A stretch of DNA of 64,000 bases, taken from assembly GCA_007556525.1 (NCBI GenBank), contig SWJS01000002.1, forward strand, positions 401,380-465,379. The letters run 5' to 3'. This document shows, piece by piece, positions 1 through 64,000 of the stretch (position 1 is the stretch's first letter; each line of letters begins with the position of its first letter). Under the pieces are notes generated by a model, which was given only the letters and a program-made list of their open reading frames with translations, did not search any database and was not told where the DNA came from. The position numbers were made by a program, and so were the translations under genes. The stretch comes from Lysobacteraceae bacterium CU05-9 (GTDB lineage: Bacteria; Pseudomonadota; Gammaproteobacteria; Xanthomonadales; Xanthomonadaceae).

Positions 1-3000
1 AACAATTGCGCCGCTGCCTTCGGATAGACAATGGTGATGAGCGCCGTGTTCGAAGTCAGACCCGACTTGTCCTTGATGTTGTAAGGAATTGGCGTTGGAT
101 CACCGGTGAACGATGCGAGTGGTACGAACGTGGCATCGCCGTTGTTCGAGATGTTCCATTGACCTTCATCGGTTACCGTCAGTTCGTCCATGTCGCCGTC
201 ATTGTCGGTGTCACGGCCCTTCGCCTTTCCGTACGCAAAACCGGTCGGCTGCGGCGTATTGCCGCCACCACTTGGCGCGCTGTCGAGCAAGATGTTGATC
301 GTGCTTACATCAAGATCACCGTCCGGATCGTAGTCGTTCGCGCTTGCAGACAAGGTCACTGTTTGACCGACATTGTCAGCTCGTTTGAAGTCGTCGACTG
401 CGACTGGTGGGTTTTGCTTCAGTGGCGTCACTTCCGTGCAAAGTTCCTTCGCATCACACGTCATGGCTTCCGGTGGGACAACAACGTTGCTGATTGTCTT
501 CGTTCCAGGCGTAGGCTGTGCAACGACCTTCACGCGGAAGAGCAAAGTCGTGCTGCCGTAGCCAGGCACCGTGACGATCGCCTTGTTGCCGCACTTCGTG
601 CCTGCAACCGCATTCACTGCGCATGTGAAGTCATCGCTATCCTGTGCGGTGGTTTGCGCAGGTACCGACTCCATGATGGCGCCAACCGGGATCAGCGCAC
701 TTGTGCCACTCGAGTTCGAGATGGTGAGTGCGTAGACCAAGATGCCATTCGGAGTGGCTTCGGGTCCGCCGGATTGCAGTGTTTTGGCAATTGACATGCG
801 AGGCTGCTCAACTGGCGTCACGACACAGTGATCGCTCGTTGAATTTTCATCGCACACAACCGGTGGCGTTTCCAGCGTATCGGTCACCACGTTGTTGATC
901 GTCGCGACACCTGCCGGAATTGGCGATGCAGCCTTGACCGTGAACAGGAACGACATCGTACCGCCGCTGCCTGCAATTGGACTCACCACCGTGATGACGC
1001 ATTTCTTCGGCGGTGCATCACCGGCCTTGCAGTCGGTCGTCACCTTGTCGTCGACGCTGACGAACGTGGTGTGCATTGGCAAAACATCATAGAACTGCAC
1101 GTTGCTCGCCGATGCGCCACCGCTGTTTTTGACAGTGATTGTGTACGTCAATGTTTCACCCGCTTCGACGGTGCCTGGTTTGCTACCGGACTCCGCCGTG
1201 AGTTTCTTCGACGTCGTGATCAATGCAGGTTGCACCGGTGTTTCAACACAGTGGTTCGTGTCAGTCGGTACGCAATCGCCCGGAGGTGTTGCATCGTTCG
1301 TCACAAGGTTACTGATCTTCGTCACGCCTGCAGGAATTGGATCGTTGACCTTGACCGCAACGGTGACTTGTTGCGATGCGCCGCCCGCGATCGGATCCTT
1401 CAACGTGATGAGGCAGTCTTGCTGGCCACTGGTTCCAACCGTGCAATTCGCGAACGAGATGTTCGTGCCCGTGATGCTGAGCAGCGTCGTGTTCGCAGGA
1501 ACGACTTCATGGAACGTGTGGTTGATCGCACTCGCCTTGCCTGCCGCGTTGCTTGCAGTGATCGTGTACGTCAGCGTTTCACCAGGCTGGGCAAAACCAT
1601 CCGCCGTCGCCCCAGTTTCCACTGGCTTGGCCTTCACCACCGTGACTTCAGGTGATTGCACCGGTGTTTCGACGCAGTGATTGGTGTCGCTTGGTACGCA
1701 GTCACCCGGAGGCGCACTCGTATCCGTCACGAGGTTGCTGATCTTCGTCACGCCCGCAGGAATTGGATCGTTGACCTTCACTGCAACGGTGAGTTGTTGC
1801 GAAGCTCCGCCAGCGATCGAGTCCTTCAACGTAATCAAGCAGTCCTGTGTGCCGCTCGTTCCGACGGTGCAATTTTCGAAGGCAATGTTCGTACCCGTGA
1901 TGGATTGCAGTGTCGTGTTTGCAGGAATCACTTCATGGAACTGATGATTCACAGCCGACGCAACACCCGTCGCGTTACTGATCGTGACGGTGTACGTCAG
2001 TGTTTCTCCAGGCTGGGCAAAACCATCCGCCGTCGCCCCAGTCTCCACTGGCTTGTCTTTCTTCACCGTAACGTTCGGTTGTCCCACTGGCGTTTCTACG
2101 CAGTGATTCGTGTCGCTCGGTACGCAGTCACCCGGAGGTGCACTCGTATCGCTCACGAGGTTGCTGATTTTAGTAACGCCTGCCGGAATCGGATCGTTCA
2201 CCATCACCGCGACTTGCAACGTTTGCTGCGCGCCACCGGCGATTGGATCCTTCAGCGTGATCAAGCAATCTTGCGTGCCGCTTGTTCCCACGGTGCAGTT
2301 CGCGAACGAGATGTTCGTACCCGTGATCGACTGCAGCGTTGTATTCGCTGGAATCACTTCGTGGAATTGATGGTTGATCGCGCTTGCCGTACCCGCTGCG
2401 TTGCTCACCGTCACGGTGTACGTCAGCAGCTCGCCAGGTTGTGCGATGCCATCGGCCGTTTTGCCAGTTTCAACAGGCTTATCTTTCTTGACCGTAACAA
2501 CCGGTGCACCGACAGGTGTTTCGACGCAGTGGTTGGTATCGCTTGGTACGCAATCGCCAGGCGGATTGATGTTGTCCGTGACCAAGTTGCTGATCTTCGT
2601 GACGCCCGCAGGGATTGGATCGTTGACCTTCACCGCTACTTGAATGACTTGCGATGCACCACCTGCGATCGAGTCGCGCAAGGTGATGATGCAATCCTGC
2701 GTGCCGCTTGTGCCGACGGTGCAGTTTTCGAAGGCAATGTTCGTGCCCGTGATGGATAGCAGTGTCGTGTTCGCAGGAATCACTTCATGGAACTGATGAT
2801 TCACTGCAGAAGCAACACCCGTGGCGTTACTGATCGTCACCGCATAAGTCAGCGTTTCACCCGGTTGTGCGATGCCGTCAGCAGTCGCACCTGTTTCGAC
2901 CGGCTTGTCCTTCTTCACCGTGACTTGTGGTTGCCCGACTGGCGTTTCAACACAGTGGTTCGTGTCGGATGGGACGCAGTCGCCCGGTGGGTTGGCGTCG

Positions 3001-6000
3001 TCGGTGACGAGGTTGCTGATTTTGGTGACGCCTGCAGGGATCGGATCGTTCACCATCACTGCAACTTGGATGACTTGCGATGCGCCACCTGCAATTGGAT
3101 CTTGCAGCGTAATCAAGCAGTCGGCAGAGCCAACCGTTCCTGCAACGCAGTTCGGGCTGACGGTGATGTTCGTGCCGGTGATGCTAACCAACGTGGTGTC
3201 GGCAGGAATCACTTCATGGAACTGATGGTTGATCGCCGATGCCTTTCCGGCAGCGTTGCTGACCGTCACTGCATAGGTGAGCGTTTCGCCGGGTTGTGCG
3301 AGACCGTCGGCCGTTTTGCCAGTTTCCACTGGCTTGTCTTTCTTGACCGTAACCAACGGTGCTTGGACTGGCGTCTCAACACAGTGGTTGGTGTCGCTTG
3401 GTACGCAATCACCAGGCGGATTGATATTGTCAGTGACGAGGTTGCTGATCTTCGTGACACCGGCTGGGATCGGATCGTTGACCTTCACGGCAACTTGCAA
3501 CGATTGCGATGCACCGCCGGCAATTTCGTCATTCAACGTAATGACGCAATCAGCTGGACCTGCAGTTCCTGCAACGCAATTCGGGCTCACGGTAATGTTC
3601 GTACCCGTGATGCTGACGAGCGTGGTGTTGGCAGGAAGCACTTCATGGAACTGATGACCAATCACGCTTGCCTTACCCACGGCGTTGCTTGCCGTAACGG
3701 TATACGTCAACGTTTCACCAGGCTGGGCAAAACCATCCGCAGTCCCGCCAGTTTCCACTGGTGTGGATTTTTTGACGGTGACTTCAGGACCTGCCACTGG
3801 CGTTTCAACGCAGTGATTCGTATCCGTTGGCACGCAATCGCCAGGAGGATTGATGTTATCCGTAACGAGGTTACTGATCTTGGTGACGCCTGCAGGGATT
3901 GGATCATTCACCAGCACTGCAACTTGCAGCACTTGCGATGCACCGCCAGCAATGGAGTCATGCAAGGTGATCACGCAGTCCTGCGTGCCGCTCGTTCCAA
4001 CCGTGCAGTTCGCGAACGAAATATTCGTGCCCGTGATCGATTGCAACGTGGTATTCGCAGGAATGATTTCATGGAACTGGTGATTGATTGCCGACGCAAC
4101 GCCGGTTGCGTTACTGATCGTCACCGCGTAAGTCAGCAGCTCGCCAGGTTGCGCGATGCCGTCGGCGGTCTTGCCGGTTTCAACTGGCGTTGCCTTCTTC
4201 ACGGTGACTTGCGGTTGACCCACCGGTGTTTCGACGCAGTGGTTCGTGTCGCTCGGTACGCAGTCACCTGGAGGTGTTGCGTCGTCGGTGACGAGGTTGC
4301 TGATCTTCGTGACGCCAGCTGGGATTGGATCGTTGACCATCACGGCAACTTGCAGCACTTGTGATGCGCCACCTGCAATTGGATCTTGCAGCGTGATCAA
4401 GCAGTCGGCCGAGCCAATCGTTCCTGCAACGCAGTTCGGGCTGACGGTGATGTTGGTACCGGTGATGCTAACCAGCGTGGTGTTGGCAGGAATCACTTCG
4501 TGGAACTGGTGATTGACTGCGGATGCCTTGCCAGCGGCGTTGCTCACCGTCACGGCGTACGTCAATGTTTCACCAGGTTGAGCGATGCCATCGGCAGTCT
4601 TGCCGGTTTCAACTGGCGTTGCCTTTTTGACGGTGACAACTGGATCGCCGACCGGAATCTCAACGCAGTGATTGGTATCGCTTGGTACGCAGTCACCCGG
4701 TGGGTTGGCGTCGTCGGTGACGAGGTTGCTGATTTTGGTAACGCCTGCAGGGATCGGATCGTTCACCATCACTGCAACTTGGATGACTTGCGATGCGCCA
4801 CCTGCAATGGAGTCGTGCAAGGTGATCAAGCAATCCTGTGTGCCGCTGGTGCCGACGGTGCAGTTCGCGAACGAAATGTTCGTACCCGTAATGCTGACGA
4901 GTGTCGTGTTCGCAGGAACCACTTCATGGAACTGATGATTCACTGCAGATGCAACACCTGTCGCGTTACTGATGGTCACTGCATACGTCAGCGTTTCACC
5001 AGGCTGTGCAATGCCGTCCGCGGTCTTGCCGGTTTCGACTGGCTTGTCTTTTTTGACGGTGACCTTCGGTTGTCCAACAGGTGTCTCGACGCAGTGGTTG
5101 GTGTCACTCGGTACGCAATCACCTGGTGGTGTGACGTCATCGGTGACGAGGTTGCTGATCTTGGTCACGCCTGCTGGAATCGGATCATTCACCATCACTG
5201 CAACTTGCAGCACTTGCGATGCACCGCCTGCGAGCGAGTCATTCAACGTGATCAAGCAATCCGCAGAACCAACCGTTCCTGCAACGCAGTTCGAACTGAC
5301 GGTGATGTTCGTGCCCGTAATGCTGACCAACGTGGTGTTGGCAGGAATCACTTCATGGAATTGGTGATTGATCTTGGATGCCTTACCGGCAGCGTTGCTG
5401 ATCGTGACGGCGTACGTCAAAGTTTCGCCAGGTTGCGCGATGCCGTCGGCGGTCTTGCCGGTTTCAACTGGCGCTGCCTTCTTGACGGTGACCAGTGGAG
5501 CCTGCACGGGTGTTTCGACACAGTGATTCGTGTCGCTTGGTACGCAATCGCCAGGCGGATTGATATTGTCAGTCACGAGATTGCTGATCTTCGAAACGCC
5601 TGCAGGAATCGGATCATTCACCATGACCGCGACTTGCAGCGTTTGCGATGCACCACCTGCAATTGGATCGTGCAGTGTGATCACGCAGTCTGCTGGACCT
5701 GCAGTATTTGCGACGCAGTTCGGGCTCACGGCGATGTTGGTGCCAGTGATGCTGACGAGTTTGGTGTTAGCAGGAATGACTTCATGGAACTGATGGTCAA
5801 TCGCGCTCGCCTTGCCTGCAGCGTTACTTACGGTGACGGTGTATGTCAGCGTTTCACCAGGTTGGGCAAAACCATCCGCAGTCGCGCCAGTTTCAACTGG
5901 TGTGGATTTTTTGACGGTAACTTCAGGACCTGCGACTGGAATTTCGACGCAATGGTTCGTGTCCGTTGGGACGCAATCGCCCGGAGGTGTGTTCGTGTCG

Positions 6001-9000
6001 GTGACCAAGTTGCTGATCTTCGAAACGTTCGCCGGAATTGGATCGCTCACCTGCACTGTCAAAACAATCGGCGCATCATTCGTATCACCGCTACCGAGAA
6101 TCGCTTCCGGTACTGTGATCAAGCAGTTTTTCGGACCGGCATCGCCTGCCGCACATCCGCTCACCGTTGCATTGGCGCTGATGCTCACGAACTTCGTATT
6201 CGCAGGCAGCACGTCGTAGAACGTGTGGTTCGATAGCGATGCACCGCCGCTGTTTGTGACCGTGATCGAGTAGCCGATGAGTTCACCGGGTTCTGCAATG
6301 TTCGCGACGGATCCGGATTCGGATGTGATCGCCTTCTTCACCGTCATGATTGGTGCGGCCAGCGGCGTGATCACGCACTGCGTGTTCGCCGTCGGACATG
6401 GCGTTGTTGGTGGCGTCGTCGTGGCGTCATTGGTGACCAGGTTATGGATGTTGGTAATGCCACTTGGAATTTGCGCGACCACCTTCGCTGCGAACATTAC
6501 ATCCGCGGTACCGCCGCTGCCTTGGATTGGACCAGCAACAGTGATCTTGCAGAGCTTCGCTCCGGCGTCATTTGCCACGCAATCCGTCGTTGCACCACTG
6601 ATGCTGACGAATGTCGTGTTCGCTGGCAGCACGTCATAGAATTCAACGTTGCTTGCCGATCCGCCGCCGCTGTTCGTAGCAGTGATCGTATACGTCAAAG
6701 TTTCGTTTGGTTCGGCCACGCCTGTTTGCGTGCCGCTCTCCGTCGTCAAGACCTTCGTCGTTGCAATCACTGGTGCGGCGATTGGCGTGATGACGCAATG
6801 GTCCGATGCAGGAGTACATGGCGTCGTTGGCGGCATCGTCAATGCATTGTCAGTCACGAGGTTATGGATGTCCGTGATGCCGCTTGGAATTTGCGCGACC
6901 ACCTTCACTGCGAAGGCCACCTCGGCCGTACCACCGCTGCCGAGGATTGGACCGGCGACAGTGATTTTGCAGAGCTTCGCTCCCGCGTCGCCCGCCACGC
7001 AATCCGTCGTCGCACCCGCGATACTCACGTACGTCGTGTTGGCGGGCAGCACGTCGTAGAACTGTACGTTCGAAGCCGCAGCACCACCACTGTTCGTGGC
7101 CGTGATCGTGTACGTCAGAGTTTCATTCGGCTCAGCGATGCCCGCCTGCGTTCCAGTCTCCGTTGTCAAAACTTTCTTGGTTGTAATCACCGGCGCGGAC
7201 ATCGGCGTAATGACGCAATGATCCGACGCCGTTGGGCATGGTGTCGTTGGCGGCGTGGTCAACGCATTGTCAGTGACAAGGTTGTGGATGTCCGTTACGC
7301 CATCCGGAATCTGAGCAACGACTTTCACCGCAAAGGTTACGTCTGCTGTACCACCACTGCCGAGGATTGGACCGGCGACAGTGATTTTGCAAAGTTTCGC
7401 TCCAGCATCACCGACCACACAATCCGACGTTGCACCGCTGATGCTGACGAATGTCGTGTTCGCAGGCAGCACGTCGTAGAACTCAACGTTCGATGCCGAT
7501 GCACCGCCGCTGTTGGTTGCGGTAATGGTGTACGTCAATGTTTCATTTGGTTCTGCGATGCCAGGTTGCGTACCGCCAATGTCTGTCGTCAAAACCTTCT
7601 TCGTCGTGATGACAGGAGCTGCGATTGGCGTAATGACGCACTGCGCGTTCGCCGTTGGACATGGCGTCGTTGGCGGCGTCGTCAATGCATTGCTGGTCAC
7701 CAAGTTGTGGATGTCCGTGAGGCCGCTCGGAATTTGCGCGACGACCTTCACCGCGAAAGTTACATCCGCGGTTCCACCACTGCCCTGGATTGGACCGGCG
7801 ACAGTGATCTTGCAGAGCTTCGCTCCGGCGTCGTTTGCCACGCAATCCGTCGTTGCGCCACTGATGCTCACGAATGTCGTGTTCGCTGGCAGTACATCAT
7901 AGAACTCAACGTTGCTTGCCGAAGCACCGCCGCTGTTCGTTGCCGTGATCGTATAGGTCAACGTTTCATTCGGCTCTGCAAAACCAGCCTGCGTGCCACT
8001 CTCTGTCGTCAAAACCTTCGTCGTCGCAATCACTGGAGCCGACAAAGGAGTGATCACGCAATGATCCGATGCAGGAGTACACGGTGTGGTTGGCGGCATC
8101 GTCAACGCATTGTCGGTGACCAGGTTATGGATGTCCGTGATGCCGCTTGGAATTTGCGCAACCACCTTCACTGCGAAAGTTACATCCGCGGTTCCACCAC
8201 TGCCTTGGATTGGACCAGCGACGGTGATCTTGCACAATTTCGCTCCGGCATCACCCGCCACGCAATCCGTTGACGCACCCGTGATGCTCGCGAACGTCGT
8301 GTTTGCAGGCAGCACGTCGTAGAACTGCACGTTTGAAGCCGCAGCACCACCACTATTCGTTGCGGTGATCGTATACGTCAATGTCTCATTGGGTTCCGCA
8401 ATGCCCGTTTGCGTTCCACTTTCAAGAGACAGGATTTTTTTGGTTGTAATAACTGGCGCAGACAACGGCGTGATCACGCAATGCGTCGAAGCTGTCGGAC
8501 ATGGCGTCAATGGTGGCGTAGCAGTCGTATCGTTCGTCACCAAGTTATTGATCGTCGTGGCAGTCGTTGGCAGCTGCGCAACAACCTTCACGGCAAAATC
8601 AACCGTCGCCGTCCCACCACTACCAACAACCGGACCCGCGACCGTGATCGTGCACAACTTCGCACCGGCGTCGGCGGCTACGCAATCCGTTGTTCCGCCG
8701 AGGACGCTGACGAACGTGGTGTTCGCAGGCAGCACATCATAGAATTTGAAATTCGCCGCCGAAGCACTGCCGCTGTTCGTTGCAGTCAAGCGATACGTCA
8801 AAGTTTCATTGGGCTCCGCAATACCTGCCTGCGTTCCGGATTCCGAGAACAGTATTTTGGTGACATCGATTTTGGCAGGATCAACCGGCGTCGAAACACA
8901 ATGCGAGCTCGTCGTCGTTGGCGTACAGGTGCCCGGTGGTAACGACGTATCATCCGTCACGAGATTGTTGATCGCGGTGACGTCTGCAGGAATTGTTGCA

Positions 9001-10355
9001 TCAACTTTGACGACAACTGTCGCTGTCGCCGATGCAGCACCGGCTGTTGGACCTGCAATCGTGATCGTGCATTGCTGCGTGCCCGCCGTGAGTGCCGCGC
9101 AACCCGTAAACGAAACGCCGGTACCGGTGATCGATTGCAACGTCGTGTTCGCAGGGACCACCTCATAAAACGAATAATTCGATGCAGGGCCGGAACCCGC
9201 TGCGTTCGTTGCGGTCAAGGTATAGGTCAACGTTTCGTCGGCTTCGGCGATACCGGCCTTGGTACCGGACTCCGTGGTCAACACCTTGGAGACCGTGATG
9301 ACCGGCGGTTTGATCTTGTTGGTGATCTCGCATGAAGCTTCAAGATTTGCAGCGTCGAAATGCGCAGTCAATTTTCGATTCGCGTTATCCACCGTAATGA
9401 ATGTTGCCGCACCACCGCCTGGCACAGTGCAAACGATTGAAGCCGTTGGATCCCAAGTTGGCAGTAATGTTTCTGTCAGGGTGACGGTGTTGCCACCCGC
9501 CGATGCGAGCGGTACGTTGATGAGTTGCGATTGACCATCAGTCAACGTAAACGTAGCAGGCGTAATCCCACCATTTGCATTCGGGTTGTCCGTGGTGCCG
9601 TTGAACGTAAAAGTATCCGTGGCACCTGCAGGATTGGTCTTCTTCGTGATCGTAAGCTTTGCGGATGGCGCGAGCCCAACGACAGACATGGTGCCCGAGC
9701 CGCACATTGCCTTATTGGACGGACCTAAATCCGATTGGGCTTCCGGATTCGCGCCGCAATCAATCGTATTCGCGTTATTTGAATAAGATGCCATGACCGG
9801 AACAAGCATGTTGCCGCTGGCATCCGTGGCCGTCGTGCAAGTAATTTTGACGTTCGTGACATCCCATTGCTCAGTGGGACCTTGACGGAAGTCACCGCAG
9901 GTGTCGCCGTCAAGCTGGGCGAATCCGCCCATGCCACCGCTTGGATTAGGCAGGACGGATGACGTCGGAGCAACAGCTACCGAACAAGTCTTGGTGGGAT
10001 CCGTACTTTCCGGGTCGTTATTTTGTTCACCGACCCAGAGCGCGCCGTCGTAGCGACTGTTAGCCGTACTTGCGATAGGTGCCCGGACCGTAACCGTGAT
10101 TTGCTCGCCAGGGAAGCAGACTTTCGGAGCGTTGTCAGGTAGATACGCCTTGAAACCATCGAGAAACGAATTGGAAGTGCAGTTCACGTCACTGCCGAAG
10201 CGGACACCGGCACATGTCAGTCCGTTCTTGGCCGCCGAGGTTGCCGTCGCCGGAACCAACTGTGCAAGTGCACTCATTGGTGCAACCGCAAGCAGCATCC
10301 CCGCGACTGCCGTGAGCCAATGCATTTTCAGTGGGTTTTTCAAAAAACTATTCAC
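1..10355 (-). CDS. Giant secreted DUF11-repeat protein (partial, C-terminus outside window)
   Basis: The minus-strand frame is open from a GTG at 10355 to the window edge, giving at least 3,450 residues. The start has AAGGA about 9 nt upstream and is followed by a signal peptide (MLLAVAPMSALAQ, cut near residue 32). Residues ~33-349 are a cysteine-containing N-terminal region with a prealbumin-like stretch (LTITKKTNPAGATDTFTF). Residues ~350-3300 are about 20 DUF11-type beta-sandwich units of ~141 residues, with conserved ETLTYT, PANTTL, IPAGVTKISNLVTD and a closing HCVETPV. After ~3312 a cadherin-like domain begins (NPPVAVDDFKRAD). DUF11 proteins are usually surface or extracellular and structural. 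The gene lies 57 nt downstream of an OmpA-family gene and probably shares its operon. No anchoring signal is visible because the C-terminus is missing. Long plus-strand ORFs over this gene are antisense shadows. Confidence 0.9.
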   Translation of the reverse strand, partial: MNSFLKNPLKMHWLTAVAGMLLAVAPMSALAQLVPATATSAAKNGLTCAGVRFGSDVNCTSNSFLDGFKAYLPDNAPKVCFPGEQITVTVRAPIASTANSRYDGALWVGEQNNDPESTDPTKTCSVAVAPTSSVLPNPSGGMGGFAQLDGDTCGDFRQGPTEQWDVTNVKITCTTATDASGNMLVPVMASYSNNANTIDCGANPEAQSDLGPSNKAMCGSGTMSVVGLAPSAKLTITKKTNPAGATDTFTFNGTTDNPNANGGITPATFTLTDGQSQLINVPLASAGGNTVTLTETLLPTWDPTASIVCTVPGGGAATFITVDNANRKLTAHFDAANLEASCEITNKIKPPVITVSKVLTTESGTKAGIAEADETLTYTLTATNAAGSGPASNYSFYEVVPANTTLQSITGTGVSFTGCAALTAGTQQCTITIAGPTAGAASATATVVVKVDATIPADVTAINNLVTDDTSLPPGTCTPTTTSSHCVSTPVDPAKIDVTKILFSESGTQAGIAEPNETLTYRLTATNSGSASAANFKFYDVLPANTTFVSVLGGTTDCVAADAGAKLCTITVAGPVVGSGGTATVDFAVKVVAQLPTTATTINNLVTNDTTATPPLTPCPTASTHCVITPLSAPVITTKKILSLESGTQTGIAEPNETLTYTITATNSGGAAASNVQFYDVLPANTTFASITGASTDCVAGDAGAKLCKITVAGPIQGSGGTADVTFAVKVVAQIPSGITDIHNLVTDNALTMPPTTPCTPASDHCVITPLSAPVIATTKVLTTESGTQAGFAEPNETLTYTITATNSGGASASNVEFYDVLPANTTFVSISGATTDCVANDAGAKLCKITVAGPIQGSGGTADVTFAVKVVAQIPSGLTDIHNLVTSNALTTPPTTPCPTANAQCVITPIAAPVITTKKVLTTDIGGTQPGIAEPNETLTYTITATNSGGASASNVEFYDVLPANTTFVSISGATSDCVVGDAGAKLCKITVAGPILGSGGTADVTFAVKVVAQIPDGVTDIHNLVTDNALTTPPTTPCPTASDHCVITPMSAPVITTKKVLTTETGTQAGIAEPNETLTYTITATNSGGAAASNVQFYDVLPANTTYVSIAGATTDCVAGDAGAKLCKITVAGPILGSGGTAEVAFAVKVVAQIPSGITDIHNLVTDNALTMPPTTPCTPASDHCVITPIAAPVIATTKVLTTESGTQTGVAEPNETLTYTITATNSGGGSASNVEFYDVLPANTTFVSISGATTDCVANDAGAKLCKITVAGPIQGSGGTADVMFAAKVVAQIPSGITNIHNLVTNDATTTPPTTPCPTANTQCVITPLAAPIMTVKKAITSESGSVANIAEPGELIGYSITVTNSGGASLSNHTFYDVLPANTKFVSISANATVSGCAAGDAGPKNCLITVPEAILGSGDTNDAPIVLTVQVSDPIPANVSKISNLVTDTNTPPGDCVPTDTNHCVEIPVAGPEVTVKKSTPVETGATADGFAQPGETLTYTVTVSNAAGKASAIDHQFHEVIPANTKLVSITGTNIAVSPNCVANTAGPADCVITLHDPIAGGASQTLQVAVMVNDPIPAGVSKISNLVTDNINPPGDCVPSDTNHCVETPVQAPLVTVKKAAPVETGKTADGIAQPGETLTYAVTISNAAGKASKINHQFHEVIPANTTLVSITGTNITVSSNCVAGTVGSADCLITLNDSLAGGASQVLQVAVMVNDPIPAGVTKISNLVTDDVTPPGDCVPSDTNHCVETPVGQPKVTVKKDKPVETGKTADGIAQPGETLTYAVTISNATGVASAVNHQFHEVVPANTTLVSITGTNISFANCTVGTSGTQDCLITLHDSIAGGASQVIQVAVMVNDPIPAGVTKISNLVTDDANPPGDCVPSDTNHCVEIPVGDPVVTVKKATPVETGKTADGIAQPGETLTYAVTVSNAAGKASAVNHQFHEVIPANTTLVSITGTNITVSPNCVAGTIGSADCLITLQDPIAGGASQVLQVAVMVNDPIPAGVTKISNLVTDDATPPGDCVPSDTNHCVETPVGQPQVTVKKATPVETGKTADGIAQPGELLTYAVTISNATGVASAINHQFHEIIPANTTLQSITGTNISFANCTVGTSGTQDCVITLHDSIAGGASQVLQVAVLVNDPIPAGVTKISNLVTDNINPPGDCVPTDTNHCVETPVAGPEVTVKKSTPVETGGTADGFAQPGETLTYTVTASNAVGKASVIGHQFHEVLPANTTLVSITGTNITVSPNCVAGTAGPADCVITLNDEIAGGASQSLQVAVKVNDPIPAGVTKISNLVTDNINPPGDCVPSDTNHCVETPVQAPLVTVKKDKPVETGKTADGLAQPGETLTYAVTVSNAAGKASAINHQFHEVIPADTTLVSITGTNITVSPNCVAGTVGSADCLITLQDPIAGGASQVIQVAVMVNDPIPAGVTKISNLVTDDANPPGDCVPSDTNHCVETPVGQPQVTVKKDKPVETGATADGIAQPGETLTYAVTISNATGVASAVNHQFHEVIPANTTLLSITGTNIAFENCTVGTSGTQDCIITLRDSIAGGASQVIQVAVKVNDPIPAGVTKISNLVTDNINPPGDCVPSDTNHCVETPVGAPVVTVKKDKPVETGKTADGIAQPGELLTYTVTVSNAAGTASAINHQFHEVIPANTTLQSITGTNISFANCTVGTSGTQDCLITLKDPIAGGAQQTLQVAVMVNDPIPAGVTKISNLVSDTSAPPGDCVPSDTNHCVETPVGQPNVTVKKDKPVETGATADGFAQPGETLTYTVTISNATGVASAVNHQFHEVIPANTTLQSITGTNIAFENCTVGTSGTQDCLITLKDSIAGGASQQLTVAVKVNDPIPAGVTKISNLVTDTSAPPGDCVPSDTNHCVETPVQSPEVTVVKAKPVETGATADGFAQPGETLTYTITASNAAGKASAINHTFHEVVPANTTLLSITGTNISFANCTVGTSGQQDCLITLKDPIAGGASQQVTVAVKVNDPIPAGVTKISNLVTNDATPPGDCVPTDTNHCVETPVQPALITTSKKLTAESGSKPGTVEAGETLTYTITVKNSGGASASNVQFYDVLPMHTTFVSVDDKVTTDCKAGDAPPKKCVITVVSPIAGSGGTMSFLFTVKAASPIPAGVATINNVVTDTLETPPVVCDENSTSDHCVVTPVEQPRMSIAKTLQSGGPEATPNGILVYALTISNSSGTSALIPVGAIMESVPAQTTAQDSDDFTCAVNAVAGTKCGNKAIVTVPGYGSTTLLFRVKVVAQPTPGTKTISNVVVPPEAMTCDAKELCTEVTPLKQNPPVAVDDFKRADNVGQTVTLSASANDYDPDGDLDVSTINILLDSAPSGGGNTPQPTGFAYGKAKGRDTDNDGDMDELTVTDEGQWNISNNGDATFVPLASFTGDPTPIPYNIKDKSGLTSNTALITIVYPKAAAQL
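790..9320 (-). repeat. Tandem ~425-bp coding repeats (DUF11 units)
   Basis: Anchors encoding (T/S)xHCVxTP recur about every 420-430 bp, near 820, 1240, 1668, 2092, 2517, 2947, 3380, 3808, 4228, 4663, 5085, 5512, 5940, 6370, 6790, 7207, 7630, 8047, 8470 and 8895. The units fall into two families. About 12 low-coordinate (C-terminal) units carry GGASQ, IPAGVTKISNLVTD and PPGDCVPSDTNHC. About 6-7 high-coordinate (N-terminal) units carry GSGGTADVTFAVKV, HNLVTDNALT and PPTTPC. Identity between units is high at DNA level, so recombination and assembly collapse are both possible. Confidence 0.9.
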
Positions 10356-10412
10356 GTTTGCATTCCTTTGCTGTTCGTTGCCGGACAATTCCATTGCTTG
10401 CAACTACTTCAG

Positions 10413-11375
10413 TTATTTCCCAATCTCAATTTCGACACGTCGATCCGGTTGCAGACATGCCTTCAACTCAGCAGTAGCCTTGTTGCCGACACATTGCGAT
10501 CCCGTCACCGGTTGCGACTCACCCATTCCCACAACATCCATCGGCAACTTCACGCCGCGCGAAGCGAGATAATCCCGCACTGTCGTTGCGCGTTGCATGG
10601 AGAGACGTTGGTTGTACGCATCACTGCCGAGACGGTCGGTATGCCCAATCGCGCGCAACGATTTCACTTCGTCCGCATGATCTGCGAGCAGCACCGCAAA
10701 TGCATCCAATGCACCTTGACCACCTGGCAGCAATCCATCGAGATCACCGCGATCAAACTTGAACAACGCATCCGCATCGAAAGCGAAGCGCGTTGGAATG
10801 GGCTCACGTTTTTCTTCCGGTTTCGGACACGCTTCAGCCGCAGCTTCCGCACGCGCGGCCATGTCTTCCACCATGTAGACGTAAGGATTCGAATGACGCC
10901 ATCCGCCATCCTTGATTTCATTTCCGGCGTGCACTAAACGCACTTCCGCACAGGCAGTTGCTGCAGCGGCGCAACGGAATCCTTGATGCGCATGTAATTT
11001 GTCAAAACGTGCCCACAAGTCATCACGCAACTTCACTGCGTTGTTGACCAATGGTGTTTCAGCGCCGACCTTGCCACCGCTTTCCATGATGCCCAGCAAG
11101 CGCTCACCTTCATGCAACGCAGCCGCAGGATAACCACCGCGATCATTGCGCGTGTATTCGTGGAAGGACGTGTCGACCCAGCACTGTGCTTTTGACAAAC
11201 CGTAATCATCAACACGCGTGCCCGCATCGTTCAATGCCTTCAACCGTGAGTACGAGGTTTCGTAGGCTTGCTTCGAAGGCACGGATTGCGATTGTGCTTG
11301 CAACGACAACGGCACCATCAACGCGATGCACAGCAACGCAAGAGTCCGAATGTTCGCAAAATTCATGGCGTTCAT
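10413..11375 (-). CDS. OmpA-family peptidoglycan-binding protein
   Basis: 320 residues with an N-terminal signal peptide (LALLCIALMVPLSLQAQ) and a C-terminal OmpA-C domain from about residue 195. The peptidoglycan-binding signature is intact: FDxDxLFKFD, GHTDRLGSDAYNQRLSMQRA and a terminal PDRRVEIEI. The first ~190 residues are not a known barrel; they contain several cysteines and may be a periplasmic adaptor. The ATG overlaps the stop of the upstream barrel gene (ATGA), so the two are translationally coupled, and the giant DUF11 gene follows after 57 nt. Inference: it tethers the barrel or the giant protein to the cell wall. The OmpA-C assignment is firm; the partner is not shown. Confidence 0.9.
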   Translation of the reverse strand: MNAMNFANIRTLALLCIALMVPLSLQAQSQSVPSKQAYETSYSRLKALNDAGTRVDDYGLSKAQCWVDTSFHEYTRNDRGGYPAAALHEGERLLGIMESGGKVGAETPLVNNAVKLRDDLWARFDKLHAHQGFRCAAAATACAEVRLVHAGNEIKDGGWRHSNPYVYMVEDMAARAEAAAEACPKPEEKREPIPTRFAFDADALFKFDRGDLDGLLPGGQGALDAFAVLLADHADEVKSLRAIGHTDRLGSDAYNQRLSMQRATTVRDYLASRGVKLPMDVVGMGESQPVTGSQCVGNKATAELKACLQPDRRVEIEIGK

Positions 11376-14300
11376 CGTGGCAGGCTCCGGTTGATGGCTG
11401 GGTTGCGGCCTTGGAAAATGTTTTCGTCGAACTTAAAGCGCAACCGAATGAAAGTTCCTTGATTCGTGTATTCGGCGCCGATCATGTCGTCGGCGTTAAA
11501 ACCGCGAGCGTTATAGCCTGCGGATAACCACAAATTGGATGTGAGCATATAGCCGACTTCAGCGCCGACTGCATGTTGACGCGTGCCACCTTTATCCGGC
11601 GACCACATCGTGTAGCCCATGCCACTGACATCCCAACGTTCGCTGAGCTGATACGTCACGCGACCACCAACGAGATACGCGGTGAATTTACTTTTGACGT
11701 CTCCGAACAAATCGGTTTGCTGTTTCGCAGCAACGCGACCACTCAACCACCACACGCGGTTCGGATGGTAATCAGCATGCAACGAGAAAATATGTTTGTC
11801 GTACCCGTCACTCAACGTGTACGGGAGGTTGGCGGGGAGCCAGTCTTTTTGGATGGAATCACGGCGTGTCCAATACTCGTAACGTGTCAGCAAGTTGAAG
11901 CGGTTACGATCGGTATCGCGATACGCGAAGCCAACTTGGAAGCGATCTTCATAACTGTCGCGACGTGCGCCGCGGTAGTCATTGAGCAAATAATAGTTGC
12001 GTGCGATGAAGGACCAATCGCGATTTAGCTTGGTTGCGAACGTCATCGTCGATAACCAACTGTCGTAACCATCGCTCATCCAGGATGCCGCTGCAGGCAA
12101 ACCGATGTCGTTATTGATCGGATCCGTGCGGCGCCATTCAAGGCGGCCATTCGCGAACCACTGATCGTTCGGACGATATTCGGCGGCGATGGTGGCGGCG
12201 GTTGATTTTTGACCGGAACCATCGAGCACTTGCAAATGTTCCAATCCGGTTTGCAACGTCAGCGCCTTGTTGATGTGCCACAAATTACGAAGCCCGCTGG
12301 CGTTCTGTGCCTGGCGGACTCCAAAGCTGTCATACATGCGGTATTCGTTGAACGCGGTGCCGCCTTCCATGTACTCGGTTTCAAGTCCGAACACGAACGC
12401 ATTGCTGTCATACGGCGATGGCATCGGGCGACCAGTGATCGGATTCGTCACGGTGCTTGAAGTCGCAACGGTGCTCAGACCGGTGTTCCATTCGTATTGG
12501 CCGTACAAACGTGTTTTGTCATGGACTCGATAGCCAAAACCCAACGCCGCACGCCGATGATCACTGTGATTGATGTCCTGCTCAACCTCAGCATTCAAAT
12601 CCAATTTCGCATTGGGGCGATACGTCATCGCCAAACGCAGCGCCGTATAATTCACGGGCACACCGGCGAGACCATTACCAACCCACGAACCATATCGCGT
12701 TGACCAAGACGAGCCCGTGTTGAATAACGTTTGACCTGTCGTTGGAAGAATCGCATTTTGCGATCCACTGAAGAATCCACCACCGAAACCAGGTGTCACC
12801 GTGCCGATACCGAACGGTGCATTCAACGAGCCCGGCAAAACCGTACCATTCGAACCCAGCATCGTGCCCGCTTGTTCGTTGATGTGATTCGCGCCGATGT
12901 CCAGTGAGAACCTTTCGCTCGGCGCATAACGCACACCTGCCGCAGCCTGTGAACGTTCTGCATTCGTCACGGTGTCTTTGACATAACTGCCAAAACCATA
13001 CACCGCCCACTTATGCCATTCCGCATCAACCGGACCCAGCCACGTCAGGAAGCTCAAACCACCTTGCTTGCGTCCACCAAGGAACGAAGACGATGGATTG
13101 TTGAAGTCGCGATCCGCCTCGCCGTAATACGCAAACACATCGTTGCGCTGCGAATGATGTTTGAATTCCACGCGCCACGCATCGCCATTGACTTGCTCAC
13201 CATTCAGCGCCGGATTCATCGTGTAGATGTTGCCACCCCATGAGCCGGCGGTGCTTTCCGTTTTCGCCCATTCACCACGCAAGTAAGTATTCGGCCCCAA
13301 ATTCACCGTCGCATTCGCGCTGTACAAACTAAACGGTGCCAAAGGATTTTCATCCTTCACTGCACTCCCACCGATGTTGAAGCTCGGCGTGATTTGATAT
13401 TGTGCATTCGCACCGTACACCCAGAAGCGATCGCCGCCTTGTTCGATTTCGTACGTGATGCGAACACTGACCGGATTCAATTCCGAATCAACCGATGGCA
13501 CCGGCGTCGTCATGAGGATACGGCCACTGAACGGTTCAAACGTGTAATCCGCAAACCGTTGCAACGGACGAATGGTTACGATGCGCGAAGGGGCGTAACG
13601 ATCACGAACAACCAACTCAACACGCTCGCTGCCGATGATCGCATGCAAGCTGTTACTAACCGTATACGGTCCACTCAAACCGCGACCGGGAAACTCTTCG
13701 ACGACTTGACGCAAGTTATCGTACGCGCCAAAAACATCCATGTACCCACGATCATTTTCGAGGTGACCACGCACACCGGTCATTGCACGCGAGTACTGTC
13801 CAAGATCACGCACCGCTGTCGATGCAACACTGCCTTGACCAAAGCGCTGGCTAAAACCATCACCCGTCGTGATGTCGCCATACATCAAATAATTTCGACC
13901 CACGTCATAGCGCAAATACAAACGGCTATTGCTGCGCGCATCGAAACCTACCAATGACGAGTCGCCATACGTTGGATAAAAACGCTCCGGATCCAAGTCC
14001 CGGAACAACCGATCACGGCTGGGCTTGTCACTGTCATACGACATGGTCAGCAATCCATCGGCGCCAACCCTGCCCTTCAAGAAAAAAGCGGAGCGCAATG
14101 CAGCACTCCGCTTCCCATCACTGCTCAACCGCGACCAGCTGTTGATGCGATCTTCGAAGCCGTCGTTGGGGCGGGCCTGACCGAACGAGAATGGGGACTT
14201 CCGGTCTAAGGCCACGACGCCATCGATGACACCAAACGCGATCATGTCGCGCAGTTCTGGAACGAAGTGCAATTCACCTTCAGTGATTTCATCACCTGCG

Positions 14301-14791
14301 ATGACCCGCACCTTGACCGTCTGCGCATCGAACGGCGCTTGCAGCGACACACGCGCTACACCGTTAACCAACGCAATTTGCGCGCCCGGCGTGACTGGAT
14401 CCGTATCCAGTCCTTCGCCGTTGACCGCTGTCTGACCTTGCCGCAACGTACCTGCACTGGTTTCGATTGTCACACTCATGACACCCGTCGCCGGCTGGCC
14501 ATCAGCCCCAAACACTTTGATTTCAATCGGCACCAAACTGTGCCCGTCCGCCTGCGCCCCATCTTCGGCAGACACTTCGATGCGATCCACGGCACCCGGC
14601 CCTTCCGACATTCGAATACGATGATCCACCCGCGCGAAGTTCGACGCTGCAGGTGCATTCGTAGGGGAAATGACGCGGTCTTGCGCGCTGCTGATGTCAC
14701 TGATCACGCAGCAACTCAGCACTGCGCCGATGACGACGGATAACGGCAATGGCCGCAAATTGCGGATATGACGCCCATTGAATCGAGACAT
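11372..14791 (-). CDS. Large outer-membrane beta-barrel-like protein with Ig-like N-terminus
   Basis: About 1,139 residues from ATG 14791, which has GGAG 9 nt upstream; an ATG at 14806 (+5 residues) has no good ribosome site. A hydrophobic leader ends in SSAQD. Residues ~55-150 resemble an invasin/Big-type Ig-like domain (VPIEIKVFGADGQPATGVMSV). The rest is alternating aromatic/polar strands (LYLRYDVGRNYLMYGD, TYLRGEWAKTES, LTLQTGLEHLQVLDGSG) typical of an outer-membrane barrel, but the last residues (NRSLPR) are not a classical terminal Phe signature. No TonB box or plug domain was recognised. It is the first gene of the operon with the OmpA-family and DUF11 genes. I do not recognise a named family; a role in exporting or displaying the DUF11 protein is inference from context. 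Confidence 0.75.
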   Translation of the reverse strand: MSRFNGRHIRNLRPLPLSVVIGAVLSCCVISDISSAQDRVISPTNAPAASNFARVDHRIRMSEGPGAVDRIEVSAEDGAQADGHSLVPIEIKVFGADGQPATGVMSVTIETSAGTLRQGQTAVNGEGLDTDPVTPGAQIALVNGVARVSLQAPFDAQTVKVRVIAGDEITEGELHFVPELRDMIAFGVIDGVVALDRKSPFSFGQARPNDGFEDRINSWSRLSSDGKRSAALRSAFFLKGRVGADGLLTMSYDSDKPSRDRLFRDLDPERFYPTYGDSSLVGFDARSNSRLYLRYDVGRNYLMYGDITTGDGFSQRFGQGSVASTAVRDLGQYSRAMTGVRGHLENDRGYMDVFGAYDNLRQVVEEFPGRGLSGPYTVSNSLHAIIGSERVELVVRDRYAPSRIVTIRPLQRFADYTFEPFSGRILMTTPVPSVDSELNPVSVRITYEIEQGGDRFWVYGANAQYQITPSFNIGGSAVKDENPLAPFSLYSANATVNLGPNTYLRGEWAKTESTAGSWGGNIYTMNPALNGEQVNGDAWRVEFKHHSQRNDVFAYYGEADRDFNNPSSSFLGGRKQGGLSFLTWLGPVDAEWHKWAVYGFGSYVKDTVTNAERSQAAAGVRYAPSERFSLDIGANHINEQAGTMLGSNGTVLPGSLNAPFGIGTVTPGFGGGFFSGSQNAILPTTGQTLFNTGSSWSTRYGSWVGNGLAGVPVNYTALRLAMTYRPNAKLDLNAEVEQDINHSDHRRAALGFGYRVHDKTRLYGQYEWNTGLSTVATSSTVTNPITGRPMPSPYDSNAFVFGLETEYMEGGTAFNEYRMYDSFGVRQAQNASGLRNLWHINKALTLQTGLEHLQVLDGSGQKSTAATIAAEYRPNDQWFANGRLEWRRTDPINNDIGLPAAASWMSDGYDSWLSTMTFATKLNRDWSFIARNYYLLNDYRGARRDSYEDRFQVGFAYRDTDRNRFNLLTRYEYWTRRDSIQKDWLPANLPYTLSDGYDKHIFSLHADYHPNRVWWLSGRVAAKQQTDLFGDVKSKFTAYLVGGRVTYQLSERWDVSGMGYTMWSPDKGGTRQHAVGAEVGYMLTSNLWLSAGYNARGFNADDMIGAEYTNQGTFIRLRFKFDENIFQGRNPAINRSLPR

Positions 14792-14888
14792 CTGTGAACA
14801 CTCCATGTTCTAAATCGAATCAAATGCCTGTGAGCTCCTGCCCCATCCCATTTGATTGTCCAAAAAGCTTTCCTTGCTCCTGCCGTAT

Positions 14889-14917
14889 ATTCCTACGCTG
14901 ATTTTTCTAAATGTCAA
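14889..14917 (-). promoter_or_regulatory. Candidate promoter of the barrel-OmpA-DUF11 operon
   Basis: On the minus strand a perfect TTGACA (14917-14912) is followed 17 nt later by AGGAAT (14894-14889), a weak -10 box, with TATACG slightly further on. It lies about 100 nt upstream of the start at 14791 in the only intergenic gap before the operon. Strong -35, weak -10, so activation by a regulator is possible. Confidence 0.4.
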
Positions 14918-15021
14918 GTAAATATGGGTAAAAATTCCCTCAGACCCTGCGGCGCCTGCATTGTGACCCATCACACTTCAACGAAAAAAGGCGAAATAGG
15001 TCGCATACTGCGAAGTACAGA

Positions 15022-15049
15022 AACAAAAAACCCGCCATCTAGGCGGGTT
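15022..15049 (-). terminator. Rho-independent terminator after rpmG
   Basis: An 8-bp stem, AACCCGCC (15029-15036) pairing with GGCGGGTT (15042-15049), with a TTTTTTG tract on the minus strand immediately after it, about 30 nt beyond the rpmG stop. Confidence 0.85.
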
Positions 15050-15078
15050 CTTCGTAAAACGTATGGTCAGCGGATCAA

Positions 15079-15243
15079 TTACTTGATCTTGCCTTCCTTA
15101 TAGATCACGTGCTTACGGACAACTGGATCGTACTTCTTGATTTCCATCTTGCCCGGGGTGTTCTTCTTGTTCTTATCGGTCGTGTAGAAATGACCGGTGC
15201 CTTCGGAAGAGATCAGGCGGATCTTATCACGCTTAGAAGCCAT
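15079..15243 (-). CDS. rpmG: 50S ribosomal protein L33
   Basis: 54 residues, [19 protein letters not shown] to [10 protein letters not shown], a full-length bL33 of the zinc-independent type (no CxxC pairs). It is a surface protein of the large ribosomal subunit near the E site. It follows rpmB by 18 nt, the usual rpmB-rpmG pair, and ends before a strong terminator. Confidence 0.95.
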
Positions 15244-15261
15244 GGTTGATTCTCCTGTACC

Positions 15262-15498
15262 TTAGATCTTCTCGCCGCGCGCGCGCAGGTCGGCCAAAAC
15301 GGAATCGATACCGTTCTTGTCGATGGTGCGCATGGCAGCAGTGGAAACACGCAGTTTCACCCAGCGGTTCTCGCTGGCAACCCAGAACCGGCGCTCATGC
15401 AGGTTCGGGAGGAAACGGCGACGGGTCTTATTCATCGCATGTGACACGTTGTTGCCGGTCACAGTACGCTTGCCGGTTACTTGGCAAACTCGGGACAT
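15262..15498 (-). CDS. rpmB: 50S ribosomal protein L28
   Basis: 78 residues, [20 protein letters not shown] to LRARGEKI, full length for bL28. The family hallmarks CQVTGKR, [19 protein letters not shown] and the basic WVKLRVS stretch are present. First gene of the rpmB-rpmG operon. The upstream 15499-15620 region must hold its promoter, but no clear -35/-10 pair was picked out. Confidence 0.97.
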
Positions 15499-15644
15499 TA
15501 CGCACCTCGGTAATAATCATTTGACTTCCCATAGCCCGGGAAGCAGCGGCCCCACTACCGTGCTCCAGCCCCTATGGCCGGCACATTTAGCGCAGTGAGC
15601 CCGACATTATGCAGGAAAATCCCTTGCGGTGCAATAACTTATCT

Positions 15645-15748
15645 GAGAAATGGGAGATGGGAAAAGGGATGGGACGGATCTTTGGGCTGGCCGCTTCATA
15701 GCAAGCTCCGACACGCAGTCCCATTTCCCCTTTCCCATTTCCCTTCTC
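15645..15748. repeat. 31-bp imperfect inverted repeat with 42-nt centre
   Basis: The left arm (15645-15675) and the reverse complement of the right arm (15718-15748) both read as degenerate copies of the word GAAATGGGA and both end in GGGAC. It sits between the end of the LAB_N gene and the rpmB upstream region. There is no ORF inside. The transcript would fold into one long hairpin. Confidence 0.8.
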
Positions 15749-15755
15749 AAGTGTT

Positions 15756-16082
15756 TCAGGTTTCAGGCTTATCCCGGTTCCAACCACGGTGCTGAATGTC
15801 TTTGTACAAAGAGTACGCGGCGGTGAATCCGGGGAAGAGATTTTGTAAGACGCCCACCGAATCCTGCTTCGGCGAAAACACGAAGTAGCTCAGCGTCATC
15901 ACGGAGCCGACGAGGGACATGTACCAAAACACCCGCGGAATCGTCGGCTTGCCCGCTCTCTTCGTCGCAATGAACTGCACGATCCAACGCGAGCCGAACA
16001 TCAGCGCGCCGACCCAGCCGATCAACTTCCACGGCGTCATGTGCACGCCGGTCCACTCGAGCCAGGTGATGACCTCGTTCAT
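15756..16082 (-). CDS. Lipid A biosynthesis N-terminal domain (LAB_N) membrane protein
   Basis: 108 residues from the ATG at 16082, which overlaps the stop of the upstream glycosyltransferase (ATGA). A longer in-frame start at 16124 would lie inside that gene. Three hydrophobic segments and the motif GSRWIVQFIATKRAGK, followed by P.VFWYMSLVGS, match the LAB_N family, often found with lipid A or undecaprenyl-phosphate sugar genes. Probably an inner-membrane accessory to the adjacent glycosyltransferase; the exact activity is unknown. Confidence 0.85.
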   Translation of the reverse strand: MNEVITWLEWTGVHMTPWKLIGWVGALMFGSRWIVQFIATKRAGKPTIPRVFWYMSLVGSVMTLSYFVFSPKQDSVGVLQNLFPGFTAAYSLYKDIQHRGWNRDKPET

Positions 16083-16807
16083 AGCTCTTCCGTCTTCGTG
16101 ACTTTGCCACGCTTGATGAGCCATGCGACGCCACGCAAATCCGTGATTCCAACGAGCGCGCGATTGAGGTTGTTGTACTTCGATACGCCCGCTGTGCGAT
16201 GACGGTGGTTCACGGGCACGCTGACAGTTTTGTATCCGGCGCGTTGCATCAACGCAGGCAGATACCGGTGCATGTGATTGAAGTGCGGCAACTCAAGGAA
16301 AGCCTCGCGCTCAAATAACTTGATGCCGCAGCCGGTGTCCGGTGTTGCATCTTGCAGCATGCGCGAGCGGATCGCGTTGGCCCACTTGGAGGCCCACTTT
16401 TTTGATCCGCTATCTTGGCGATTGACGCGCCAGCCGGCGAACAACTTCAGTGCATCGTCTTGCGAAGCGTCGCGTTGTGCGAGCAGCTTCGGGATGTCGG
16501 CAGGATCATTTTGTCCGTCACCATCGAGCGTCGCGATCCACGGCGCGCGGGAGGCTTTCACGCCGTTGCGCACAGCAGTCGACTGACCTGCGTTGGTGAT
16601 GTGTTTGATGATGCGGAGTTGCGGGAATTCTTTTTGCAACCCTTGCAAAACCTGCACCGTATCATCCGTCGACGTGTCATCGACATAGACCATCTCAAAC
16701 GGCACCACATTGGTCAGCGCCGCGACGATCTCACGGATCAGCGGCTCGACGTTGTCGCGCTCATTGTGCACGGGAACGACGACGGATAATTCAGGCGAAA
16801 TAGTCAC
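16079..16807 (-). CDS. GT2 family glycosyltransferase, dolichyl/undecaprenyl-phosphate sugar transferase type
   Basis: 242 residues. The N-terminal GT-A fold is clear: VVVPVHNERDNVEPL, VYVDDTSTDDT, and the metal/nucleotide site DGDGQNDP. This subgroup (DPM1/ArnC-like) typically loads a sugar onto undecaprenyl phosphate at the inner membrane, but ArnC itself has C-terminal membrane helices that this protein lacks. Its start overlaps the epimerase end by 17 nt and its stop overlaps the LAB_N start, so all three are co-expressed. Inference: it uses the sugar nucleotide made by the epimerase for a lipid A or LPS decoration. Confidence 0.85.
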   Translation of the reverse strand: MTISPELSVVVPVHNERDNVEPLIREIVAALTNVVPFEMVYVDDTSTDDTVQVLQGLQKEFPQLRIIKHITNAGQSTAVRNGVKASRAPWIATLDGDGQNDPADIPKLLAQRDASQDDALKLFAGWRVNRQDSGSKKWASKWANAIRSRMLQDATPDTGCGIKLFEREAFLELPHFNHMHRYLPALMQRAGYKTVSVPVNHRHRTAGVSKYNNLNRALVGITDLRGVAWLIKRGKVTKTEEL

Positions 16808-17747
16808 GACACCACTCTACAACTTTCGGAAGTCCTTTCTCAATCGGCGTGCGCGGTTCGAAGCCAAAAGCCTCCTGCGCCCGTCGCGTATCCGCCATCG
16901 TTGCGATCATGTCGCCCGGCTGCATGTCTTCGTAAATGCGCTCAACTTTGACGCCCGCCGCATCTTCAATGATCTCGATAAAACGTTCGAGTTGAACCGG
17001 CGTGTGATTGCCGAGGTTGAAGATGGCGTGTGGGTTTTCGCCTTGCGGCGTCGTGTCCAGCGCACCCAAAACACCGCTGACAATGTCGTCGATGTACGTG
17101 AAGTCGCGTTGCATTTGTCCGTGGTTGAAAACTTTGATCGGCTGATTCGTCAGCGCCGCGCGCGTAAACAATAGCGGCGCCATGTCCGGCCGCCCCCATG
17201 CACCGTAGACCGTGAAGAATCTCAGCCCCGTGCTTGGCAAGTCGTACAAGTGCGCATACGTATACGCCATCAATTCATTCGACGCTTTCGTTGCCGCATA
17301 AAAACTCCGCGGCTCATCCACCCGTTGGTCTTCGCTAAACGGCGGCGTCGCACTGTTGCCATAAACGCTCGACGACGATGCGTAAACGAGATGCTCGATG
17401 TCGTGGTGACGGCAGCATTCGAGAATGTTCGCAAAGCCAACTAGATTGGATGCGACATACACTTCCGGATTCGTCAGTGAATAGCGAACGCCAGCTTGCG
17501 CCGCGAGGTGAATCACGTGCGTGAAATTTTCGCGCTCAAATAATTGTTTCAATGATGCTGCGTCGGCGAGATCGATTTTTGCGATGCGTAATTCCGGGCA
17601 CAACGCCTGCACGCGATCGTGCTTGAGTTGCACATCGTAATAATCGTTGTAGTTGTCGAGTCCGACGACTTCGATGCCGCGCGCAATCAACTCACGCGCC
17701 GTGTACGCGCCGATGAAACCCGCGGCTCCCGTCAGCAGGACCTTCAT
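16791..17747 (-). CDS. NAD-dependent sugar epimerase, UDP-glucuronate 4-epimerase type
   Basis: 318 residues, extended SDR family. The Rossmann motif TGAAGFIGAY is at the N-terminus, GLDNYNDYYDVQLK follows, and the catalytic SSSVYG and YAATK are present. The DNYNDYYDVxLK stretch is characteristic of UDP-glucuronate/galacturonate 4-epimerases (CapI/GAE group). The length is right for a soluble enzyme. The start overlaps parB by 4 nt. The product, probably UDP-galacturonate, would feed LPS or capsule; substrate choice is inferred from motif similarity. Confidence 0.85.
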   Translation of the reverse strand: MKVLLTGAAGFIGAYTARELIARGIEVVGLDNYNDYYDVQLKHDRVQALCPELRIAKIDLADAASLKQLFERENFTHVIHLAAQAGVRYSLTNPEVYVASNLVGFANILECCRHHDIEHLVYASSSSVYGNSATPPFSEDQRVDEPRSFYAATKASNELMAYTYAHLYDLPSTGLRFFTVYGAWGRPDMAPLLFTRAALTNQPIKVFNHGQMQRDFTYIDDIVSGVLGALDTTPQGENPHAIFNLGNHTPVQLERFIEIIEDAAGVKVERIYEDMQPGDMIATMADTRRAQEAFGFEPRTPIEKGLPKVVEWCRDYFA

Positions 17748-18679
17748 GCGTCGTTGGCTTGACCGCGCAAACGTGCCAGCAAACCATCGAGCGTATCAAG
17801 GTTGCCGTAGTGAAGAATCAGACGACCCTTGCCGCCACGTCCGTGCAAAACATTGACCTTCGTGCTCAACGCTTCCGCCAACTCACGCTCGAGTGCTTCG
17901 ATGTCCGCCGATGGCTTCTTCGTTCCGCCACCGCGCGAAGTCGTGCGGCCTGGAACCGTGCCACTCAACATCTGCTGTACACGATGTTCGACTTCACGAA
18001 CGCTGAAGCCACCTTCAACCGCCTGCTTCGCCAGCGCAATCGCTGCTTGCGGTGCCAATGGCAACATGGCGCGCGCGTGACCCATTTCGAGTTCGCGCTT
18101 CTCGACATGCGCGCGGACTTCATCCGGCAAATCAAGCAGTCGCAACAAGTTCGACACGGATGCGCGCGAACGTCCAACCGTCTCCGCTGCTTGTTGATGC
18201 GTCAGCGAAAATTCTTCAATCAACCGGAACAGCGCTTGCGCTTCTTCCATCGGGTTGAGGTCTTCGCGCTGGATGTTTTCGATCAGTGCCATCGCGACGA
18301 CCGTGCGATCGTCGACTTCGCGGATGACTGCAGGAATTTCCGTCAGGCCTGCAATCTTCGACGCGCGCCAACGGCGTTCACCGGCGATGATCTCGTAAAC
18401 CTTGTTGCCCTTGTCGCGGACAACGATCGGTTGAATGACGCCTTGCGTCTTGATCGACTCCGCAAGTTCGGCAAGTTTGTCGTCATCCCAAACCTTACGC
18501 GGCTGGTAGCGACCGGCGACCATGGAATCGATCGGCAATTTCTTGAGCTCGTCGCCCTTCTGGACTTCCGTGAGTCGCGCAGCGTTCGCGGCTGCTTGCG
18601 GGCTCATCAAAGAGTTCAGACCACGACCAAGTGCGCCGCGCTTCTTCGCGGGAGCTTTGGACTTCGAACCGTCACTCAT
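17744..18679 (-). CDS. parB: Chromosome-partitioning protein ParB
   Basis: 311 residues. The N-terminal RGALGRGLNSLM and LPIDSMVAGRYQPRKVWDD, then the CTP-binding box GERRWRAS and ENIQREDLNPMEEA, then a helix-turn-helix (THQQAAETVGRSRASVSNLL) define ParB/Spo0J. It binds parS, spreads as a CTP clamp and stimulates ParA. It overlaps parA (ATGA) upstream and the epimerase downstream. No canonical parS (TGTTTCACGTGAAACA) was found by eye in the window. Confidence 0.96.
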   Translation of the reverse strand: MSDGSKSKAPAKKRGALGRGLNSLMSPQAAANAARLTEVQKGDELKKLPIDSMVAGRYQPRKVWDDDKLAELAESIKTQGVIQPIVVRDKGNKVYEIIAGERRWRASKIAGLTEIPAVIREVDDRTVVAMALIENIQREDLNPMEEAQALFRLIEEFSLTHQQAAETVGRSRASVSNLLRLLDLPDEVRAHVEKRELEMGHARAMLPLAPQAAIALAKQAVEGGFSVREVEHRVQQMLSGTVPGRTTSRGGGTKKPSADIEALERELAEALSTKVNVLHGRGGKGRLILHYGNLDTLDGLLARLRGQANDA

Positions 18680-19539
18680 GCAACGCTTTCCTTCGATTCT
18701 GTGTCGGCGACATCCGCTGCAACTTCCGTATTCACCGCATCACGCGCTTGCTGTCGTGCAGCCTTCTCGCGCTCGCGATGAATTCGCATCACTTCACCGG
18801 CCAATGCGATGTATGCAATGCCACCGCGTGAGCCCTTGTCGTAGCCAACGATACTTTGACCATAACTTGGAGCTTCTGCGAGGCGCACGTTACGCGGCAC
18901 GATGGTGCGGAACACTCTGTCGCCAAAAAAATTCATCAATTCATCCGACACCGCATTCGCCAACTTGGAACGCACGTCGAACATCGTTCGCAACACACCC
19001 TCGATCTCGAGACCTGGGTTGCTGCTGCCCTGCAACGCTTGAATGGTATCCATTAACGAGCTGATACCTTCGAGCGCATAGTACTCGCACTGCATGGGAA
19101 TGATCACGGAATCCGCTGCATTTAAGGCATTAATCGTGAGCAGCGACAACGACGGCGGACAATCGATGATGATGAAATCGTAATTGCCACGCAGTGGTTC
19201 AAGCAACTCGTCGAGATGCAAACCACGCTTCGCTTCATCGCCGGTGATCATTTCAATCTCGGCGGCGGTGAGATCCATGTTGCCCGGAATCAAGTCGAAC
19301 TGTTCTTCCGTGCGGATGATGGCTTCCTTGATATCGCACTCACGCAACAGCACTTCGCAAATCGTATTCTCAGGCTCGCGCTTATCAACGCCCGAACCCA
19401 TCGTCGCATTACCTTGCGGATCGAGATCGATCAAAAGCACACGCTTGGACATTCTCGCCAAGCCTGCGGTTAAGTTGACTGCTGTTGTCGTTTTGCCCAC
19501 GCCACCTTTCTGGTTGGCGACAGCCATGATGCGTGCCAT
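18676..19539 (-). CDS. parA: Chromosome-partitioning ATPase ParA
   Basis: 287 residues from ATG 19539, giving MARIMAVANQKGGVGKTTT, the usual ParA/Soj start with the deviant Walker A at residues 11-18. An in-frame ATG at 19587 would add 16 atypical residues. Walker A' (LLIDLDPQGNAT) and Walker B (YDFIIIDCPPSLS) are intact. Forms ATP-dependent nucleoid gradients that move ParB-parS complexes. Downstream of rsmG, 68 nt away with this start, and overlapping parB. Confidence 0.95.
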   Translation of the reverse strand: MARIMAVANQKGGVGKTTTAVNLTAGLARMSKRVLLIDLDPQGNATMGSGVDKREPENTICEVLLRECDIKEAIIRTEEQFDLIPGNMDLTAAEIEMITGDEAKRGLHLDELLEPLRGNYDFIIIDCPPSLSLLTINALNAADSVIIPMQCEYYALEGISSLMDTIQALQGSSNPGLEIEGVLRTMFDVRSKLANAVSDELMNFFGDRVFRTIVPRNVRLAEAPSYGQSIVGYDKGSRGGIAYIALAGEVMRIHREREKAARQQARDAVNTEVAADVADTESKESVA

Positions 19540-19607
19540 TGACGCTGGTCCGTCCTGTTCTGTGAAGTTATGGATCCCTTCCCCCATTCCCGAGGGCAGA
19601 CTTTCTA

Positions 19608-20273
19608 TTATGCCCCATTCCGGGCAACCACCAAGAGGCGGCGCTGAGCATCCAAAAACGGGACCGCCAACTCATGATCCGCCGTCACATTCCAACCGTC
19701 CGTCAGCCCATCGATCTCCTCCGTCGGAAACACCGCCTTCATGGCGAGAAGTTCGCCACCCGGCCGAAGCAAGTGCCCCCCGAAATCAATCAGCAGCGGC
19801 AGCGTCGCCAGAGCGCGCGCCGTGATCGCATCGAACGGATTCGTCGGCTTGAACGCCTCGATGCGAACGTGCTCGGCACTCGCCCGCTCGAGTTTGAGTT
19901 GGCGGATGGCTTCTCGCAGGAAGCGGACTTTTTTGCCGGCGCTTTCGATCATCGTCACGTGCAGATCCGGATAGATGATGCTCAGCACGATTCCCGGCAA
20001 CCCGGCGCCCGCACCCAGATCTGCAATCGAGCCGCCCTTCGACGCAATGTCCTTGACGAACGGATGCATCGCCGCCGAATCCAAAATATGCTTGACCACC
20101 ATCTCCCGCGGCTCCCGGATCGCCGTCAGGTTGTACGTCGCATTCCAACGCAACATCAGCGCGAGGTACTGCAGTAACGGCGTCGCCAACTCGCGATCGA
20201 GCTGCAATTGCACGAGTCCGTCTTCGAGCAGTGCGCGTTCCATTTGAAGAGGTGCGGGAATTTCGATGGTCAT
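19608..20273 (-). CDS. rsmG: 16S rRNA (guanine527-N7)-methyltransferase RsmG
   Basis: 221 residues. LMLRWNATYNLTAIREP is the RsmG/GidB family signature, followed by the SAM motif IADLGAGAGLPGIVLS and later TARALATLPLLI. Methylates N7 of G527 in 16S rRNA. Placed directly before parA, as in many proteobacteria, although mnmG is not in this window. Nine nt after the PPTase gene. Confidence 0.96.
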   Translation of the reverse strand: MTIEIPAPLQMERALLEDGLVQLQLDRELATPLLQYLALMLRWNATYNLTAIREPREMVVKHILDSAAMHPFVKDIASKGGSIADLGAGAGLPGIVLSIIYPDLHVTMIESAGKKVRFLREAIRQLKLERASAEHVRIEAFKPTNPFDAITARALATLPLLIDFGGHLLRPGGELLAMKAVFPTEEIDGLTDGWNVTADHELAVPFLDAQRRLLVVARNGA

Positions 20274-20282
20274 GCGAATAGT

Positions 20283-20951
20283 TTAGCGATCACGCCACGC
20301 CAGCGCACCGACGTAACCTTCCGGCACTTCAATCAATTCCGCGTGCCATCCCGTTCCGATGTCCGGCGGTAGCTTTTGCAAGTACCAACCATCGCGCCAC
20401 TCAAACAAAACCTTCTCCAACCCATACGAAATCCCGTGCCCATGCGCCTTCACCACGGCCTCTTTCAAGCACCACAGCTGCAGGAATGCAATCAGCGAAT
20501 TCTGATTTTCGAGGTCAGCCACTTCTGATTCCGCAAAAAACCGCCCAGCAATCCGCAGCCATCCGTCTCGCGGACGGATTTTTTCAATATCCACACCAAC
20601 GCGTTTCGTGCTAGACCACGCGACCGCAATCAATTCACCGGAGTGCGACCAATTCACATCATTGTCGTTGTCGAGCAAAAACGGGCGACCGCGCTCATCT
20701 TTGTGAATTTCCACCGTCTCGCATTGCAACAATCGTGCCAACTCGTTTCGCAGCACAACTTGCCCGTGGTCCGCTATTAGAGCGTAATGTGTGACTTTCT
20801 GACTCACTGGTTCAGCTTCGTGTAGATGAATTGACGTTTGACGATTGTCATAAGCGTATAACAGTTCATAAGGACCGACCGATAGGACAAATGAACAGAG
20901 GTCGGCATCGGTTCCCGTTTCAAAGTAAGTATCACTAAGTCCATCAACCAA
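20283..20951 (-). CDS. 4'-phosphopantetheinyl transferase (Sfp type)
   Basis: 222 residues. The two PPTase motifs are clear: VGVDIEKIRP (Mg-binding Asp) and WCLKEAVVKAHG. WSHSGELIAVAW corresponds to the first conserved stretch. It would transfer the phosphopantetheine arm of CoA to a carrier protein; no carrier protein, PKS or NRPS lies nearby, so the substrate is unknown. The first ~25 residues are not conserved-looking and the true start could be internal. Divergent from the next gene with only 37 nt between them. Confidence 0.85.
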   Translation of the reverse strand: MVDGLSDTYFETGTDADLCSFVLSVGPYELLYAYDNRQTSIHLHEAEPVSQKVTHYALIADHGQVVLRNELARLLQCETVEIHKDERGRPFLLDNDNDVNWSHSGELIAVAWSSTKRVGVDIEKIRPRDGWLRIAGRFFAESEVADLENQNSLIAFLQLWCLKEAVVKAHGHGISYGLEKVLFEWRDGWYLQKLPPDIGTGWHAELIEVPEGYVGALAWRDR

Positions 20952-20988
20952 AATTATTTCAACAAACTGTTACTTAGGAGTCGTAAAA

Positions 20989-21261
20989 ATGGGTTTGATC
21001 ATTACTCTCATCGTCGGTGGTATCCTCGGCTGGTTGGCCAGCATTGTTATGCGTACTGACGGCCAACAAGGCGTGTTCCTGAACGTTGTCGTCGGTGTCA
21101 TCGGCGCCCTGCTCGGCGGCTTCCTAGCCCCAATGCTCGGCTTCACCGGTGTGAACATCATGAAAAACGGCATCAGCGCCCCAAGCCTGATCGTTTCGTT
21201 CATCGGCGCCCTCATTCTGCTCGCCATCGTGAACCTTGTGCGCCGCGGCCGCGTGCGCTAA
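20989..21261 (+). CDS. GlsB/YeaQ/YmgE family stress-response membrane protein
   Basis: 90 residues, very hydrophobic and glycine-rich, with three predicted helices and the family motifs GGILGWLASIVMRTD, NVVVGVIGALLGGF and the final SFIGALILLAIVNLVRRGR. The start is fixed by TTAGGAG 8 nt upstream. Family members are small inner-membrane proteins induced by stress; function unclear. A strong terminator follows. Confidence 0.9.
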   Translation: MGLIITLIVGGILGWLASIVMRTDGQQGVFLNVVVGVIGALLGGFLAPMLGFTGVNIMKNGISAPSLIVSFIGALILLAIVNLVRRGRVR

Positions 21262-21309
21262 GCTGGACTCGAAACCCAGTCACAAAGCGGCCACTTCCTA
21301 GCGTGCCGC

Positions 21310-21344
21310 AAAGCCCCGAAGTCGAACGGCTGTCGGGGCTTTTT
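21310..21344 (+). terminator. Rho-independent terminator after the GlsB-family gene
   Basis: AAAGCCCCGA (21310-21319) pairs with TCGGGGCTTT (21332-21341), then T's. Stem of about 10 bp, 12-nt loop, 48 nt after the stop codon. The stretch 21262-21591 has no gene; besides this terminator it holds the left inverted repeat of the next element and its leader. Confidence 0.9.
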
Positions 21345-21386
21345 GTATACGCTGAGTCCTTCTCTACTTTCTTACTATCCCGTATC

Positions 21387-21415
21387 AGTTAGAGGTAGAG
21401 GTAGACGGTTGAGTG
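21387..21415. repeat. Left 29-bp terminal inverted repeat of the S23 element
   Basis: This 29-mer matches the reverse complement of 22028-22056 at 28 of 29 positions. The arm is built from a repeated GAGGTA word. Two further degenerate copies in the opposite orientation lie nearby (CTCTACTTTCTTACT at 21362-21376 and CTCTACCTTTACT at 21472-21484). No target duplication outside the arms was recognised. The 176 nt from this repeat to the gene start hold no other ORF of note. Confidence 0.9.
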
Positions 21416-21591
21416 GATGCCGCAAATGTTGTCGCACGCAACTGCCCATTGCCTACGCCCGTCTTTTCAATCTCTACCTTTACTGACAATCGTCCAAGCT
21501 CATCGCCGACATTTCCATTCGCATTTCGCTGATGGCGAGACACGCACGCAATTGTCAAAGTGGATGTCCGTCCACTTGCTTAGAGGTTCCG

Positions 21592-21999
21592 ATGATCTTC
21601 CAGAATTCCGTGCTATGGCGTAAAGCCGTTGACGCAGCGTGCATTGCAATCAAGCTGTCTTACCAACTTCCGAAAGAAGAAATGTATGGAATGCGCAGTC
21701 AGATGTCACGAGCGGCAGTATCCATCTCGAGCAACATTGCAGAAGGTTGGACGCGCGAATATCGCCGTGAAAAAATCCGGTTTTTGTCTTACGCCCATGG
21801 ATCGCTCACCGAGCTGATGACGCAATGCTTGATTTGCGTTGAAGTTGGCTGGTTGAAGAAGGAAGAACTCAACGAGCTATTTTCACTTCTTGAAGAATGC
21901 AGCCGAATGCTCACAGCGCTACGTAAGAAATATCGGCTGGAGCCAGACGGTGTTGTGTCGTTCAACGGCAAGCGCTATGACGTTCCGACGCTGCAATGA
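21592..21999 (+). CDS. Four-helix-bundle protein, S23/23S-rRNA-IVS family
   Basis: 135 residues from ATG 21592 (GAGG just upstream); the frame is open to 21532 but the added residues are not family-like. Conserved S23 features are PKEEMYGMRSQMSRAAVSI, SSNIAEGW and the final helices (FLSYAHGSLTELMTQ). Related proteins are encoded inside 23S rRNA intervening sequences and, as Avd-type proteins, beside diversity-generating reverse transcriptases; they are basic helical bundles that can bind nucleic acid. Here there is no rRNA or RT gene; instead the ORF is enclosed by a 29-bp inverted repeat. The role is unknown. Family assignment is confident. Confidence 0.9.
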   Translation: MIFQNSVLWRKAVDAACIAIKLSYQLPKEEMYGMRSQMSRAAVSISSNIAEGWTREYRREKIRFLSYAHGSLTELMTQCLICVEVGWLKKEELNELFSLLEECSRMLTALRKKYRLEPDGVVSFNGKRYDVPTLQ

Positions 22000-22002
22000 A
22001 AA

Positions 22003-22023
22003 GGGCGCCCGAAGAAGGCGCCC
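22003..22023 (-). terminator. Terminator hairpin downstream of glnA
   Basis: GGGCGCC (22003-22009) and GGCGCCC (22017-22023) form a 7-bp GC stem. On the minus strand it has a TTCTTCG loop and is followed by CCCTTTTC, fitting termination of glnA transcripts 45 nt past the stop. It lies inside the S23 inverted repeat and also just after the S23 stop codon. Confidence 0.75.
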
Positions 22024-22027
22024 CAAT

Positions 22028-22056
22028 CACTCAACCGTCTAACTCTACCTCTAACT
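22028..22056. repeat. Right 29-bp terminal inverted repeat of the S23 element
   Basis: Reverse complement of 21387-21415 with a single mismatch. It lies 28 nt after the S23 stop codon and 12 nt before the glnA stop, so the whole element spans 21387-22056 (670 bp). Confidence 0.9.
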
Positions 22057-22067
22057 TTCAGTAGACA

Positions 22068-23462
22068 TCAGTTCGCGTAATACAACTGATACTCCAACGG
22101 ATGCGTCGCAGCACGGAACGCCGTCACTTCCTTCATTTTCACCGCAATATACGCATCAATGAAGTCGTCGGTGAACACGCCGCCGGCCTTGAGGAAATCG
22201 CGGTCCTGGTCGAGTGCTTTGAGCGCTTGGTCGAGCGAGTGGCAAACCGTTGGGATGCCCTTCTCTTCTTCCGGTGGCAGGTCGTAGAGATCCTTGTCGG
22301 AAGGACCGCCTGGGTCGATTTGGTTCTTGATGCCGTCGAGGCCGGCCATCATCAACGCTGCGAAGGTCAGGTAACCCGAGTTCATCGGATCCGGGAAACG
22401 GAATTCGACGCGGCGCCCCTTTGGATTCGCGACGAACGGGATGCGGCAGGATGCGGAGCGGTTTGACGCCGAATACGCGAGCATGACAGGTGCTTCGAAA
22501 CCCGGAACAAGGCGCTTGTACGAGTTCGTCGAGGAGTTTGCGAAGGCGTTGATCGCACGTGCGTGCTTGAAGACGCCGCCGATGTACCACAATGCAATCT
22601 GCGAGAGACCGCCGTAACCGTCGCCGCTGAAAAGGTTGTCGCCGTCTTTGGCGAGCGATTGGTGCACGTGCATGCCGGAGCCATTGTCGCCGACGATGGG
22701 TTTGGGCATGAAGGTGGCGGTCTTGCCATTTTGGTAAGCGACGTTGCGGACGATGTATTTCATCATCTGCAGTTCGTCGGCCTTGCGTACGAGCGTGTTG
22801 AACTTGACGCCGATTTCGCACTGGCCCGCATTCGCGACTTCGTGGTGATGGACTTCGACGGTTTGGCCCGCGTCTTCAAGGTACTTGCACATTTGCGCGC
22901 GGATGCCGTGCAGCGTGTCGACCGGCGGGACCGGGAAGTAACCACCCTTGACGCCCGGGCGGGAAGGGTTGTCGCCCTGGTGATCCCAGTGCGCCTCTTC
23001 CGAGTCGATCTGGAAGAAGGTGTGACCCATTTCGTTGCCGTACTTGACGTTGTCGAAAATGAAGAACTCAGGCTCCGGACCGAAGAACGCGGTGTCAGCG
23101 ATGCCGGTGGATTGCAGGAAGGCTTCGGCGCGGCGTGCGATGCCGCGTGGGTCGCGCTCGTAACCCTGCATCGTGGTTGGATCGAGCACGTCGCAGGTCA
23201 TGATCAGCGTCGGATATTCCATGAAAGGATCGACGACTGCCGTCTCGGGATCCGGAAGCAGAACCATGTCCGAGTTGTTGATGCCGCGCCAGCCAACGAT
23301 GGAGCTGCCGTCAAACATCTTGCCGTCTTCAAACAGGCTCGGTTCGACTGCGGAAATTGGATAGGTCACGTGGTGCCAGACACCGCGCATGTCGGTGAAG
23401 CGGAGATCGAGGAACTCGATGGAATGTTCCGTGATCAGATTTTCTACATTCTTGATGGACAT
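22068..23462 (-). CDS. glnA: Glutamine synthetase, type I
   Basis: 464 residues from ATG 23462 ([20 protein letters not shown]); the frame runs on upstream to 23582, but those 40 residues are not GS-like. Ammonia-assimilating ATP-dependent ligase, dodecameric. Conserved segments include [49 protein letters not shown] and the adenylylation loop DLYDLPPEE with Tyr393, so activity is probably controlled by GlnE. No PII gene is beside it. No clear Shine-Dalgarno is visible before the ATG. Divergent from uppP. Confidence 0.97.
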
Positions 23463-23669
23463 TGGGAAGGACTCGCGCAAAAAACTTGTGGGGTGGGCTG
23501 ACCTGATGCGCAGGGCATCGAAGGCGCTGACAAGGTTTCGGGCAACCTTCGAGTTGGGCGATTCGGACAGTCTATTCTGCACTAGTTTTTTTGCAGTTGC
23601 ACATCCAACGTGAATGAATACGTCTGATTTCCGCTATGCTTTATGGTTTGCATCACCGCGACCAGTCCC

Positions 23670-24554
23670 ATGCCTGAATTCATTAAAGCCCTGCTCCTCG
23701 GAATCATCGAGGGAATTACGGAATTTTTGCCAATTTCCAGCACGGGACACTTGCTCATCGCCGAGAAGTGGCTGGGCCATCGCAGCGACCTGTTCAACAT
23801 TTCGATCCAGGCGGGCGCAATCCTCGCGATTGTCTTGATCTACCGCGAAAAACTGTGGGCACTCTTCACCACCTTCCTGGGGCGTGACACGTCGTTCAAG
23901 CCACTCGTTGCCGACCCGTCGAAATCCGCGGCCGAGTTGGCGAGCATGCGAAATGAATTGAAGGCATCGCGCGAATACACGTTGAAGTTGGTGCTCGCAT
24001 TTGTCGTGACGAGTGTGCTCGGCATCCTGGTGAAGGCCACAGGTTGGGAGTTGCCGGAGAATGTGCGTCCGATTGCATGGGCGCTGATCATTGGCGCGGT
24101 GTGGATGGTGATTGCGGAGTTTTTGGCGGCGAAGCGTGCGGCGAAATTGGGCGAGCAGACGAAGGTCTCGTGGTTGACGGCGGTGTTGGTTGGTGTGGCG
24201 CAGGTCGTTGCGGGTGTGTTCCCGGGAACATCGCGCAGTGCTTCGACAATTTTCGTCGCGTTGCTGGCAGGCACGACATCGCGTGCGGCGGCGACGGAGT
24301 TTGCGTTTCTTGTCGGTATTCCAACGATGTTTGCCGCAACGTTTTATGAGCTGCTTTCGCTGTACCGTCACGATCAAATCGGCAGCGAAAATTGGTCGTC
24401 TCTCGCGATCGCATTCGTTGCATCAACGGTCACCGCTTTCATCGCCGTGAAGTGGTTACTGCGCTACATCCAAACGCACAACTTCAATCTGTTTGCGGTG
24501 TATCGGATTCTGCTGGGCCTGGCGTTGCTGTTTCTGATTCCGGGACTGACGTAA
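23670..24554 (+). CDS. uppP: Undecaprenyl-diphosphatase
   Basis: 294 residues from ATG 23670 (MPEFIKALLLGIIEG); an upstream start at 23643 is less likely. Polytopic inner-membrane protein with both catalytic motifs, EGITEFLPISSTGH and PGTSRSASTIF. Dephosphorylates C55-PP so the carrier can be reused in cell-wall and LPS synthesis; BacA family. Its 3' end overlaps the converging hypothetical gene by 71 nt. Confidence 0.96.
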   Translation: MPEFIKALLLGIIEGITEFLPISSTGHLLIAEKWLGHRSDLFNISIQAGAILAIVLIYREKLWALFTTFLGRDTSFKPLVADPSKSAAELASMRNELKASREYTLKLVLAFVVTSVLGILVKATGWELPENVRPIAWALIIGAVWMVIAEFLAAKRAAKLGEQTKVSWLTAVLVGVAQVVAGVFPGTSRSASTIFVALLAGTTSRAAATEFAFLVGIPTMFAATFYELLSLYRHDQIGSENWSSLAIAFVASTVTAFIAVKWLLRYIQTHNFNLFAVYRILLGLALLFLIPGLT

Positions 24555-24942
24555 CCGCCGGCTTCGTACCGTAAACCAAGCGTCCATCACGATCAACAAT
24601 CTGTGCATCAAGATCGCGCGCCATGAATTCGGCCGCCAACTTGATCGGCTCCTTGCCTTTCCATTTGTTCGCACGGATCTCGAAATTCGCTTCACCGTTT
24701 GCGAAATCAAATGCCGGCACCAACCGCGGTGATTTGCCGCGCAGCTTGCGCCACCAGTTGTTTTTCAGAATCAAATCGAGATCGCCGCGAATCTGCTTCA
24801 CGACGATCGCCTCACTCATGTAACCATCCACGACGGATGGTTCGGAGTGCAGCCTCAGGTTCTTCTGACGACCGGCCGCCGACACCCATTCGCCTAGCGA
24901 GATGGGTGCACCTTCGCGAGTGATTCGAAACTTTGCGGGCAT
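24484..24942 (-). CDS. Hypothetical protein (unrecognised)
   Basis: 152 residues, soluble, no signal peptide. The middle is rich in Trp, Lys and Asn (LILKNNWWRKLRGK), and the tail (~125-152) is low-complexity Pro/Glu/Thr (TSVPESETATPGPAESDTPQTD is the region). It starts 3 nt after the PEBP gene, so it is probably in that operon. The last 71 nt are antisense to the end of uppP; the tail may therefore be constrained by uppP rather than by its own function. Confidence 0.6.
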   Translation of the reverse strand: MPAKFRITREGAPISLGEWVSAAGRQKNLRLHSEPSVVDGYMSEAIVVKQIRGDLDLILKNNWWRKLRGKSPRLVPAFDFANGEANFEIRANKWKGKEPIKLAAEFMARDLDAQIVDRDGRLVYGTKPAVTSVPESETATPGPAESDTPQTD

Positions 24943-24945
24943 GAA

Positions 24946-25578
24946 TTAGCCTTTCGCGCGCAACTTCGGATGCAGCGTGTAGGTTCCGTAGATCGCGTCT
25001 TCCGCCAGGATGTGTCCGCGCATCGCCTTCAACACATCACTGGCGGTGAACTTCTCTGGCACATCAAGCGTCGGCACATCCAACGCAAACAACCGGAAAA
25101 AATACCGATGCTCCCGCAAATCATTCGGCGGCGGGAACGGACCGTCATAACCAAACCAATCACCGGCCATGTCACGATCATTCGCAAACCAACCGGTGTA
25201 ATCGTTCAAACCCTGACGGCTGTTGCCCGGTCCCTTGCTCTCATCCTTGCCACGCGGCGTGACACCCTTCGAGTGTTGACCTTCAAGAATTTCTGAAGTG
25301 CCCTTGTCGATGTCGATCAGCAACCAATGCGTAAACACCGTGCGCGCTTGACGCACGGGAATCTCCACATCCGGCACGCCCACCATCTCAGGATGCGTCG
25401 GCACGTCCGGATCCATCATGATCATCGCAAAGGATTGCGTACCTTCCGGCGCATCGCTCCAGCACAGGTGCGGATTGAAATTTTCGCCAAAACCATACCC
25501 ATCCGCCGTCGGAATGCCAGCAGCAAACTTATCCGGCAACTTTCCGCGATGTTCAAAACTGTCCGTCGTGAGCTTCAT
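24946..25578 (-). CDS. PEBP family protein (YbhB/YbcL Raf-kinase-inhibitor-like)
   Basis: 210 residues. The phosphatidylethanolamine-binding fold is marked by NPHLCWSDAPEGTQSFAM, MMDPDVP, FTHWLLIDID, and the anion-site motif YDGPFPPP followed by HRYFFRLFALD. No signal peptide, so cytoplasmic. The bacterial function is unknown. Embedded between a TPR protein (3 nt upstream) and a hypothetical gene (3 nt downstream), an apparent operon. Confidence 0.93.
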   Translation of the reverse strand: MKLTTDSFEHRGKLPDKFAAGIPTADGYGFGENFNPHLCWSDAPEGTQSFAMIMMDPDVPTHPEMVGVPDVEIPVRQARTVFTHWLLIDIDKGTSEILEGQHSKGVTPRGKDESKGPGNSRQGLNDYTGWFANDRDMAGDWFGYDGPFPPPNDLREHRYFFRLFALDVPTLDVPEKFTASDVLKAMRGHILAEDAIYGTYTLHPKLRAKG

Positions 25579-25581
25579 GAT

Positions 25582-27705
25582 TTACGCCTCGGAATAACCC
25601 AGTCGCACGCTGACATCCTTCAACGTGTCAAAAACCGAACCCAACACACCGGCGTACTCGCGCCAGTGACCCTTCGCAAACTGCTTGTGCTGCACGAAGC
25701 CTTCCGGCAACGCAGCCACCGGCATGCCAAACGCGGTCGTCAACTCTGTCTGCAACGCCAGCTCATCACTGACTGCATCATCCAACTTGATCAAGCGGTG
25801 CGGGAACAAATTCTGCTCAACGATGTCTGCAATCTGCACGCACTGATCATTGAACCAAGTCGCTGCCGCTTCCAGTGATTCGAACTGGAATGGCGCTTCA
25901 TTCGCATAGGCCAGCCAGTGCAGGAACATGTCACGTGGGTCACGAATGGCGAGCAACAACTGTGCATGCGATGGGTTGGCACGCAACACATCGAGATAGT
26001 TGTTATCCCAGAACAGCAAAGCATCGACTGCAGCTGCACCTTGTGGCACCCCGCGCTTCGTAAGGCCACTCAGCCACTCTGCGGCGAGTTGCGATTTCTC
26101 GGTGTCAGACGGCTTCTTCTCTGCTTCGCCATCCAGCAGGTTAATACCGGCAAAACGTTGCAGCATGTCATCCGGTGGCGTCGCCGTAAAGCGATCCGTC
26201 AAAACAGGAACGTTGCTGTTGCTCAACGAATAACCCACGAATGCACTCTGGCTGCCCGGCGGACCCCACAGCAGCTGATGGTGATTACCGATCACTTCGT
26301 TCGCCGTGTCGAGGCCGTTGTCTTCCTTCAACGCAGGCCATGCGTCCGCTTCGCGACGATGTCCAACTGGTGGCAGTGGCAGGCGGTAAGGATTACCTTC
26401 GCGTTGAACTTCCAACCAGATATCGACGGCTTCCTGATAACGGCCAGCGCGATCCATCACACCACTGCGAACTGCGCGCAGTTGTTGGTCGACTTGCTGA
26501 TCCTTGTCCTTGAACAGTTCCTGCAACGACGTGATGCGCTCAATTGCAGCGTCCTTGTCTTTCGCCATCAACGAATCGAGAAGACGCAGTTGTGCATCGA
26601 GATGTAATGGATTCAAAGCAATCATTTTCTCAGCAAGGACGTCTGCCTCGGCGCGCTCACCACGTACGTCATGCACGACGATGCGGGCTTGCAGTGGTTC
26701 CAAAGCGTTCGGAGCCGCAGCCATCCAACGTTCGATGATGTCCTTCGCGGCATCGCCTGCAAACTCTTCCATCGCCAGGCGCGCTTGCCAGAAATTGGAG
26801 TTCTCCGGATGCGCGGCGATCTTCCCTTCCAGCACTTCGCGGCCGTGGTCCAGTTGCTCCGTCGCTTGCCAGGCTTGCACCAATGCGGCCAACGCCTGTG
26901 GATTCTCCGGTTCCAAATCGACACCACGCTCCAGGTAATTCACACCCTTCACTTGATCGCCCGCTTCCATCGCAATGATGCCGGCGTTGATCAGCAGTGT
27001 CGGCGCAGCGTTATCACCGAGCAACGGCTCCACCAATTCCAACGCTTCTGCCGAACGGCCTTGCAAACGGACAGCATCAACGAGCATGCCGCGAACGTCC
27101 AGCGCATTCGGTTCCTTCGCCAACAACGAACGGAACGTTTGTTCTGCAAATGCGTAATGTCCCTTACCCATGTAAGCCATACCAAGCGAACGCAAGACAC
27201 GCTCGTCACCTGGCATTTGCTGTTGCGCAGCCGAAAGGAATTGCAGCGCTCGATCAAAATCCTGGCGTGCCAACGCGACTTGACCTTCAATCGTGTGCAG
27301 TTGCGGATGATCCGGCGACACGCGATGCGCGATGCGCGTCAAACGTTCTGCTTCATCCACTTGACCTTGTGCCAATGCCAACTGCGATTGCAGGACATAA
27401 GCCGGGAAAAAATTCGGGTCCAACTTGATCGTCTGCGACAACGCTTCATTCGCACGTGGAATCTCGTTGTCATCGAGCAACATCGTCGCGCGAGCAAAAT
27501 TCAATGCGGCGTCGTTCGGCAACGTTTGCAGACCGGTTTCAATCGTGTCACGCGCACCGGTGCGGTTGCCTGCCATTGCCTGAGCGGCGGCGAGAACGCG
27601 GTAGGCTTCGGAATCGCGTGGACGGTCGGCGAGAATCGCGCGGGCTTTCAATTCAGCAGCGGCAGGGTCGCCGTTGCGCAGGTCTTGGTGGATCGCTTCG
27701 TACAT
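25582..27705 (-). CDS. TPR protein with sulfotransferase-like C-terminal domain
   Basis: 707 residues. Residues 1-~400 are stacked TPRs (ALNFARATMLLDDNEIPRAN, LLINAGIIAMEAGDQVKGVN and similar). The C-terminal ~270 residues resemble the sulfotransferase part of TPR-sulfotransferases: LLAIRDPRDMFLHWLAYANE (3'-phosphate site region) and GHWREYAGVLGSVFDTL near the end. The usual 5'-phosphosulfate loop (PRSGTT-like) is not seen; WGPPGSQSAFVG may be its degenerate counterpart, so catalysis is doubtful. Leads an apparent operon with the PEBP and hypothetical genes. Confidence 0.75.
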   Translation of the reverse strand: MYEAIHQDLRNGDPAAAELKARAILADRPRDSEAYRVLAAAQAMAGNRTGARDTIETGLQTLPNDAALNFARATMLLDDNEIPRANEALSQTIKLDPNFFPAYVLQSQLALAQGQVDEAERLTRIAHRVSPDHPQLHTIEGQVALARQDFDRALQFLSAAQQQMPGDERVLRSLGMAYMGKGHYAFAEQTFRSLLAKEPNALDVRGMLVDAVRLQGRSAEALELVEPLLGDNAAPTLLINAGIIAMEAGDQVKGVNYLERGVDLEPENPQALAALVQAWQATEQLDHGREVLEGKIAAHPENSNFWQARLAMEEFAGDAAKDIIERWMAAAPNALEPLQARIVVHDVRGERAEADVLAEKMIALNPLHLDAQLRLLDSLMAKDKDAAIERITSLQELFKDKDQQVDQQLRAVRSGVMDRAGRYQEAVDIWLEVQREGNPYRLPLPPVGHRREADAWPALKEDNGLDTANEVIGNHHQLLWGPPGSQSAFVGYSLSNSNVPVLTDRFTATPPDDMLQRFAGINLLDGEAEKKPSDTEKSQLAAEWLSGLTKRGVPQGAAAVDALLFWDNNYLDVLRANPSHAQLLLAIRDPRDMFLHWLAYANEAPFQFESLEAAATWFNDQCVQIADIVEQNLFPHRLIKLDDAVSDELALQTELTTAFGMPVAALPEGFVQHKQFAKGHWREYAGVLGSVFDTLKDVSVRLGYSEA

Positions 27706-27759
27706 CGGTTCACTCGAAAATTGGCGCCCGCACAGGATCGCGCGGGGGAATCTTCGATT

Positions 27760-28569
27760 TTAGCCGATTGGAAGGTCGTTCGCCGTCAAAACTTCCGCAA
27801 TCCGATTGCGTGCCGTCGACGCAATCTCGCGCCGTGACTGCCCTTCTTCCATGAAAATGGGCTCGAGGAAATGCACCTCCGCAACGGTCCCCGGCTCACC
27901 CAGGACACGAAGGAAGTTGGCAAGGAAGCTCTCGCGTTTCTGGAATGCAATGCGAGGTTGCGCATCACCGTGATGACCATAGCTCAACGCGACCGGTTGC
28001 ACAGGTCGTTGTGATTCGACTGCCGCGAGGAAAATGCGTGCGTGAAACGGTCCCAGTTCGTGCCCATCACGCGTGCCACCTTCGGGAAACACGCCGACGT
28101 CACGGCCATTTTGCAAATGCTTCAGCATCTCGGACGTCACACCACCGAGCGACTCCGTCGAGCCACGTTCGTGAAAAATGGTCTGTGCCCTTTTCGCCAT
28201 GTGACCCACCAAAGGCCACGATGCAATTTCGCGCTTGGCAACCATGCCCATCATGCGCTGCGAGTGCAACGTCACGATGTCGATCCAGCTCACATGATTC
28301 GCAACGAATAAAGTGCCACCTTCCAGAGGTTCTCCAAATCGCATCGTCTTCAAGCCGAAAACACGCAGCAATCCGGCAGACCACCAGCGCGCGACTTTAA
28401 GCTCCAATCGCTCACCGCCAAATTCGATCGCTCCGATGCCGGGCAACATCATGATGAGCGTGATGGGCAAGTTCACAATGACATGCCAGAGCAAAAATGG
28501 CCCCCGCACCAAATAGCGCCCAACCCGGGCCATTGTCGTGGTGTCACTCGTCTCGCGTCGCGAATTCAT
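27760..28569 (-). CDS. 1-acyl-sn-glycerol-3-phosphate acyltransferase (PlsC type)
   Basis: 269 residues. An N-terminal membrane segment (LLWHVIVNLPITLIMMLPG) precedes the acyltransferase motifs NHVSWID (HX4D, His92/Asp97), and VFPEGGTRDG. Acylates lysophosphatidic acid or a related glycerol lipid at the inner membrane. Whether this is the main PlsC or a paralogue acting on another acceptor cannot be told. Monocistronic-looking, 54 nt upstream of the TPR gene and 24 nt after the phospholipase D gene. Confidence 0.88.
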   Translation of the reverse strand: MNSRRETSDTTTMARVGRYLVRGPFLLWHVIVNLPITLIMMLPGIGAIEFGGERLELKVARWWSAGLLRVFGLKTMRFGEPLEGGTLFVANHVSWIDIVTLHSQRMMGMVAKREIASWPLVGHMAKRAQTIFHERGSTESLGGVTSEMLKHLQNGRDVGVFPEGGTRDGHELGPFHARIFLAAVESQRPVQPVALSYGHHGDAQPRIAFQKRESFLANFLRVLGEPGTVAEVHFLEPIFMEEGQSRREIASTARNRIAEVLTANDLPIG

Positions 28570-28593
28570 TGCAACATTATAATTCGCGCGGAG

Positions 28594-30483
28594 TTACATA
28601 ATGGGCGCCAGACCTGAACCGAAGGCGACAAAGAACCGTGTCAGCAATGGTTTCAGTCCAAAACGTGCTTCCGGAAAGTCTCCAACCGATTGATAGCACT
28701 TATAAAAATCCGGATCCTTGATGCTCAACGGCGCCGGACATTCATCGCTCGGCACAAACTGAAAACTCGTTGCATAGCTCACCGGCCAGAAGTCGAAGAT
28801 GGGGAGCTCGTTGCTGATTTTGCCGAGTGAATAGCTAAGACCTGACAGTACCGGCAACTTACGCGGCGCGATCACCCACGAATTTCCGGGATCCATGTCG
28901 CTGCGGATACTGCGTGCCAATGCTGCGGCGAAAGCAGGGTCGCGAATGACGAGAATGCTTTCGGTATTGTAGGTTGCTCCGCGCGGATCGAAGTTGTGCG
29001 TGCCAATGACGGCAATCTGATTATCCACAACCAAAGATTTCGCATGCATCCCGTAGCGAACACCTTCGCGCTGCAATCGCACCGGCTTGTTTGCGCCTGG
29101 GACTGAGTAACGACGCGCACCGCTCTCACGCATCACGTAACCGCGCGGACGATCGTTCTCCCGTACCAACAATCCGAGTCGCGCATCATCCTCGGGAACG
29201 CGCGTCACACCCGGAATATCCGCCGGAAATGGTTTGTATTCGTAAATTTCGAATCCCAACCGACGGATGTAGCGACGCTTGTACTTGTACGCAATCGCAT
29301 AAGCGATGAAGGCGTCCGTCGCCGCCAAGCTGTTCGTGCTGATGATGATGCGCGGCGGATCAGGTCGATCGTGCAATTCCCGGAAAACGGCCTGAGCATT
29401 TTTCGACATCACCAAATATGGCGTCTGCAAAAGGACTTCCTTCTGCGCGCCCTGGATCATCGTCCGCAACGTTTCACTCGCGAGTTCATGATCACCTGCA
29501 GTCGCACCGCTCACCTGCGCCTTGTCCGGGCTATCCGAAACATATTGAATGTTGCCCACCGGCATCGCTTCCGACACCAACGTCTCACGCACGAAATTTT
29601 GATCTTCTGCGGCACGCAGCACTTGCGCAGCGCGATCCATGTTGGCGAACGGATGTGGCTCCAATTTCGGAACGCCCTGACGCAAAATCCGTTTACCCAC
29701 ATCCTTCAGCATCTGAGGTTGCACGCTCAGCGGATTAAACCAAAACCGATCGAAGTCCGCCGCCATGACGCGCGTCGTCGGACCAGTGATGAGCACATCC
29801 CGATCACGGAAGTTGTAGTCGTTATCCCAGTCAAAATAATCGTCCTGATAATTGCGACCACCGGTAATTCCAACGGCACTGTCCACGAGCAGCAACTTCG
29901 TATGCATGCGCCGGTTGAGCTGACTCCAACAGCAAGCCGCTGCAATCGCATACTGCGGATAATTCATGCGCGCGCGGTTGAGGACGGGGTTGAAAATTTT
30001 GACGGAAAAATTCTTGTGCACACCCGAAAGTGCGGCGAGCGTATCGACTTTCTTCATCGCCGAAAGTTGGTCCATCAGCACGCGCACTTTCACACCGCGC
30101 TGCGCAGCCTTGACCAATTCATCCAGTACCAACCGTCCCGCATCATCTTCGTCGTAGATGTACGTTTGCAAGTCAACGGTGCGCGTCGCACTGCGAATCA
30201 AGTTCAAACGCGCAACTAATGCGTCGCCGCCGGCATCGAGAATCAATGCATAGTTATGCGGCTTATCACTGGTTGATTTGGCGTATGCAGAACCTGCAAG
30301 TTCATGCAGCGGCGATTGAATCGCGCAACGCATCGGATCATCTTCGGCGCAGGTCAACGCAGTTTCGCGCGCTTCGTGTGCGAGCACGCCGATCTGTTGC
30401 TTCTCCTTCATGCTCAGTCCAGCGCACGCGCTGAGTGACAGCGCGAGAACAACGACCAGCAATTGAAAGAGTTTCCTGAGCAT
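28594..30483 (-). CDS. Phospholipase D-family lipoprotein (cardiolipin synthase C-like)
   Basis: 629 residues. The lipoprotein signal ends in LSAC with Cys20. Two HKD motifs are complete: MHTKLLLVDSAVGITGGRN (~residue 190) and MHAKSLVVDNQIAVIGTHN (~residue 480), each followed by a conserved D/N-rich stretch. ClsC/YmdC-type enzymes condense phospholipids to cardiolipin; a lipid-anchored periplasmic location is unusual for the synthase and fits the broader PLD group. The ATG overlaps the yceI stop (TAATG), so translation is coupled within the sixA-yceI-pld operon. Confidence 0.88.
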   Translation of the reverse strand: MLRKLFQLLVVVLALSLSACAGLSMKEKQQIGVLAHEARETALTCAEDDPMRCAIQSPLHELAGSAYAKSTSDKPHNYALILDAGGDALVARLNLIRSATRTVDLQTYIYDEDDAGRLVLDELVKAAQRGVKVRVLMDQLSAMKKVDTLAALSGVHKNFSVKIFNPVLNRARMNYPQYAIAAACCWSQLNRRMHTKLLLVDSAVGITGGRNYQDDYFDWDNDYNFRDRDVLITGPTTRVMAADFDRFWFNPLSVQPQMLKDVGKRILRQGVPKLEPHPFANMDRAAQVLRAAEDQNFVRETLVSEAMPVGNIQYVSDSPDKAQVSGATAGDHELASETLRTMIQGAQKEVLLQTPYLVMSKNAQAVFRELHDRPDPPRIIISTNSLAATDAFIAYAIAYKYKRRYIRRLGFEIYEYKPFPADIPGVTRVPEDDARLGLLVRENDRPRGYVMRESGARRYSVPGANKPVRLQREGVRYGMHAKSLVVDNQIAVIGTHNFDPRGATYNTESILVIRDPAFAAALARSIRSDMDPGNSWVIAPRKLPVLSGLSYSLGKISNELPIFDFWPVSYATSFQFVPSDECPAPLSIKDPDFYKCYQSVGDFPEARFGLKPLLTRFFVAFGSGLAPIM

Positions 30484-31057
30484 TACGATCCCGAAGTTCT
30501 AAACCTTACTTTAAGCGTCAATTCGACTTCAGGGGCCAAAACACCACTCACCGACCCTATCCCATATGCCTTTCGGTTCACGGAGCCTATAGCTTCGACA
30601 TCGCAATCAATGCCGGGCCTCGAACATTTCGCCGGTGTAATCCGGAAAGTCTCGACCCGCTTAATGCCACGGATCGTGACGTTTCCCTGCACCGTGCCGC
30701 CCGTGATCAACACATCCGGATCATGCCAATCGGATTCAAAAAGAATGTTCGGATATTTGGTCGCGCCGAAGAAGGAATCACTTTTCGCGATTCGCGTCAG
30801 CATTTTGCTCTCGCTGACATCAATCCCGTTTGCATCGAGATCAATGACGACCATGCGTTCGCCACGCGCGTTGCGCATGAGGAAGCCTTCGGACTTGGTG
30901 AACTCACCCCCGACTGCATTGCCATAAAATTTGCCAACGCGAAACGTAAATGTCGACCGCTGTGGATCAAGGTTCTGACGTTGAATTGGGGTGTTGCGGC
31001 TTGCGCTTGTGAAAAGAGAACGGCCGACATCACCGCACTCAACGCAATGACGCGCAT
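30483..31057 (-). pseudogene. YceI-family periplasmic protein, frameshifted
   Basis: The start ATG at 31057 opens a clean signal peptide (MRVIALSAVMSAVLFSQAQA) in one frame, but the YceI lipocalin-like domain (NLDPQRSTFTFRVGKFYGN to LTLKVRFR) is in the -1 frame. The shift maps to about 30985-31000, where the coding strand has ACACCCCAATT; one more C would fuse both parts in frame. The YceI frame itself is open back to an ATG at 31070, but that would lack any export signal and overlap sixA. YceI proteins bind isoprenoid-like lipids in the periplasm. Either a true lesion or a base-call error in the C run. Confidence 0.75.
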
Positions 31058-31060
31058 CGT

Positions 31061-31537
31061 TTATGGCCACCAGAAGTGTTGCAGCGTCGCAATCCCTGGC
31101 TCTATTTCCGCACCTTCTTCCATGTGCAAAACCGCAATCGCGGTGGGTGGCATGCCACGGTAGTCGCCGGATTGTCCGCTGCTGATCAGCGCGACGACTT
31201 GTTCCAATCCCGGATTGTGCCCGACGAGCATGACGCGACCGACGTCACGGTATTCATCCAACAATCCAATCAGCGTTCCAGGTGTCGCATCGTAAATGGA
31301 GTCTTCGATGCGCGTTTCGCAATAACCGGTTTTGGCACAGACCTGTTCCAGAGTTTCACGCGTGCGGCGTGACGGTGAACAAAGAACGATGTCCGGCGTC
31401 AATTGATTTTCGACAAGCCACTTTCCGGCAGCTTGCGCTTCGGCGATGCCGTCCTGAGAGAGTGGTCGATCAATGTCGGCTTGGTTGCCGTCTGGAGGCT
31501 GTGCATGTGCGTGGCGTAACAGGATTAACTCTCGCAT
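31061..31537 (-). CDS. sixA: Phosphohistidine phosphatase SixA
   Basis: 158 residues. Histidine-phosphatase fold with the RHG-type motif LLRHAHA (Arg8, His9), SPSRRTRETLEQ and the second catalytic VGHNPGLEQV. SixA removes phosphate from histidine in phosphorelay proteins, for example NPr in the nitrogen PTS. First gene of the sixA-yceI-pld operon, with its stop 3 nt before the yceI ATG. Divergent from the oxidoreductase gene. Confidence 0.9.
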   Translation of the reverse strand: MRELILLRHAHAQPPDGNQADIDRPLSQDGIAEAQAAGKWLVENQLTPDIVLCSPSRRTRETLEQVCAKTGYCETRIEDSIYDATPGTLIGLLDEYRDVGRVMLVGHNPGLEQVVALISSGQSGDYRGMPPTAIAVLHMEEGAEIEPGIATLQHFWWP

Positions 31538-31628
31538 GGCTCGATTCTCTGGCTGGTTCTCACCCCAGTCTATAACGGGAGCCGTCGAAATGACTACGTA
31601 GGCTAAAATACAGTCATCTCAATCCGGT

Positions 31629-34600
31629 TTGAATCGAATGATCAGCACTGCTGAACTGTCGTCCCCTGACTCCGCGAACACTTCGCTCACCAACTCCTTC
31701 GTCGATCGCGACTATTCGCTCGATCACAAGTACTCGCGCGAACAAGGCCGCATTTACCTGAGCGGTGTGCAGGCGTTGGTTCGCTTGCCGATCATGCAAA
31801 AGCTGCGCGATGAAGCGTTGGGCCTCAACACGCAAGGTTTTGTTTCCGGTTACCGCGGATCGCCGTTGGGTGGTTTTGACCTGGAGTTGTGGCGTGCACG
31901 CAAGTATCTCGAAGCCGCGAAGGTGAAGTTCACACCGGGTCTCAACGAAGATCTCGGCGCGACGATGGTTTGGGGCACGCAGCAAACGAATCTGTTCCCG
32001 GGCGCAAAGGTCGATGGCGTATTCGGCATGTGGTACGGCAAGGGTCCGGGCGTTGATCGCACGGGCGACGTGTTCAAGCACGCTAACGCTGCAGGTACCT
32101 CGCCGTTGGGTGGTGTGCTCGCGTTGGCGGCGGACGATCACGCATGCCGTTCTTCGACGCTGCCGCATGGTTCGGAAGATGAGTTCGTTTCGGCGATGAT
32201 GCCGATTTTGAATCCGGCAGGCGTCAAGGACATTCTCGAAATGGGCTTGATCGGTTGGGAGATGTCGCGCTTCACCGGCCGTTGGATTGGTTTCAAAACC
32301 ATCGCTGAAACCGTTGAATCCTCAATGTCGCTGGACGTTGATCCATTGGCGTTGAAGATCATCACGCCAGTTGATTTCGAAATGCCTGTGGGCGGTTTGA
32401 ACATTCGCTGGCCGGATCCGCCGATGGATCAGGAAATGCGTTTGCATAAGTACGCGGTGGCTGCGGCGCAAGCTTTTGCCCGTGCGAACAACATTGACAA
32501 AATCGTCATCGACTCTCCACGTGCGCGTCTCGGTATTGCGACGACGGGTAAGTCGTATTTGGATGTTTTGCAAGCGCTTGAATATCTCGGACTCGATGAG
32601 CAAGCGTGTGCGGATCTCGGTATTCGCGTTTACAAAATCGGCATGACGTGGCCACTGGAACCGCGCGGCATTGAACGTTTCGCGGATGGCTTGGAAGACA
32701 TCGTCGTCGTTGAAGAGAAGCGCGCTTTCATCGAACGTCAGATGAAGGAGTACATGTACAACTGGAAGGGCAACCGTCCATCCATCGTGGGCAAGTACAA
32801 CGAAGAAGGTGATTGGATTTTGCCATCGACTGGCGAACTCACACCTGCAACGATTGCGGGCGTCATTGGCCGTCGCATTCAACGTTTCCATGACAGTGAA
32901 CAAATCCGTCAAGTCATGGCGTGGATGGAACAGAAGGAATCCGAACTCGCCTTACCTCGCGCACAGTTCCCACGGGTGCCGCATTACTGCTCGGGCTGTC
33001 CGCACAACACCTCGACCGTCGTGCCGGAAGGTTCACGTGCTATGGGTGGCATCGGTTGTCACTACATGGTGACGTGGATGAACCGCAACACGGATACCTA
33101 TACCCACATGGGTGGCGAAGGTGTGACGTGGTCGGGTCAAGCGCCGTTTACTTCGAACGAACACGTTTTCCAAAATCTTGGCGACGGCACCTACTTCCAC
33201 AGTGGTTCGTTGGCCGTGCGTCAATCGATTGCGACTGGCGTGAACATCACGTACAAGATTCTCTATAACGATGCCGTTGCGATGACGGGTGGTCAACCGG
33301 TTGATGGTACGTTGACTGTGCCGGGCATCGCGCATCAAATGCGTGCCGAAGGTGTCGACACGATCGTGTTGGTCTCGGACGATATCCGCAAGTGGAACAA
33401 GCGTGAACTCTTCCCATCGGGTATGGAGTTCTATGACCGCGCGGAACTGGATAACGTCCAAAAGAAACTGCGCGAAGTCAAAGGCACGTCGGTGATGATC
33501 TATGACCAAACGTGCGCGACCGAGAAGCGTCGTCGTCGCAAGCGCGGCAAGATGGTCGATCCGCAGAAGCGCGTGTTGATCAACTCGTTGGTTTGCGAAG
33601 GCTGCGGTGACTGCGGCAAAAAATCTTTCTGCGTCTCCGTCCTTCCCAAGGAAACGGAGTTCGGTCGCAAGCGTTCGATCGATCAGTCGAACTGCAACAA
33701 GGACTTCCAGTGCACGACGGGTTTTTGTCCGTCATTCGTCACCGTCAATGGTGGCAAGCTGCGCAAGGATTCCGGCTCGGCGTTTAGCATCGGTGACTTG
33801 CTCGAGAATCTGCCTTACCCAACGATCAAATCGGATCTGTCGCAACCGTGGAATATTTTGCTGACGGGTGTTGGCGGCACGGGTGTTGTGACGATCGGTG
33901 CGCTGCTCGGCATGGCCGGTCACCTCGAAGGTCGCGGCTCAACGGTGTTGGATCAAACCGGTCTCGCCCAAAAGGGTGGCGCCGTCACCTCGCACATCCG
34001 CATCGCGCGTTCGCCGTCTGATTTGCACGCAGTCCGTATCGCTGCCGGTGAAGCGGACTTGGTGCTCGGCTGTGACATGGTGGTCGTGAATGATTACTGG
34101 GTTTTGTCAAAAATCCGCGAAGGCCGTTCGTCCGTTGTGTTGAACACGTACGAAGCGATGCCAGGTACGTTTACGACGAATCCTGATATGGAATTCCCGG
34201 CCGAAGAAATCGTTACGGGCATCAAGAAGGCATTGGGCGGCGAGAAGCCATTGATGATCGACGCGACGAAGATTGCAACTCAGTTGATGGGCGACGCGAT
34301 CATGTCGAACAGCTTCATCATGGGTTACGCATGGCAGCAAGGTTTGATTCCGTTGTCGTTTGATTCGATCATGCGCGCGATTGAACTCAATGGTGCCGCC
34401 ATCGAAAACAACAAGAAAGCCTTCGCTTACGGCCGTCTCGCTGTCGTCAATCCATCCGCCGTTGCGCAAGCTGCTGGCATGGACTCCGCTGCGTCGTCAC
34501 TGGGCAACAGCAACATGGAGCTACCATTGCTTGCACCGGGCGAGTGGGAAGAGCACGAATTTGCATCTATGGTTGCGCCAGTCTCGCGCGAGAAGACCGT

Positions 34601-35321
34601 GACGGCCTTGGCATCCAACGCCGTTGCGCAGATCACCGACTTGCCGTTGGATGATTCCCGCATGTCGCATTCACTCGATGAGTTGATTGCACGTCGCGTT
34701 GAATTCCTCACGGATTACCAAAATGCCGCATACGCCCGCGATTATTCGTCCTTCGTCTCGCATGTGCGTGATGCGGAACAATCGCGTTTGCATTCGACGG
34801 TTTTGACAGAAGCGGTCGCACGTAACTTGTTCAAGTTGATGGCGTACAAGGACGAGTATGAAGTCGCGCGCCTGTACACGAACGGTGCGTTCAAGCGTCA
34901 GCTCGATCAGCAGTTCGAAGGCGATTACACGTTGACGTTCCATCTCGCGCCGCCATTGTTCGCGAAAAAGGACGAGCAAGGCCGTTTGATCAAGCAGGAG
35001 TTCGGTCCGTGGATGATGAAGGCATTCGGCTTGCTCGCGAAATTTAAGGCCTTGCGTGGCGGTCCGTTCGACATCTTCGGTCGCACCGAAGAGCGTCGCA
35101 TGGAACGTGAGTTGATCAAGGAATACTTGCAGTCGATCGAAACGATCTTGCCGGACATCCGCGCGAACAACATCGACATTGCAGTGCAGATTGCAGAAAT
35201 CCCCGAGGAAATGCGTGGTTTCGGTCACGTCAAGGAAGCGAACGTGCACAACGCCCGCATCGAACAGGCAGAACTGCTGCGCGAATTCCGCAACCCACTC
35301 CGTCTGGTTCGCGTGGCATAA
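31629..35321 (+). CDS. Fused indolepyruvate:ferredoxin oxidoreductase (2-oxoacid oxidoreductase family)
   Basis: 1,230 residues. Alpha and beta parts are on one chain: N-terminal pyrimidine/CoA region (SGYRGSPLGGFD, GVFGMWYGKGPGVDR), a TPP-binding region (GIGCHYMVTWM, GGEGVTWSGQAPF, ~460-520), a 4Fe-4S cysteine cluster (CEGCGDCGKKSFC, ~655-667), then the gamma-type domain (LLTGVGGTGVVTIGALLG, ~743) and a long C-terminal extension. Such enzymes oxidatively decarboxylate aryl- or branched-chain 2-oxoacids to acyl-CoA with a ferredoxin acceptor in amino-acid degradation. No ferredoxin gene is adjacent. An ATG at 31638 is an alternative start. Confidence 0.93.
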   Translation: MNRMISTAELSSPDSANTSLTNSFVDRDYSLDHKYSREQGRIYLSGVQALVRLPIMQKLRDEALGLNTQGFVSGYRGSPLGGFDLELWRARKYLEAAKVKFTPGLNEDLGATMVWGTQQTNLFPGAKVDGVFGMWYGKGPGVDRTGDVFKHANAAGTSPLGGVLALAADDHACRSSTLPHGSEDEFVSAMMPILNPAGVKDILEMGLIGWEMSRFTGRWIGFKTIAETVESSMSLDVDPLALKIITPVDFEMPVGGLNIRWPDPPMDQEMRLHKYAVAAAQAFARANNIDKIVIDSPRARLGIATTGKSYLDVLQALEYLGLDEQACADLGIRVYKIGMTWPLEPRGIERFADGLEDIVVVEEKRAFIERQMKEYMYNWKGNRPSIVGKYNEEGDWILPSTGELTPATIAGVIGRRIQRFHDSEQIRQVMAWMEQKESELALPRAQFPRVPHYCSGCPHNTSTVVPEGSRAMGGIGCHYMVTWMNRNTDTYTHMGGEGVTWSGQAPFTSNEHVFQNLGDGTYFHSGSLAVRQSIATGVNITYKILYNDAVAMTGGQPVDGTLTVPGIAHQMRAEGVDTIVLVSDDIRKWNKRELFPSGMEFYDRAELDNVQKKLREVKGTSVMIYDQTCATEKRRRRKRGKMVDPQKRVLINSLVCEGCGDCGKKSFCVSVLPKETEFGRKRSIDQSNCNKDFQCTTGFCPSFVTVNGGKLRKDSGSAFSIGDLLENLPYPTIKSDLSQPWNILLTGVGGTGVVTIGALLGMAGHLEGRGSTVLDQTGLAQKGGAVTSHIRIARSPSDLHAVRIAAGEADLVLGCDMVVVNDYWVLSKIREGRSSVVLNTYEAMPGTFTTNPDMEFPAEEIVTGIKKALGGEKPLMIDATKIATQLMGDAIMSNSFIMGYAWQQGLIPLSFDSIMRAIELNGAAIENNKKAFAYGRLAVVNPSAVAQAAGMDSAASSLGNSNMELPLLAPGEWEEHEFASMVAPVSREKTVTALASNAVAQITDLPLDDSRMSHSLDELIARRVEFLTDYQNAAYARDYSSFVSHVRDAEQSRLHSTVLTEAVARNLFKLMAYKDEYEVARLYTNGAFKRQLDQQFEGDYTLTFHLAPPLFAKKDEQGRLIKQEFGPWMMKAFGLLAKFKALRGGPFDIFGRTEERRMERELIKEYLQSIETILPDIRANNIDIAVQIAEIPEEMRGFGHVKEANVHNARIEQAELLREFRNPLRLVRVA

Positions 35322-35330
35322 GGACATCCC

Positions 35331-35879
35331 ATGAAAGTCATCAAAATCATTTTCGTCGCATTGGTTCTCATCGTCACAACGTTGGCGGGCTTGATTGCGT
35401 TCCAACCCTCTTCGTATTCCGTGACACGTACATCGGAGACGATCCGTGCGACGCCCGGTGAGGTTTTTGGCTACATCAACGATTTCCAACAATGGAAAAA
35501 GTGGGCACCTTGGTTCTCGCTCGATCCCAACATGGTGCAAACCTACTCCGGTGCATCCTCGGGCAAGGGTGCTGTCTATCACTGGAAGAGTAAGGACGAT
35601 TCAGTCGGTGAAGGCAACATGGAAATCGTAAGTTCAATTCCATCGAAGAGTGTCGACATCCAGCTCGACTTCATCGCACCATTCCAGTCGAAGAACATGT
35701 CGCTGCTGCGCGTGGAGGAAACCCAAGGCGGTGGTTCGAAAGTTAGCTGGACGATGACGGGGCCGTCGGATTACACGGCCAAAATCATGACCTTCTTCGG
35801 CATGATGGATTCAATGATCGGCAAGGATTTTGAGCAAGGTCTTGCTAAGCTGAAGACTGTCGCCGAAAACGAACAATGA
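35331..35879 (+). CDS. SRPBCC (START/polyketide-cyclase-like) protein, membrane-anchored
   Basis: 182 residues: one N-terminal membrane helix (IIFVALVLIVTTLAGLIAF), then an SRPBCC ligand-binding fold with the typical ATPGEVFGYINDFQQWKKWAPW and a C-terminal helix (FEQGLAKLKTVAE). Probably periplasm-facing; ligand unknown. Starts 10 nt after the oxidoreductase gene and overlaps the next gene by 4 nt. Confidence 0.88.
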   Translation: MKVIKIIFVALVLIVTTLAGLIAFQPSSYSVTRTSETIRATPGEVFGYINDFQQWKKWAPWFSLDPNMVQTYSGASSGKGAVYHWKSKDDSVGEGNMEIVSSIPSKSVDIQLDFIAPFQSKNMSLLRVEETQGGGSKVSWTMTGPSDYTAKIMTFFGMMDSMIGKDFEQGLAKLKTVAENEQ

Positions 35880-36322
35880 TGAAACTGTTTTTGCTGCCTT
35901 TGTTATTCGTATCGTCGGTTGCCTTCGCGCAATCTTCTCCGACGACGCCTGCGCCCTCTCCTTCGAAGCCGGCGTTGATCCGCACCGCGCCTGCACCATC
36001 CGTTCCTGTCATGGACGATAAGGTTTTGCGCCTGGGTCTGATTCAAGCGTGCTCGACCATTGTCGAAACGCAGGCGTTCAACAACGCGTCGTACAAACGC
36101 GGCAAAGACGTCGTGCCGGATGAGGCTGAGTTGTACCGTCGCGAAGTGAACGACTACATCAAGTTCGCGTGTCCTTGCACCGTTGACGCGCTGGATACGG
36201 ATGTCGGATTGACGTCCGCAACTCCCGAGAAATTAGTTTTGATCCGTCAGAAGTTCGGGACTGCCTTGCAACAGACGTGCTCGAAGGACAGTTATGTTGC
36301 TTCGCGAGGCAAGCAAAGCTAA
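35876..36322 (+). CDS. Small secreted protein of unknown function
   Basis: 148 residues with a signal peptide (LFLLPLLFVSSVAFAQ), a Pro/Ser/Thr linker (~20-45), and a compact domain with four cysteines (QACSTIV, KFACPCTVD, QTCSKD) suggesting disulfides. Not recognised as a named family. Its ATG overlaps the stop of the SRPBCC gene; a second ATG follows immediately at 35879. A hairpin with T-run follows at 36350. Confidence 0.75.
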   Translation: MMKLFLLPLLFVSSVAFAQSSPTTPAPSPSKPALIRTAPAPSVPVMDDKVLRLGLIQACSTIVETQAFNNASYKRGKDVVPDEAELYRREVNDYIKFACPCTVDALDTDVGLTSATPEKLVLIRQKFGTALQQTCSKDSYVASRGKQS

Positions 36323-36349
36323 AGGCTTAAGGGCACCTGCAAGAACATG

Positions 36350-36379
36350 AACTTCTGTCCATGGGCAGAAGTTTTTTCG
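36350..36379 (+). terminator. Terminator-like palindrome after the secreted-protein gene
   Basis: AACTTCTG (36350-36357) pairs with CAGAAGTT (36366-36373), with the core TCCATGGG between them, followed by TTTTCGG. The core GTCC..GGxC resembles that of the longer palindromes in this region. Confidence 0.7.
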
Positions 36380-36399
36380 GCGCGAAAAAAGTGTGCTTA

Positions 36400-36443
36400 C
36401 AAAGGTTGAACTTGCGTCCAGTGACACAGATTCAACCTTTGAA
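36400..36443. repeat. Palindromic element, copy A
   Basis: CAAAGGTTGAA (36400-36410) and its exact complement TTCAACCTTTG (36431-36441) enclose CTTGCGTCCAGTGACACAGA. Lies between the 3' ends of two converging genes. Confidence 0.9.
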
Positions 36444-36476
36444 AGCGCCAGATATTCGATTCGACTGCGCAGCGAC

Positions 36477-38414
36477 TTACTTCGGAGCGAGTAACTTCGT
36501 CAGGCGGTCGACGGTGCCGGGGATGCGTTCGATGTGCGGATAGCGCAGGCCACCGCGATAATCGATTGTGACATCCTTGACGACTTCGCCACTGCGCACG
36601 ATCAACTTCACCGGTTGCTTCGAGCGAACCGCGGCATCCAACCGCGATGAGTTGTACGCCATGCCGTTGACCGCGACGATCGTCTGACCGACACCGAGAC
36701 CCGCGTTGAAGGCAGGACCATCCCAGAGCACGTTGTTAATCTTGCCATCGGCATTTGCGATGTTCATGCCGAGAGAGAGAATGTAGTTGGCGGTTTTGGC
36801 CGAGCCCAATGCCTTCTTCTGATAATCAGACGGCGTTTCCTTGTAAACCAAACGCCAACCGTTCGCGTTCAAACCATCGGCAGGTGAGCGTGGCGTGTTG
36901 ATGCGCTCTTGCAGGAACGACTTCCAGTCATAGGGAGCGATGCCGTTCAACGTCGCGACGACATCGTCGAGCGTGTAAGTCTTCACGACCCAGTTGCCGT
37001 CTTCCACACCGAAGAATGCGCGGGCGAAATCGTCGATGGATTTTTTCTCACCCGTCAATTCACCGAGCTTGCCGTTGACTGCGAGCCAAACCATTTGACC
37101 GCCGGAGTAGTAGTCCTCGCTCATTTGATAGCTACGGTTGGCTTGCGGCGCGCGACGGTTGATGATCGGATCGAATGTCGTGTCCTGGATCGAGCGCCAC
37201 GCGAAACCGGGACGTTCGTCAGCGTAAGTCGAAGCGAGCATGGCGGTGGTTTCCATGGCTTGTTTTTGCGAGACCAAACCACAGCGTGCCGCGAGGACAT
37301 TGCCCCAAAATTGCGTCTGCCCCTCATACACCCACAACAACGTGTTGCCCATCGGTGTCGAATAATCCGGCGTGGTCAGATCGGCGCCACGACGGAACTT
37401 GCCATCCCACGAGTGCGTGAATTCATGCGAAAGCAAATCGCGACCGACACTGCTTCCCGCCCAATTGGTGAAGTGATCGGGATCGTGGCCGTTCTCAGAT
37501 GAGCGATGATGCTCCAGACCGTTGCCACCCATTTGATTCGAAAGACTCAGCAAAAAATCATACCGATCATAATGCTGCGACCCAAACACTTTGTACGCTT
37601 GCTGCACGAGCGCCCTGTGCGCCTTCAACGCTTCGTCACCGACTTCGAGATTCTCCGGAGCATCGGCAACGATGTTTAGACGCACCGGGATTTCGGCACC
37701 GGGATCCAAATCAAGTTGCTTGAAATAACGTCCCGCATAAACCGGCGAATCAATCAGCGTGTCAAAAGGTACCGTCGCATAACTCACCATCTGCTGCCCA
37801 TTCGACTTACCCGTTGGCTCGAGTGATGTCGACGCAGTAAATCCTTGCGGATACTTCACCGTCGCTTGAATCGGAATCTGCCGCACGTAATAACCCGCCG
37901 GATACAACGCGACCATGTTCCATTGCAGGTTCAACATGTCCTGCGTCATCGTGATGCGACCTTGGTTGTTGTCGCTCGGGCTTAGGAAATCAAACTTCGC
38001 CTCGACTTCCGTCGCGCCGTTCGGCACATCGATATGAAACGCAAAAACATTGTAAGGATCGCGTTCCCACTTCAGCTTCGTTCCGTTTGCCGTAAACGTA
38101 ATGCCCGCGACGCGATTGATCGGACCACTCGGTGCGTGATTGCCCGGCAGCCATTGCGGATACAACAACGTCAGCCGTTCGCCGCCCTTCGCCGGAATCG
38201 TCTGCGTCACCTTGAAAATTTTCCGCGCCGTATCCGTCGCATCCACATTAAGTTTGAGCGTGCCGGGATATGGAATATTCTGCGGCTTCGGCACATTGCT
38301 TTGCCACTGCGTGATGTCGACTGCCTGCGCTGCCATGCTGTCCGCCTCGGCGTGTGCGGTTGGCGCGAAGGTCATTGCAATGGCAGCTGCAAGGAAAACA
38401 GGCTTCATCATCAT
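36477..38414 (-). CDS. M61-family metallopeptidase (glycyl aminopeptidase type)
   Basis: About 645 residues from ATG 38414. The frame is open to 38546, but those codons run through a palindromic repeat; the signal peptide (FLAAAIAMTFAPTAHAEA) sits right after 38414. M61 N-terminal beta domain, then the zinc motif LSHEFTHSWDGKFRRG (~330; HEXXH), and a C-terminal PDZ-like part (GLGVGQTIVAVNGMAYNSS). Periplasmic or secreted; M61 enzymes prefer N-terminal Gly/Ala. Three consecutive ATG codons leave the exact start open. Monocistronic. Confidence 0.9.
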   Translation of the reverse strand: MMMKPVFLAAAIAMTFAPTAHAEADSMAAQAVDITQWQSNVPKPQNIPYPGTLKLNVDATDTARKIFKVTQTIPAKGGERLTLLYPQWLPGNHAPSGPINRVAGITFTANGTKLKWERDPYNVFAFHIDVPNGATEVEAKFDFLSPSDNNQGRITMTQDMLNLQWNMVALYPAGYYVRQIPIQATVKYPQGFTASTSLEPTGKSNGQQMVSYATVPFDTLIDSPVYAGRYFKQLDLDPGAEIPVRLNIVADAPENLEVGDEALKAHRALVQQAYKVFGSQHYDRYDFLLSLSNQMGGNGLEHHRSSENGHDPDHFTNWAGSSVGRDLLSHEFTHSWDGKFRRGADLTTPDYSTPMGNTLLWVYEGQTQFWGNVLAARCGLVSQKQAMETTAMLASTYADERPGFAWRSIQDTTFDPIINRRAPQANRSYQMSEDYYSGGQMVWLAVNGKLGELTGEKKSIDDFARAFFGVEDGNWVVKTYTLDDVVATLNGIAPYDWKSFLQERINTPRSPADGLNANGWRLVYKETPSDYQKKALGSAKTANYILSLGMNIANADGKINNVLWDGPAFNAGLGVGQTIVAVNGMAYNSSRLDAAVRSKQPVKLIVRSGEVVKDVTIDYRGGLRYPHIERIPGTVDRLTKLLAPK

Positions 38415-38507
38415 TTCGGTCTCGTGGGCACGTAACTCTTGATTGTGTGCCCTCTGCGCGGTCCGTGTCCTATGCCGAAAGGCACGGTAGCGATGTAAAA
38501 CCCCCCG

Positions 38508-38556
38508 TTTCAAAGATTGAACTTGTGTCAAATGACAGAGATTCAACCTTTGAAAA
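38508..38556. repeat. Palindromic element, copy B
   Basis: TTTCAAAGATTGAACTTG at the left and GATTCAACCTTTGAAA at the right with TGTCAAATGACAGA in the centre; same orientation as copy A. Upstream of the M61 gene and upstream of the toxin-antitoxin operon. A nearby CCTATGCCGAAAGGCACGG (38469-38487) has a close relative at 39457-39475. Confidence 0.9.
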
Positions 38557-38649
38557 CTCCACCTGATCGCTCGTCCATCAACGATGCGGCGCAGTACGAC
38601 AACAAGTTCAGACTTGGCTGATAGACAAGCAGAGGCGCCGCGATCTAAA

Positions 38650-38669
38650 CTAGTCAGATACCTAGTCAG
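38650..38669 (+). promoter_or_regulatory. Direct-repeat operator candidate of the toxin-antitoxin operon
   Basis: CTAGTCAG occurs twice (38650-38657, 38662-38669), 12 bp apart centre to centre, ending 15 nt before the antitoxin ATG. Phd-type antitoxins usually repress their own promoter through such repeats; binding here is inferred. Confidence 0.5.
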
Positions 38670-38684
38670 TTAAAGGTGCCTCCC

Positions 38685-38954
38685 ATGTCTTTCAATGAAT
38701 GGCCAGTCCAAGATGCGAAAGCGCGTTTTAGCGAGCTTCTCGAAACTTGTGTGAACGAGGGCCCGCAAGTGATCACGAAGCGTGGGACAGAGACTGCAGT
38801 TCTCGTTTCAATCGAAGAATGGAGGAGAGTCAGTTCGGGCGCTGCACGTTCGATTAAGGAGGTGCTTTTGTCGGATGATTATTTCCGCGGTGATGTACCG
38901 CTGCCGGACCGTAAGCGTGCGAAGAGCGGAAGGAAGCCACCGGAGTTTGACTGA
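38685..38954 (+). CDS. Phd/YefM-family antitoxin
   Basis: 89 residues from ATG 38685 (AAGGTG 9 nt upstream; a GTG at 38676 is possible). The N-terminal MSFNEWPVQDAKARFSELLE, VITKRGTETAVLVS and IEEWRRV are the Phd/YefM DNA-binding fold; the basic, Pro-rich C-terminus (RKRAKSGRKPPEFD) would wrap the toxin. Stop overlaps the toxin ATG by 1 nt. Confidence 0.92.
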   Translation: MSFNEWPVQDAKARFSELLETCVNEGPQVITKRGTETAVLVSIEEWRRVSSGAARSIKEVLLSDDYFRGDVPLPDRKRAKSGRKPPEFD

Positions 38955-39361
38955 TGTACATCCTTGATACGAACGTCCTGTCGGAAATGAGACGTGCGCG
39001 CCCGCATGGCGGCGTTTTGTCCTGGATCAGGCAACACCCCGACTACGCGATGTTTGTTTCCGCGGTTTCGATCGGTGAAATTCAAACCGGTATCGAGATG
39101 ACGCGTAAACAAGATCCCGCGAAAGCAAAGCAACTTGAAGCGTGGTGCTCTGACCTCATCGCCAGCGCACAGGTTATTTCAATGGGACCCGATGAGTTTC
39201 GCGAATACGCCCGGCTCATGCGGGGCAAATCAGAGACTCTGATCTATGACGCGATGATTGCAGCGACTGCCAACACGCATGGCTTCGAAGTCGTGACGAG
39301 GAATGTCGCTGATTTCAAGGCACTTGGCATAATACCGATTAACCCATTCAATCATCGATAG
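38954..39361 (+). CDS. PIN-domain toxin (VapC family)
   Basis: 135 residues. The PIN acidic residues are in place: LDTNVLSE (Asp5), SIGEIQTGIE, LIYDAMIAATA, and TRNVADF. Predicted Mg-dependent ribonuclease neutralised by the upstream antitoxin. The pair is bracketed by palindromic elements B and C, and sits between an M61 peptidase and a flavoprotein with no link to it, which suggests insertion. Confidence 0.93.
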   Translation: MYILDTNVLSEMRRARPHGGVLSWIRQHPDYAMFVSAVSIGEIQTGIEMTRKQDPAKAKQLEAWCSDLIASAQVISMGPDEFREYARLMRGKSETLIYDAMIAATANTHGFEVVTRNVADFKALGIIPINPFNHR

Positions 39362-39373
39362 AATTCGGGCGGA

Positions 39374-39424
39374 GTTTCAATCGTTGAACTTGTATCGATG
39401 GACAGAGATTCAACCTTTGAAAAC
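39374..39424. repeat. Palindromic element, copy C
   Basis: GTTTCAATCGTTGAACTTG at the left and GATTCAACCTTTGAAAAC at the right around TATCGATGGACAGA; same orientation as A and B. Begins 13 nt after the toxin stop. Confidence 0.88.
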
Positions 39425-39496
39425 ATCAGGAAAACTTGATCCTCGCTCTCACTGTCCTATGCCGAAGGACACGGCTCAACGCTCGCAGAATCACAC

Positions 39497-39535
39497 GGTG
39501 TCACAATTGTGGCGTTTTGCCACAGTTGAGACACC
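39497..39535. terminator. 17-bp stem-loop between converging genes
   Basis: GGTGTCACAATTGTGGC (39497-39513) and GCCACAGTTGAGACACC (39519-39535) pair at 15 of 17 positions around GTTTT. No T-run on either side, so it may be a transcript-end protector or repeat rather than a classical terminator. Confidence 0.55.
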
Positions 39536-39550
39536 CCGCTTCATCGACCT

Positions 39551-41218
39551 CTACAGATACGTGCGCGCAATCGCCTCCGCGACCTTGATGCCGTCAATGC
39601 CCGCGGACAAAATTCCGCCCGCATACCCTGCACCCTCGCCTGCCGGATACAACCCACGCACATTCAGCGATTGAAAATCAGGCCCGCGTGTAATCCGCAA
39701 CGGCGCAGACGTGCGCGTCTCAACGCCAGTCAACACGCAGTCGGCGCGATCGAAGCCGCGGATTTTGCGACCGAAGAATGGCAACGCTTCACGAATCGCC
39801 TCAACCGAGTATGACGGCAGCGACGACGACAGCGAAGTCAAAGTCACGCCGGGCTTGTACGACGGCTCGACTGCACCCAACGAAGACGACGGCTGCGAAC
39901 GCAAGTAATCACCAATCAGCTGAGCCGGCGCGTTGTACGACGAACCACCATGCACGTACGCCAAAGACTCGTAATGACGCTGCATCGCGATGCCCGCCAA
40001 CGGGTGCACACGTTCATCGCCATGCACGATGTCGCGAACATACGAAACACCCTTGAAATAAGGCAAAAAATCCACCGGATCCACATTCGTCACGATGCCC
40101 GAGTTCGCATTGCGCTCGTTGCGTGAGTACTGACTCATCCCGTTGGTGACAACACGTTCCGGCTCCGATGCTGCGGCAACAACGGTGCCACCGGGACACA
40201 TGCAAAATGAATACACCGCACGACCATTCGACGCGTGATGCACCAACTTGTAATCGGCGGCGCCGAGAATTGGGTGGCCGGCTTGCGGACCGAAGCGCGC
40301 GGCATCGATCAACGATTGCGGATGCTCGATGCGAAAGCCCATGGAGAAAGGTTTTGCCTCCATGTAGACGCCCTTGTCATACAACATCTCGAACGTGTCA
40401 CGCGCAGAATGACCTAGAGCCATCACGACATGATCCGTGCGAATCTCCATACCATCATTGCAAAGCACGCCGACAACACGCCGCGCATCTTCGGGACCAT
40501 CGAGCAGCAACTCATCCACACGCGTACTGAAACGCACTTCACCGCCGAGAGCGATGATGGTGGCGCGCATGTTTTGGACCATCGCGACCAAACGGAACGT
40601 CCCGATGTGCGGCTTGGACACATACAAAATTTCCTCCGGCGCACCCGCCTCCACAAACTCCGTCAACACCTTACGCCCGTGATGGAATTTATCCGAGACT
40701 TGCGAATACAACTTCCCATCCGAAAATGTCCCTGCACCACCCTCACCAAACTGCACATTCGATTCCGTAGTGAGAATGCGTTTGCGCCACAGACCCCACG
40801 TCGACGCCGTGCGTTCCTTCACCGCTTCACCGCGCTCAATGATGATCGGCTTGAATCCCATCTGCGCCAACACCAGTCCCGCAAACAATCCACAAGGTCC
40901 CATACCCACAACAACCGGCCTGCTAAAACCCACCGGCGGCTCCCGCATCACAAATTGATATGAGGTGTCCGGCGTCGGTGAGTAACGCAAGTTGGGAGAA
41001 CCAGTTTTGTCGAGAGTGACGTCCGTGTCTGCAGCCAACTCCACATCGATGGCGTAGATGAGGCGGATGCGGCCTTTTTGGCGGGCATCATAACCGCGAC
41101 GTGCGACTTCGAATGAAAGTAATTGCGAGGGCTGGATGCCGAGTGCCTGGACGATCGCGGCGCGCAGTTCCGCGTCGGTGTGCTCGAGTGGCAGAGTGAG
41201 GTCTGTAATGCGTTGCAT
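39551..41218 (-). CDS. FAD-dependent dehydrogenase, COG2509 family
   Basis: 555 residues. A small N-terminal domain (~1-95), then the dinucleotide motif VVVGMGPCGLFAGLVLAQMG, a GxGxxGTFSDGKL loop (FGEGGAGTFSDGKLYS), and the C-terminal GLYPAGEGAGYAGGILSAGIDG FAD-contact motif. Full length for the family, whose substrate is unknown. No partner gene nearby. Confidence 0.9.
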   Translation of the reverse strand: MQRITDLTLPLEHTDAELRAAIVQALGIQPSQLLSFEVARRGYDARQKGRIRLIYAIDVELAADTDVTLDKTGSPNLRYSPTPDTSYQFVMREPPVGFSRPVVVGMGPCGLFAGLVLAQMGFKPIIIERGEAVKERTASTWGLWRKRILTTESNVQFGEGGAGTFSDGKLYSQVSDKFHHGRKVLTEFVEAGAPEEILYVSKPHIGTFRLVAMVQNMRATIIALGGEVRFSTRVDELLLDGPEDARRVVGVLCNDGMEIRTDHVVMALGHSARDTFEMLYDKGVYMEAKPFSMGFRIEHPQSLIDAARFGPQAGHPILGAADYKLVHHASNGRAVYSFCMCPGGTVVAAASEPERVVTNGMSQYSRNERNANSGIVTNVDPVDFLPYFKGVSYVRDIVHGDERVHPLAGIAMQRHYESLAYVHGGSSYNAPAQLIGDYLRSQPSSSLGAVEPSYKPGVTLTSLSSSLPSYSVEAIREALPFFGRKIRGFDRADCVLTGVETRTSAPLRITRGPDFQSLNVRGLYPAGEGAGYAGGILSAGIDGIKVAEAIARTYL

Positions 41219-41309
41219 AGGATATTATTGCCGACTCTGAACGCATCGACACCGAAAGTTCACAATTCAATGGTTAGAATCGGGTGATGGACACTGAGGA
41301 GAGCTGACC

Positions 41310-41630
41310 ATGGACACCAAATTTATTTTTGCAATCGCCGCCACCGGCGCACTGGCATTGAGCGCGTGTGCTCCGGCACCGATCGTTCGCAGCGACGGTC
41401 CAACGGCATCGACACCATCGCAAGGCGGTAGCTGCAACATCACGAACGTGGGCTGGGCTGTTGGCCGTGTTGCCGATAACGCGACACTGGCGAAGATCAA
41501 GGCCGACAGCGGCGCTACTGAAGGTCGCGTCATTGCGCCGGGCCAAGCCGTAACGATGGATTTCAAGGCAGCACGCGTGAACGTGCACATTGATGGCGCG
41601 CGCAATATCCAGAAGTTGACGTGCGGCTAA
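41310..41630 (+). CDS. I78-family peptidase inhibitor lipoprotein
   Basis: 106 residues. Lipobox LSAC with Cys20; after a short linker the I78 domain appears: GWAVGRVADNATLAKIKADS, GRVIAPGQAVTMDFKAARVNV, and a terminal KLTCG that would pair with SCNI. Predicted outer-membrane-anchored inhibitor of serine proteases (potato inhibitor-like fold). Monocistronic, followed by a terminator. Confidence 0.88.
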   Translation: MDTKFIFAIAATGALALSACAPAPIVRSDGPTASTPSQGGSCNITNVGWAVGRVADNATLAKIKADSGATEGRVIAPGQAVTMDFKAARVNVHIDGARNIQKLTCG

Positions 41631-41657
41631 TGCCGAAAGCGTGAAGGCCGAAGGCGA

Positions 41658-41691
41658 AAGGCTGACGGCGCGAACCGTTGGCCTTTTTTTT
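41658..41691 (+). terminator. Rho-independent terminator after the I78 gene
   Basis: GGCTGACGG (41660-41668) pairs imperfectly with CCGTTGGCC (41675-41683) around CGCGAA and is followed by eight T's. Confidence 0.8.
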
Positions 41692-41697
41692 GGGCGA

Positions 41698-41745
41698 TTT
41701 CAAAGGTTGAATCTGCGTCCATTGACACAAGTTCAACCTTTGAAA
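41698..41745. repeat. Palindromic element, copy D (inverted)
   Basis: TTTCAAAGGTTGAA at the left and TTCAACCTTTGAAA at the right. The asymmetric centre (TCTGCGTCCATTGACACAAG) is the reverse complement of the A-C arrangement, so this copy is in the opposite orientation. Confidence 0.9.
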
Positions 41746-41765
41746 ACCTGCTCAAGCAGCAATAA

Positions 41766-41802
41766 AAAAGTGAACATTCGTCCGGGACAGATGTTCACTT
41801 TT
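41766..41802. terminator. 12-bp perfect hairpin before the end of the L,D-transpeptidase gene
   Basis: AAAAGTGAACAT (41766-41777) and ATGTTCACTTTT (41791-41802) are exact complements around TCGTCCGGGACAG. The A/T outer parts give T-runs on both strands, so it can end transcription from both sides. Confidence 0.7.
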
Positions 41803-41841
41803 CTCAGAGGTGCTTGTCGCGGCGCCTTGACGCCTCAATGC

Positions 41842-42645
41842 TTACGGCGTTGCGTGCTTCGTATTCGTATCCACGTCGACACCGACGACACGCGAATTGA
41901 AACCGCCCAAGTCGGCGATCGCGGCACCACCGCAGTCGAGGTAGTTCGAGTTGCGGATCCAATTTTGGTCAGGATAAAACGCAAAAACCAAATTGCCATC
42001 CTTCAGCGTGTCGATCATTTCGCGTGAGACACCGCGAGCGACCGCCGGGCAACCCCACGAACGGCCGATGCGACCTTGCGTGTTGATGAGCAACGGATTT
42101 ACGTAGTCGGCACCGTGCATGACGATCGCACGCATGCGTGCATTGTCGTTGACGCCGGGCTCAAGACCATCCATGCGCATCGAATAACCGTTCGCGCCGT
42201 AGTAGGTTTCGGCGGTCGTGAATAAGCCCAGCGAACTTTGGTGCGAGTCGTTGGTATTCGAAAAAGCATGCGCCATGTTGTCGCCACTGCCTTCGCCGTG
42301 CGCCACGTACTCATCGAACAACAAGCGGCGTTGCGCGAGGTCGAAAACCCAGAGACGCTTTTGGCTGGATGGACGCGAGTAATCGATCACCGCCAACTTC
42401 GACGCAGCCGGATTGACGCGGTTCTTCGACACGGCGCACTGGCGAGCTTGCAACGCCATCGAGAGCACCTGCGGATCGGCACTCGGGGCGAGCTGCTGCA
42501 TCGTCGCGAGCAATTGCACTTGCTGGTTCGCGATTTCGAGCGGGCGATGTTGCGTAACACGAGGCGGCGGTGCGGTCTTCTCAACCGGGGTCGGCGCACA
42601 GCCTGCCACCAAAATTACAAGCGGAATCAGATACTTAAGTTGCAT
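41842..42645 (-). CDS. L,D-transpeptidase-like (YkuD_2) lipoprotein
   Basis: 267 residues. Lipobox LVAGC with Cys16. The catalytic part shows VIDYSRPSSQKRLWVFDLAQ, HGEGSGDN, IVMHGADYV and GRSWGCPAVARG, the His...SxGC arrangement of the murein L,D-transpeptidase catalytic family. Predicted to act on peptidoglycan stem peptides from a lipid anchor; whether it cross-links or attaches proteins is not known. Monocistronic. Confidence 0.87.
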   Translation of the reverse strand: MQLKYLIPLVILVAGCAPTPVEKTAPPPRVTQHRPLEIANQQVQLLATMQQLAPSADPQVLSMALQARQCAVSKNRVNPAASKLAVIDYSRPSSQKRLWVFDLAQRRLLFDEYVAHGEGSGDNMAHAFSNTNDSHQSSLGLFTTAETYYGANGYSMRMDGLEPGVNDNARMRAIVMHGADYVNPLLINTQGRIGRSWGCPAVARGVSREMIDTLKDGNLVFAFYPDQNWIRNSNYLDCGGAAIADLGGFNSRVVGVDVDTNTKHATP

Positions 42646-42744
42646 AACCCTGCAAATTTACCAGAATTTTGGGACGGGAATGTTCAAAAAAAGCTAATGG
42701 TGTTAACGTGGGGTCATTAACTTGAAGGTCGGATTTTCCTGAAT

Positions 42745-43245
42745 ATGCGTAAGTATTGGCTGATACTCGGGTTCGTGGTGCTGGCGGCACTTTTCTACCA
42801 GTTGGGAGCCCGCCAGGCGCGCATCGACAACGCGCAAACGCCCACCGCAAGCGCCTCTCAGGACGGTGAGTTCTCCCGCAAGCCTGTCCGTGCTGAGCGT
42901 AAAGATCGTGCTCAGGGGGACCGGAATGCGCCCTCCCGGTCGGGAAATCTGTCAGAAATTTCCTATCGCGACCTGCCCAAGGAGGCCGTGAAGGTGCTGG
43001 GTGACATTGCGTCTGACGGACCTTACGACTACCCTCGCGACGGGATTGTGTTCCAGAATCGGGAACGGATTTTGCCGCAGAAGAACAAAGGGTACTACCG
43101 CGAATTTACGGTGAAGACGCCAGGATCGAAGGATCGTGGGGCGCGCCGGATCGTTACAGGTGGACGGCCGGCAACCGAATGGTATTACACCGATGATCAT
43201 TACCGCAGTTTCGCGATCGTGCGTGACGCGCAGGAGGTTCAGTGA
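42745..43245 (+). CDS. Guanyl-specific ribonuclease (barnase/RNase N1 family), membrane-anchored
   Basis: 166 residues: an N-terminal hydrophobic segment without a clear cleavage site (YWLILGFVVLAALFYQLG), a charged linker (~25-68), then the barnase fold: ISYRDLPKEAVKVLGDI, YDYPRDGIVFQNRE, with the likely catalytic Glu120 (YREFTV), Arg134/135 and His152 (DDHYRSF). The stop overlaps the start of a barstar gene, so toxin and inhibitor are coupled. The location implies that the RNase is held at the membrane or exported while barstar stays in the cytoplasm. Confidence 0.9.
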   Translation: MRKYWLILGFVVLAALFYQLGARQARIDNAQTPTASASQDGEFSRKPVRAERKDRAQGDRNAPSRSGNLSEISYRDLPKEAVKVLGDIASDGPYDYPRDGIVFQNRERILPQKNKGYYREFTVKTPGSKDRGARRIVTGGRPATEWYYTDDHYRSFAIVRDAQEVQ

Positions 43246-43685
43246 TTAACTCTCTCGACATGAAATCCATCTTGTTGGATGCGGCGCAAAATGGTGCGTA
43301 TTTTTTTGCTGATAGCGATGCCGATGCATTGGTCACGACGGCTGAGCAGTTGAAGTTTTATGTTGCTGACATCTCGCTTGATGGCGCGAACGACAAAGTC
43401 GAACTCATGGAACGGCTCGCGGAAGGTTTGCACATTCCATCGTGGTTCGGTGGCAACTGGGATGGACTTGCGGATGTGTTGCGTGATCTATCGTGGCTGC
43501 CGGCGAATGATGGTGTGCTGATTGTGTTGCGTAACGCGTCAGGTCTGCGCGATGCGGAACCGGAAGAGTTCAACACGTTGTTGGATGTCGCGAATGAAGC
43601 GGCGTTTATCTGGTCGGATGATGGGAAACCGTTTTGGGTTTTGTTGCCGATGCCGGAAGACGAACTGCCCGACGTCGACGAATAA
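43242..43685 (+). CDS. Barstar-family ribonuclease inhibitor
   Basis: 147 residues from a GTG at 43242, which overlaps the RNase stop (GTGA) and has a strong AGGAGG 6 nt upstream; an ATG at 43260 is the alternative. Barstar core LAEGLHIPSWFGGNWDGLADVLRD with the acidic helix that plugs the barnase active site. It is longer than classical barstar (~90) by an N-terminal ~30 and an acidic tail. Ends one base before rsmI ends on the other strand. Confidence 0.92.
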   Translation: MINSLDMKSILLDAAQNGAYFFADSDADALVTTAEQLKFYVADISLDGANDKVELMERLAEGLHIPSWFGGNWDGLADVLRDLSWLPANDGVLIVLRNASGLRDAEPEEFNTLLDVANEAAFIWSDDGKPFWVLLPMPEDELPDVDE

Positions 43686-44513
43686 TCACTGACCGTAAAG
43701 TGATTTGCGCGGCGCGCCTGTGAGCTCTGCCGCAACTTTCGCAGCGGTGCTCGGTGGCAAATGTTCCTTTAAAACAGCGTAAACACGCTCGCCTTCGCGC
43801 AACACCGCATCGGCATCGTCACCTGCACCTTCAATCATCACGACGAATTCTCCTTTGCGTTGGTTGGGATCGGCTTGAACAAATTCGAGCAACTCGGCGA
43901 GCGTCGCGGTCTTCACCGTCTCAAATAATTTCGTGAGTTCACGCGCGATGGATGCACGTCGCGATGCACCGAATACGTTGACCATATCTTCCAGCGATTC
44001 TTCAATGCGATGTGCCGACTCATAGAAAACCAACGTCCCCGTCTCACTTACCAGCTGCGATAGACGGTCACGGCGGGCCTTGTTTTTGGCGGGCAAAAAT
44101 CCTTCGAACGAAAACCGATCCGTCGCCAATCCAGCAACCGATAATGCAGCGATTGCCGCACACGCACCTGGAATCGGCGAGACTTTGATGTTGTTGTCCT
44201 GCGCCGCCTTCACGACGCGATAGCCCGGATCGCTCATCAACGGTGTGCCTGCATCGCTCACCAATGCCCACGATTCACCTGCGAGCAATTTCGCAACGAC
44301 TTGCGCCGCGCTCGCTTCTTCGTTGTGTTGATGCAAGGCGACGAGATTTTGCTCGATTCCGAAGTGCGTCAGCAGCGCGCGTGTGTGCCGCGTGTCCTCG
44401 GCCGCGACGCCCTGCACGTTGCGCAACGTCTCCAACGCACGGGGCGTGATGTCATTCAGGTTGCCGATCGGTGTGGCGACGACGTAAAGCGTGCCGGATG
44501 CGTTGTTTTCCAT
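43686..44513 (-). CDS. rsmI: 16S rRNA (cytidine1402-2'-O)-methyltransferase RsmI
   Basis: 275 residues. LYVVATPIGNLNDITPRALE, AAEDTRHTRALLTHFGI, VSDAGTPLMSDPGYRVV and FEGFLPAKNKAR are diagnostic of RsmI. Uses SAM to methylate the ribose of C1402 in 16S rRNA. Divergent from yraN, a common neighbour pair in gammaproteobacteria. The 124-nt gap between them holds no RNA gene that I could recognise. Confidence 0.96.
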   Translation of the reverse strand: MENNASGTLYVVATPIGNLNDITPRALETLRNVQGVAAEDTRHTRALLTHFGIEQNLVALHQHNEEASAAQVVAKLLAGESWALVSDAGTPLMSDPGYRVVKAAQDNNIKVSPIPGACAAIAALSVAGLATDRFSFEGFLPAKNKARRDRLSQLVSETGTLVFYESAHRIEESLEDMVNVFGASRRASIARELTKLFETVKTATLAELLEFVQADPNQRKGEFVVMIEGAGDDADAVLREGERVYAVLKEHLPPSTAAKVAAELTGAPRKSLYGQ

Positions 44514-44637
44514 GCGACCAGTTTACCGTTCATCGGCGCGCGCCACCCAGTCATCGGGCAGTCACGCAAGTTTCATCAGGATTTCACTGTTGCGTGCGTA
44601 TGCTGTGCGGACGGGGAAACTCAGGACATAACGAATC

Positions 44638-45006
44638 ATGGCAACCACACGCGAAGTCGGTGACGGCATCGAACAACAAGCGGCTAACTATTTGCAGAAA
44701 CGCGGAATGCGTCTGGTCGCACGCCAAGTCCGTTACAAATCCGGCGAGATTGATCTATTGATGGAAGACCGAGATGACACTTTGGTGTTCGTCGAAGTGC
44801 GATACCGTCGCAACATTTCCTTCGGTGATGGTGCGGATTCCGTCAACTGGACGAAGCGTCATCGTTTGCGCCGCGCCGCAGAGTTGTACCTTGCCCAAAA
44901 TCCATTGGCCTCAAAGCGCGCCTGCCGCTTCGATGTGATCTCAGCATGTGGTCGCGTTGATCAACCGCAATGGAACTGGTTCCGCAACGCGTTTACGTTG
45001 AACTGA
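44638..45006 (+). CDS. UPF0102 family protein YraN
   Basis: 122 residues. Endonuclease-like core: EQQAANYLQKRGMRLVARQVRYKSGEIDLL, FVEVRYRRN and the final RFDVIS. These keep the acidic/Lys residues of a Holliday-junction-resolvase-like fold; the cellular role is unknown. Its end overlaps thiL by 14 nt (convergent). Confidence 0.93.
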   Translation: MATTREVGDGIEQQAANYLQKRGMRLVARQVRYKSGEIDLLMEDRDDTLVFVEVRYRRNISFGDGADSVNWTKRHRLRRAAELYLAQNPLASKRACRFDVISACGRVDQPQWNWFRNAFTLN

Positions 45007-45946
45007 AATGATCGTAGCCGGGTGACTTCACGGATACCTCTGCACCGTCGGCATCCAGCAGATGCACACCCTGCCCTTGAAGCACTGTCCCGATACGCGT
45101 GAGCGGTAAGTTCAATTCGGCGGAAAGGTTTTTCAGTGCGTTGCGATGTGCCGCACCCGCCGTGAAAACCAACTCATAATCATCGCCACCCGTCGCTGCA
45201 TACTTCAAGGCGTTGTTCGGATCCAGTCGCTTCACCTCATCCGCAATCGGAATGTCAGCCGCGATGATCTGGATGGCGACACCCGAACGAGCCGCAATGT
45301 TGCCCGCGTCTGCCAACAAACCATCCGAGATATCGGCACACGAGGAAGCGAGTCCATCATGCGCAAGTTTTTGGCCCAATTCCAAACGCGCTGTCGGACG
45401 GTTGAGCCTTGCCATTAAATCCACCGAAGCCGTATCCATATGCTGCAACGCGCACGCGGCATCACCGATGGAACCCGACACCCAAACGTCTTCGCCGGGC
45501 TTCGCGCCATCACGCCTTAGCGCTTTACCTGGCCCGCACAATCCTGCTGCCGTAATTGAAAGAGACAACGGACCACCCGTCGTGTCACCACCGATGATCA
45601 CGATGTCGTTGCCATCCATTGCATCGTTCAATCCATCGAGCAGCCCTTCCATCCAATCGAAGTCGAGATCGATCAACGAAAGATTGAGATTGAACCACCA
45701 TGGCTTCGCGCCCATCGATGCCAAGTCCGACAGGCTCACAGCCAATGATTTGTAGCCAATGTTTTCGGCGGAGGTATCACGGGGAAAATGCACACCCGCA
45801 TTCAACGTATCCGACGTAACGACCACGTGCTGGTTCGATGGTGTCGCAAGAATCGCCGCATCATCGCCAATTCCAAGGACGACGGATTCCGGCAAGGGAC
45901 GTGCAAGGCGCGTTTGAATGTATTTGATCAGTTCAAATTCGCCCAT
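44993..45946 (-). CDS. thiL: Thiamine-monophosphate kinase
   Basis: 317 residues. GEFELIKYI, VLGIGDDAA, SDTLNAGVHF, SLSDLASMGAKP and IGGDTTGGPLSLSIT are the ThiL/PurM-like ATP and Mg sites; D(I)SDGL is seen in CADISDGLLADAG. Converts TMP to TPP. Last gene of the nrdR-rib-nusB-thiL run, 8 nt after nusB. Confidence 0.96.
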   Translation of the reverse strand: MGEFELIKYIQTRLARPLPESVVLGIGDDAAILATPSNQHVVVTSDTLNAGVHFPRDTSAENIGYKSLAVSLSDLASMGAKPWWFNLNLSLIDLDFDWMEGLLDGLNDAMDGNDIVIIGGDTTGGPLSLSITAAGLCGPGKALRRDGAKPGEDVWVSGSIGDAACALQHMDTASVDLMARLNRPTARLELGQKLAHDGLASSCADISDGLLADAGNIAARSGVAIQIIAADIPIADEVKRLDPNNALKYAATGGDDYELVFTAGAAHRNALKNLSAELNLPLTRIGTVLQGQGVHLLDADGAEVSVKSPGYDHFSST

Positions 45947-45954
45947 GGCGAAAA

Positions 45955-46458
45955 TTACTCGCGATGCTTGGACTGCGACGCGTTCACTTCAATCGCGCGG
46001 AGCTTCGCAGCAGCTTGATCCAAAACACCATTCACAAACGTATGACCATGCTCCGTACCGAACTTCTTCACGGATTCAATGGCTTCGTTGATGATGACGG
46101 CGTAAGGAACATCGAGACGGTGCTTCATTTCAAACGCAGCGATGCGCAGAGCGGCACGTTCAATCGGATCGACTTCTTCAACTTCGCGATCGAGGAACGG
46201 ACGTAAGTCCTTATCGAGCTCGGTGACGTTCTTCTCAACGCCGAGAACGATCTCTTCGAAATACGCCAGGTCCGCAATTTCACGCGCTTGCTCGTGTGCG
46301 AACTGCGCGATGGCTTCACGGCCACTGCACTTCGACATCTGCCACGCATAGACTGCCTGCAGGGCGCGCTTCCGGGCGCGGGAGCGGGCAACGCGGTCAA
46401 CACCGTCCTTGGTTGGACGTGTGCCGCGACGGCGGGAGTCGTTCGAAGATGAAGTCAT
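45955..46458 (-). CDS. nusB: Transcription antitermination factor NusB
   Basis: 167 residues from ATG 46458 (MTSSSNDSRRRG), 7 nt after ribH; an upstream in-frame start at 46494 would lie within ribH. ARKRALQAVYAWQMS, FEEIVLGVEKN, DPIERAALRIAAFEM and YAVIINEAIESVKKFGTEH are family hallmarks. Binds boxA RNA with NusE for rRNA antitermination. Confidence 0.95.
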   Translation of the reverse strand: MTSSSNDSRRRGTRPTKDGVDRVARSRARKRALQAVYAWQMSKCSGREAIAQFAHEQAREIADLAYFEEIVLGVEKNVTELDKDLRPFLDREVEEVDPIERAALRIAAFEMKHRLDVPYAVIINEAIESVKKFGTEHGHTFVNGVLDQAAAKLRAIEVNASQSKHRE

Positions 46459-46465
46459 TCGACTA

Positions 46466-46963
46466 TTATCCAACAAAACCGCCAAGCCGCGCACTCACAA
46501 TCTGCGTCAGCAAGTTCGCCATTTCCATCGCAACCAGTGCAGCTTCTTCGCCCTTATTGCCGTGCGAACCGCCCGCGCGTGCCTGCGCATCTTCGTGAGC
46601 TTCGACAGCGAGGACGCCGTTGGCGACGGGGACGCCGTTTTTCAAACTGACTTGCATGAGCGCATTTGAGCAGCCATCGGCAACTTGTTCATAGTGACGC
46701 GTGTCGCCACGGACGACGCAACCGAGCGCGATGACAGCCGCGTAACGCGGTCCGCCCGCAGTCAAATGATCGATGGCTTGCGGAATTTCCCAAGCGCCCG
46801 GAACGCGGATCACATCGATCTGCTCTTCGCTGACGTCATGCGCTGCGAACGTGTCGCGTGCGCCCTTCACCAACGCATCGGTGATGCTTGGGTTCCAGCG
46901 GCTGGCCACGATGGCGTAGCGTGCGTTTTCGGGGCTGCGGAGATCGCCTTCAAGATGTGCCAT
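46466..46963 (-). CDS. ribH: 6,7-dimethyl-8-ribityllumazine synthase
   Basis: 165 residues. [45 protein letters not shown] (catalytic His) and NGVLAVE mark lumazine synthase. Condenses the ribB product with the ribD/phosphatase pyrimidine product. In the riboflavin operon, 27 nt after ribBA. Confidence 0.97.
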
Positions 46964-46990
46964 TGGAATTGTCCGTGGTATTTTCCGTGA

Positions 46991-48070
46991 TTATACGTAT
47001 TCGAGAATCTGCAAACCGAAGCCGCCGGTGCCGATTTGCTTGCGTGGCGTACCGATGACGCGGATCTGACCTGCACCGAGTGCCGACAAAATCTGCGACC
47101 CAACACCCGTCTGCCTCCACTCCTGGAGCGCCGATGATTCACGTGGTTGTTGCGTAATCCGAGCGAGCATTTCATCCGGCGTACTTTCATCAGACAGCAA
47201 AACCATCACGCCCGCCTCGGCTTCACTCAAACGCTTCAACACATCGGGAATCGCCGAACCGAAATCCTGTCGTGCCCAATGCAACGAGTCACTCAACGTG
47301 TTCTGGACTTGGACACGCACCAACGTTGGCTTGTCCGGCGAAATCTCACCGTGCGTCAACGCGTAATGCAGTCGATTGCTCAATCGATCCTTGAACGTGT
47401 GGAGCTTGAACGAACCAAACGGCGTGTCGATATCACGCGCATCAATTTCATCAACGGTATGTTCCGTCGCAAGTCGATATTGAATCAATTGCTCAATCGA
47501 GCCAATCTTCAATCCGTGTTCTTTCGCAAAAACTTCCAACTCCGGCCGACGCGCCATCGACCCATCCGCATTCAAGATCTCAACCAACACACCCGCTGGT
47601 TCCAATCCTGCCATCAACGCCAAGTCGGCGGCCGCTTCGGTATGTCCTGCACGCGTCAGCACACCACCGGGTTGCGCAGTCAACGGAAAAATATGTCCCG
47701 GCTGACTCAAATCGCTCGCTTCGGCATCCGGACGTACTGCAGTGCGAACCGTATGCGCGCGATCGTATGCACTGATGCCGGTCGTCACGCCTTCCGCAGC
47801 TTCGATGCTCACGGTGAAGTTGGTGTGGTGCTGCGACGTATTGTCCTGCACCATCGGTGGCAAACCGAGTTGGCGGCAACGCTCGCGCGTCAATGACAAA
47901 CACACGAGACCACGCGCATGCGTGACCATGAAGTTGATATCCTGCGGGCGCACCATTTCGGCGGCCATGATGAGATCGCCTTCATTTTCGCGGTCTTCAT
48001 CATCCACGATCACCACCATGCGACCTTGGCGGATTTCTTCGAGGATTTCTTCAATGGGGGCAAAAGACAT
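46991..48070 (-). CDS. ribBA: 3,4-dihydroxy-2-butanone-4-phosphate synthase with degenerate GTP cyclohydrolase II domain
   Basis: 359 residues. The RibB half (1-~200) is intact: VDDEDRENEGDLIMAAE, THARGLVCLSLT, DRAHTVRTAV, GHTEAAADLA. The C-terminal half (~205-359) aligns with RibA (LHTFKDRLSNRLHYAL), but the three zinc cysteines and the SLRCDCGxQL stretch are missing; SDSLHWARQDFGSAI stands in their place. Such RibBX proteins supply only the RibB reaction, so a separate ribA is expected elsewhere. Two nt downstream of ribE. Confidence 0.93.
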   Translation of the reverse strand: MSFAPIEEILEEIRQGRMVVIVDDEDRENEGDLIMAAEMVRPQDINFMVTHARGLVCLSLTRERCRQLGLPPMVQDNTSQHHTNFTVSIEAAEGVTTGISAYDRAHTVRTAVRPDAEASDLSQPGHIFPLTAQPGGVLTRAGHTEAAADLALMAGLEPAGVLVEILNADGSMARRPELEVFAKEHGLKIGSIEQLIQYRLATEHTVDEIDARDIDTPFGSFKLHTFKDRLSNRLHYALTHGEISPDKPTLVRVQVQNTLSDSLHWARQDFGSAIPDVLKRLSEAEAGVMVLLSDESTPDEMLARITQQPRESSALQEWRQTGVGSQILSALGAGQIRVIGTPRKQIGTGGFGLQILEYV

Positions 48071-48072
48071 TC

Positions 48073-48669
48073 TTAATTCCTGAACTCAAGTAACCGCTCA
48101 ACGTAGCGTGCAACTTGATCAATTTCGAGATTGACCGGATCACCGGCCTTTGTGCTTGCAAACGATGTATGGGCAACCGTATGCGGAATCAATGCAACGG
48201 TAAAACCTGTTTCGTCCGTCTCATTCACCGTGAGACTGACACCGTTGATGCAGATGGAGCCTTTTTTGGCGATGTATTTGCGCAATTCTTCCGGCGCATC
48301 GAACGTCCAGATCTGCGCGCGTGCATCTTCGCCGATGCTTCTCACGCTACCCACGCCATCGACGTGGCCGGAGACCAAGTGACCACCGAGGCGCTGCGTC
48401 GGCAACAAGGCACGCTCAAGATTGACCAATTGATTCGCACCGAGCGAACCCAATGTTGTGAGTCGCAACGTTTCATTCGATGCATCGCATTCAAACGAGT
48501 TGTGATCGAACGCGGTGACCGTCAAGCAACAACCGTTCACTGCAATGCTTTCGCCGAGACGGACGTTGTCGAATTCCAACGTGCCGACATCGACCGTCAA
48601 ATGCGCATCACCGCCGACACTTTCGATGGCGCGGATTGAACCGACGCCTTCAATGATTCCTGTAAACAT
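48073..48669 (-). CDS. ribE: Riboflavin synthase, alpha chain
   Basis: 198 residues with the duplicated lumazine-binding domains: MFTGIIEGVGSI, NVRLGESIAVNGCCLTV in the first and GHLVSGHVDGVGSV, KGSICINGVSLTVN in the second. Dismutates two lumazines to riboflavin. Between ribD and ribBA with 2-3 nt gaps. No FMN riboswitch upstream; the gene sits inside the operon. Also called ribC in some organisms. Confidence 0.97.
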   Translation of the reverse strand: MFTGIIEGVGSIRAIESVGGDAHLTVDVGTLEFDNVRLGESIAVNGCCLTVTAFDHNSFECDASNETLRLTTLGSLGANQLVNLERALLPTQRLGGHLVSGHVDGVGSVRSIGEDARAQIWTFDAPEELRKYIAKKGSICINGVSLTVNETDETGFTVALIPHTVAHTSFASTKAGDPVNLEIDQVARYVERLLEFRN

Positions 48670-48672
48670 TTC

Positions 48673-49767
48673 TTAAGCTACCGAAAACTGAGGCTTAAAC
48701 GTCAACTTCAAGTCGTCGCCAACCATCCGCACATCTGTCCGCGTCAAAATGAACTTCGTTTCCATCGAGCCGACATGCATCGAATCAAACAATGGACGTG
48801 CATCATCACCGAGCAAAACCGGCGCTTGATAGACAATCAACTCATCAACGAGTTGCGCTGCCATGAAGGCACCGGCCAACGTCGCACCGGTTTCAACCAG
48901 CACTTCGTTGATGTTGCGCGCGGCCATCATGTGCAAAACGGACAAGAGGTCGAAGCGGGTGTTTTTGACGGGGGCTGATGCGAGCTCTGCGTCAATGTCC
49001 CTTGGAATCTTCGTATCCGGTGCGTGGATGTACAGCGTCGGTGCATCACCTTGGCGAATCCGGCCACGCGTAATCGTCGCCAATCCTGGATCCAAGACAA
49101 CCCGCAACGGCGGAACAAAATCTTCCTTGATGCGGACCGTCATGTTCGGATCATCCAACAAAACTGTACCCGCACCCGTGATGATCGCGCCAACGCGCGC
49201 ACGGATGCGTTGCGAATCCTGACGCGCCGCATCGCCGGTAATCCACTTCGATTCGCCGCTCGCCAATGCAGTGCGCCCGTCCAAACTCGCACCGAGCTTC
49301 AACGTCACGAATGGACGTCCACGCTCAAGGCGTGAGTAATAACCGCGATTCAACGTGCGCGCTTCGGCTTCCATCAAACCGGATTCAACTGCAATACCGG
49401 CATCGCGCAACATCTGCGCGCCTTTGCCGTCCACTTGCGCAAATGGGTCCAACGCCGCAATCACCACGCGCGAGACGCCCGCGTCAATCAGCGCTTGGGC
49501 GCAAGGCGGCGTGCGACCGAAATGCGCGCATGGCTCCAGCGTGACGTAAACCGTCGCACCTTTCGCGCGCTCACCGGCCTGCGTCAACGCGTGCGCTTCC
49601 GCATGAGGTTCGCCGGCACGCTCATGATGTCCCTCACCAACGATCTCCTCACCGACCGTGATGACACACCCGACCATCGGATTCGGCTTCGTCGTGAACA
49701 TGCCCTTCGCCGCAAGCCTCAGCGCGCGCTGCATCATCTGATGGTCAAACGTCGAAAAACTGGACAC
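48673..49767 (-). CDS. ribD: Bifunctional pyrimidine deaminase/reductase RibD
   Basis: 364 residues. The N-terminal deaminase has the zinc ligands PHAEAHAL and PCAHFGRTPPCAQAL; the C-terminal reductase (from ~150) shows FVTLKLGASLDGRTA, WITGDAARQDSQRIRA and GAGTVLLDDPNMTVR. Second and third steps of riboflavin synthesis. Start overlaps the nrdR stop by 1 nt. Confidence 0.97.
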   Translation of the reverse strand: MSSFSTFDHQMMQRALRLAAKGMFTTKPNPMVGCVITVGEEIVGEGHHERAGEPHAEAHALTQAGERAKGATVYVTLEPCAHFGRTPPCAQALIDAGVSRVVIAALDPFAQVDGKGAQMLRDAGIAVESGLMEAEARTLNRGYYSRLERGRPFVTLKLGASLDGRTALASGESKWITGDAARQDSQRIRARVGAIITGAGTVLLDDPNMTVRIKEDFVPPLRVVLDPGLATITRGRIRQGDAPTLYIHAPDTKIPRDIDAELASAPVKNTRFDLLSVLHMMAARNINEVLVETGATLAGAFMAAQLVDELIVYQAPVLLGDDARPLFDSMHVGSMETKFILTRTDVRMVGDDLKLTFKPQFSVA

Positions 49768-50300
49768 TACTTTCCTTCTTTCTTTGATTTGCCCTTCGGT
49801 GGCGCGTCATCGCCAAGCAATGACAACTGCACATCCGTCGGAACGGAATGATCGCGCTCGAGGCGATCCAATTCTTCACGGAAATCCGCGACGTCTTCAA
49901 ACGACCGGTAGACACTGGCAAAACGCACATATCCAACGTGATCCACCTTGCGCAACTCGGCCATCACGAACTCGCCGATCATGCGCGAGGGCAACTCACG
50001 TTCACCGGACTGCCGCACTCGCGAGATCACATGACGCACGCAAGCTTCGACTTGATCTTCGGATACCGGACGCTTTTGCAACGCACGGTCGAACGATAAC
50101 CGTAACTTATGTGCACTGAACGGCTCGCGACGGTCATCGGACTTGATGACCGCCGGCAACTTCAATTCAACAGATTCAATCGTGCTAAAACGCTCCCCAC
50201 ACGCTTCACACGCGCGTCTCCGCCGGATCATGACACCATCTTCCGAAACGCGGGAATCGATCACGCGGGTGTCAGTATTTTGGCAAAAGGGACAGTACAT
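49767..50300 (-). CDS. nrdR: Transcriptional repressor NrdR
   Basis: 177 residues. The zinc ribbon has Cys3, Cys6, Cys31 and Cys34 (MYCPFC...[10 protein letters not shown]), followed by the ATP cone ([16 protein letters not shown]) and [18 protein letters not shown]/dATP-dependent repressor of ribonucleotide reductase genes. The C-terminal lysine tail is slightly longer than usual. Between glyA and ribD. Confidence 0.97.
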
Positions 50301-50318
50301 TCGCTTCGCGGAAACCTT

Positions 50319-50390
50319 AAATCAAAAATCTAAAATCAAACCTAAAACCCGCAAGTTGCAAGATTTTTGATTTTCGATTTCAGATTTCAT
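50319..50390. repeat. AT-rich imperfect inverted repeat (AAATCTRAAATC word)
   Basis: The left part (50319-50340) and the reverse complement of 50362-50390 are both strings of AAATC with one or two spacer bases. The same word forms the repeat at 53432-53460. It fills the 86-bp gap between nrdR and glyA. Confidence 0.7.
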
Positions 50391-51643
50391 TCCCCGTAAA
50401 CGGGGAATTGGGCGCACTGCTTCGCGACATTTTCGCGAACGCCGTTGATGACGTCTTCGTTGGTTGGATCGTCGAGCACATCGCACATCCAGTTCGCCAA
50501 CGCGACGACATCCGGTTCCTTGTAACCACGCGTAGTCACAGCTGGCGTACCGATGCGCAGACCCGAGGTGATGAATGGCTTTTGTGGATCATTCGGCACG
50601 GCGTTCTTGTTGACCGTGATATGCGCACGACCCAGTGCTTCTTCGGCTTGCTTGCCCGTCACACCCTTGCCGATCATGTCGATCAACATCAAGTGATTTT
50701 CGGTACCGCCTGAAACAATCTTGTAGCCGCGCGAAATAATCGTTTCGGCCATCGCCTTCGCATTCTTCACGACTTGCGCTTGGTATTCCTTGAACGAAGG
50801 ATCCAATGCTTCCTTGAACGCAACCGCCTTCGCCGCGATCACATGCATCAATGGACCGCCCTGCAACGCCGGGAAAACAATCGACTGCAACTTCTTCACC
50901 AAGTCTTCGCTCGGATCTTTCGCAACGATGATGCCACCACGTGGGCCACGCAACGTCTTGTGCGTCGTCGATGTCACGACATGTGCGTGCTCAACCGGAG
51001 ATGGATAAACGCCTGCAGCAATCAAGCCTGCAACGTGCGCCATGTCGACGAAGAAAATCGCACCGACCTTATCGGCGATTTCACGCATGCGCTTCCAATC
51101 GACGACTTGCGAGTAAGCGCTAAAACCGCCGACCAACATCTTCGGCTTGTGCTCCAACGCCAATCGCTCAACTTCGTCGTAATCAATCAGACCTTCATCG
51201 TTGACGCCGTATTGGACAGCATTAAAAATTTTGCCCGACAAATTCACCTTCGCGCCATGCGTCAAGTGACCGCCGTGGGCGAGCGACATGCCGAGGATCG
51301 TGTCGCCCGGCTGCAGCAATGCGAAGTAAACGGCTTGGTTGGCTTGCGAGCCGGAGTGCGGTTGCACGTTCGCGTAATCCGCACCGTAGAGTTCCTTCAG
51401 GCGGTCGATCGCGAGTTGCTCGGCGATGTCGACGTATTCGCAGCCACCATAATAGCGCTTGCCCGGATAGCCTTCGGCGTACTTGTTCGTGAGTTGCGAA
51501 CCTTGCGCTTCCATCACGGCGGGGCTGGTGTAATTCTCGCTGGCGATCAGTTCGACATGGTCTTCCTGTCGCTGATTCTCGGCGTCAATCGCCTTCGCCA
51601 ATTCCGGATCAAACTTCGCAATCGTCACACTTTTCGGGAACAT
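50387..51643 (-). CDS. glyA: Serine hydroxymethyltransferase
   Basis: 418 residues. [35 protein letters not shown], and the PLP lysine motif [16 protein letters not shown]. Interconverts serine and glycine, charging tetrahydrofolate. Probable first gene of the nrdR-rib operon, though the AT-rich repeat separates them by 86 nt. Divergent from ettA. Confidence 0.98.
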
Positions 51644-51692
51644 CGCAGCCTCAAGCTCAGGATCTAAGGGAATCCTGTAATTTTAGCCGTTT

Positions 51693-51723
51693 TTGGACGG
51701 CTCCGCTGGCGCCCGAGTATAAT
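51693..51723 (+). promoter_or_regulatory. Candidate ettA promoter
   Basis: TATAAT at 51718-51723, exact -10 consensus, lies 30 nt before the ettA ATG; TTGGAC at 51693-51698 is a possible -35 at a slightly long 19-bp spacing. Confidence 0.5.
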
Positions 51724-51753
51724 CAACGCAGTCGATTTTTTGCTGGAAATTCC

Positions 51754-53415
51754 ATGTCGCAGTTCATTTACACCATGCAGGGCGTGTCCAAGACCGTGCC
51801 GCCCAAGCGTCAGATCATCAAGGACATTAGCCTGTCGTTTTTCCCGGGGGCGAAAATTGGTTTGCTCGGCCTGAACGGCGCCGGCAAGTCGACGGTGCTG
51901 CGCATCATGGCGGGCGTCGATACGGATTTCACCGGCGAAGCGCGTGCGCAACCGGGCATCAAGGTGGGCTACCTCGCTCAGGAACCACAACTCGATCCGG
52001 AACAAACCGTTCGTGAAGCGGTTGAAGAAGGCGTTGGCGAAATTCTGCAAGCGCAAGCCGCGCTCGACAAAGTTTATGAAGCTTACGGCGATCCCGAAGC
52101 GGACTTCGATAAGTTGGCAGCAGAGCAAGGCCGGTTGGAAGCGATTTTGGCTTCGGGCGACGCGCACATGCTCGAACAACAATTGGAAGTCGCAGCGGAT
52201 GCATTGCGTTTGCCACCATGGGATGCCGTGATTGGCAATTTGTCAGGTGGTGAAAAGCGCCGCGTTGCATTGTGCCGTTTGTTGTTGCAAAAGCCGGACA
52301 TGTTGTTGCTCGACGAACCAACGAACCACTTGGATGCGGAATCGGTTGAGTGGTTGGAGCAGTTTTTGGCACGGTTCCCGGGCACCGTCGTTGCGGTTAC
52401 CCACGATCGCTACTTCCTCGATAATGCAGCGGAGTGGATTCTGGAACTTGATCGCGGTCGCGGCATTCCTTGGAAGGGCAACTACACCGATTGGCTGGTC
52501 CAGAAGGAAGACCGTCTCAAGCAAGAAGAGAATCAAGAGAAGGCTCGCCAGAAGGCTATCCAGAAGGAACTGGAATGGGCACGTCAAAATGCGAAGGGCG
52601 GCCGCTCGAAAGGCAAGGCACGTTTGGCGCGCATCGAAGAATTGCAATCGGTTGATTACCAGAAGCGCAATGAGACGAATGAAATTTTCATTCCACCAGG
52701 CGAGCGTCTGGGCAACAAGGTCATTGAGTTCAAAAATGTCACCAAGTCCTTCGGCGATCGTTTGTTGATCGACAATCTCTCGATGGTTGTGCCGCCAGGT
52801 GCGATCGTTGGCATCATCGGGCCGAACGGTGCGGGTAAGTCGACGTTGTTCAAAATGATCACCGGTGCTGAAACGCCAGACAGTGGTTCGATCGAAATGG
52901 GTCCAACCGTTCAGTTGGCATACGTCGATCAGTCGCGCGATAAGCTCGAAGGCGATCACAACGTGTTCCAGGAAATTTCCGGTGGTCTCGATATTTTGAA
53001 TATCAACGGCATCGAGATTCAGTCGCGCGCATACATTGGCCGCTTCAACTTCAAGGGCACGGATCAGCAAAAGATGGTCGGTTCGTTGTCGGGTGGTGAG
53101 CGTGGTCGTTTGCACATGGCGAAAACCTTGTTGCAAGGTGGCAACGTGTTGCTGCTCGACGAACCATCCAACGACTTGGACATCGAAACGTTGCGCGCGC
53201 TGGAAGATGCGCTGCTCGAGTTCCCTGGCAACACGTTCGTGATTTCCCACGATCGCTGGTTCCTCGATCGCATCGCGACGCACATCCTCGCGTTCGAAGG
53301 TGATTCGCATGTGGAGTTTTTCCAGGGCAATTACCGCGAATACGAAGAAGACAAAAAACGCCGCATGGGCGATGACGCGGGTCCAACGCGTTTGCGCTTC
53401 AAAGCTCTCAAGTAA
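51754..53415 (+). CDS. ettA: Energy-dependent translational throttle protein EttA (ABC-F)
   Basis: 553 residues. Two ABC cassettes without membrane parts: Walker A GLNGAGKS (39-46) and GPNGAGKS, signatures NLSGGEKRRVALCR and GSLSGGERGRLHMAK, Walker B MLLLDEPTNHLD and VLLLDEPSNDLD; a charged linker lies between (KQEENQEKARQKAIQKELEW in part). The opening MSQFIYTMQGVSKTVPPKRQ is typical of EttA. Gates ribosomal E-site and initial elongation according to ADP/ATP. Confidence 0.97.
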   Translation: MSQFIYTMQGVSKTVPPKRQIIKDISLSFFPGAKIGLLGLNGAGKSTVLRIMAGVDTDFTGEARAQPGIKVGYLAQEPQLDPEQTVREAVEEGVGEILQAQAALDKVYEAYGDPEADFDKLAAEQGRLEAILASGDAHMLEQQLEVAADALRLPPWDAVIGNLSGGEKRRVALCRLLLQKPDMLLLDEPTNHLDAESVEWLEQFLARFPGTVVAVTHDRYFLDNAAEWILELDRGRGIPWKGNYTDWLVQKEDRLKQEENQEKARQKAIQKELEWARQNAKGGRSKGKARLARIEELQSVDYQKRNETNEIFIPPGERLGNKVIEFKNVTKSFGDRLLIDNLSMVVPPGAIVGIIGPNGAGKSTLFKMITGAETPDSGSIEMGPTVQLAYVDQSRDKLEGDHNVFQEISGGLDILNINGIEIQSRAYIGRFNFKGTDQQKMVGSLSGGERGRLHMAKTLLQGGNVLLLDEPSNDLDIETLRALEDALLEFPGNTFVISHDRWFLDRIATHILAFEGDSHVEFFQGNYREYEEDKKRRMGDDAGPTRLRFKALK

Positions 53416-53431
53416 CCTTTGGTTACGAGAG

Positions 53432-53460
53432 CTAAATCTGAAATCTAAAATCTGAAATCA
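53432..53460. repeat. AAATCTGAAATCT short-word repeat
   Basis: CTAAATCTGAAATCTAAAA continuing to TCTGAAATCA: four tandem copies of a 7-nt word between ettA and pyrF. Same word as the 50319-50390 repeat, without a clear second arm. Confidence 0.65.
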
Positions 53461-53484
53461 ACGGCGAGTGCGAGAGGATTAGTT

Positions 53485-54312
53485 ATGGTTTGGGCGACGG
53501 GTTTTATTCCGCAATTGCGTGATCGTTGGGTCGAAGCGGACTCGATGGTTTGTGTGGGATGGGATCCGGAGTTGGCCAAGTTTCCGGAGCACTTGCGTGG
53601 GTTGCCGGTTGGTGAGGCGCTGAAGGTTTTTTTTGAAGCGATTATCGATGCGTGTGCGCCGTATGTGTGTGCGTTCAAGCCGCAGATTGCGCACTTCGCG
53701 GCGTTGGGTGCCGAGGATGTGCTGCTCGATTTGATCGCGTATTCGCAGTCGAAGTATCCGTCGATTCCGGTAATCCTTGATTCGAAGCGTGGCGACATTG
53801 GTTCGACGGCTGCGCAGTATGCGTCAGAAGCGTTCGATCGTTATCACGCGGATGCGGTGACGGTGAATCCTTACTTAGGCTTCGACGGTGTGGAGCCTTT
53901 CCTTGCACACGCGGATCGCGGTGTCATCGTGTTGTGCCGGACGTCGAATCCATCCGCCGGTGATTTTCAGGATTTGGAAGTTGATGGCGTGCCGTTGTAT
54001 CAACGTGTCGCATCGCAGGTTGCTTCCTGGGATGTTGGACGGCAGTGTGCACTGGTCGTTGGTGCGACGTGGGCATCGCAGTTGGCATCGGTGCGTGCGC
54101 TGGTTGGTGATATGCCGTTGTTGGTGCCGGGTGTTGGTGCGCAAGGTGGGTCGGCCTCAGATGTTGTTCGCGCGGGTCGCGATTCGTGCGGTTACGGGTT
54201 GATCATCAATTCGTCGCGTGGTGTTTTGTACGCGTCATCCGGTGAGGACTTTGCTTCGGCGGCGGCTTCGGTTGCGCGTGAGTTGCGGGATGAGATTCGC
54301 GCCGTGAAATAA
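53485..54312 (+). CDS. pyrF: Orotidine-5'-phosphate decarboxylase (type 2)
   Basis: 275 residues. SMVCVGWDPELAKFP, AFKPQIAHF and the catalytic DSKRGDIGSTAAQYA (Lys near residue 99), then VNPYLGFDGVEPF and LLVPGVGAQGG. This is the long PyrF group. Last step of UMP synthesis. Followed by a terminator. Confidence 0.96.
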   Translation: MVWATGFIPQLRDRWVEADSMVCVGWDPELAKFPEHLRGLPVGEALKVFFEAIIDACAPYVCAFKPQIAHFAALGAEDVLLDLIAYSQSKYPSIPVILDSKRGDIGSTAAQYASEAFDRYHADAVTVNPYLGFDGVEPFLAHADRGVIVLCRTSNPSAGDFQDLEVDGVPLYQRVASQVASWDVGRQCALVVGATWASQLASVRALVGDMPLLVPGVGAQGGSASDVVRAGRDSCGYGLIINSSRGVLYASSGEDFASAAASVARELRDEIRAVK

Positions 54313-54313
54313 G

Positions 54314-54338
54314 AAAGAGGTGGGGAAACCACCTCTTT
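54314..54338 (+). terminator. Rho-independent terminator after pyrF
   Basis: AAAGAGGTGG (54314-54323) pairs perfectly with CCACCTCTTT (54329-54338) around GGAAA, directly after the stop codon, with a T-run. Confidence 0.92.
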
Positions 54339-54371
54339 TGATTACTCATGTTCTAACTAGCTGAATTACCT

Positions 54372-54845
54372 CTAGTCAGCAATTTCCGTTGTTGAGTCAA
54401 CAGTTGCATTCATTGTTTTGCCTGAAGGAATGGTTACGTCGAGACCCTTCTTGAGAAGACCTACTGGCCCGAAGAGCACAGTGAGCGCAACGGTCGAACC
54501 AGTACGACCCTCACCTTCCGCACCTTGCGATGCCCGTAGCGGAATACGCGTTCCGTTCACGAGCACATAGTTGATTGCTACATTGAGCTCACCGGATTTC
54601 CCCATCATTCCTTTCTTTTTAGCGCTCTGGACGGTACCGACGGCTTTCGATCGAGCAGGAATGACGATGCGATCACCGTCTTTCACGTCTTGCACGACTT
54701 CAAGCTCGAACTTTTCACCGACAGTTGCAGTAGCTGAGCTTACGTCTGATAGAAAGTGCAACTCAACATCGGTACCCTCTTTAACTGAAACTCCTGCAAA
54801 TGGCGTTGCAAAGCCTTCACGAAACGCTGGGTAGATGCGGATTCG
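54372..54845 (-). pseudogene. N-terminally truncated envelope protein remnant
   Basis: The frame is open from just after the stop of the DUF3667 gene (54846) to 54372, reading YPAFREGFATPFAGVSVKEG, then VELHFLSDVSSATATVGEKF, and KKKGMMGKSGELNVAINYV and so on to the end. There is no ATG or GTG in the open part, only a TTG at 54761 that would cut the domain, and no signal peptide. Proteins of this build in related bacteria are, as I recall, exported with a leader before the FAGV part. It therefore looks like a gene that lost its 5' end at the junction with the neighbour. A TTG-started short protein cannot be excluded. Confidence 0.6.
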
Positions 54846-55661
54846 CTAAGCTTTGTATCGCCAAATCAAGAAGAAGATGCCCGCTGCCATGAACAATCCC
54901 TGGCAAACCATGAACAGCGCAAATCCCCAGGCTGAACGAAGAAAGATTTTCCATCGAGTCTCGCCTTTGAAAAACTGTATTAGCGTCAGCATGTTCGCAA
55001 TCATCGTTATTGCCAAGACAGTTCCATTGATATCCGGAACCCACTTGCGGATAAAAATTCCAACAATCTGGATCACAAAGGCTTGCGCCGTTAGGAACGT
55101 GGTAATGACCAGCCACTCCGGATAATTCAATTCGCGGAATCGACGGAAGGCGAGTTTAAGGCCCAGAGCTTCGAATGGGACGATTAGCAACGTCACGATG
55201 GCGTAATGATCACTCATCCACTGCATGACGTTCTTTGCAGCCTGCTCAAACCCCATCGCATCAATGACTTTCGAAGCGTCTTTCATAGCTTCCGGGGAAC
55301 CGGAGTTGACTCGGAGCATTCCTTCAAATGCACCCTCACCCAACCAATATTTCGAGGAAATTGTGATTACTGCACCGAGGATCATGATCATCAGCACAGG
55401 TTTGAAGTGGCCTCCGCGTTTGCCTTGGATGTATTCGCGGATCATGTGACCCGGACGTGTCAGCAAATGCTTGATCGTAAACAGGATGCCTTTGTCGACG
55501 TGAAAAATACTGTGTTGAATTTCATGCGACAGAAACTCCCAGTCAATGCGATGCGCGGGAGTCGGTTGAGCGCACGAAGGACAATATTTCTGGTCCGACC
55601 CATCGATTGGACGATTGCATTCGGCACACGCCGTAAGTTTCTTGAATCCTAAATCGCTCAT
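54846..55661 (-). CDS. DUF3667 membrane protein, paralogue 1
   Basis: 271 residues. An N-terminal zinc-ribbon-like motif (CAECN...YCPSC), the family block HRIDWEFLSHEIQHSIFHVDKGILFTIKHLLTRPGHMIREYI, and four to five membrane helices. About 75% identical over that block with the upstream paralogue, whose stop it overlaps by 4 nt. Function unknown. Its stop abuts the truncated gene. Confidence 0.88.
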   Translation of the reverse strand: MSDLGFKKLTACAECNRPIDGSDQKYCPSCAQPTPAHRIDWEFLSHEIQHSIFHVDKGILFTIKHLLTRPGHMIREYIQGKRGGHFKPVLMIMILGAVITISSKYWLGEGAFEGMLRVNSGSPEAMKDASKVIDAMGFEQAAKNVMQWMSDHYAIVTLLIVPFEALGLKLAFRRFRELNYPEWLVITTFLTAQAFVIQIVGIFIRKWVPDINGTVLAITMIANMLTLIQFFKGETRWKIFLRSAWGFALFMVCQGLFMAAGIFFLIWRYKA

Positions 55662-56491
55662 TGGCGAACTTGCTCCATAAATGCATCAGTACCGTTGGCG
55701 AAGACTGCTGCGAAAATTCCGCCGGCAACCAATAGCGCACCCAAAATAATGACATAGAACGCATAGCCCACCAAGAAGCGCGTAACTGTGTTCCACCAGG
55801 GCTTGTGAGTAAACAGACGCAGCATTGTCCATCCTTGAATCACCATCATGGCAAGCAAGTCGAAGTTGCCGATTGTTGGCGATACTATTCCAATCAGCGC
55901 GAACACGATGTAGACACAGAGCGCTTGACCCACACAGAAGCATGCGACGACGAGCCATTCGGGATAATTAAGTCTGTTAGGTTTGCGCGAATAAAATGCA
56001 AACCACATTGCGAGTGCGAAGACGGGTGCAAGCAGCACCAGAAACAATGGAATGTGTGCGCCAATCCACTCGACGCACATTTTCAGGACTTCCATCATGC
56101 GTACGTCTGTCTGCTTCATTCCTTCCGCACGATCCGCACTCAAGGATTCGTAAGCGCCAAGCAAGAAGTCTGAGCTCGCAGTGGCACCGCGCGCAAACCT
56201 GGCGATGATCGTTGCCACCGCACCAAGGATCATGATGAGCAGCACTGGCTTGAAGTGGCCGGCGCGGTTGCCGTCGATGTATTCGCGGATGAAAGCGCCC
56301 GGACGTGTCAGCAGATGCTTGACGGTGAAGAGGATGCCTTTGTCGACGTGCAAAAGACCATGCTGCACCTCATGCGAAAGGAACTCCCAATCAATGCGAT
56401 GCGTGGGGACTGGTTGTCCGCAGGAGCCGCAGAATTTTTGGGCGGGAGAAAATCCGGCGCCGCAACTTCCGCACGTCGAGGAGTTCGACAT
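55658..56491 (-). CDS. DUF3667 membrane protein, paralogue 2
   Basis: 277 residues from ATG 56491 (MSNSSTCGSCG); upstream non-ATG codons are in frame to 56503. Zinc-ribbon CGSCG...FCGSCG, then HRIDWEFLSHEVQHGLLHVDK and GHFKPVLLIMILGAVATII, then helices. Stands 5 nt after the DUF4177 gene and overlaps paralogue 1, so the three are one operon. Confidence 0.88.
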   Translation of the reverse strand: MSNSSTCGSCGAGFSPAQKFCGSCGQPVPTHRIDWEFLSHEVQHGLLHVDKGILFTVKHLLTRPGAFIREYIDGNRAGHFKPVLLIMILGAVATIIARFARGATASSDFLLGAYESLSADRAEGMKQTDVRMMEVLKMCVEWIGAHIPLFLVLLAPVFALAMWFAFYSRKPNRLNYPEWLVVACFCVGQALCVYIVFALIGIVSPTIGNFDLLAMMVIQGWTMLRLFTHKPWWNTVTRFLVGYAFYVIILGALLVAGGIFAAVFANGTDAFMEQVRQ

Positions 56492-56496
56492 CCGTA

Positions 56497-56679
56497 TTAC
56501 CAAACGTTCTCGAAAATCAGCACGTACGTCATGCCGTTCCCTTGATTGGCCGAAATGATCTGCACAAGCTTCCAGCCGTCACGCGCGTGTTTGTTCAACT
56601 CTTCTTCGAGCGCTTTCGGCTTGCCTGTCCAGAGATCAATTGGAACTTCGACGGTTTTGTATTGGTATCGACCTGGCAT
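56497..56679 (-). CDS. DUF4177 small protein
   Basis: 60 residues from ATG 56679 (GGGG 8 nt upstream); an ATG at 56718 adds 13 residues without ribosome site. YQYKTVEVPIDLW, LEEELNKHARDGWKLVQII and YVLIFE are the DUF4177 pattern. Function unknown. First gene of the operon with the two DUF3667 genes. Confidence 0.8.
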   Translation of the reverse strand: MPGRYQYKTVEVPIDLWTGKPKALEEELNKHARDGWKLVQIISANQGNGMTYVLIFENVW

Positions 56680-56773
56680 GAGAGACCCCACAGAAATAGT
56701 TTCAGAAGATTTTGGCATACGAATGTGACACGTGTCAGGCGCCGAAAGTCATGGAGCGTGATAACTTCGGGAT

Positions 56774-57138
56774 ATGAAGACAATTATCTTGACCATCGGG
56801 TTGCTGGCTGCGTCCGGCGTCAACGCACAGACGATCAACGAAGGCGACTTCAAGATCAAGAATTTCAAGTTTGCGGAAGGACAGCAGATCGATACGCTCA
56901 ATCTGCATTACCGCACTTGCGGCAAGCCAGTCACAGATAAGAAGGGCAAAACGACCAACGCCGTTTTGATCATGCACGGCACGGGCGGATCATCGAAAAG
57001 GAAATCCAACGCGTCCCGAACTCGAAGCTCATCATGATTCCTTTGACGCCAGCGAGTCGCGGTCATGGCTCGCACACAATCGCGGATCTCTGGAAGGATG
57101 ATTTGAAGAAGCTACTGGACGAAGCGCCGCATCGCTAA
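56774..57138 (+). pseudogene. MetX-like alpha/beta hydrolase with large internal deletion
   Basis: The N-terminal part is normal: signal peptide (ILTIGLLAASGVNAQ), then FKFAEGQQIDTLNLHYRTCG and NAVLIMHGTGGSS (~75). The next frame then carries the family's C-terminus, EKEIQRVPNSKLIMIPLTP, SRGHGSHTIADLWKDDLKKL, to the stop at 57138. The intervening ~200+ residues, including the nucleophile Ser, are gone, and the junction near 56990-57003 is out of frame. Homologues are ~350 residues long. Clear pseudogene. Confidence 0.85.
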
Positions 57139-57145
57139 CGCAAGC

Positions 57146-58012
57146 TTATTTCATCCCGCTCGTGATCATTGCGATGACGAATGCGGTGGTGACGATCCAG
57201 ATGATTCCCTTCAGCGCCAAACCAACCAGCGCTGCGCGGATGCCGGTGTTGAGAGGATTTTGGTCGTTGAACAAATCAATCATCGACCACACACCGAATC
57301 CCAGCATCAGCCATTAGACCCACGGTTCGACACCCGGAAAGAACCGAATGATCGGCAGCGAAATCATGTAGATCAACAACGCCTGCGCCACGAGGAAGGT
57401 CGTAATCGAAAACCACTGCCGCACCGTGTAACGATTGAACGACTTGAATGCGAGTGCGAGTAACAACGCGATGACGGGGAAGGAAGCGAGGATCACGACT
57501 TCCATGTGCTTGCTGACGAAGTTCGTGACAGCGAGCGTTCGATCGGTGATGCCGGCGAGATCGAACTCATCACTTTGCACTTGTTTCAAGCGCTCACCTG
57601 CGGCATTGAAGTCCGCGAACTTGCGTGGCATCAAACGGTTGTAGAGATAGATCATCCCTGCCGAGAGCAAGGTGATGAAGATGATGGGACGCGGAAACTT
57701 CGCCCACTTCCCCCCCAGATAATCGCGCATGCTCTGGCCCGGTTGCGTCATCAACTTGACCACGGAACGCACGAGTCCCGAGTTGGCTTGACCGAGATGA
57801 GCTTCGACTTCGGTGATTGCGAGGTCGGCGAGGGATTTTTTCTTCTGGGTAATGTTCGTGGTTGACGCCCCACAGTTCGAACAAAATTTCTGGTCGGCTT
57901 GCAAAGGTTCGCGGCATTGTGGGCACACGCGCACTTGCACGGCTTTGCCGCAGGATGTGCAGAATTTCTGGCCGGGTGCCAGATTGGCGCTGCAGCTATC
58001 GCAAACGTTCAT
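57146..58012 (-). pseudogene. DUF3667-like membrane protein, paralogue 3, with premature stop
   Basis: Two zinc ribbons (CDSCSANLAPGQKFCTSCG and CPQC...FCSNCG), then membrane helices. A TAA at 57314-57316 ends the frame after FFPGVEPWV, but the same frame continues WLMLGFGVWSMIDLF, RAALVGLALKGIIWIVTTAF and ends at TAA 57146. This supplies the last two helices that both paralogues have. So the stop is a nonsense change in a 288-residue protein, or a base error. The 232-residue product could still be made. Confidence 0.75.
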
Positions 58013-58043
58013 GCCTTCTCTCCATTGCGGAAGAAGGGTCGGC

Positions 58044-58880
58044 TTAACGCATCCTCAAAACGGCGCGCGCGAGTGACACGGGAAACCGAGCCCAGATTCC
58101 ACCCAAAACTACCAAACGCTGGATAAAGTTCAGGTGAACTCCCTCGAACTTGCGGAAATACCGCATCAATCCAAGGTGCTTATTCCACTCGACGAAAAAC
58201 GGCCGCTTCTTCGACGACACACTGCGCAAATGCTTCACGGCCACATCATTCGCGCAATAGATCTTGATGCCCAAGGCACGCGCACGCACACAGAAATCCA
58301 AATCTTCCGCATGCAATCGATAACCTTCGTCAAAACCACCCAACGCCTTAAACACCGCCACCGGCATCCACATCACCGCACCGGAAATCGCAGGGACCTC
58401 TTGCAACGATGATCCATCGGACGGAATCAGGAATTGATAGGACGATTGCCCAAACACGCGTTGTATCGTCGGCCAAAACAACAAGTCATTCCGCCGTGCA
58501 TTCCCATCCAATACGCCATCTTCATCGACTAAAGCCGTGCCGATCAACGCCGTGCCATCGAGCCGCGACAACGCATCCACTTGCGATGGTTCAATCTCGC
58601 AATCGGGATTCAACACAAGTAACGTTCCATCAAACTCACGCGGCAAGTCTTCGACTGCGAGATTGATGCCGCGGCCGAAGCCGAGATTTTCTTCGGATGC
58701 AATGAAGTGCACACGTGGATCACGCGATGCAAAACGCGAAACAATGTTGACGGTCTCATCGTCCGATGCACTGTCGACCACGCGCACATACGTTACCAAA
58801 GGTGATGCAAGCACCGACGCCAAGCATGCTTCAATCGTGGAAGCGTTGCGATGCGTGACGATGGCAACGGCGATCGACAT
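58044..58880 (-). CDS. GT2 family glycosyltransferase, rhamnosyltransferase-like
   Basis: 278 residues. VAIVTHRNASTIEACLASV, VVDSASDDET, NLGFGRGINLAV, LVLNPDCEIEP (DxD-like) and GGFDEGYRLHAEDLDFCVRA are the WbbL-type GT2 pattern. Cytoplasmic, probably membrane-associated. It overlaps the stop of the upstream GT-like gene by 1 nt and may act with it in surface-sugar synthesis. Acceptor unknown. Confidence 0.88.
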   Translation of the reverse strand: MSIAVAIVTHRNASTIEACLASVLASPLVTYVRVVDSASDDETVNIVSRFASRDPRVHFIASEENLGFGRGINLAVEDLPREFDGTLLVLNPDCEIEPSQVDALSRLDGTALIGTALVDEDGVLDGNARRNDLLFWPTIQRVFGQSSYQFLIPSDGSSLQEVPAISGAVMWMPVAVFKALGGFDEGYRLHAEDLDFCVRARALGIKIYCANDVAVKHLRSVSSKKRPFFVEWNKHLGLMRYFRKFEGVHLNFIQRLVVLGGIWARFPVSLARAVLRMR

Positions 58881-59731
58881 CAGGATGCCGCAGTCTCCGT
58901 CCCAATTGACTCAAACAAATCGCGCTGCAAATCCGGTGGCGTGACGGCAGCAATCTGCGACGACAATTCATTGCGCATCGAGCGCTGCGGGTCGTTCAAC
59001 ACGAAGTGCGCTTGACGTGATTGCCAATCCGGCCATCGCGCAAACAACGCGGCGGCATCGCCATCTGCAGCATGCTCTTCAATCGAACAACCGACGAATG
59101 CAGATTCACAAAACACATTCCGCCACCCCATCCCACTGAAGCGCATCGACAGATCGACCAACGCGGCATACCAGGAATTGAAACTGGACGGATCAACCAA
59201 ACCAACGGCTTTGCGGGCGGCACCACGGATCATCACGCAATGCGGAATCGCAGACGGAATCTCCGGATACGTGCGCGGCATGTTCGCCGCACCCTGCGCA
59301 ACCAACATCGCATCATCCGGCAAAGGATTCACAACGCCCATCGTTGGCCACGACAAAATATCACCCATGTTTGACCAAGGCGTCGCCGTTGCAATCGATG
59401 CATCGGATGCGAAACATGCTTCCAACCGATTCAACCAACCGTGGAACGGAACGGAAAAAGGTGACAGCACCACGACATCCGCATCACCGACTGCGGTGAG
59501 CAACTCAAACATGTTTTGGACTTCACCCGTCGCATTGCCACGTCGCGTGTAATCGGCGGTTAGCTTCGTCTGTGCGATCCAGGCTTTGATCAAGTCAAAA
59601 CCACGTGTCGTGCACTGCGCATTATCCGGCAACCAAACACGCGTGCCCGGCGCAGTCGACTTGTCCAGTGCGGCCAGACAAGCATCAAGCGCTACGTCAT
59701 CGCTGCAAACCGGAACGATAACGACGGTCAA
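58880..59731 (-). CDS. GT2-like glycosyltransferase
   Basis: 283 residues. VIVPVCSDDVALDACLAAL opens a GT-A fold; VVVLSPFSVPFHGWLNRLEA and TPWSNMGDILSWP follow, with a region recalling GT2 proteins with glycan or protein acceptors. The usual DxD is replaced by VLSPFS, so activity is less sure. Starts 1 nt after purL and overlaps the next glycosyltransferase. Confidence 0.7.
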   Translation of the reverse strand: MTVVIVPVCSDDVALDACLAALDKSTAPGTRVWLPDNAQCTTRGFDLIKAWIAQTKLTADYTRRGNATGEVQNMFELLTAVGDADVVVLSPFSVPFHGWLNRLEACFASDASIATATPWSNMGDILSWPTMGVVNPLPDDAMLVAQGAANMPRTYPEIPSAIPHCVMIRGAARKAVGLVDPSSFNSWYAALVDLSMRFSGMGWRNVFCESAFVGCSIEEHAADGDAAALFARWPDWQSRQAHFVLNDPQRSMRNELSSQIAAVTPPDLQRDLFESIGTETAAS

Positions 59732-59732
59732 A

Positions 59733-62700
59733 TCAGTTCACCCAGATGCGTGCATTTTGGAACATACGAACCCACGGTGACTTCACGTTGCCCGACTCGC
59801 GCGGCGACCAGCTCATGTTCGCAACCCGCAGCGTACGCTCCGGATGCGGCATCATGATCGTGAAACGTCCATCGTCATTGCACAGCGCAGCGATCGCCTC
59901 TTCCGAACCATTCGGATTGAACGGATACGAGACCGCCATCGAGCCATCACCGTTGACGTAACGCGCCGCAACTGCAGCCGCTTCGCGATCCGTCGCCGAT
60001 GCAAACGTCGCACGACCTTCACCATGTGCAATCGACACCGGAATACGGGAGCCTGCCATCCCCTGAAAAAACACCGATGGCGACTCCAACAACTCGAGCT
60101 GCGAAAAACGCGCTTCAAACTGTTCGGATTGATTACGCAGGAACACCGGCCAATGCTCGGCACCCGGAATGATGTCCTTCAACTGCGACATCATCTGGCA
60201 ACCATTGCACACGCCCAAACCAAACTTGGATGTATCCGCAAAAAACTTCTCAAACTGCTCACGCAACGCCGGACGTTCAAGGATCGATGTCGCCCAACCA
60301 CGACCTGCACCGAGCACGTCGCCATACGAGAAACCACCACACGCCGCGAAGCCGTTGAAATCATTCAACTGGAATCCGCCGTTGATAAGATCACTCATGT
60401 GCACGTCAAATGCATCAAAGCCCGCTTGCGTAAACGCCGCCGCCATTTCGATCTGACCGTTAACACCTTGCTCGCGCAAGATCGCGACCTTCGGACGCGC
60501 ACCGACATTCACGTACGGCGCATCAATGTCTTCCGTTGGATCAAACGTGAGACGCGGTTTCAAACCAGGCGTGTGGAAGTTCTTCGTCGATTCCGCTTCT
60601 TCGTCGGCGGTTACGGGATTGTCACGAAGCCGTTGCATCGCATGCGATGTCGACCACCATGCATCCATCAACTCATCCCACGACCACTCAGTCAGCAACT
60701 CATCACCATGCAAAACTCGCATGCCCGTTTGACCATTTGGTTTCGCAATGCGTTGCGCACAGTCGATCAAGTTATGTTCGGCAACGAGATCGGCAAACTC
60801 CGCGCGATCTTCCGTACGGATTTGCACCAACGCACCCAACTCTTCGTTGAACAACGTGCGGAATGGATCATCGCCCCACAGACTCAGATTCACATCGAGA
60901 CCCATGCGCGATGCAAACATCATTTCAGCAAGCGCCGTGAACGCACCACCATCCGAACGGTCGTGATACGCACACAGCAAATTCGCATTACGTGCTTCGC
61001 GAATCAGTTCAAAAAACTCACGCAATCTTTCCGGATCATCGAGATCAGGAACACCACTGTCGCCACGCTCAACACCATGTCCTGCCAACGCAGGCGCCGT
61101 ATGCGAGGCGTCCGCTGAAACGGCTTCAGGATGTGTTTGCGCAAGAATCGATCCGCCCAAGCGTTGCTTTCCACCGCCAAGACCAATCAACCAAACTTCC
61201 GTTTCCTCACCGCGCAACATCAATGGCGTCAGATGCTTACGCACATCGGACACGGGCGCAAACGCCGACACGACCAACGAAACCGGCGACACCGATTTGA
61301 ACGCTTCACCATCGACATTCCACTGCGCTTGCATCGACAACGAATCCTTGCCGACCGGAATGCTCAAGTCGAGCGACGGACAAATTTCCATGCCAACGGC
61401 ACGAACAGCGTCGTACAACAATGCATCTTCACCATTGAAACCGGCAGCTGCCATCCAGTTCGCGGATAGCTTAATTTGCGAGAGATTTTCGACGGGTGCT
61501 GCACACAAGTTCGTGATCGCTTCACCCACCGTCATGCGCGCGGCAGCCGAAGCATCCAACAATGCCAACGGTGTACGTTCGCCAATCGCCATTGCTTCAC
61601 CGGCGAAACCATCGAAGCCTGACAACGTAATCGCGCAATCGGCAACCGGCAATTGCCATGGGCCAACCAGTTGATCACGCGCCGTCAAACCACCAACGGA
61701 ACGGTCACCGATCGTAATCAAATATTGTTTCGATGCGACGGATGGATGTGACAAAACACGTAGACCCGCCGCGTGCAAATCGAGATTTTGCCAAACCAGC
61801 GAAGGATACGCAGGCTCCGCCGGATACTCGGTATTGCGATGCATCTTAGGAGGCTTACCGAACAAAACATCCATCGGCAAATCAATCGGCCACTCACGTG
61901 AGCGATCCGCAACGGTCTCAACCGTCGCACCGTAACCAACAACCAGACGTTCTTCTGCTGTCGCATAACCAACGACTGCAAACGGGCAACGTTCGCGTTC
62001 GCAAATCGCCGCAAACTCTGCAACGCGATGCGCGGGCATGCCAAGCACGTAACGTTCCTGCGATTCGTTGCACCACAATTGCATTGGCGACAACGATGGA
62101 TCATCGGTCGGCACTTGACCCAAATCAATCACGCCACCGAGATTCGAATCGTGCAGCAATTCCGGAATCGCGTTCGACAAACCACCGGCGCCAACATCAT
62201 GCGCCGATGAGATTGGATTGTTGGCACCCAACGCCACGCAACGATCAATGACTTCCTGCGCGCGACGTTCCATTTCAGGGTTTTCGCGCTGTACCGACGC
62301 AAAATCCAGATCTTCTGACGACTCTCCCGATGCCACGGACGAAGCCGCGCCACCACCCAGTCCAATCAACATCGCCGGACCGCCGAGCACGATCACCGCA
62401 TAACCGTCCTTCAAACCCAGCTTCTCAACTTGGTTGCGATCAATCGCACCGAGACCGCCGGCCAACATGATCGGCTTGTCATACGCACGAACCACTCGCG
62501 CATCATTCGTCGCGATTTCGAACGAACGGAAATAACCCGTCAAGTTCGGACGACCAAATTCATTGTTAAAAGCTGCGCCACCCAACGGTGCATCCCGCAT
62601 GATTTCGAACGCTGTCGCCATCCGCGGATTCAACGGACGCTCAACTTCCCACGGCGTCCGTGCACCAGGAATGCGCAAATGCGAGACGGTAAAACCAGTC

Positions 62701-63656
62701 AACCCTGCTTTCGGTTTGCCACCACGACCCGTCGCACCTTCGTCGCGGATCTCGCCACCGTTACCGGTCGATGCGCCAGGAAATGGAGCAATCGCCGTCG
62801 GGTGATTATGCGTTTCAACTTTGATCGCGAATGCGGAATCGACCGTTGGCTCTGCGATGTATTGACGCGTACCAGGCTGCGGACGGAAGCGCTGCGATGG
62901 ATAACCTTCCACGACCGCGGCGTTATCGCTGTATGCAGACAATGTGTGATTGGGGGTGACGGCGTGGGTGTTTTTGATCATTTTGAACAACGACATCGGT
63001 TGCTCAACGCCATCAATCGTCCACGACGCATTAAAAATTTTGTGTCGACAATGTTCGCTATTCGCCTGCGCAAACATCATCAGTTCAACATCGGACGGGA
63101 GGTGCGGCAACGTCGCATAACGTTCGCGCAAGTACTCAATCTCATCATCCGCGAGCGCCAATCCAAGTCGTTTGTTCGCCTCTTCGAGCGCATCCAACTC
63201 GATGCGTTCGAGCTCACCGCGCGCCGGCGTTTCAAACAACTTGAAGCCATCGTCGGCGTCGTTCAACACCGACTGCATCATCTTGTCGTGCAAAACGTCC
63301 GCAAACTCATCGCGCCATTCGGTGAGGTCATAGCGCATGCCCTTTTCGACACGCGCCACTTTCACGCCCGCACCCTGCAGCAATTCGGTGGCCTTCGACG
63401 CCCACGGCGACAAGGTACCCAAACGAGGCGACACGAATTTGCTCACGGCACCTTCCGGCTTCGCCGCGCGCTCTACACTCGCTTCCAAAATCCGCCCGAG
63501 CGTTGCCACATCCAGCACCTCCGCGCCCTGCGGTTGCACCCAGTAGACGGGATAGGCACCGAGCAATTTCACATCAGGCGCGATCGCCTGCAATTGGGAT
63601 TGGAGTCGTTCGAGACGAAACGGAGACAGCGCCTGCGCGCCCTCAAGGACCATCAT
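59733..63656 (-). CDS. purL: Phosphoribosylformylglycinamidine synthase (large, PurL)
   Basis: 1,307 residues, the single-chain gammaproteobacterial form: N-terminal PurS-like part, two PurM-like halves ([41 protein letters not shown]-like block, [14 protein letters not shown]), and the C-terminal glutamine amidotransferase with [12 protein letters not shown] (nucleophile Cys), AHGEGRATF and [11 protein letters not shown]-dependent fourth step of purine synthesis. The ATG pair at 63656/63653 leaves the start ambiguous by one residue. Confidence 0.98.
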
Positions 63657-63712
63657 TTAGGCCAGCCATGCGTGGGTTGCAAAGGGACTGTCTATTTTAC
63701 CCGAACCCGCGC

Positions 63713-63997
63713 CTACCCGCCGAAGTCCTTCCCCTGCTTGCTCAGCACGAACCGGTTGAACGCCCAGCCACCCGCGATCGGAATCATTGAAATGATCAGC
63801 GCTCTGACCATCGAATTCGCGAGGGAGTATTGACCATCGTTGTGGAGCAAGTACGCCATCACGCCAAAAATCACCGCCGACGCACTCGCCACCTGAGTCC
63901 ACTTGCCATCGCGGATCCACGGACCGAAACACGCCATCGTCATGAATGGAACGACGACAGAACTGATGATCAAGGTGAGATTGTTCACGTCAGGCAC
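63713..63997 (-). CDS. Small membrane protein, possibly partial
   Basis: 94 residues from a GTG at 63997, three hydrophobic segments (IISSVVVPFMTMACFG, VASASAVIFGVMAYLL, ALIISMIPIAGGWAFN). Not recognised. The frame remains open to the window edge, so the real start may lie beyond it. Confidence 0.5.
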   Translation of the reverse strand: MPDVNNLTLIISSVVVPFMTMACFGPWIRDGKWTQVASASAVIFGVMAYLLHNDGQYSLANSMVRALIISMIPIAGGWAFNRFVLSKQGKDFGG

Positions 63998-64000
63998 TCC

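Follow-up and report, generated by a model that had tools for sequence, protein, structure and literature searches.

The window considered here is a stretch of 64,000 nucleotides from Lysobacteraceae bacterium CU05-9. It carries, at positions 15,645–15,748, a short inverted repeat built from tandem heptamers and devoid of any S23 gene, and it also contains an S23 gene enclosed by inverted arms of tandem words. The question raised by this locus is whether the gene-less repeat is a relative of the elements that harbour S23 genes. Comparisons within this genome, among genomes of the host's family and with S23 loci of other phyla indicate that the 15.6-kb repeat is very probably related to S23 elements. 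The features of the window are listed in Table 1.

Table 1. Word-built repeats and the S23 gene in the 64-kb window (position 1 is the first nucleotide of the window).
Feature	Position	Strand	Remarks
5' arm, gene-less hairpin (15.6 kb)	15645..15675	+	AAATGGG-type heptamers; sequence, inverted repeat
Spacer, 42 nt	15676..15717	.	Between the hairpin arms
3' arm, gene-less hairpin (15.6 kb)	15718..15748	-	Complementary to 15645-15675; period-7 tract 15719-15745
Half repeat, AAACCTG word (= word of S23 copy L002)	15752..15767	-	Directly adjoins the 15.6-kb hairpin
5' arm, window S23 element, GAGGTA word	21387..21415	+	Inverted repeat
S23 / four helix bundle protein gene (PF05635, TIGR02436)	21592..21999	+	E 3.3e-32; 110 bits, cut-off 24
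3' arm, window S23 element	22028..22056	-	Inverted repeat
5' arm, AAATCTG-word hairpin (50.3 kb)	50319..50340	+	Inverted repeat, 86% with 3' arm
3' arm, AAATCTG-word hairpin (50.3 kb)	50366..50387	-	Inverted repeat; period-7 tract 50369-50389
Single AAATCTG tract (53.4 kb)	53433..53459	+	Period-7 tract; no partner seen

The 15.6-kb hairpin

Inspection of the sequence confirmed two 31-nt arms of GAAATGG-type words, as the original prediction had described them, and a repeat search of the window delimited an inverted-repeat core of 23 nt (15,647–15,669 and 15,719–15,741) that is 87% complementary. The region folds as RNA with -54.7 kcal/mol (z -6.1; 0 of 200 shuffles as stable), and the advantage over shuffles is seen for either strand (z -6.1 and -5.6). 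No open reading frame of at least 90 amino acids crosses the hairpin, which is spanned by frames of 73 and 66 amino acids.

The hairpin is not a conserved cis-element of its locus, a possibility that had been named among those that would speak against kinship with S23 elements. The search for the rpmB locus covered 60 genomes, of which 58 matched, 30 yielded the locus and 22, this one included, could be read. None of the 21 readable relatives has a period-7 tract within 700 nt upstream of rpmB (8 of the 29 relatives were unreadable), and the tract occupies the orthologous site in one of the 22 genomes read.

S23 genes of the genome and their words

A profile search found five PF05635 matches in this genome, all over the cut-off, and TIGR02436 gave 107–115 bits (cut-off 24) for the four proteins tested with it, two of them from this genome. 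The five S23 proteins share 34–65% identity with one another. For the gene in the window, a longer frame from 21,532 is also listed among the open reading frames. All five genes are flanked by inverted arms of tandem 6–7-nt words: GAGGTA around the window copy, whose 29-nt arms are 97% complementary with a best period of 6, AAACCTG around L002, an AGGTAA-type word around another copy, with an arm of only 19 nt, AAATGGG around L004 and AAATCTG around L005.

The 15.6-kb hairpin carries the word of L004, and the 50.3- and 53.4-kb repeats carry that of L005. The proposed kinship of the repeats with S23 elements is supported. Their words are those of S23 copies elsewhere in the genome, and the S23 gene of the window, to which they had been attached, is not the one whose words they bear. 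Similarly, the construction of the S23 arms and of the 50.3- and 53.4-kb repeats from short words was corroborated, whereas the claim that each repeat has a different word fails for the latter two, which have AAATCTG in common. The 50.3-kb hairpin folds more weakly (z -2.3; 5 of 200 shuffles as stable).

The pattern TTTCCCATTTCCCATTTC, allowing up to two mismatches, has 34 matches in this genome, 17 per strand, and the reversed pattern has none. Besides the arms of L004, 17 places carry the AAATGGG word, the 15.6-kb hairpin among them; one of these places (C1:463176) is closer to AAATCGG. A check of coding frames covered 16 of the 17 places (all but C14:66033). Over seven there is no frame of at least 60 amino acids, over six, including the 15.6-kb repeat, only frames of 65–115 amino acids, and three (L015, L020 and L035) lie within frames of at least 391 amino acids and may be coding. 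Not every dispersed AAATGGG copy is thus demonstrably non-coding. By eye, the spacers of the 16 places appear unrelated, three places share part of the 3' arm, and several copies lie directly after stop codons. A conserved spacer core was sought by eye among the same 16 places and none was seen.

Tract statistics were obtained from 324 kb of this genome, namely the window and 13 stretches chosen by position, with block shuffling as control. With a minimum length of 21 nt, there were 8 period-7 tracts in the real sequence vs 1 in the shuffled one. Period-8 tracts numbered 0 in both, period-5 tracts 85 vs 95, and period-6 tracts 43 vs 11, a difference to which codon structure may contribute. All five resident words recur away from their gene in these 324 kb (up to two mismatches), the reversed controls giving 1, 0, 0, 1 and 0 matches. 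Two arrangements deserve mention: L016 is an AAATGGG hairpin nested within AAACCTG arms, and L124 is a complete pair of GAGGTA arms, separated by 141 bases that contain no S23 gene.

Arms around S23 genes in other bacteria

S23 genes of many bacterial groups are usually flanked by inverted arms of tandem heptamers. S23 matches were found in 63 of the 149 genomes of the host's family, and arms with a score of at least 15 are present at 70 of the 82 S23 loci (mirror controls 0/82, shuffles 0/410). The predicted enrichment of S23 genes inside such arms is therefore found both in this genome, with five genes out of five, and in its family. Among 68 of these 70 loci, the 5' arm has a best period of 7 in 65; the other two, L044 and L057, have arm scores of 29 and 22. 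Beyond the family, a search with the family alignment gave at least 579 loci. Of the 80 best, which are named loci from many phyla, 61 have arms (mirror 1/80); they include Treponema, Akkermansia, Clostridia, Chloroflexi, Planctomycetes, cyanobacteria, Acidobacteria and candidate phyla. In a phylum sample, 16 of 30 S23 loci have arms (mirror 1).

Over all three sets of loci, 2 of 191 mirror controls reach the threshold. When 600 placements were chosen at random in genome stretches, 4 reached it, and two of these four are real S23 sites. The loci below the threshold (12 of 82 in the family, 19 of 80 named and 14 of 30 sampled) include some near contig ends; L217, L219, L221 and L229, which are cut at contig ends, score below 15, as does L235.

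Several variations of this anatomy were observed. The S23 elements L130, L148, L180 and L203 have words of 8 nt rather than 7, and a distant S23 subfamily (L108, L110 and L111), located at one common site, has word-built arms too. Some S23 frames apparently use the arms as coding sequence (L071, L087, L092 and L098; L041, L084 and L082), the start codon and first residues (MENRES, MGNRES) lying in the 5' arm and the C-terminal residues in the 3' arm.

Words, lineages and sites

Both arms of an S23 element change jointly, and the word goes with S23 lineage and site. Flank similarity revealed three recurrent S23 sites in the host's family, accB|accC (37 loci), carA|carB (11–13) and nrdA|nrdB (12), named from the translations of one locus per site. 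The S23 gene lies between the operon genes on the same strand at accB|accC and carA|carB, and antisense to the operon at nrdA|nrdB. A tree was built from 71 of the 82 family proteins, damaged, short and some other proteins being left out, and its bootstrap had not settled; in it the accB|accC proteins form one clade (99/99) and those of carA|carB another (99/92), nrdA|nrdB not being resolved. Within accB|accC, the words map largely onto subclades of the tree.

The two arms of one locus match each other better than arms taken from different loci at accB|accC (21.0 vs 13.8, n=34), carA|carB (27.3 vs 18.3, n=10) and nrdA|nrdB (19.8 vs 10.8, n=12), with a permutation p ≤2e-4 in each case. This test used loci with an arm score of at least 13, and the permutation ignores relatedness, so the result reflects a limited number of events. 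The own partner is the best or tied arm in only 8 of 34, 4 of 10 and 6 of 12 loci, respectively, because relatives have words in common.

The idea that each insertion makes its own word was ruled out, as words track S23 clade and site. One word per genome was likewise discarded, since several genomes hold S23 genes with different words; two S23 genes in one genome can have two words. With respect to the proposal that each copy carries its own arm sequence, words do differ between S23 lineages, but gene-less copies use the words of resident S23 genes.

Dispersed copies carry the resident word

S23-bearing genomes tend to accumulate many gene-less hairpins in the word of their resident S23. Matches to 21-mers with up to two mismatches were counted in the 149 family genomes, the S23 arms themselves included, and carriers of a word were assigned by their S23 arms; G109 was counted as a GGGACTC carrier because matches flank its S23 gene, an assignment that a renewed comparison of the arms confirmed. 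GTGAATC has 568, 158 and 144 matches in its three carriers, all of one genus, and at most 7 in the other 146 genomes; a genus-mate with another word, G067, has 7. GGGACCC has 183, 168, 52 and 12 matches in four carriers belonging to four genera, and at most 32 elsewhere. Three non-carriers exceed the fourth carrier (G007 with 32, G133 with 28 and G038 with 13), and four genus-mates of the carrier G139 have 0, 0, 1 and 0. AAATGGG has 13 matches in the genome studied here and at most 4 in any other.

The distribution of GGGACTC is less clean. Its carriers have 286, 229, 192, 134 and 54 matches, and it is also abundant in genomes in which no S23 gene of that word was found (G004, 120; G094, 126; G055, 159; G110, 74; G067, 64). 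Its reversed control, GGGCTCA, is the S23 word of G033 and provided an unplanned comparison, with 99 matches in G033 and 1 in one other genome. Rank tests, which ignore phylogeny, gave 4e-8 for GTGAATC, 7e-8 for GGGACCC and 1e-6 for GGGACTC.

Empty and gene-less sites

At accB|accC, 84 loci without S23 were examined and 81 could be read, G139 being added separately. The spacer is shorter than 20 nt in 53 of the 81 readable S23-less genomes; S23-bearing spacers measure 429–532 nt (32 read). Six S23-less spacers contain gene-less heptamer hairpins (G084, G033, G018, G027, G047 and G096). The words of those of G084 (GGGACCC) and G033 (GGGCTCA) are those of an S23 resident elsewhere in the same genome, and the words of G018, G027 and G047 are mixed or unclear with respect to the resident S23. 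G096 has no S23 match in its genome, and its hairpin retains sequence resembling the two termini of an S23 element that has lost its middle part: the left inner part of this locus (L241) aligns to the element start in seven of seven relatives and the right part to the element end in four of seven, with modest scores.

In G139 the accB|accC site holds a GGGACCC hairpin, whose word is again that of an S23 resident elsewhere in this genome. The hairpin adjoins an apparent leftover of a GGGATTC arm, and the relative G063 has at this site an S23 gene with GGGATTC arms. A gene-less site at groES|groEL (flanks judged by eye) is occupied by hairpins of different word in two sister species, each word being that of the species' own accB|accC S23. 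The observation comes from a single site; in the blocks compared, most of the pair's remaining tract sites had no clean two-sided counterpart. The spacers at the orthologous gene-less site appear unrelated by eye.

Other features of the accB|accC junctions were also recorded. In eight loci (L061, L063, L064, L067, L084, L091, L092 and L101) the 3' end of accB is repeated in inverted orientation, as a sequence of the GTGATCGGC..GCCGATCAC type between the accB stop codon and the 5' arm, which might be the trace of a fold-back insertion. No target-site duplication was recognised by eye at the accB|accC junctions. Other S23-less spacers contain a GC-rich insert of 87–105 nt without heptamer words (L247, L249, L273, L242, L283, L311, L298, L314, L300 and L320).

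Possible mobility of S23 elements

The anatomy of the elements, the sharing of words, the empty and gene-less sites and the joint change of the arms are the observations from which an explanation has to start. Coding elements, matching gene-less satellites, empty sites and a deletion derivative are traces of the kind left by a mobile family. The best reading is that S23 elements are or were mobile and that the heptamer hairpins are their non-autonomous satellites; we infer both the movement and the part played by the protein. An S23 element consists of a gene for a small four-helix protein within complementary arms of tandem words, usually of 7 nt. The S23 ring would bind hairpins built from the word, probably in the form of RNA or single-stranded DNA, and could thereby promote the copying of its own element, and of hairpins with the same word, to new sites and to older arrays. 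If the coding copy's word drifts, satellites formed afterwards would take the new word. In its full form, the model has S23 acting on hairpins of matching word and regards the 15.6-kb repeat as a satellite of an S23 element, non-autonomous and able to form a hairpin; we consider this probable, although with clearly less confidence than the relationship itself.

MITEs are short copies of a coding element that have its inverted repeats but no gene, and the 15.6-kb repeat had been suggested to be a MITE-like remainder. This suggestion agrees with the termini common to hairpins and coding element of the same genome, with presence or absence at orthologous sites (rpmB and accB|accC) and with the single internal-deletion derivative (G096), transposition itself being probable rather than observed. 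Like MITEs, the hairpins are gene-less inverted-repeat copies; however, their arms are tandem short words that vary by lineage, and no transposase was identified. To our knowledge, no transposase or polymerase role has been attributed to PF05635. REP/REPIN sequences with RAYT are dispersed palindromes tied to a resident gene. The link between palindromes and a resident gene is a shared trait, but the S23 arms are tandem heptamers around the gene itself.

Host processes alone offer another explanation, which we regard as rather unlikely: slippage would expand the heptamers, template switching would match the arms and gene conversion would spread the commonest word, the S23 gene being a mere passenger whose arms adopt the word that is locally commonest. 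Such processes leave unexplained why S23 genes of many phyla are so often found within such arms, why hairpins of the words GTGAATC, GGGACCC and AAATGGG are for the most part restricted to S23 carriers, and why the spacers at an orthologous site look unrelated by eye. However, they would accommodate the concerted change of arms at vertically inherited sites, the switch of word between sister species at an orthologous gene-less site, the persistence of words without a matching S23 and the inverted accB end at eight accB|accC junctions, if this is indeed a fold-back trace.

It is quite improbable that the arms are kept for a role at the RNA level, either excision as in an intervening sequence (IVS) or stabilisation of the transcript through RNase III acting at the stem. 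Compared with 20 shuffles, the complete S23 element of the window has a much stronger fold (z -5.8), and the S23 gene is co-oriented with the operon at accB|accC and carA|carB, as such a role would have it, but not at nrdA|nrdB. Although the IVS of the Coxiella burnetii 23S rRNA gene combines, in the published description, S23p, tandem heptamers and a terminal stem of 28 bp that is cut by RNase III (PMC4990558), a processing stem requires neither a private word nor word-matched hairpins elsewhere. Finally, the view that the repeats are common cis-elements of conserved loci, either REP-like sequences or terminators, is scarcely credible, because, even if they are hairpin-capable and several directly follow stop codons (by eye), the tract upstream of rpmB is missing from 21 of 21 readable relatives and word populations differ between sister species.

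Relationship with known systems

As in the S23 elements studied here, the S23 ORF of the Coxiella IVS is located within complementary terminal arms with tandem heptamers, GACAGAT near the 5' end, whose number varies between strains according to the sections of the article that deal with them (PMC4990558). However, this IVS resides in the 23S rRNA gene, whereas the three S23 sites of the host's family are between protein genes, and the sections that deal with it mention no dispersed word-matched hairpins, the expressions 'intergenic' and 'elsewhere in the genome' being absent from the main text (PMC4990558).

Heptamer repeats of the sequence GGGAATC in Xanthomonas campestris and GGGGA(C/T)T repeats in Nostoc have also been reported; in two Xanthomonas genomes, 70 and 75 inverted pairs of sites were counted (PMC4692102). 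Like the hairpins analysed here, they are dispersed and mostly non-coding tracts, as far as the main text of that report goes; there they are described as quadruplex-forming with no function assigned, and the terms 'S23' and 'four helix' do not appear in it (PMC4692102). Our literature search, which covered the best-ranked matches of broad queries and few subscription journals, found no paper tying S23 genes to dispersed heptamer repeats.

More broadly, S23 elements could constitute a widespread class of mobile elements, a proposal that we put forward tentatively, as possible rather than likely. In this class a ring protein with no known catalytic fold would recognise hairpins of tandem words, each lineage would share a private word with its satellites, drift would rewrite the whole population, and a single system would embrace the 23S rRNA IVS together with the heptamers of Xanthomonas and cyanobacteria. 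If this is true, the spread of S23-bearing intervening sequences and the nature of abundant bacterial heptamers would become one question. It would also point to a function for a widespread family named just 'four helix bundle protein', and it would represent a case of terminal repeats that change yet keep their partners.

A sharp prediction follows: the dispersed word of a genome should be the word around its S23 gene. XCC0516 (2gsc), presumably an X. campestris protein to judge from its locus tag, begins with MENRES, as does its relative L071, whose GGGAATC-type arm contains ATGGAGAATCGGGAATC in frame. Since MENRES is common to XCC0516 and to L071 with its GGGAATC-type arm, the word rule seems valid for X. 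campestris, in which the dispersed word would also be that of the S23 arms. S23p of X. campestris has been structurally solved, and the solved Xanthomonas S23 relative is a homopentameric ring, as stated in the text of the same article that deals with the Coxiella IVS (PMC4990558).

A resemblance of PF05635 to Avd, the accessory protein of diversity-generating retroelements, is noted in one article (PMC10053308). A retroelement of this type was rejected for this genome, since the reverse transcriptase profile PF00078 has 0 matches in it, vs matches in 3 of 14 control genomes, and the Avd model is far below its cut-off for the sole protein that it hit.

Other sequences of the window

There is no Rfam match in the 64-kb window at gathering thresholds, and therefore no rRNA. 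A second family of dispersed palindromes, of the TTTCAAAGGTTGAACTTG..GTC type with 4-nt loops, is unrelated to the heptamer hairpins and is represented in the window at 36,395–36,446 and 41,698–41,745. Strings that resemble it were seen by eye in L123, near 17,400, and in L019.
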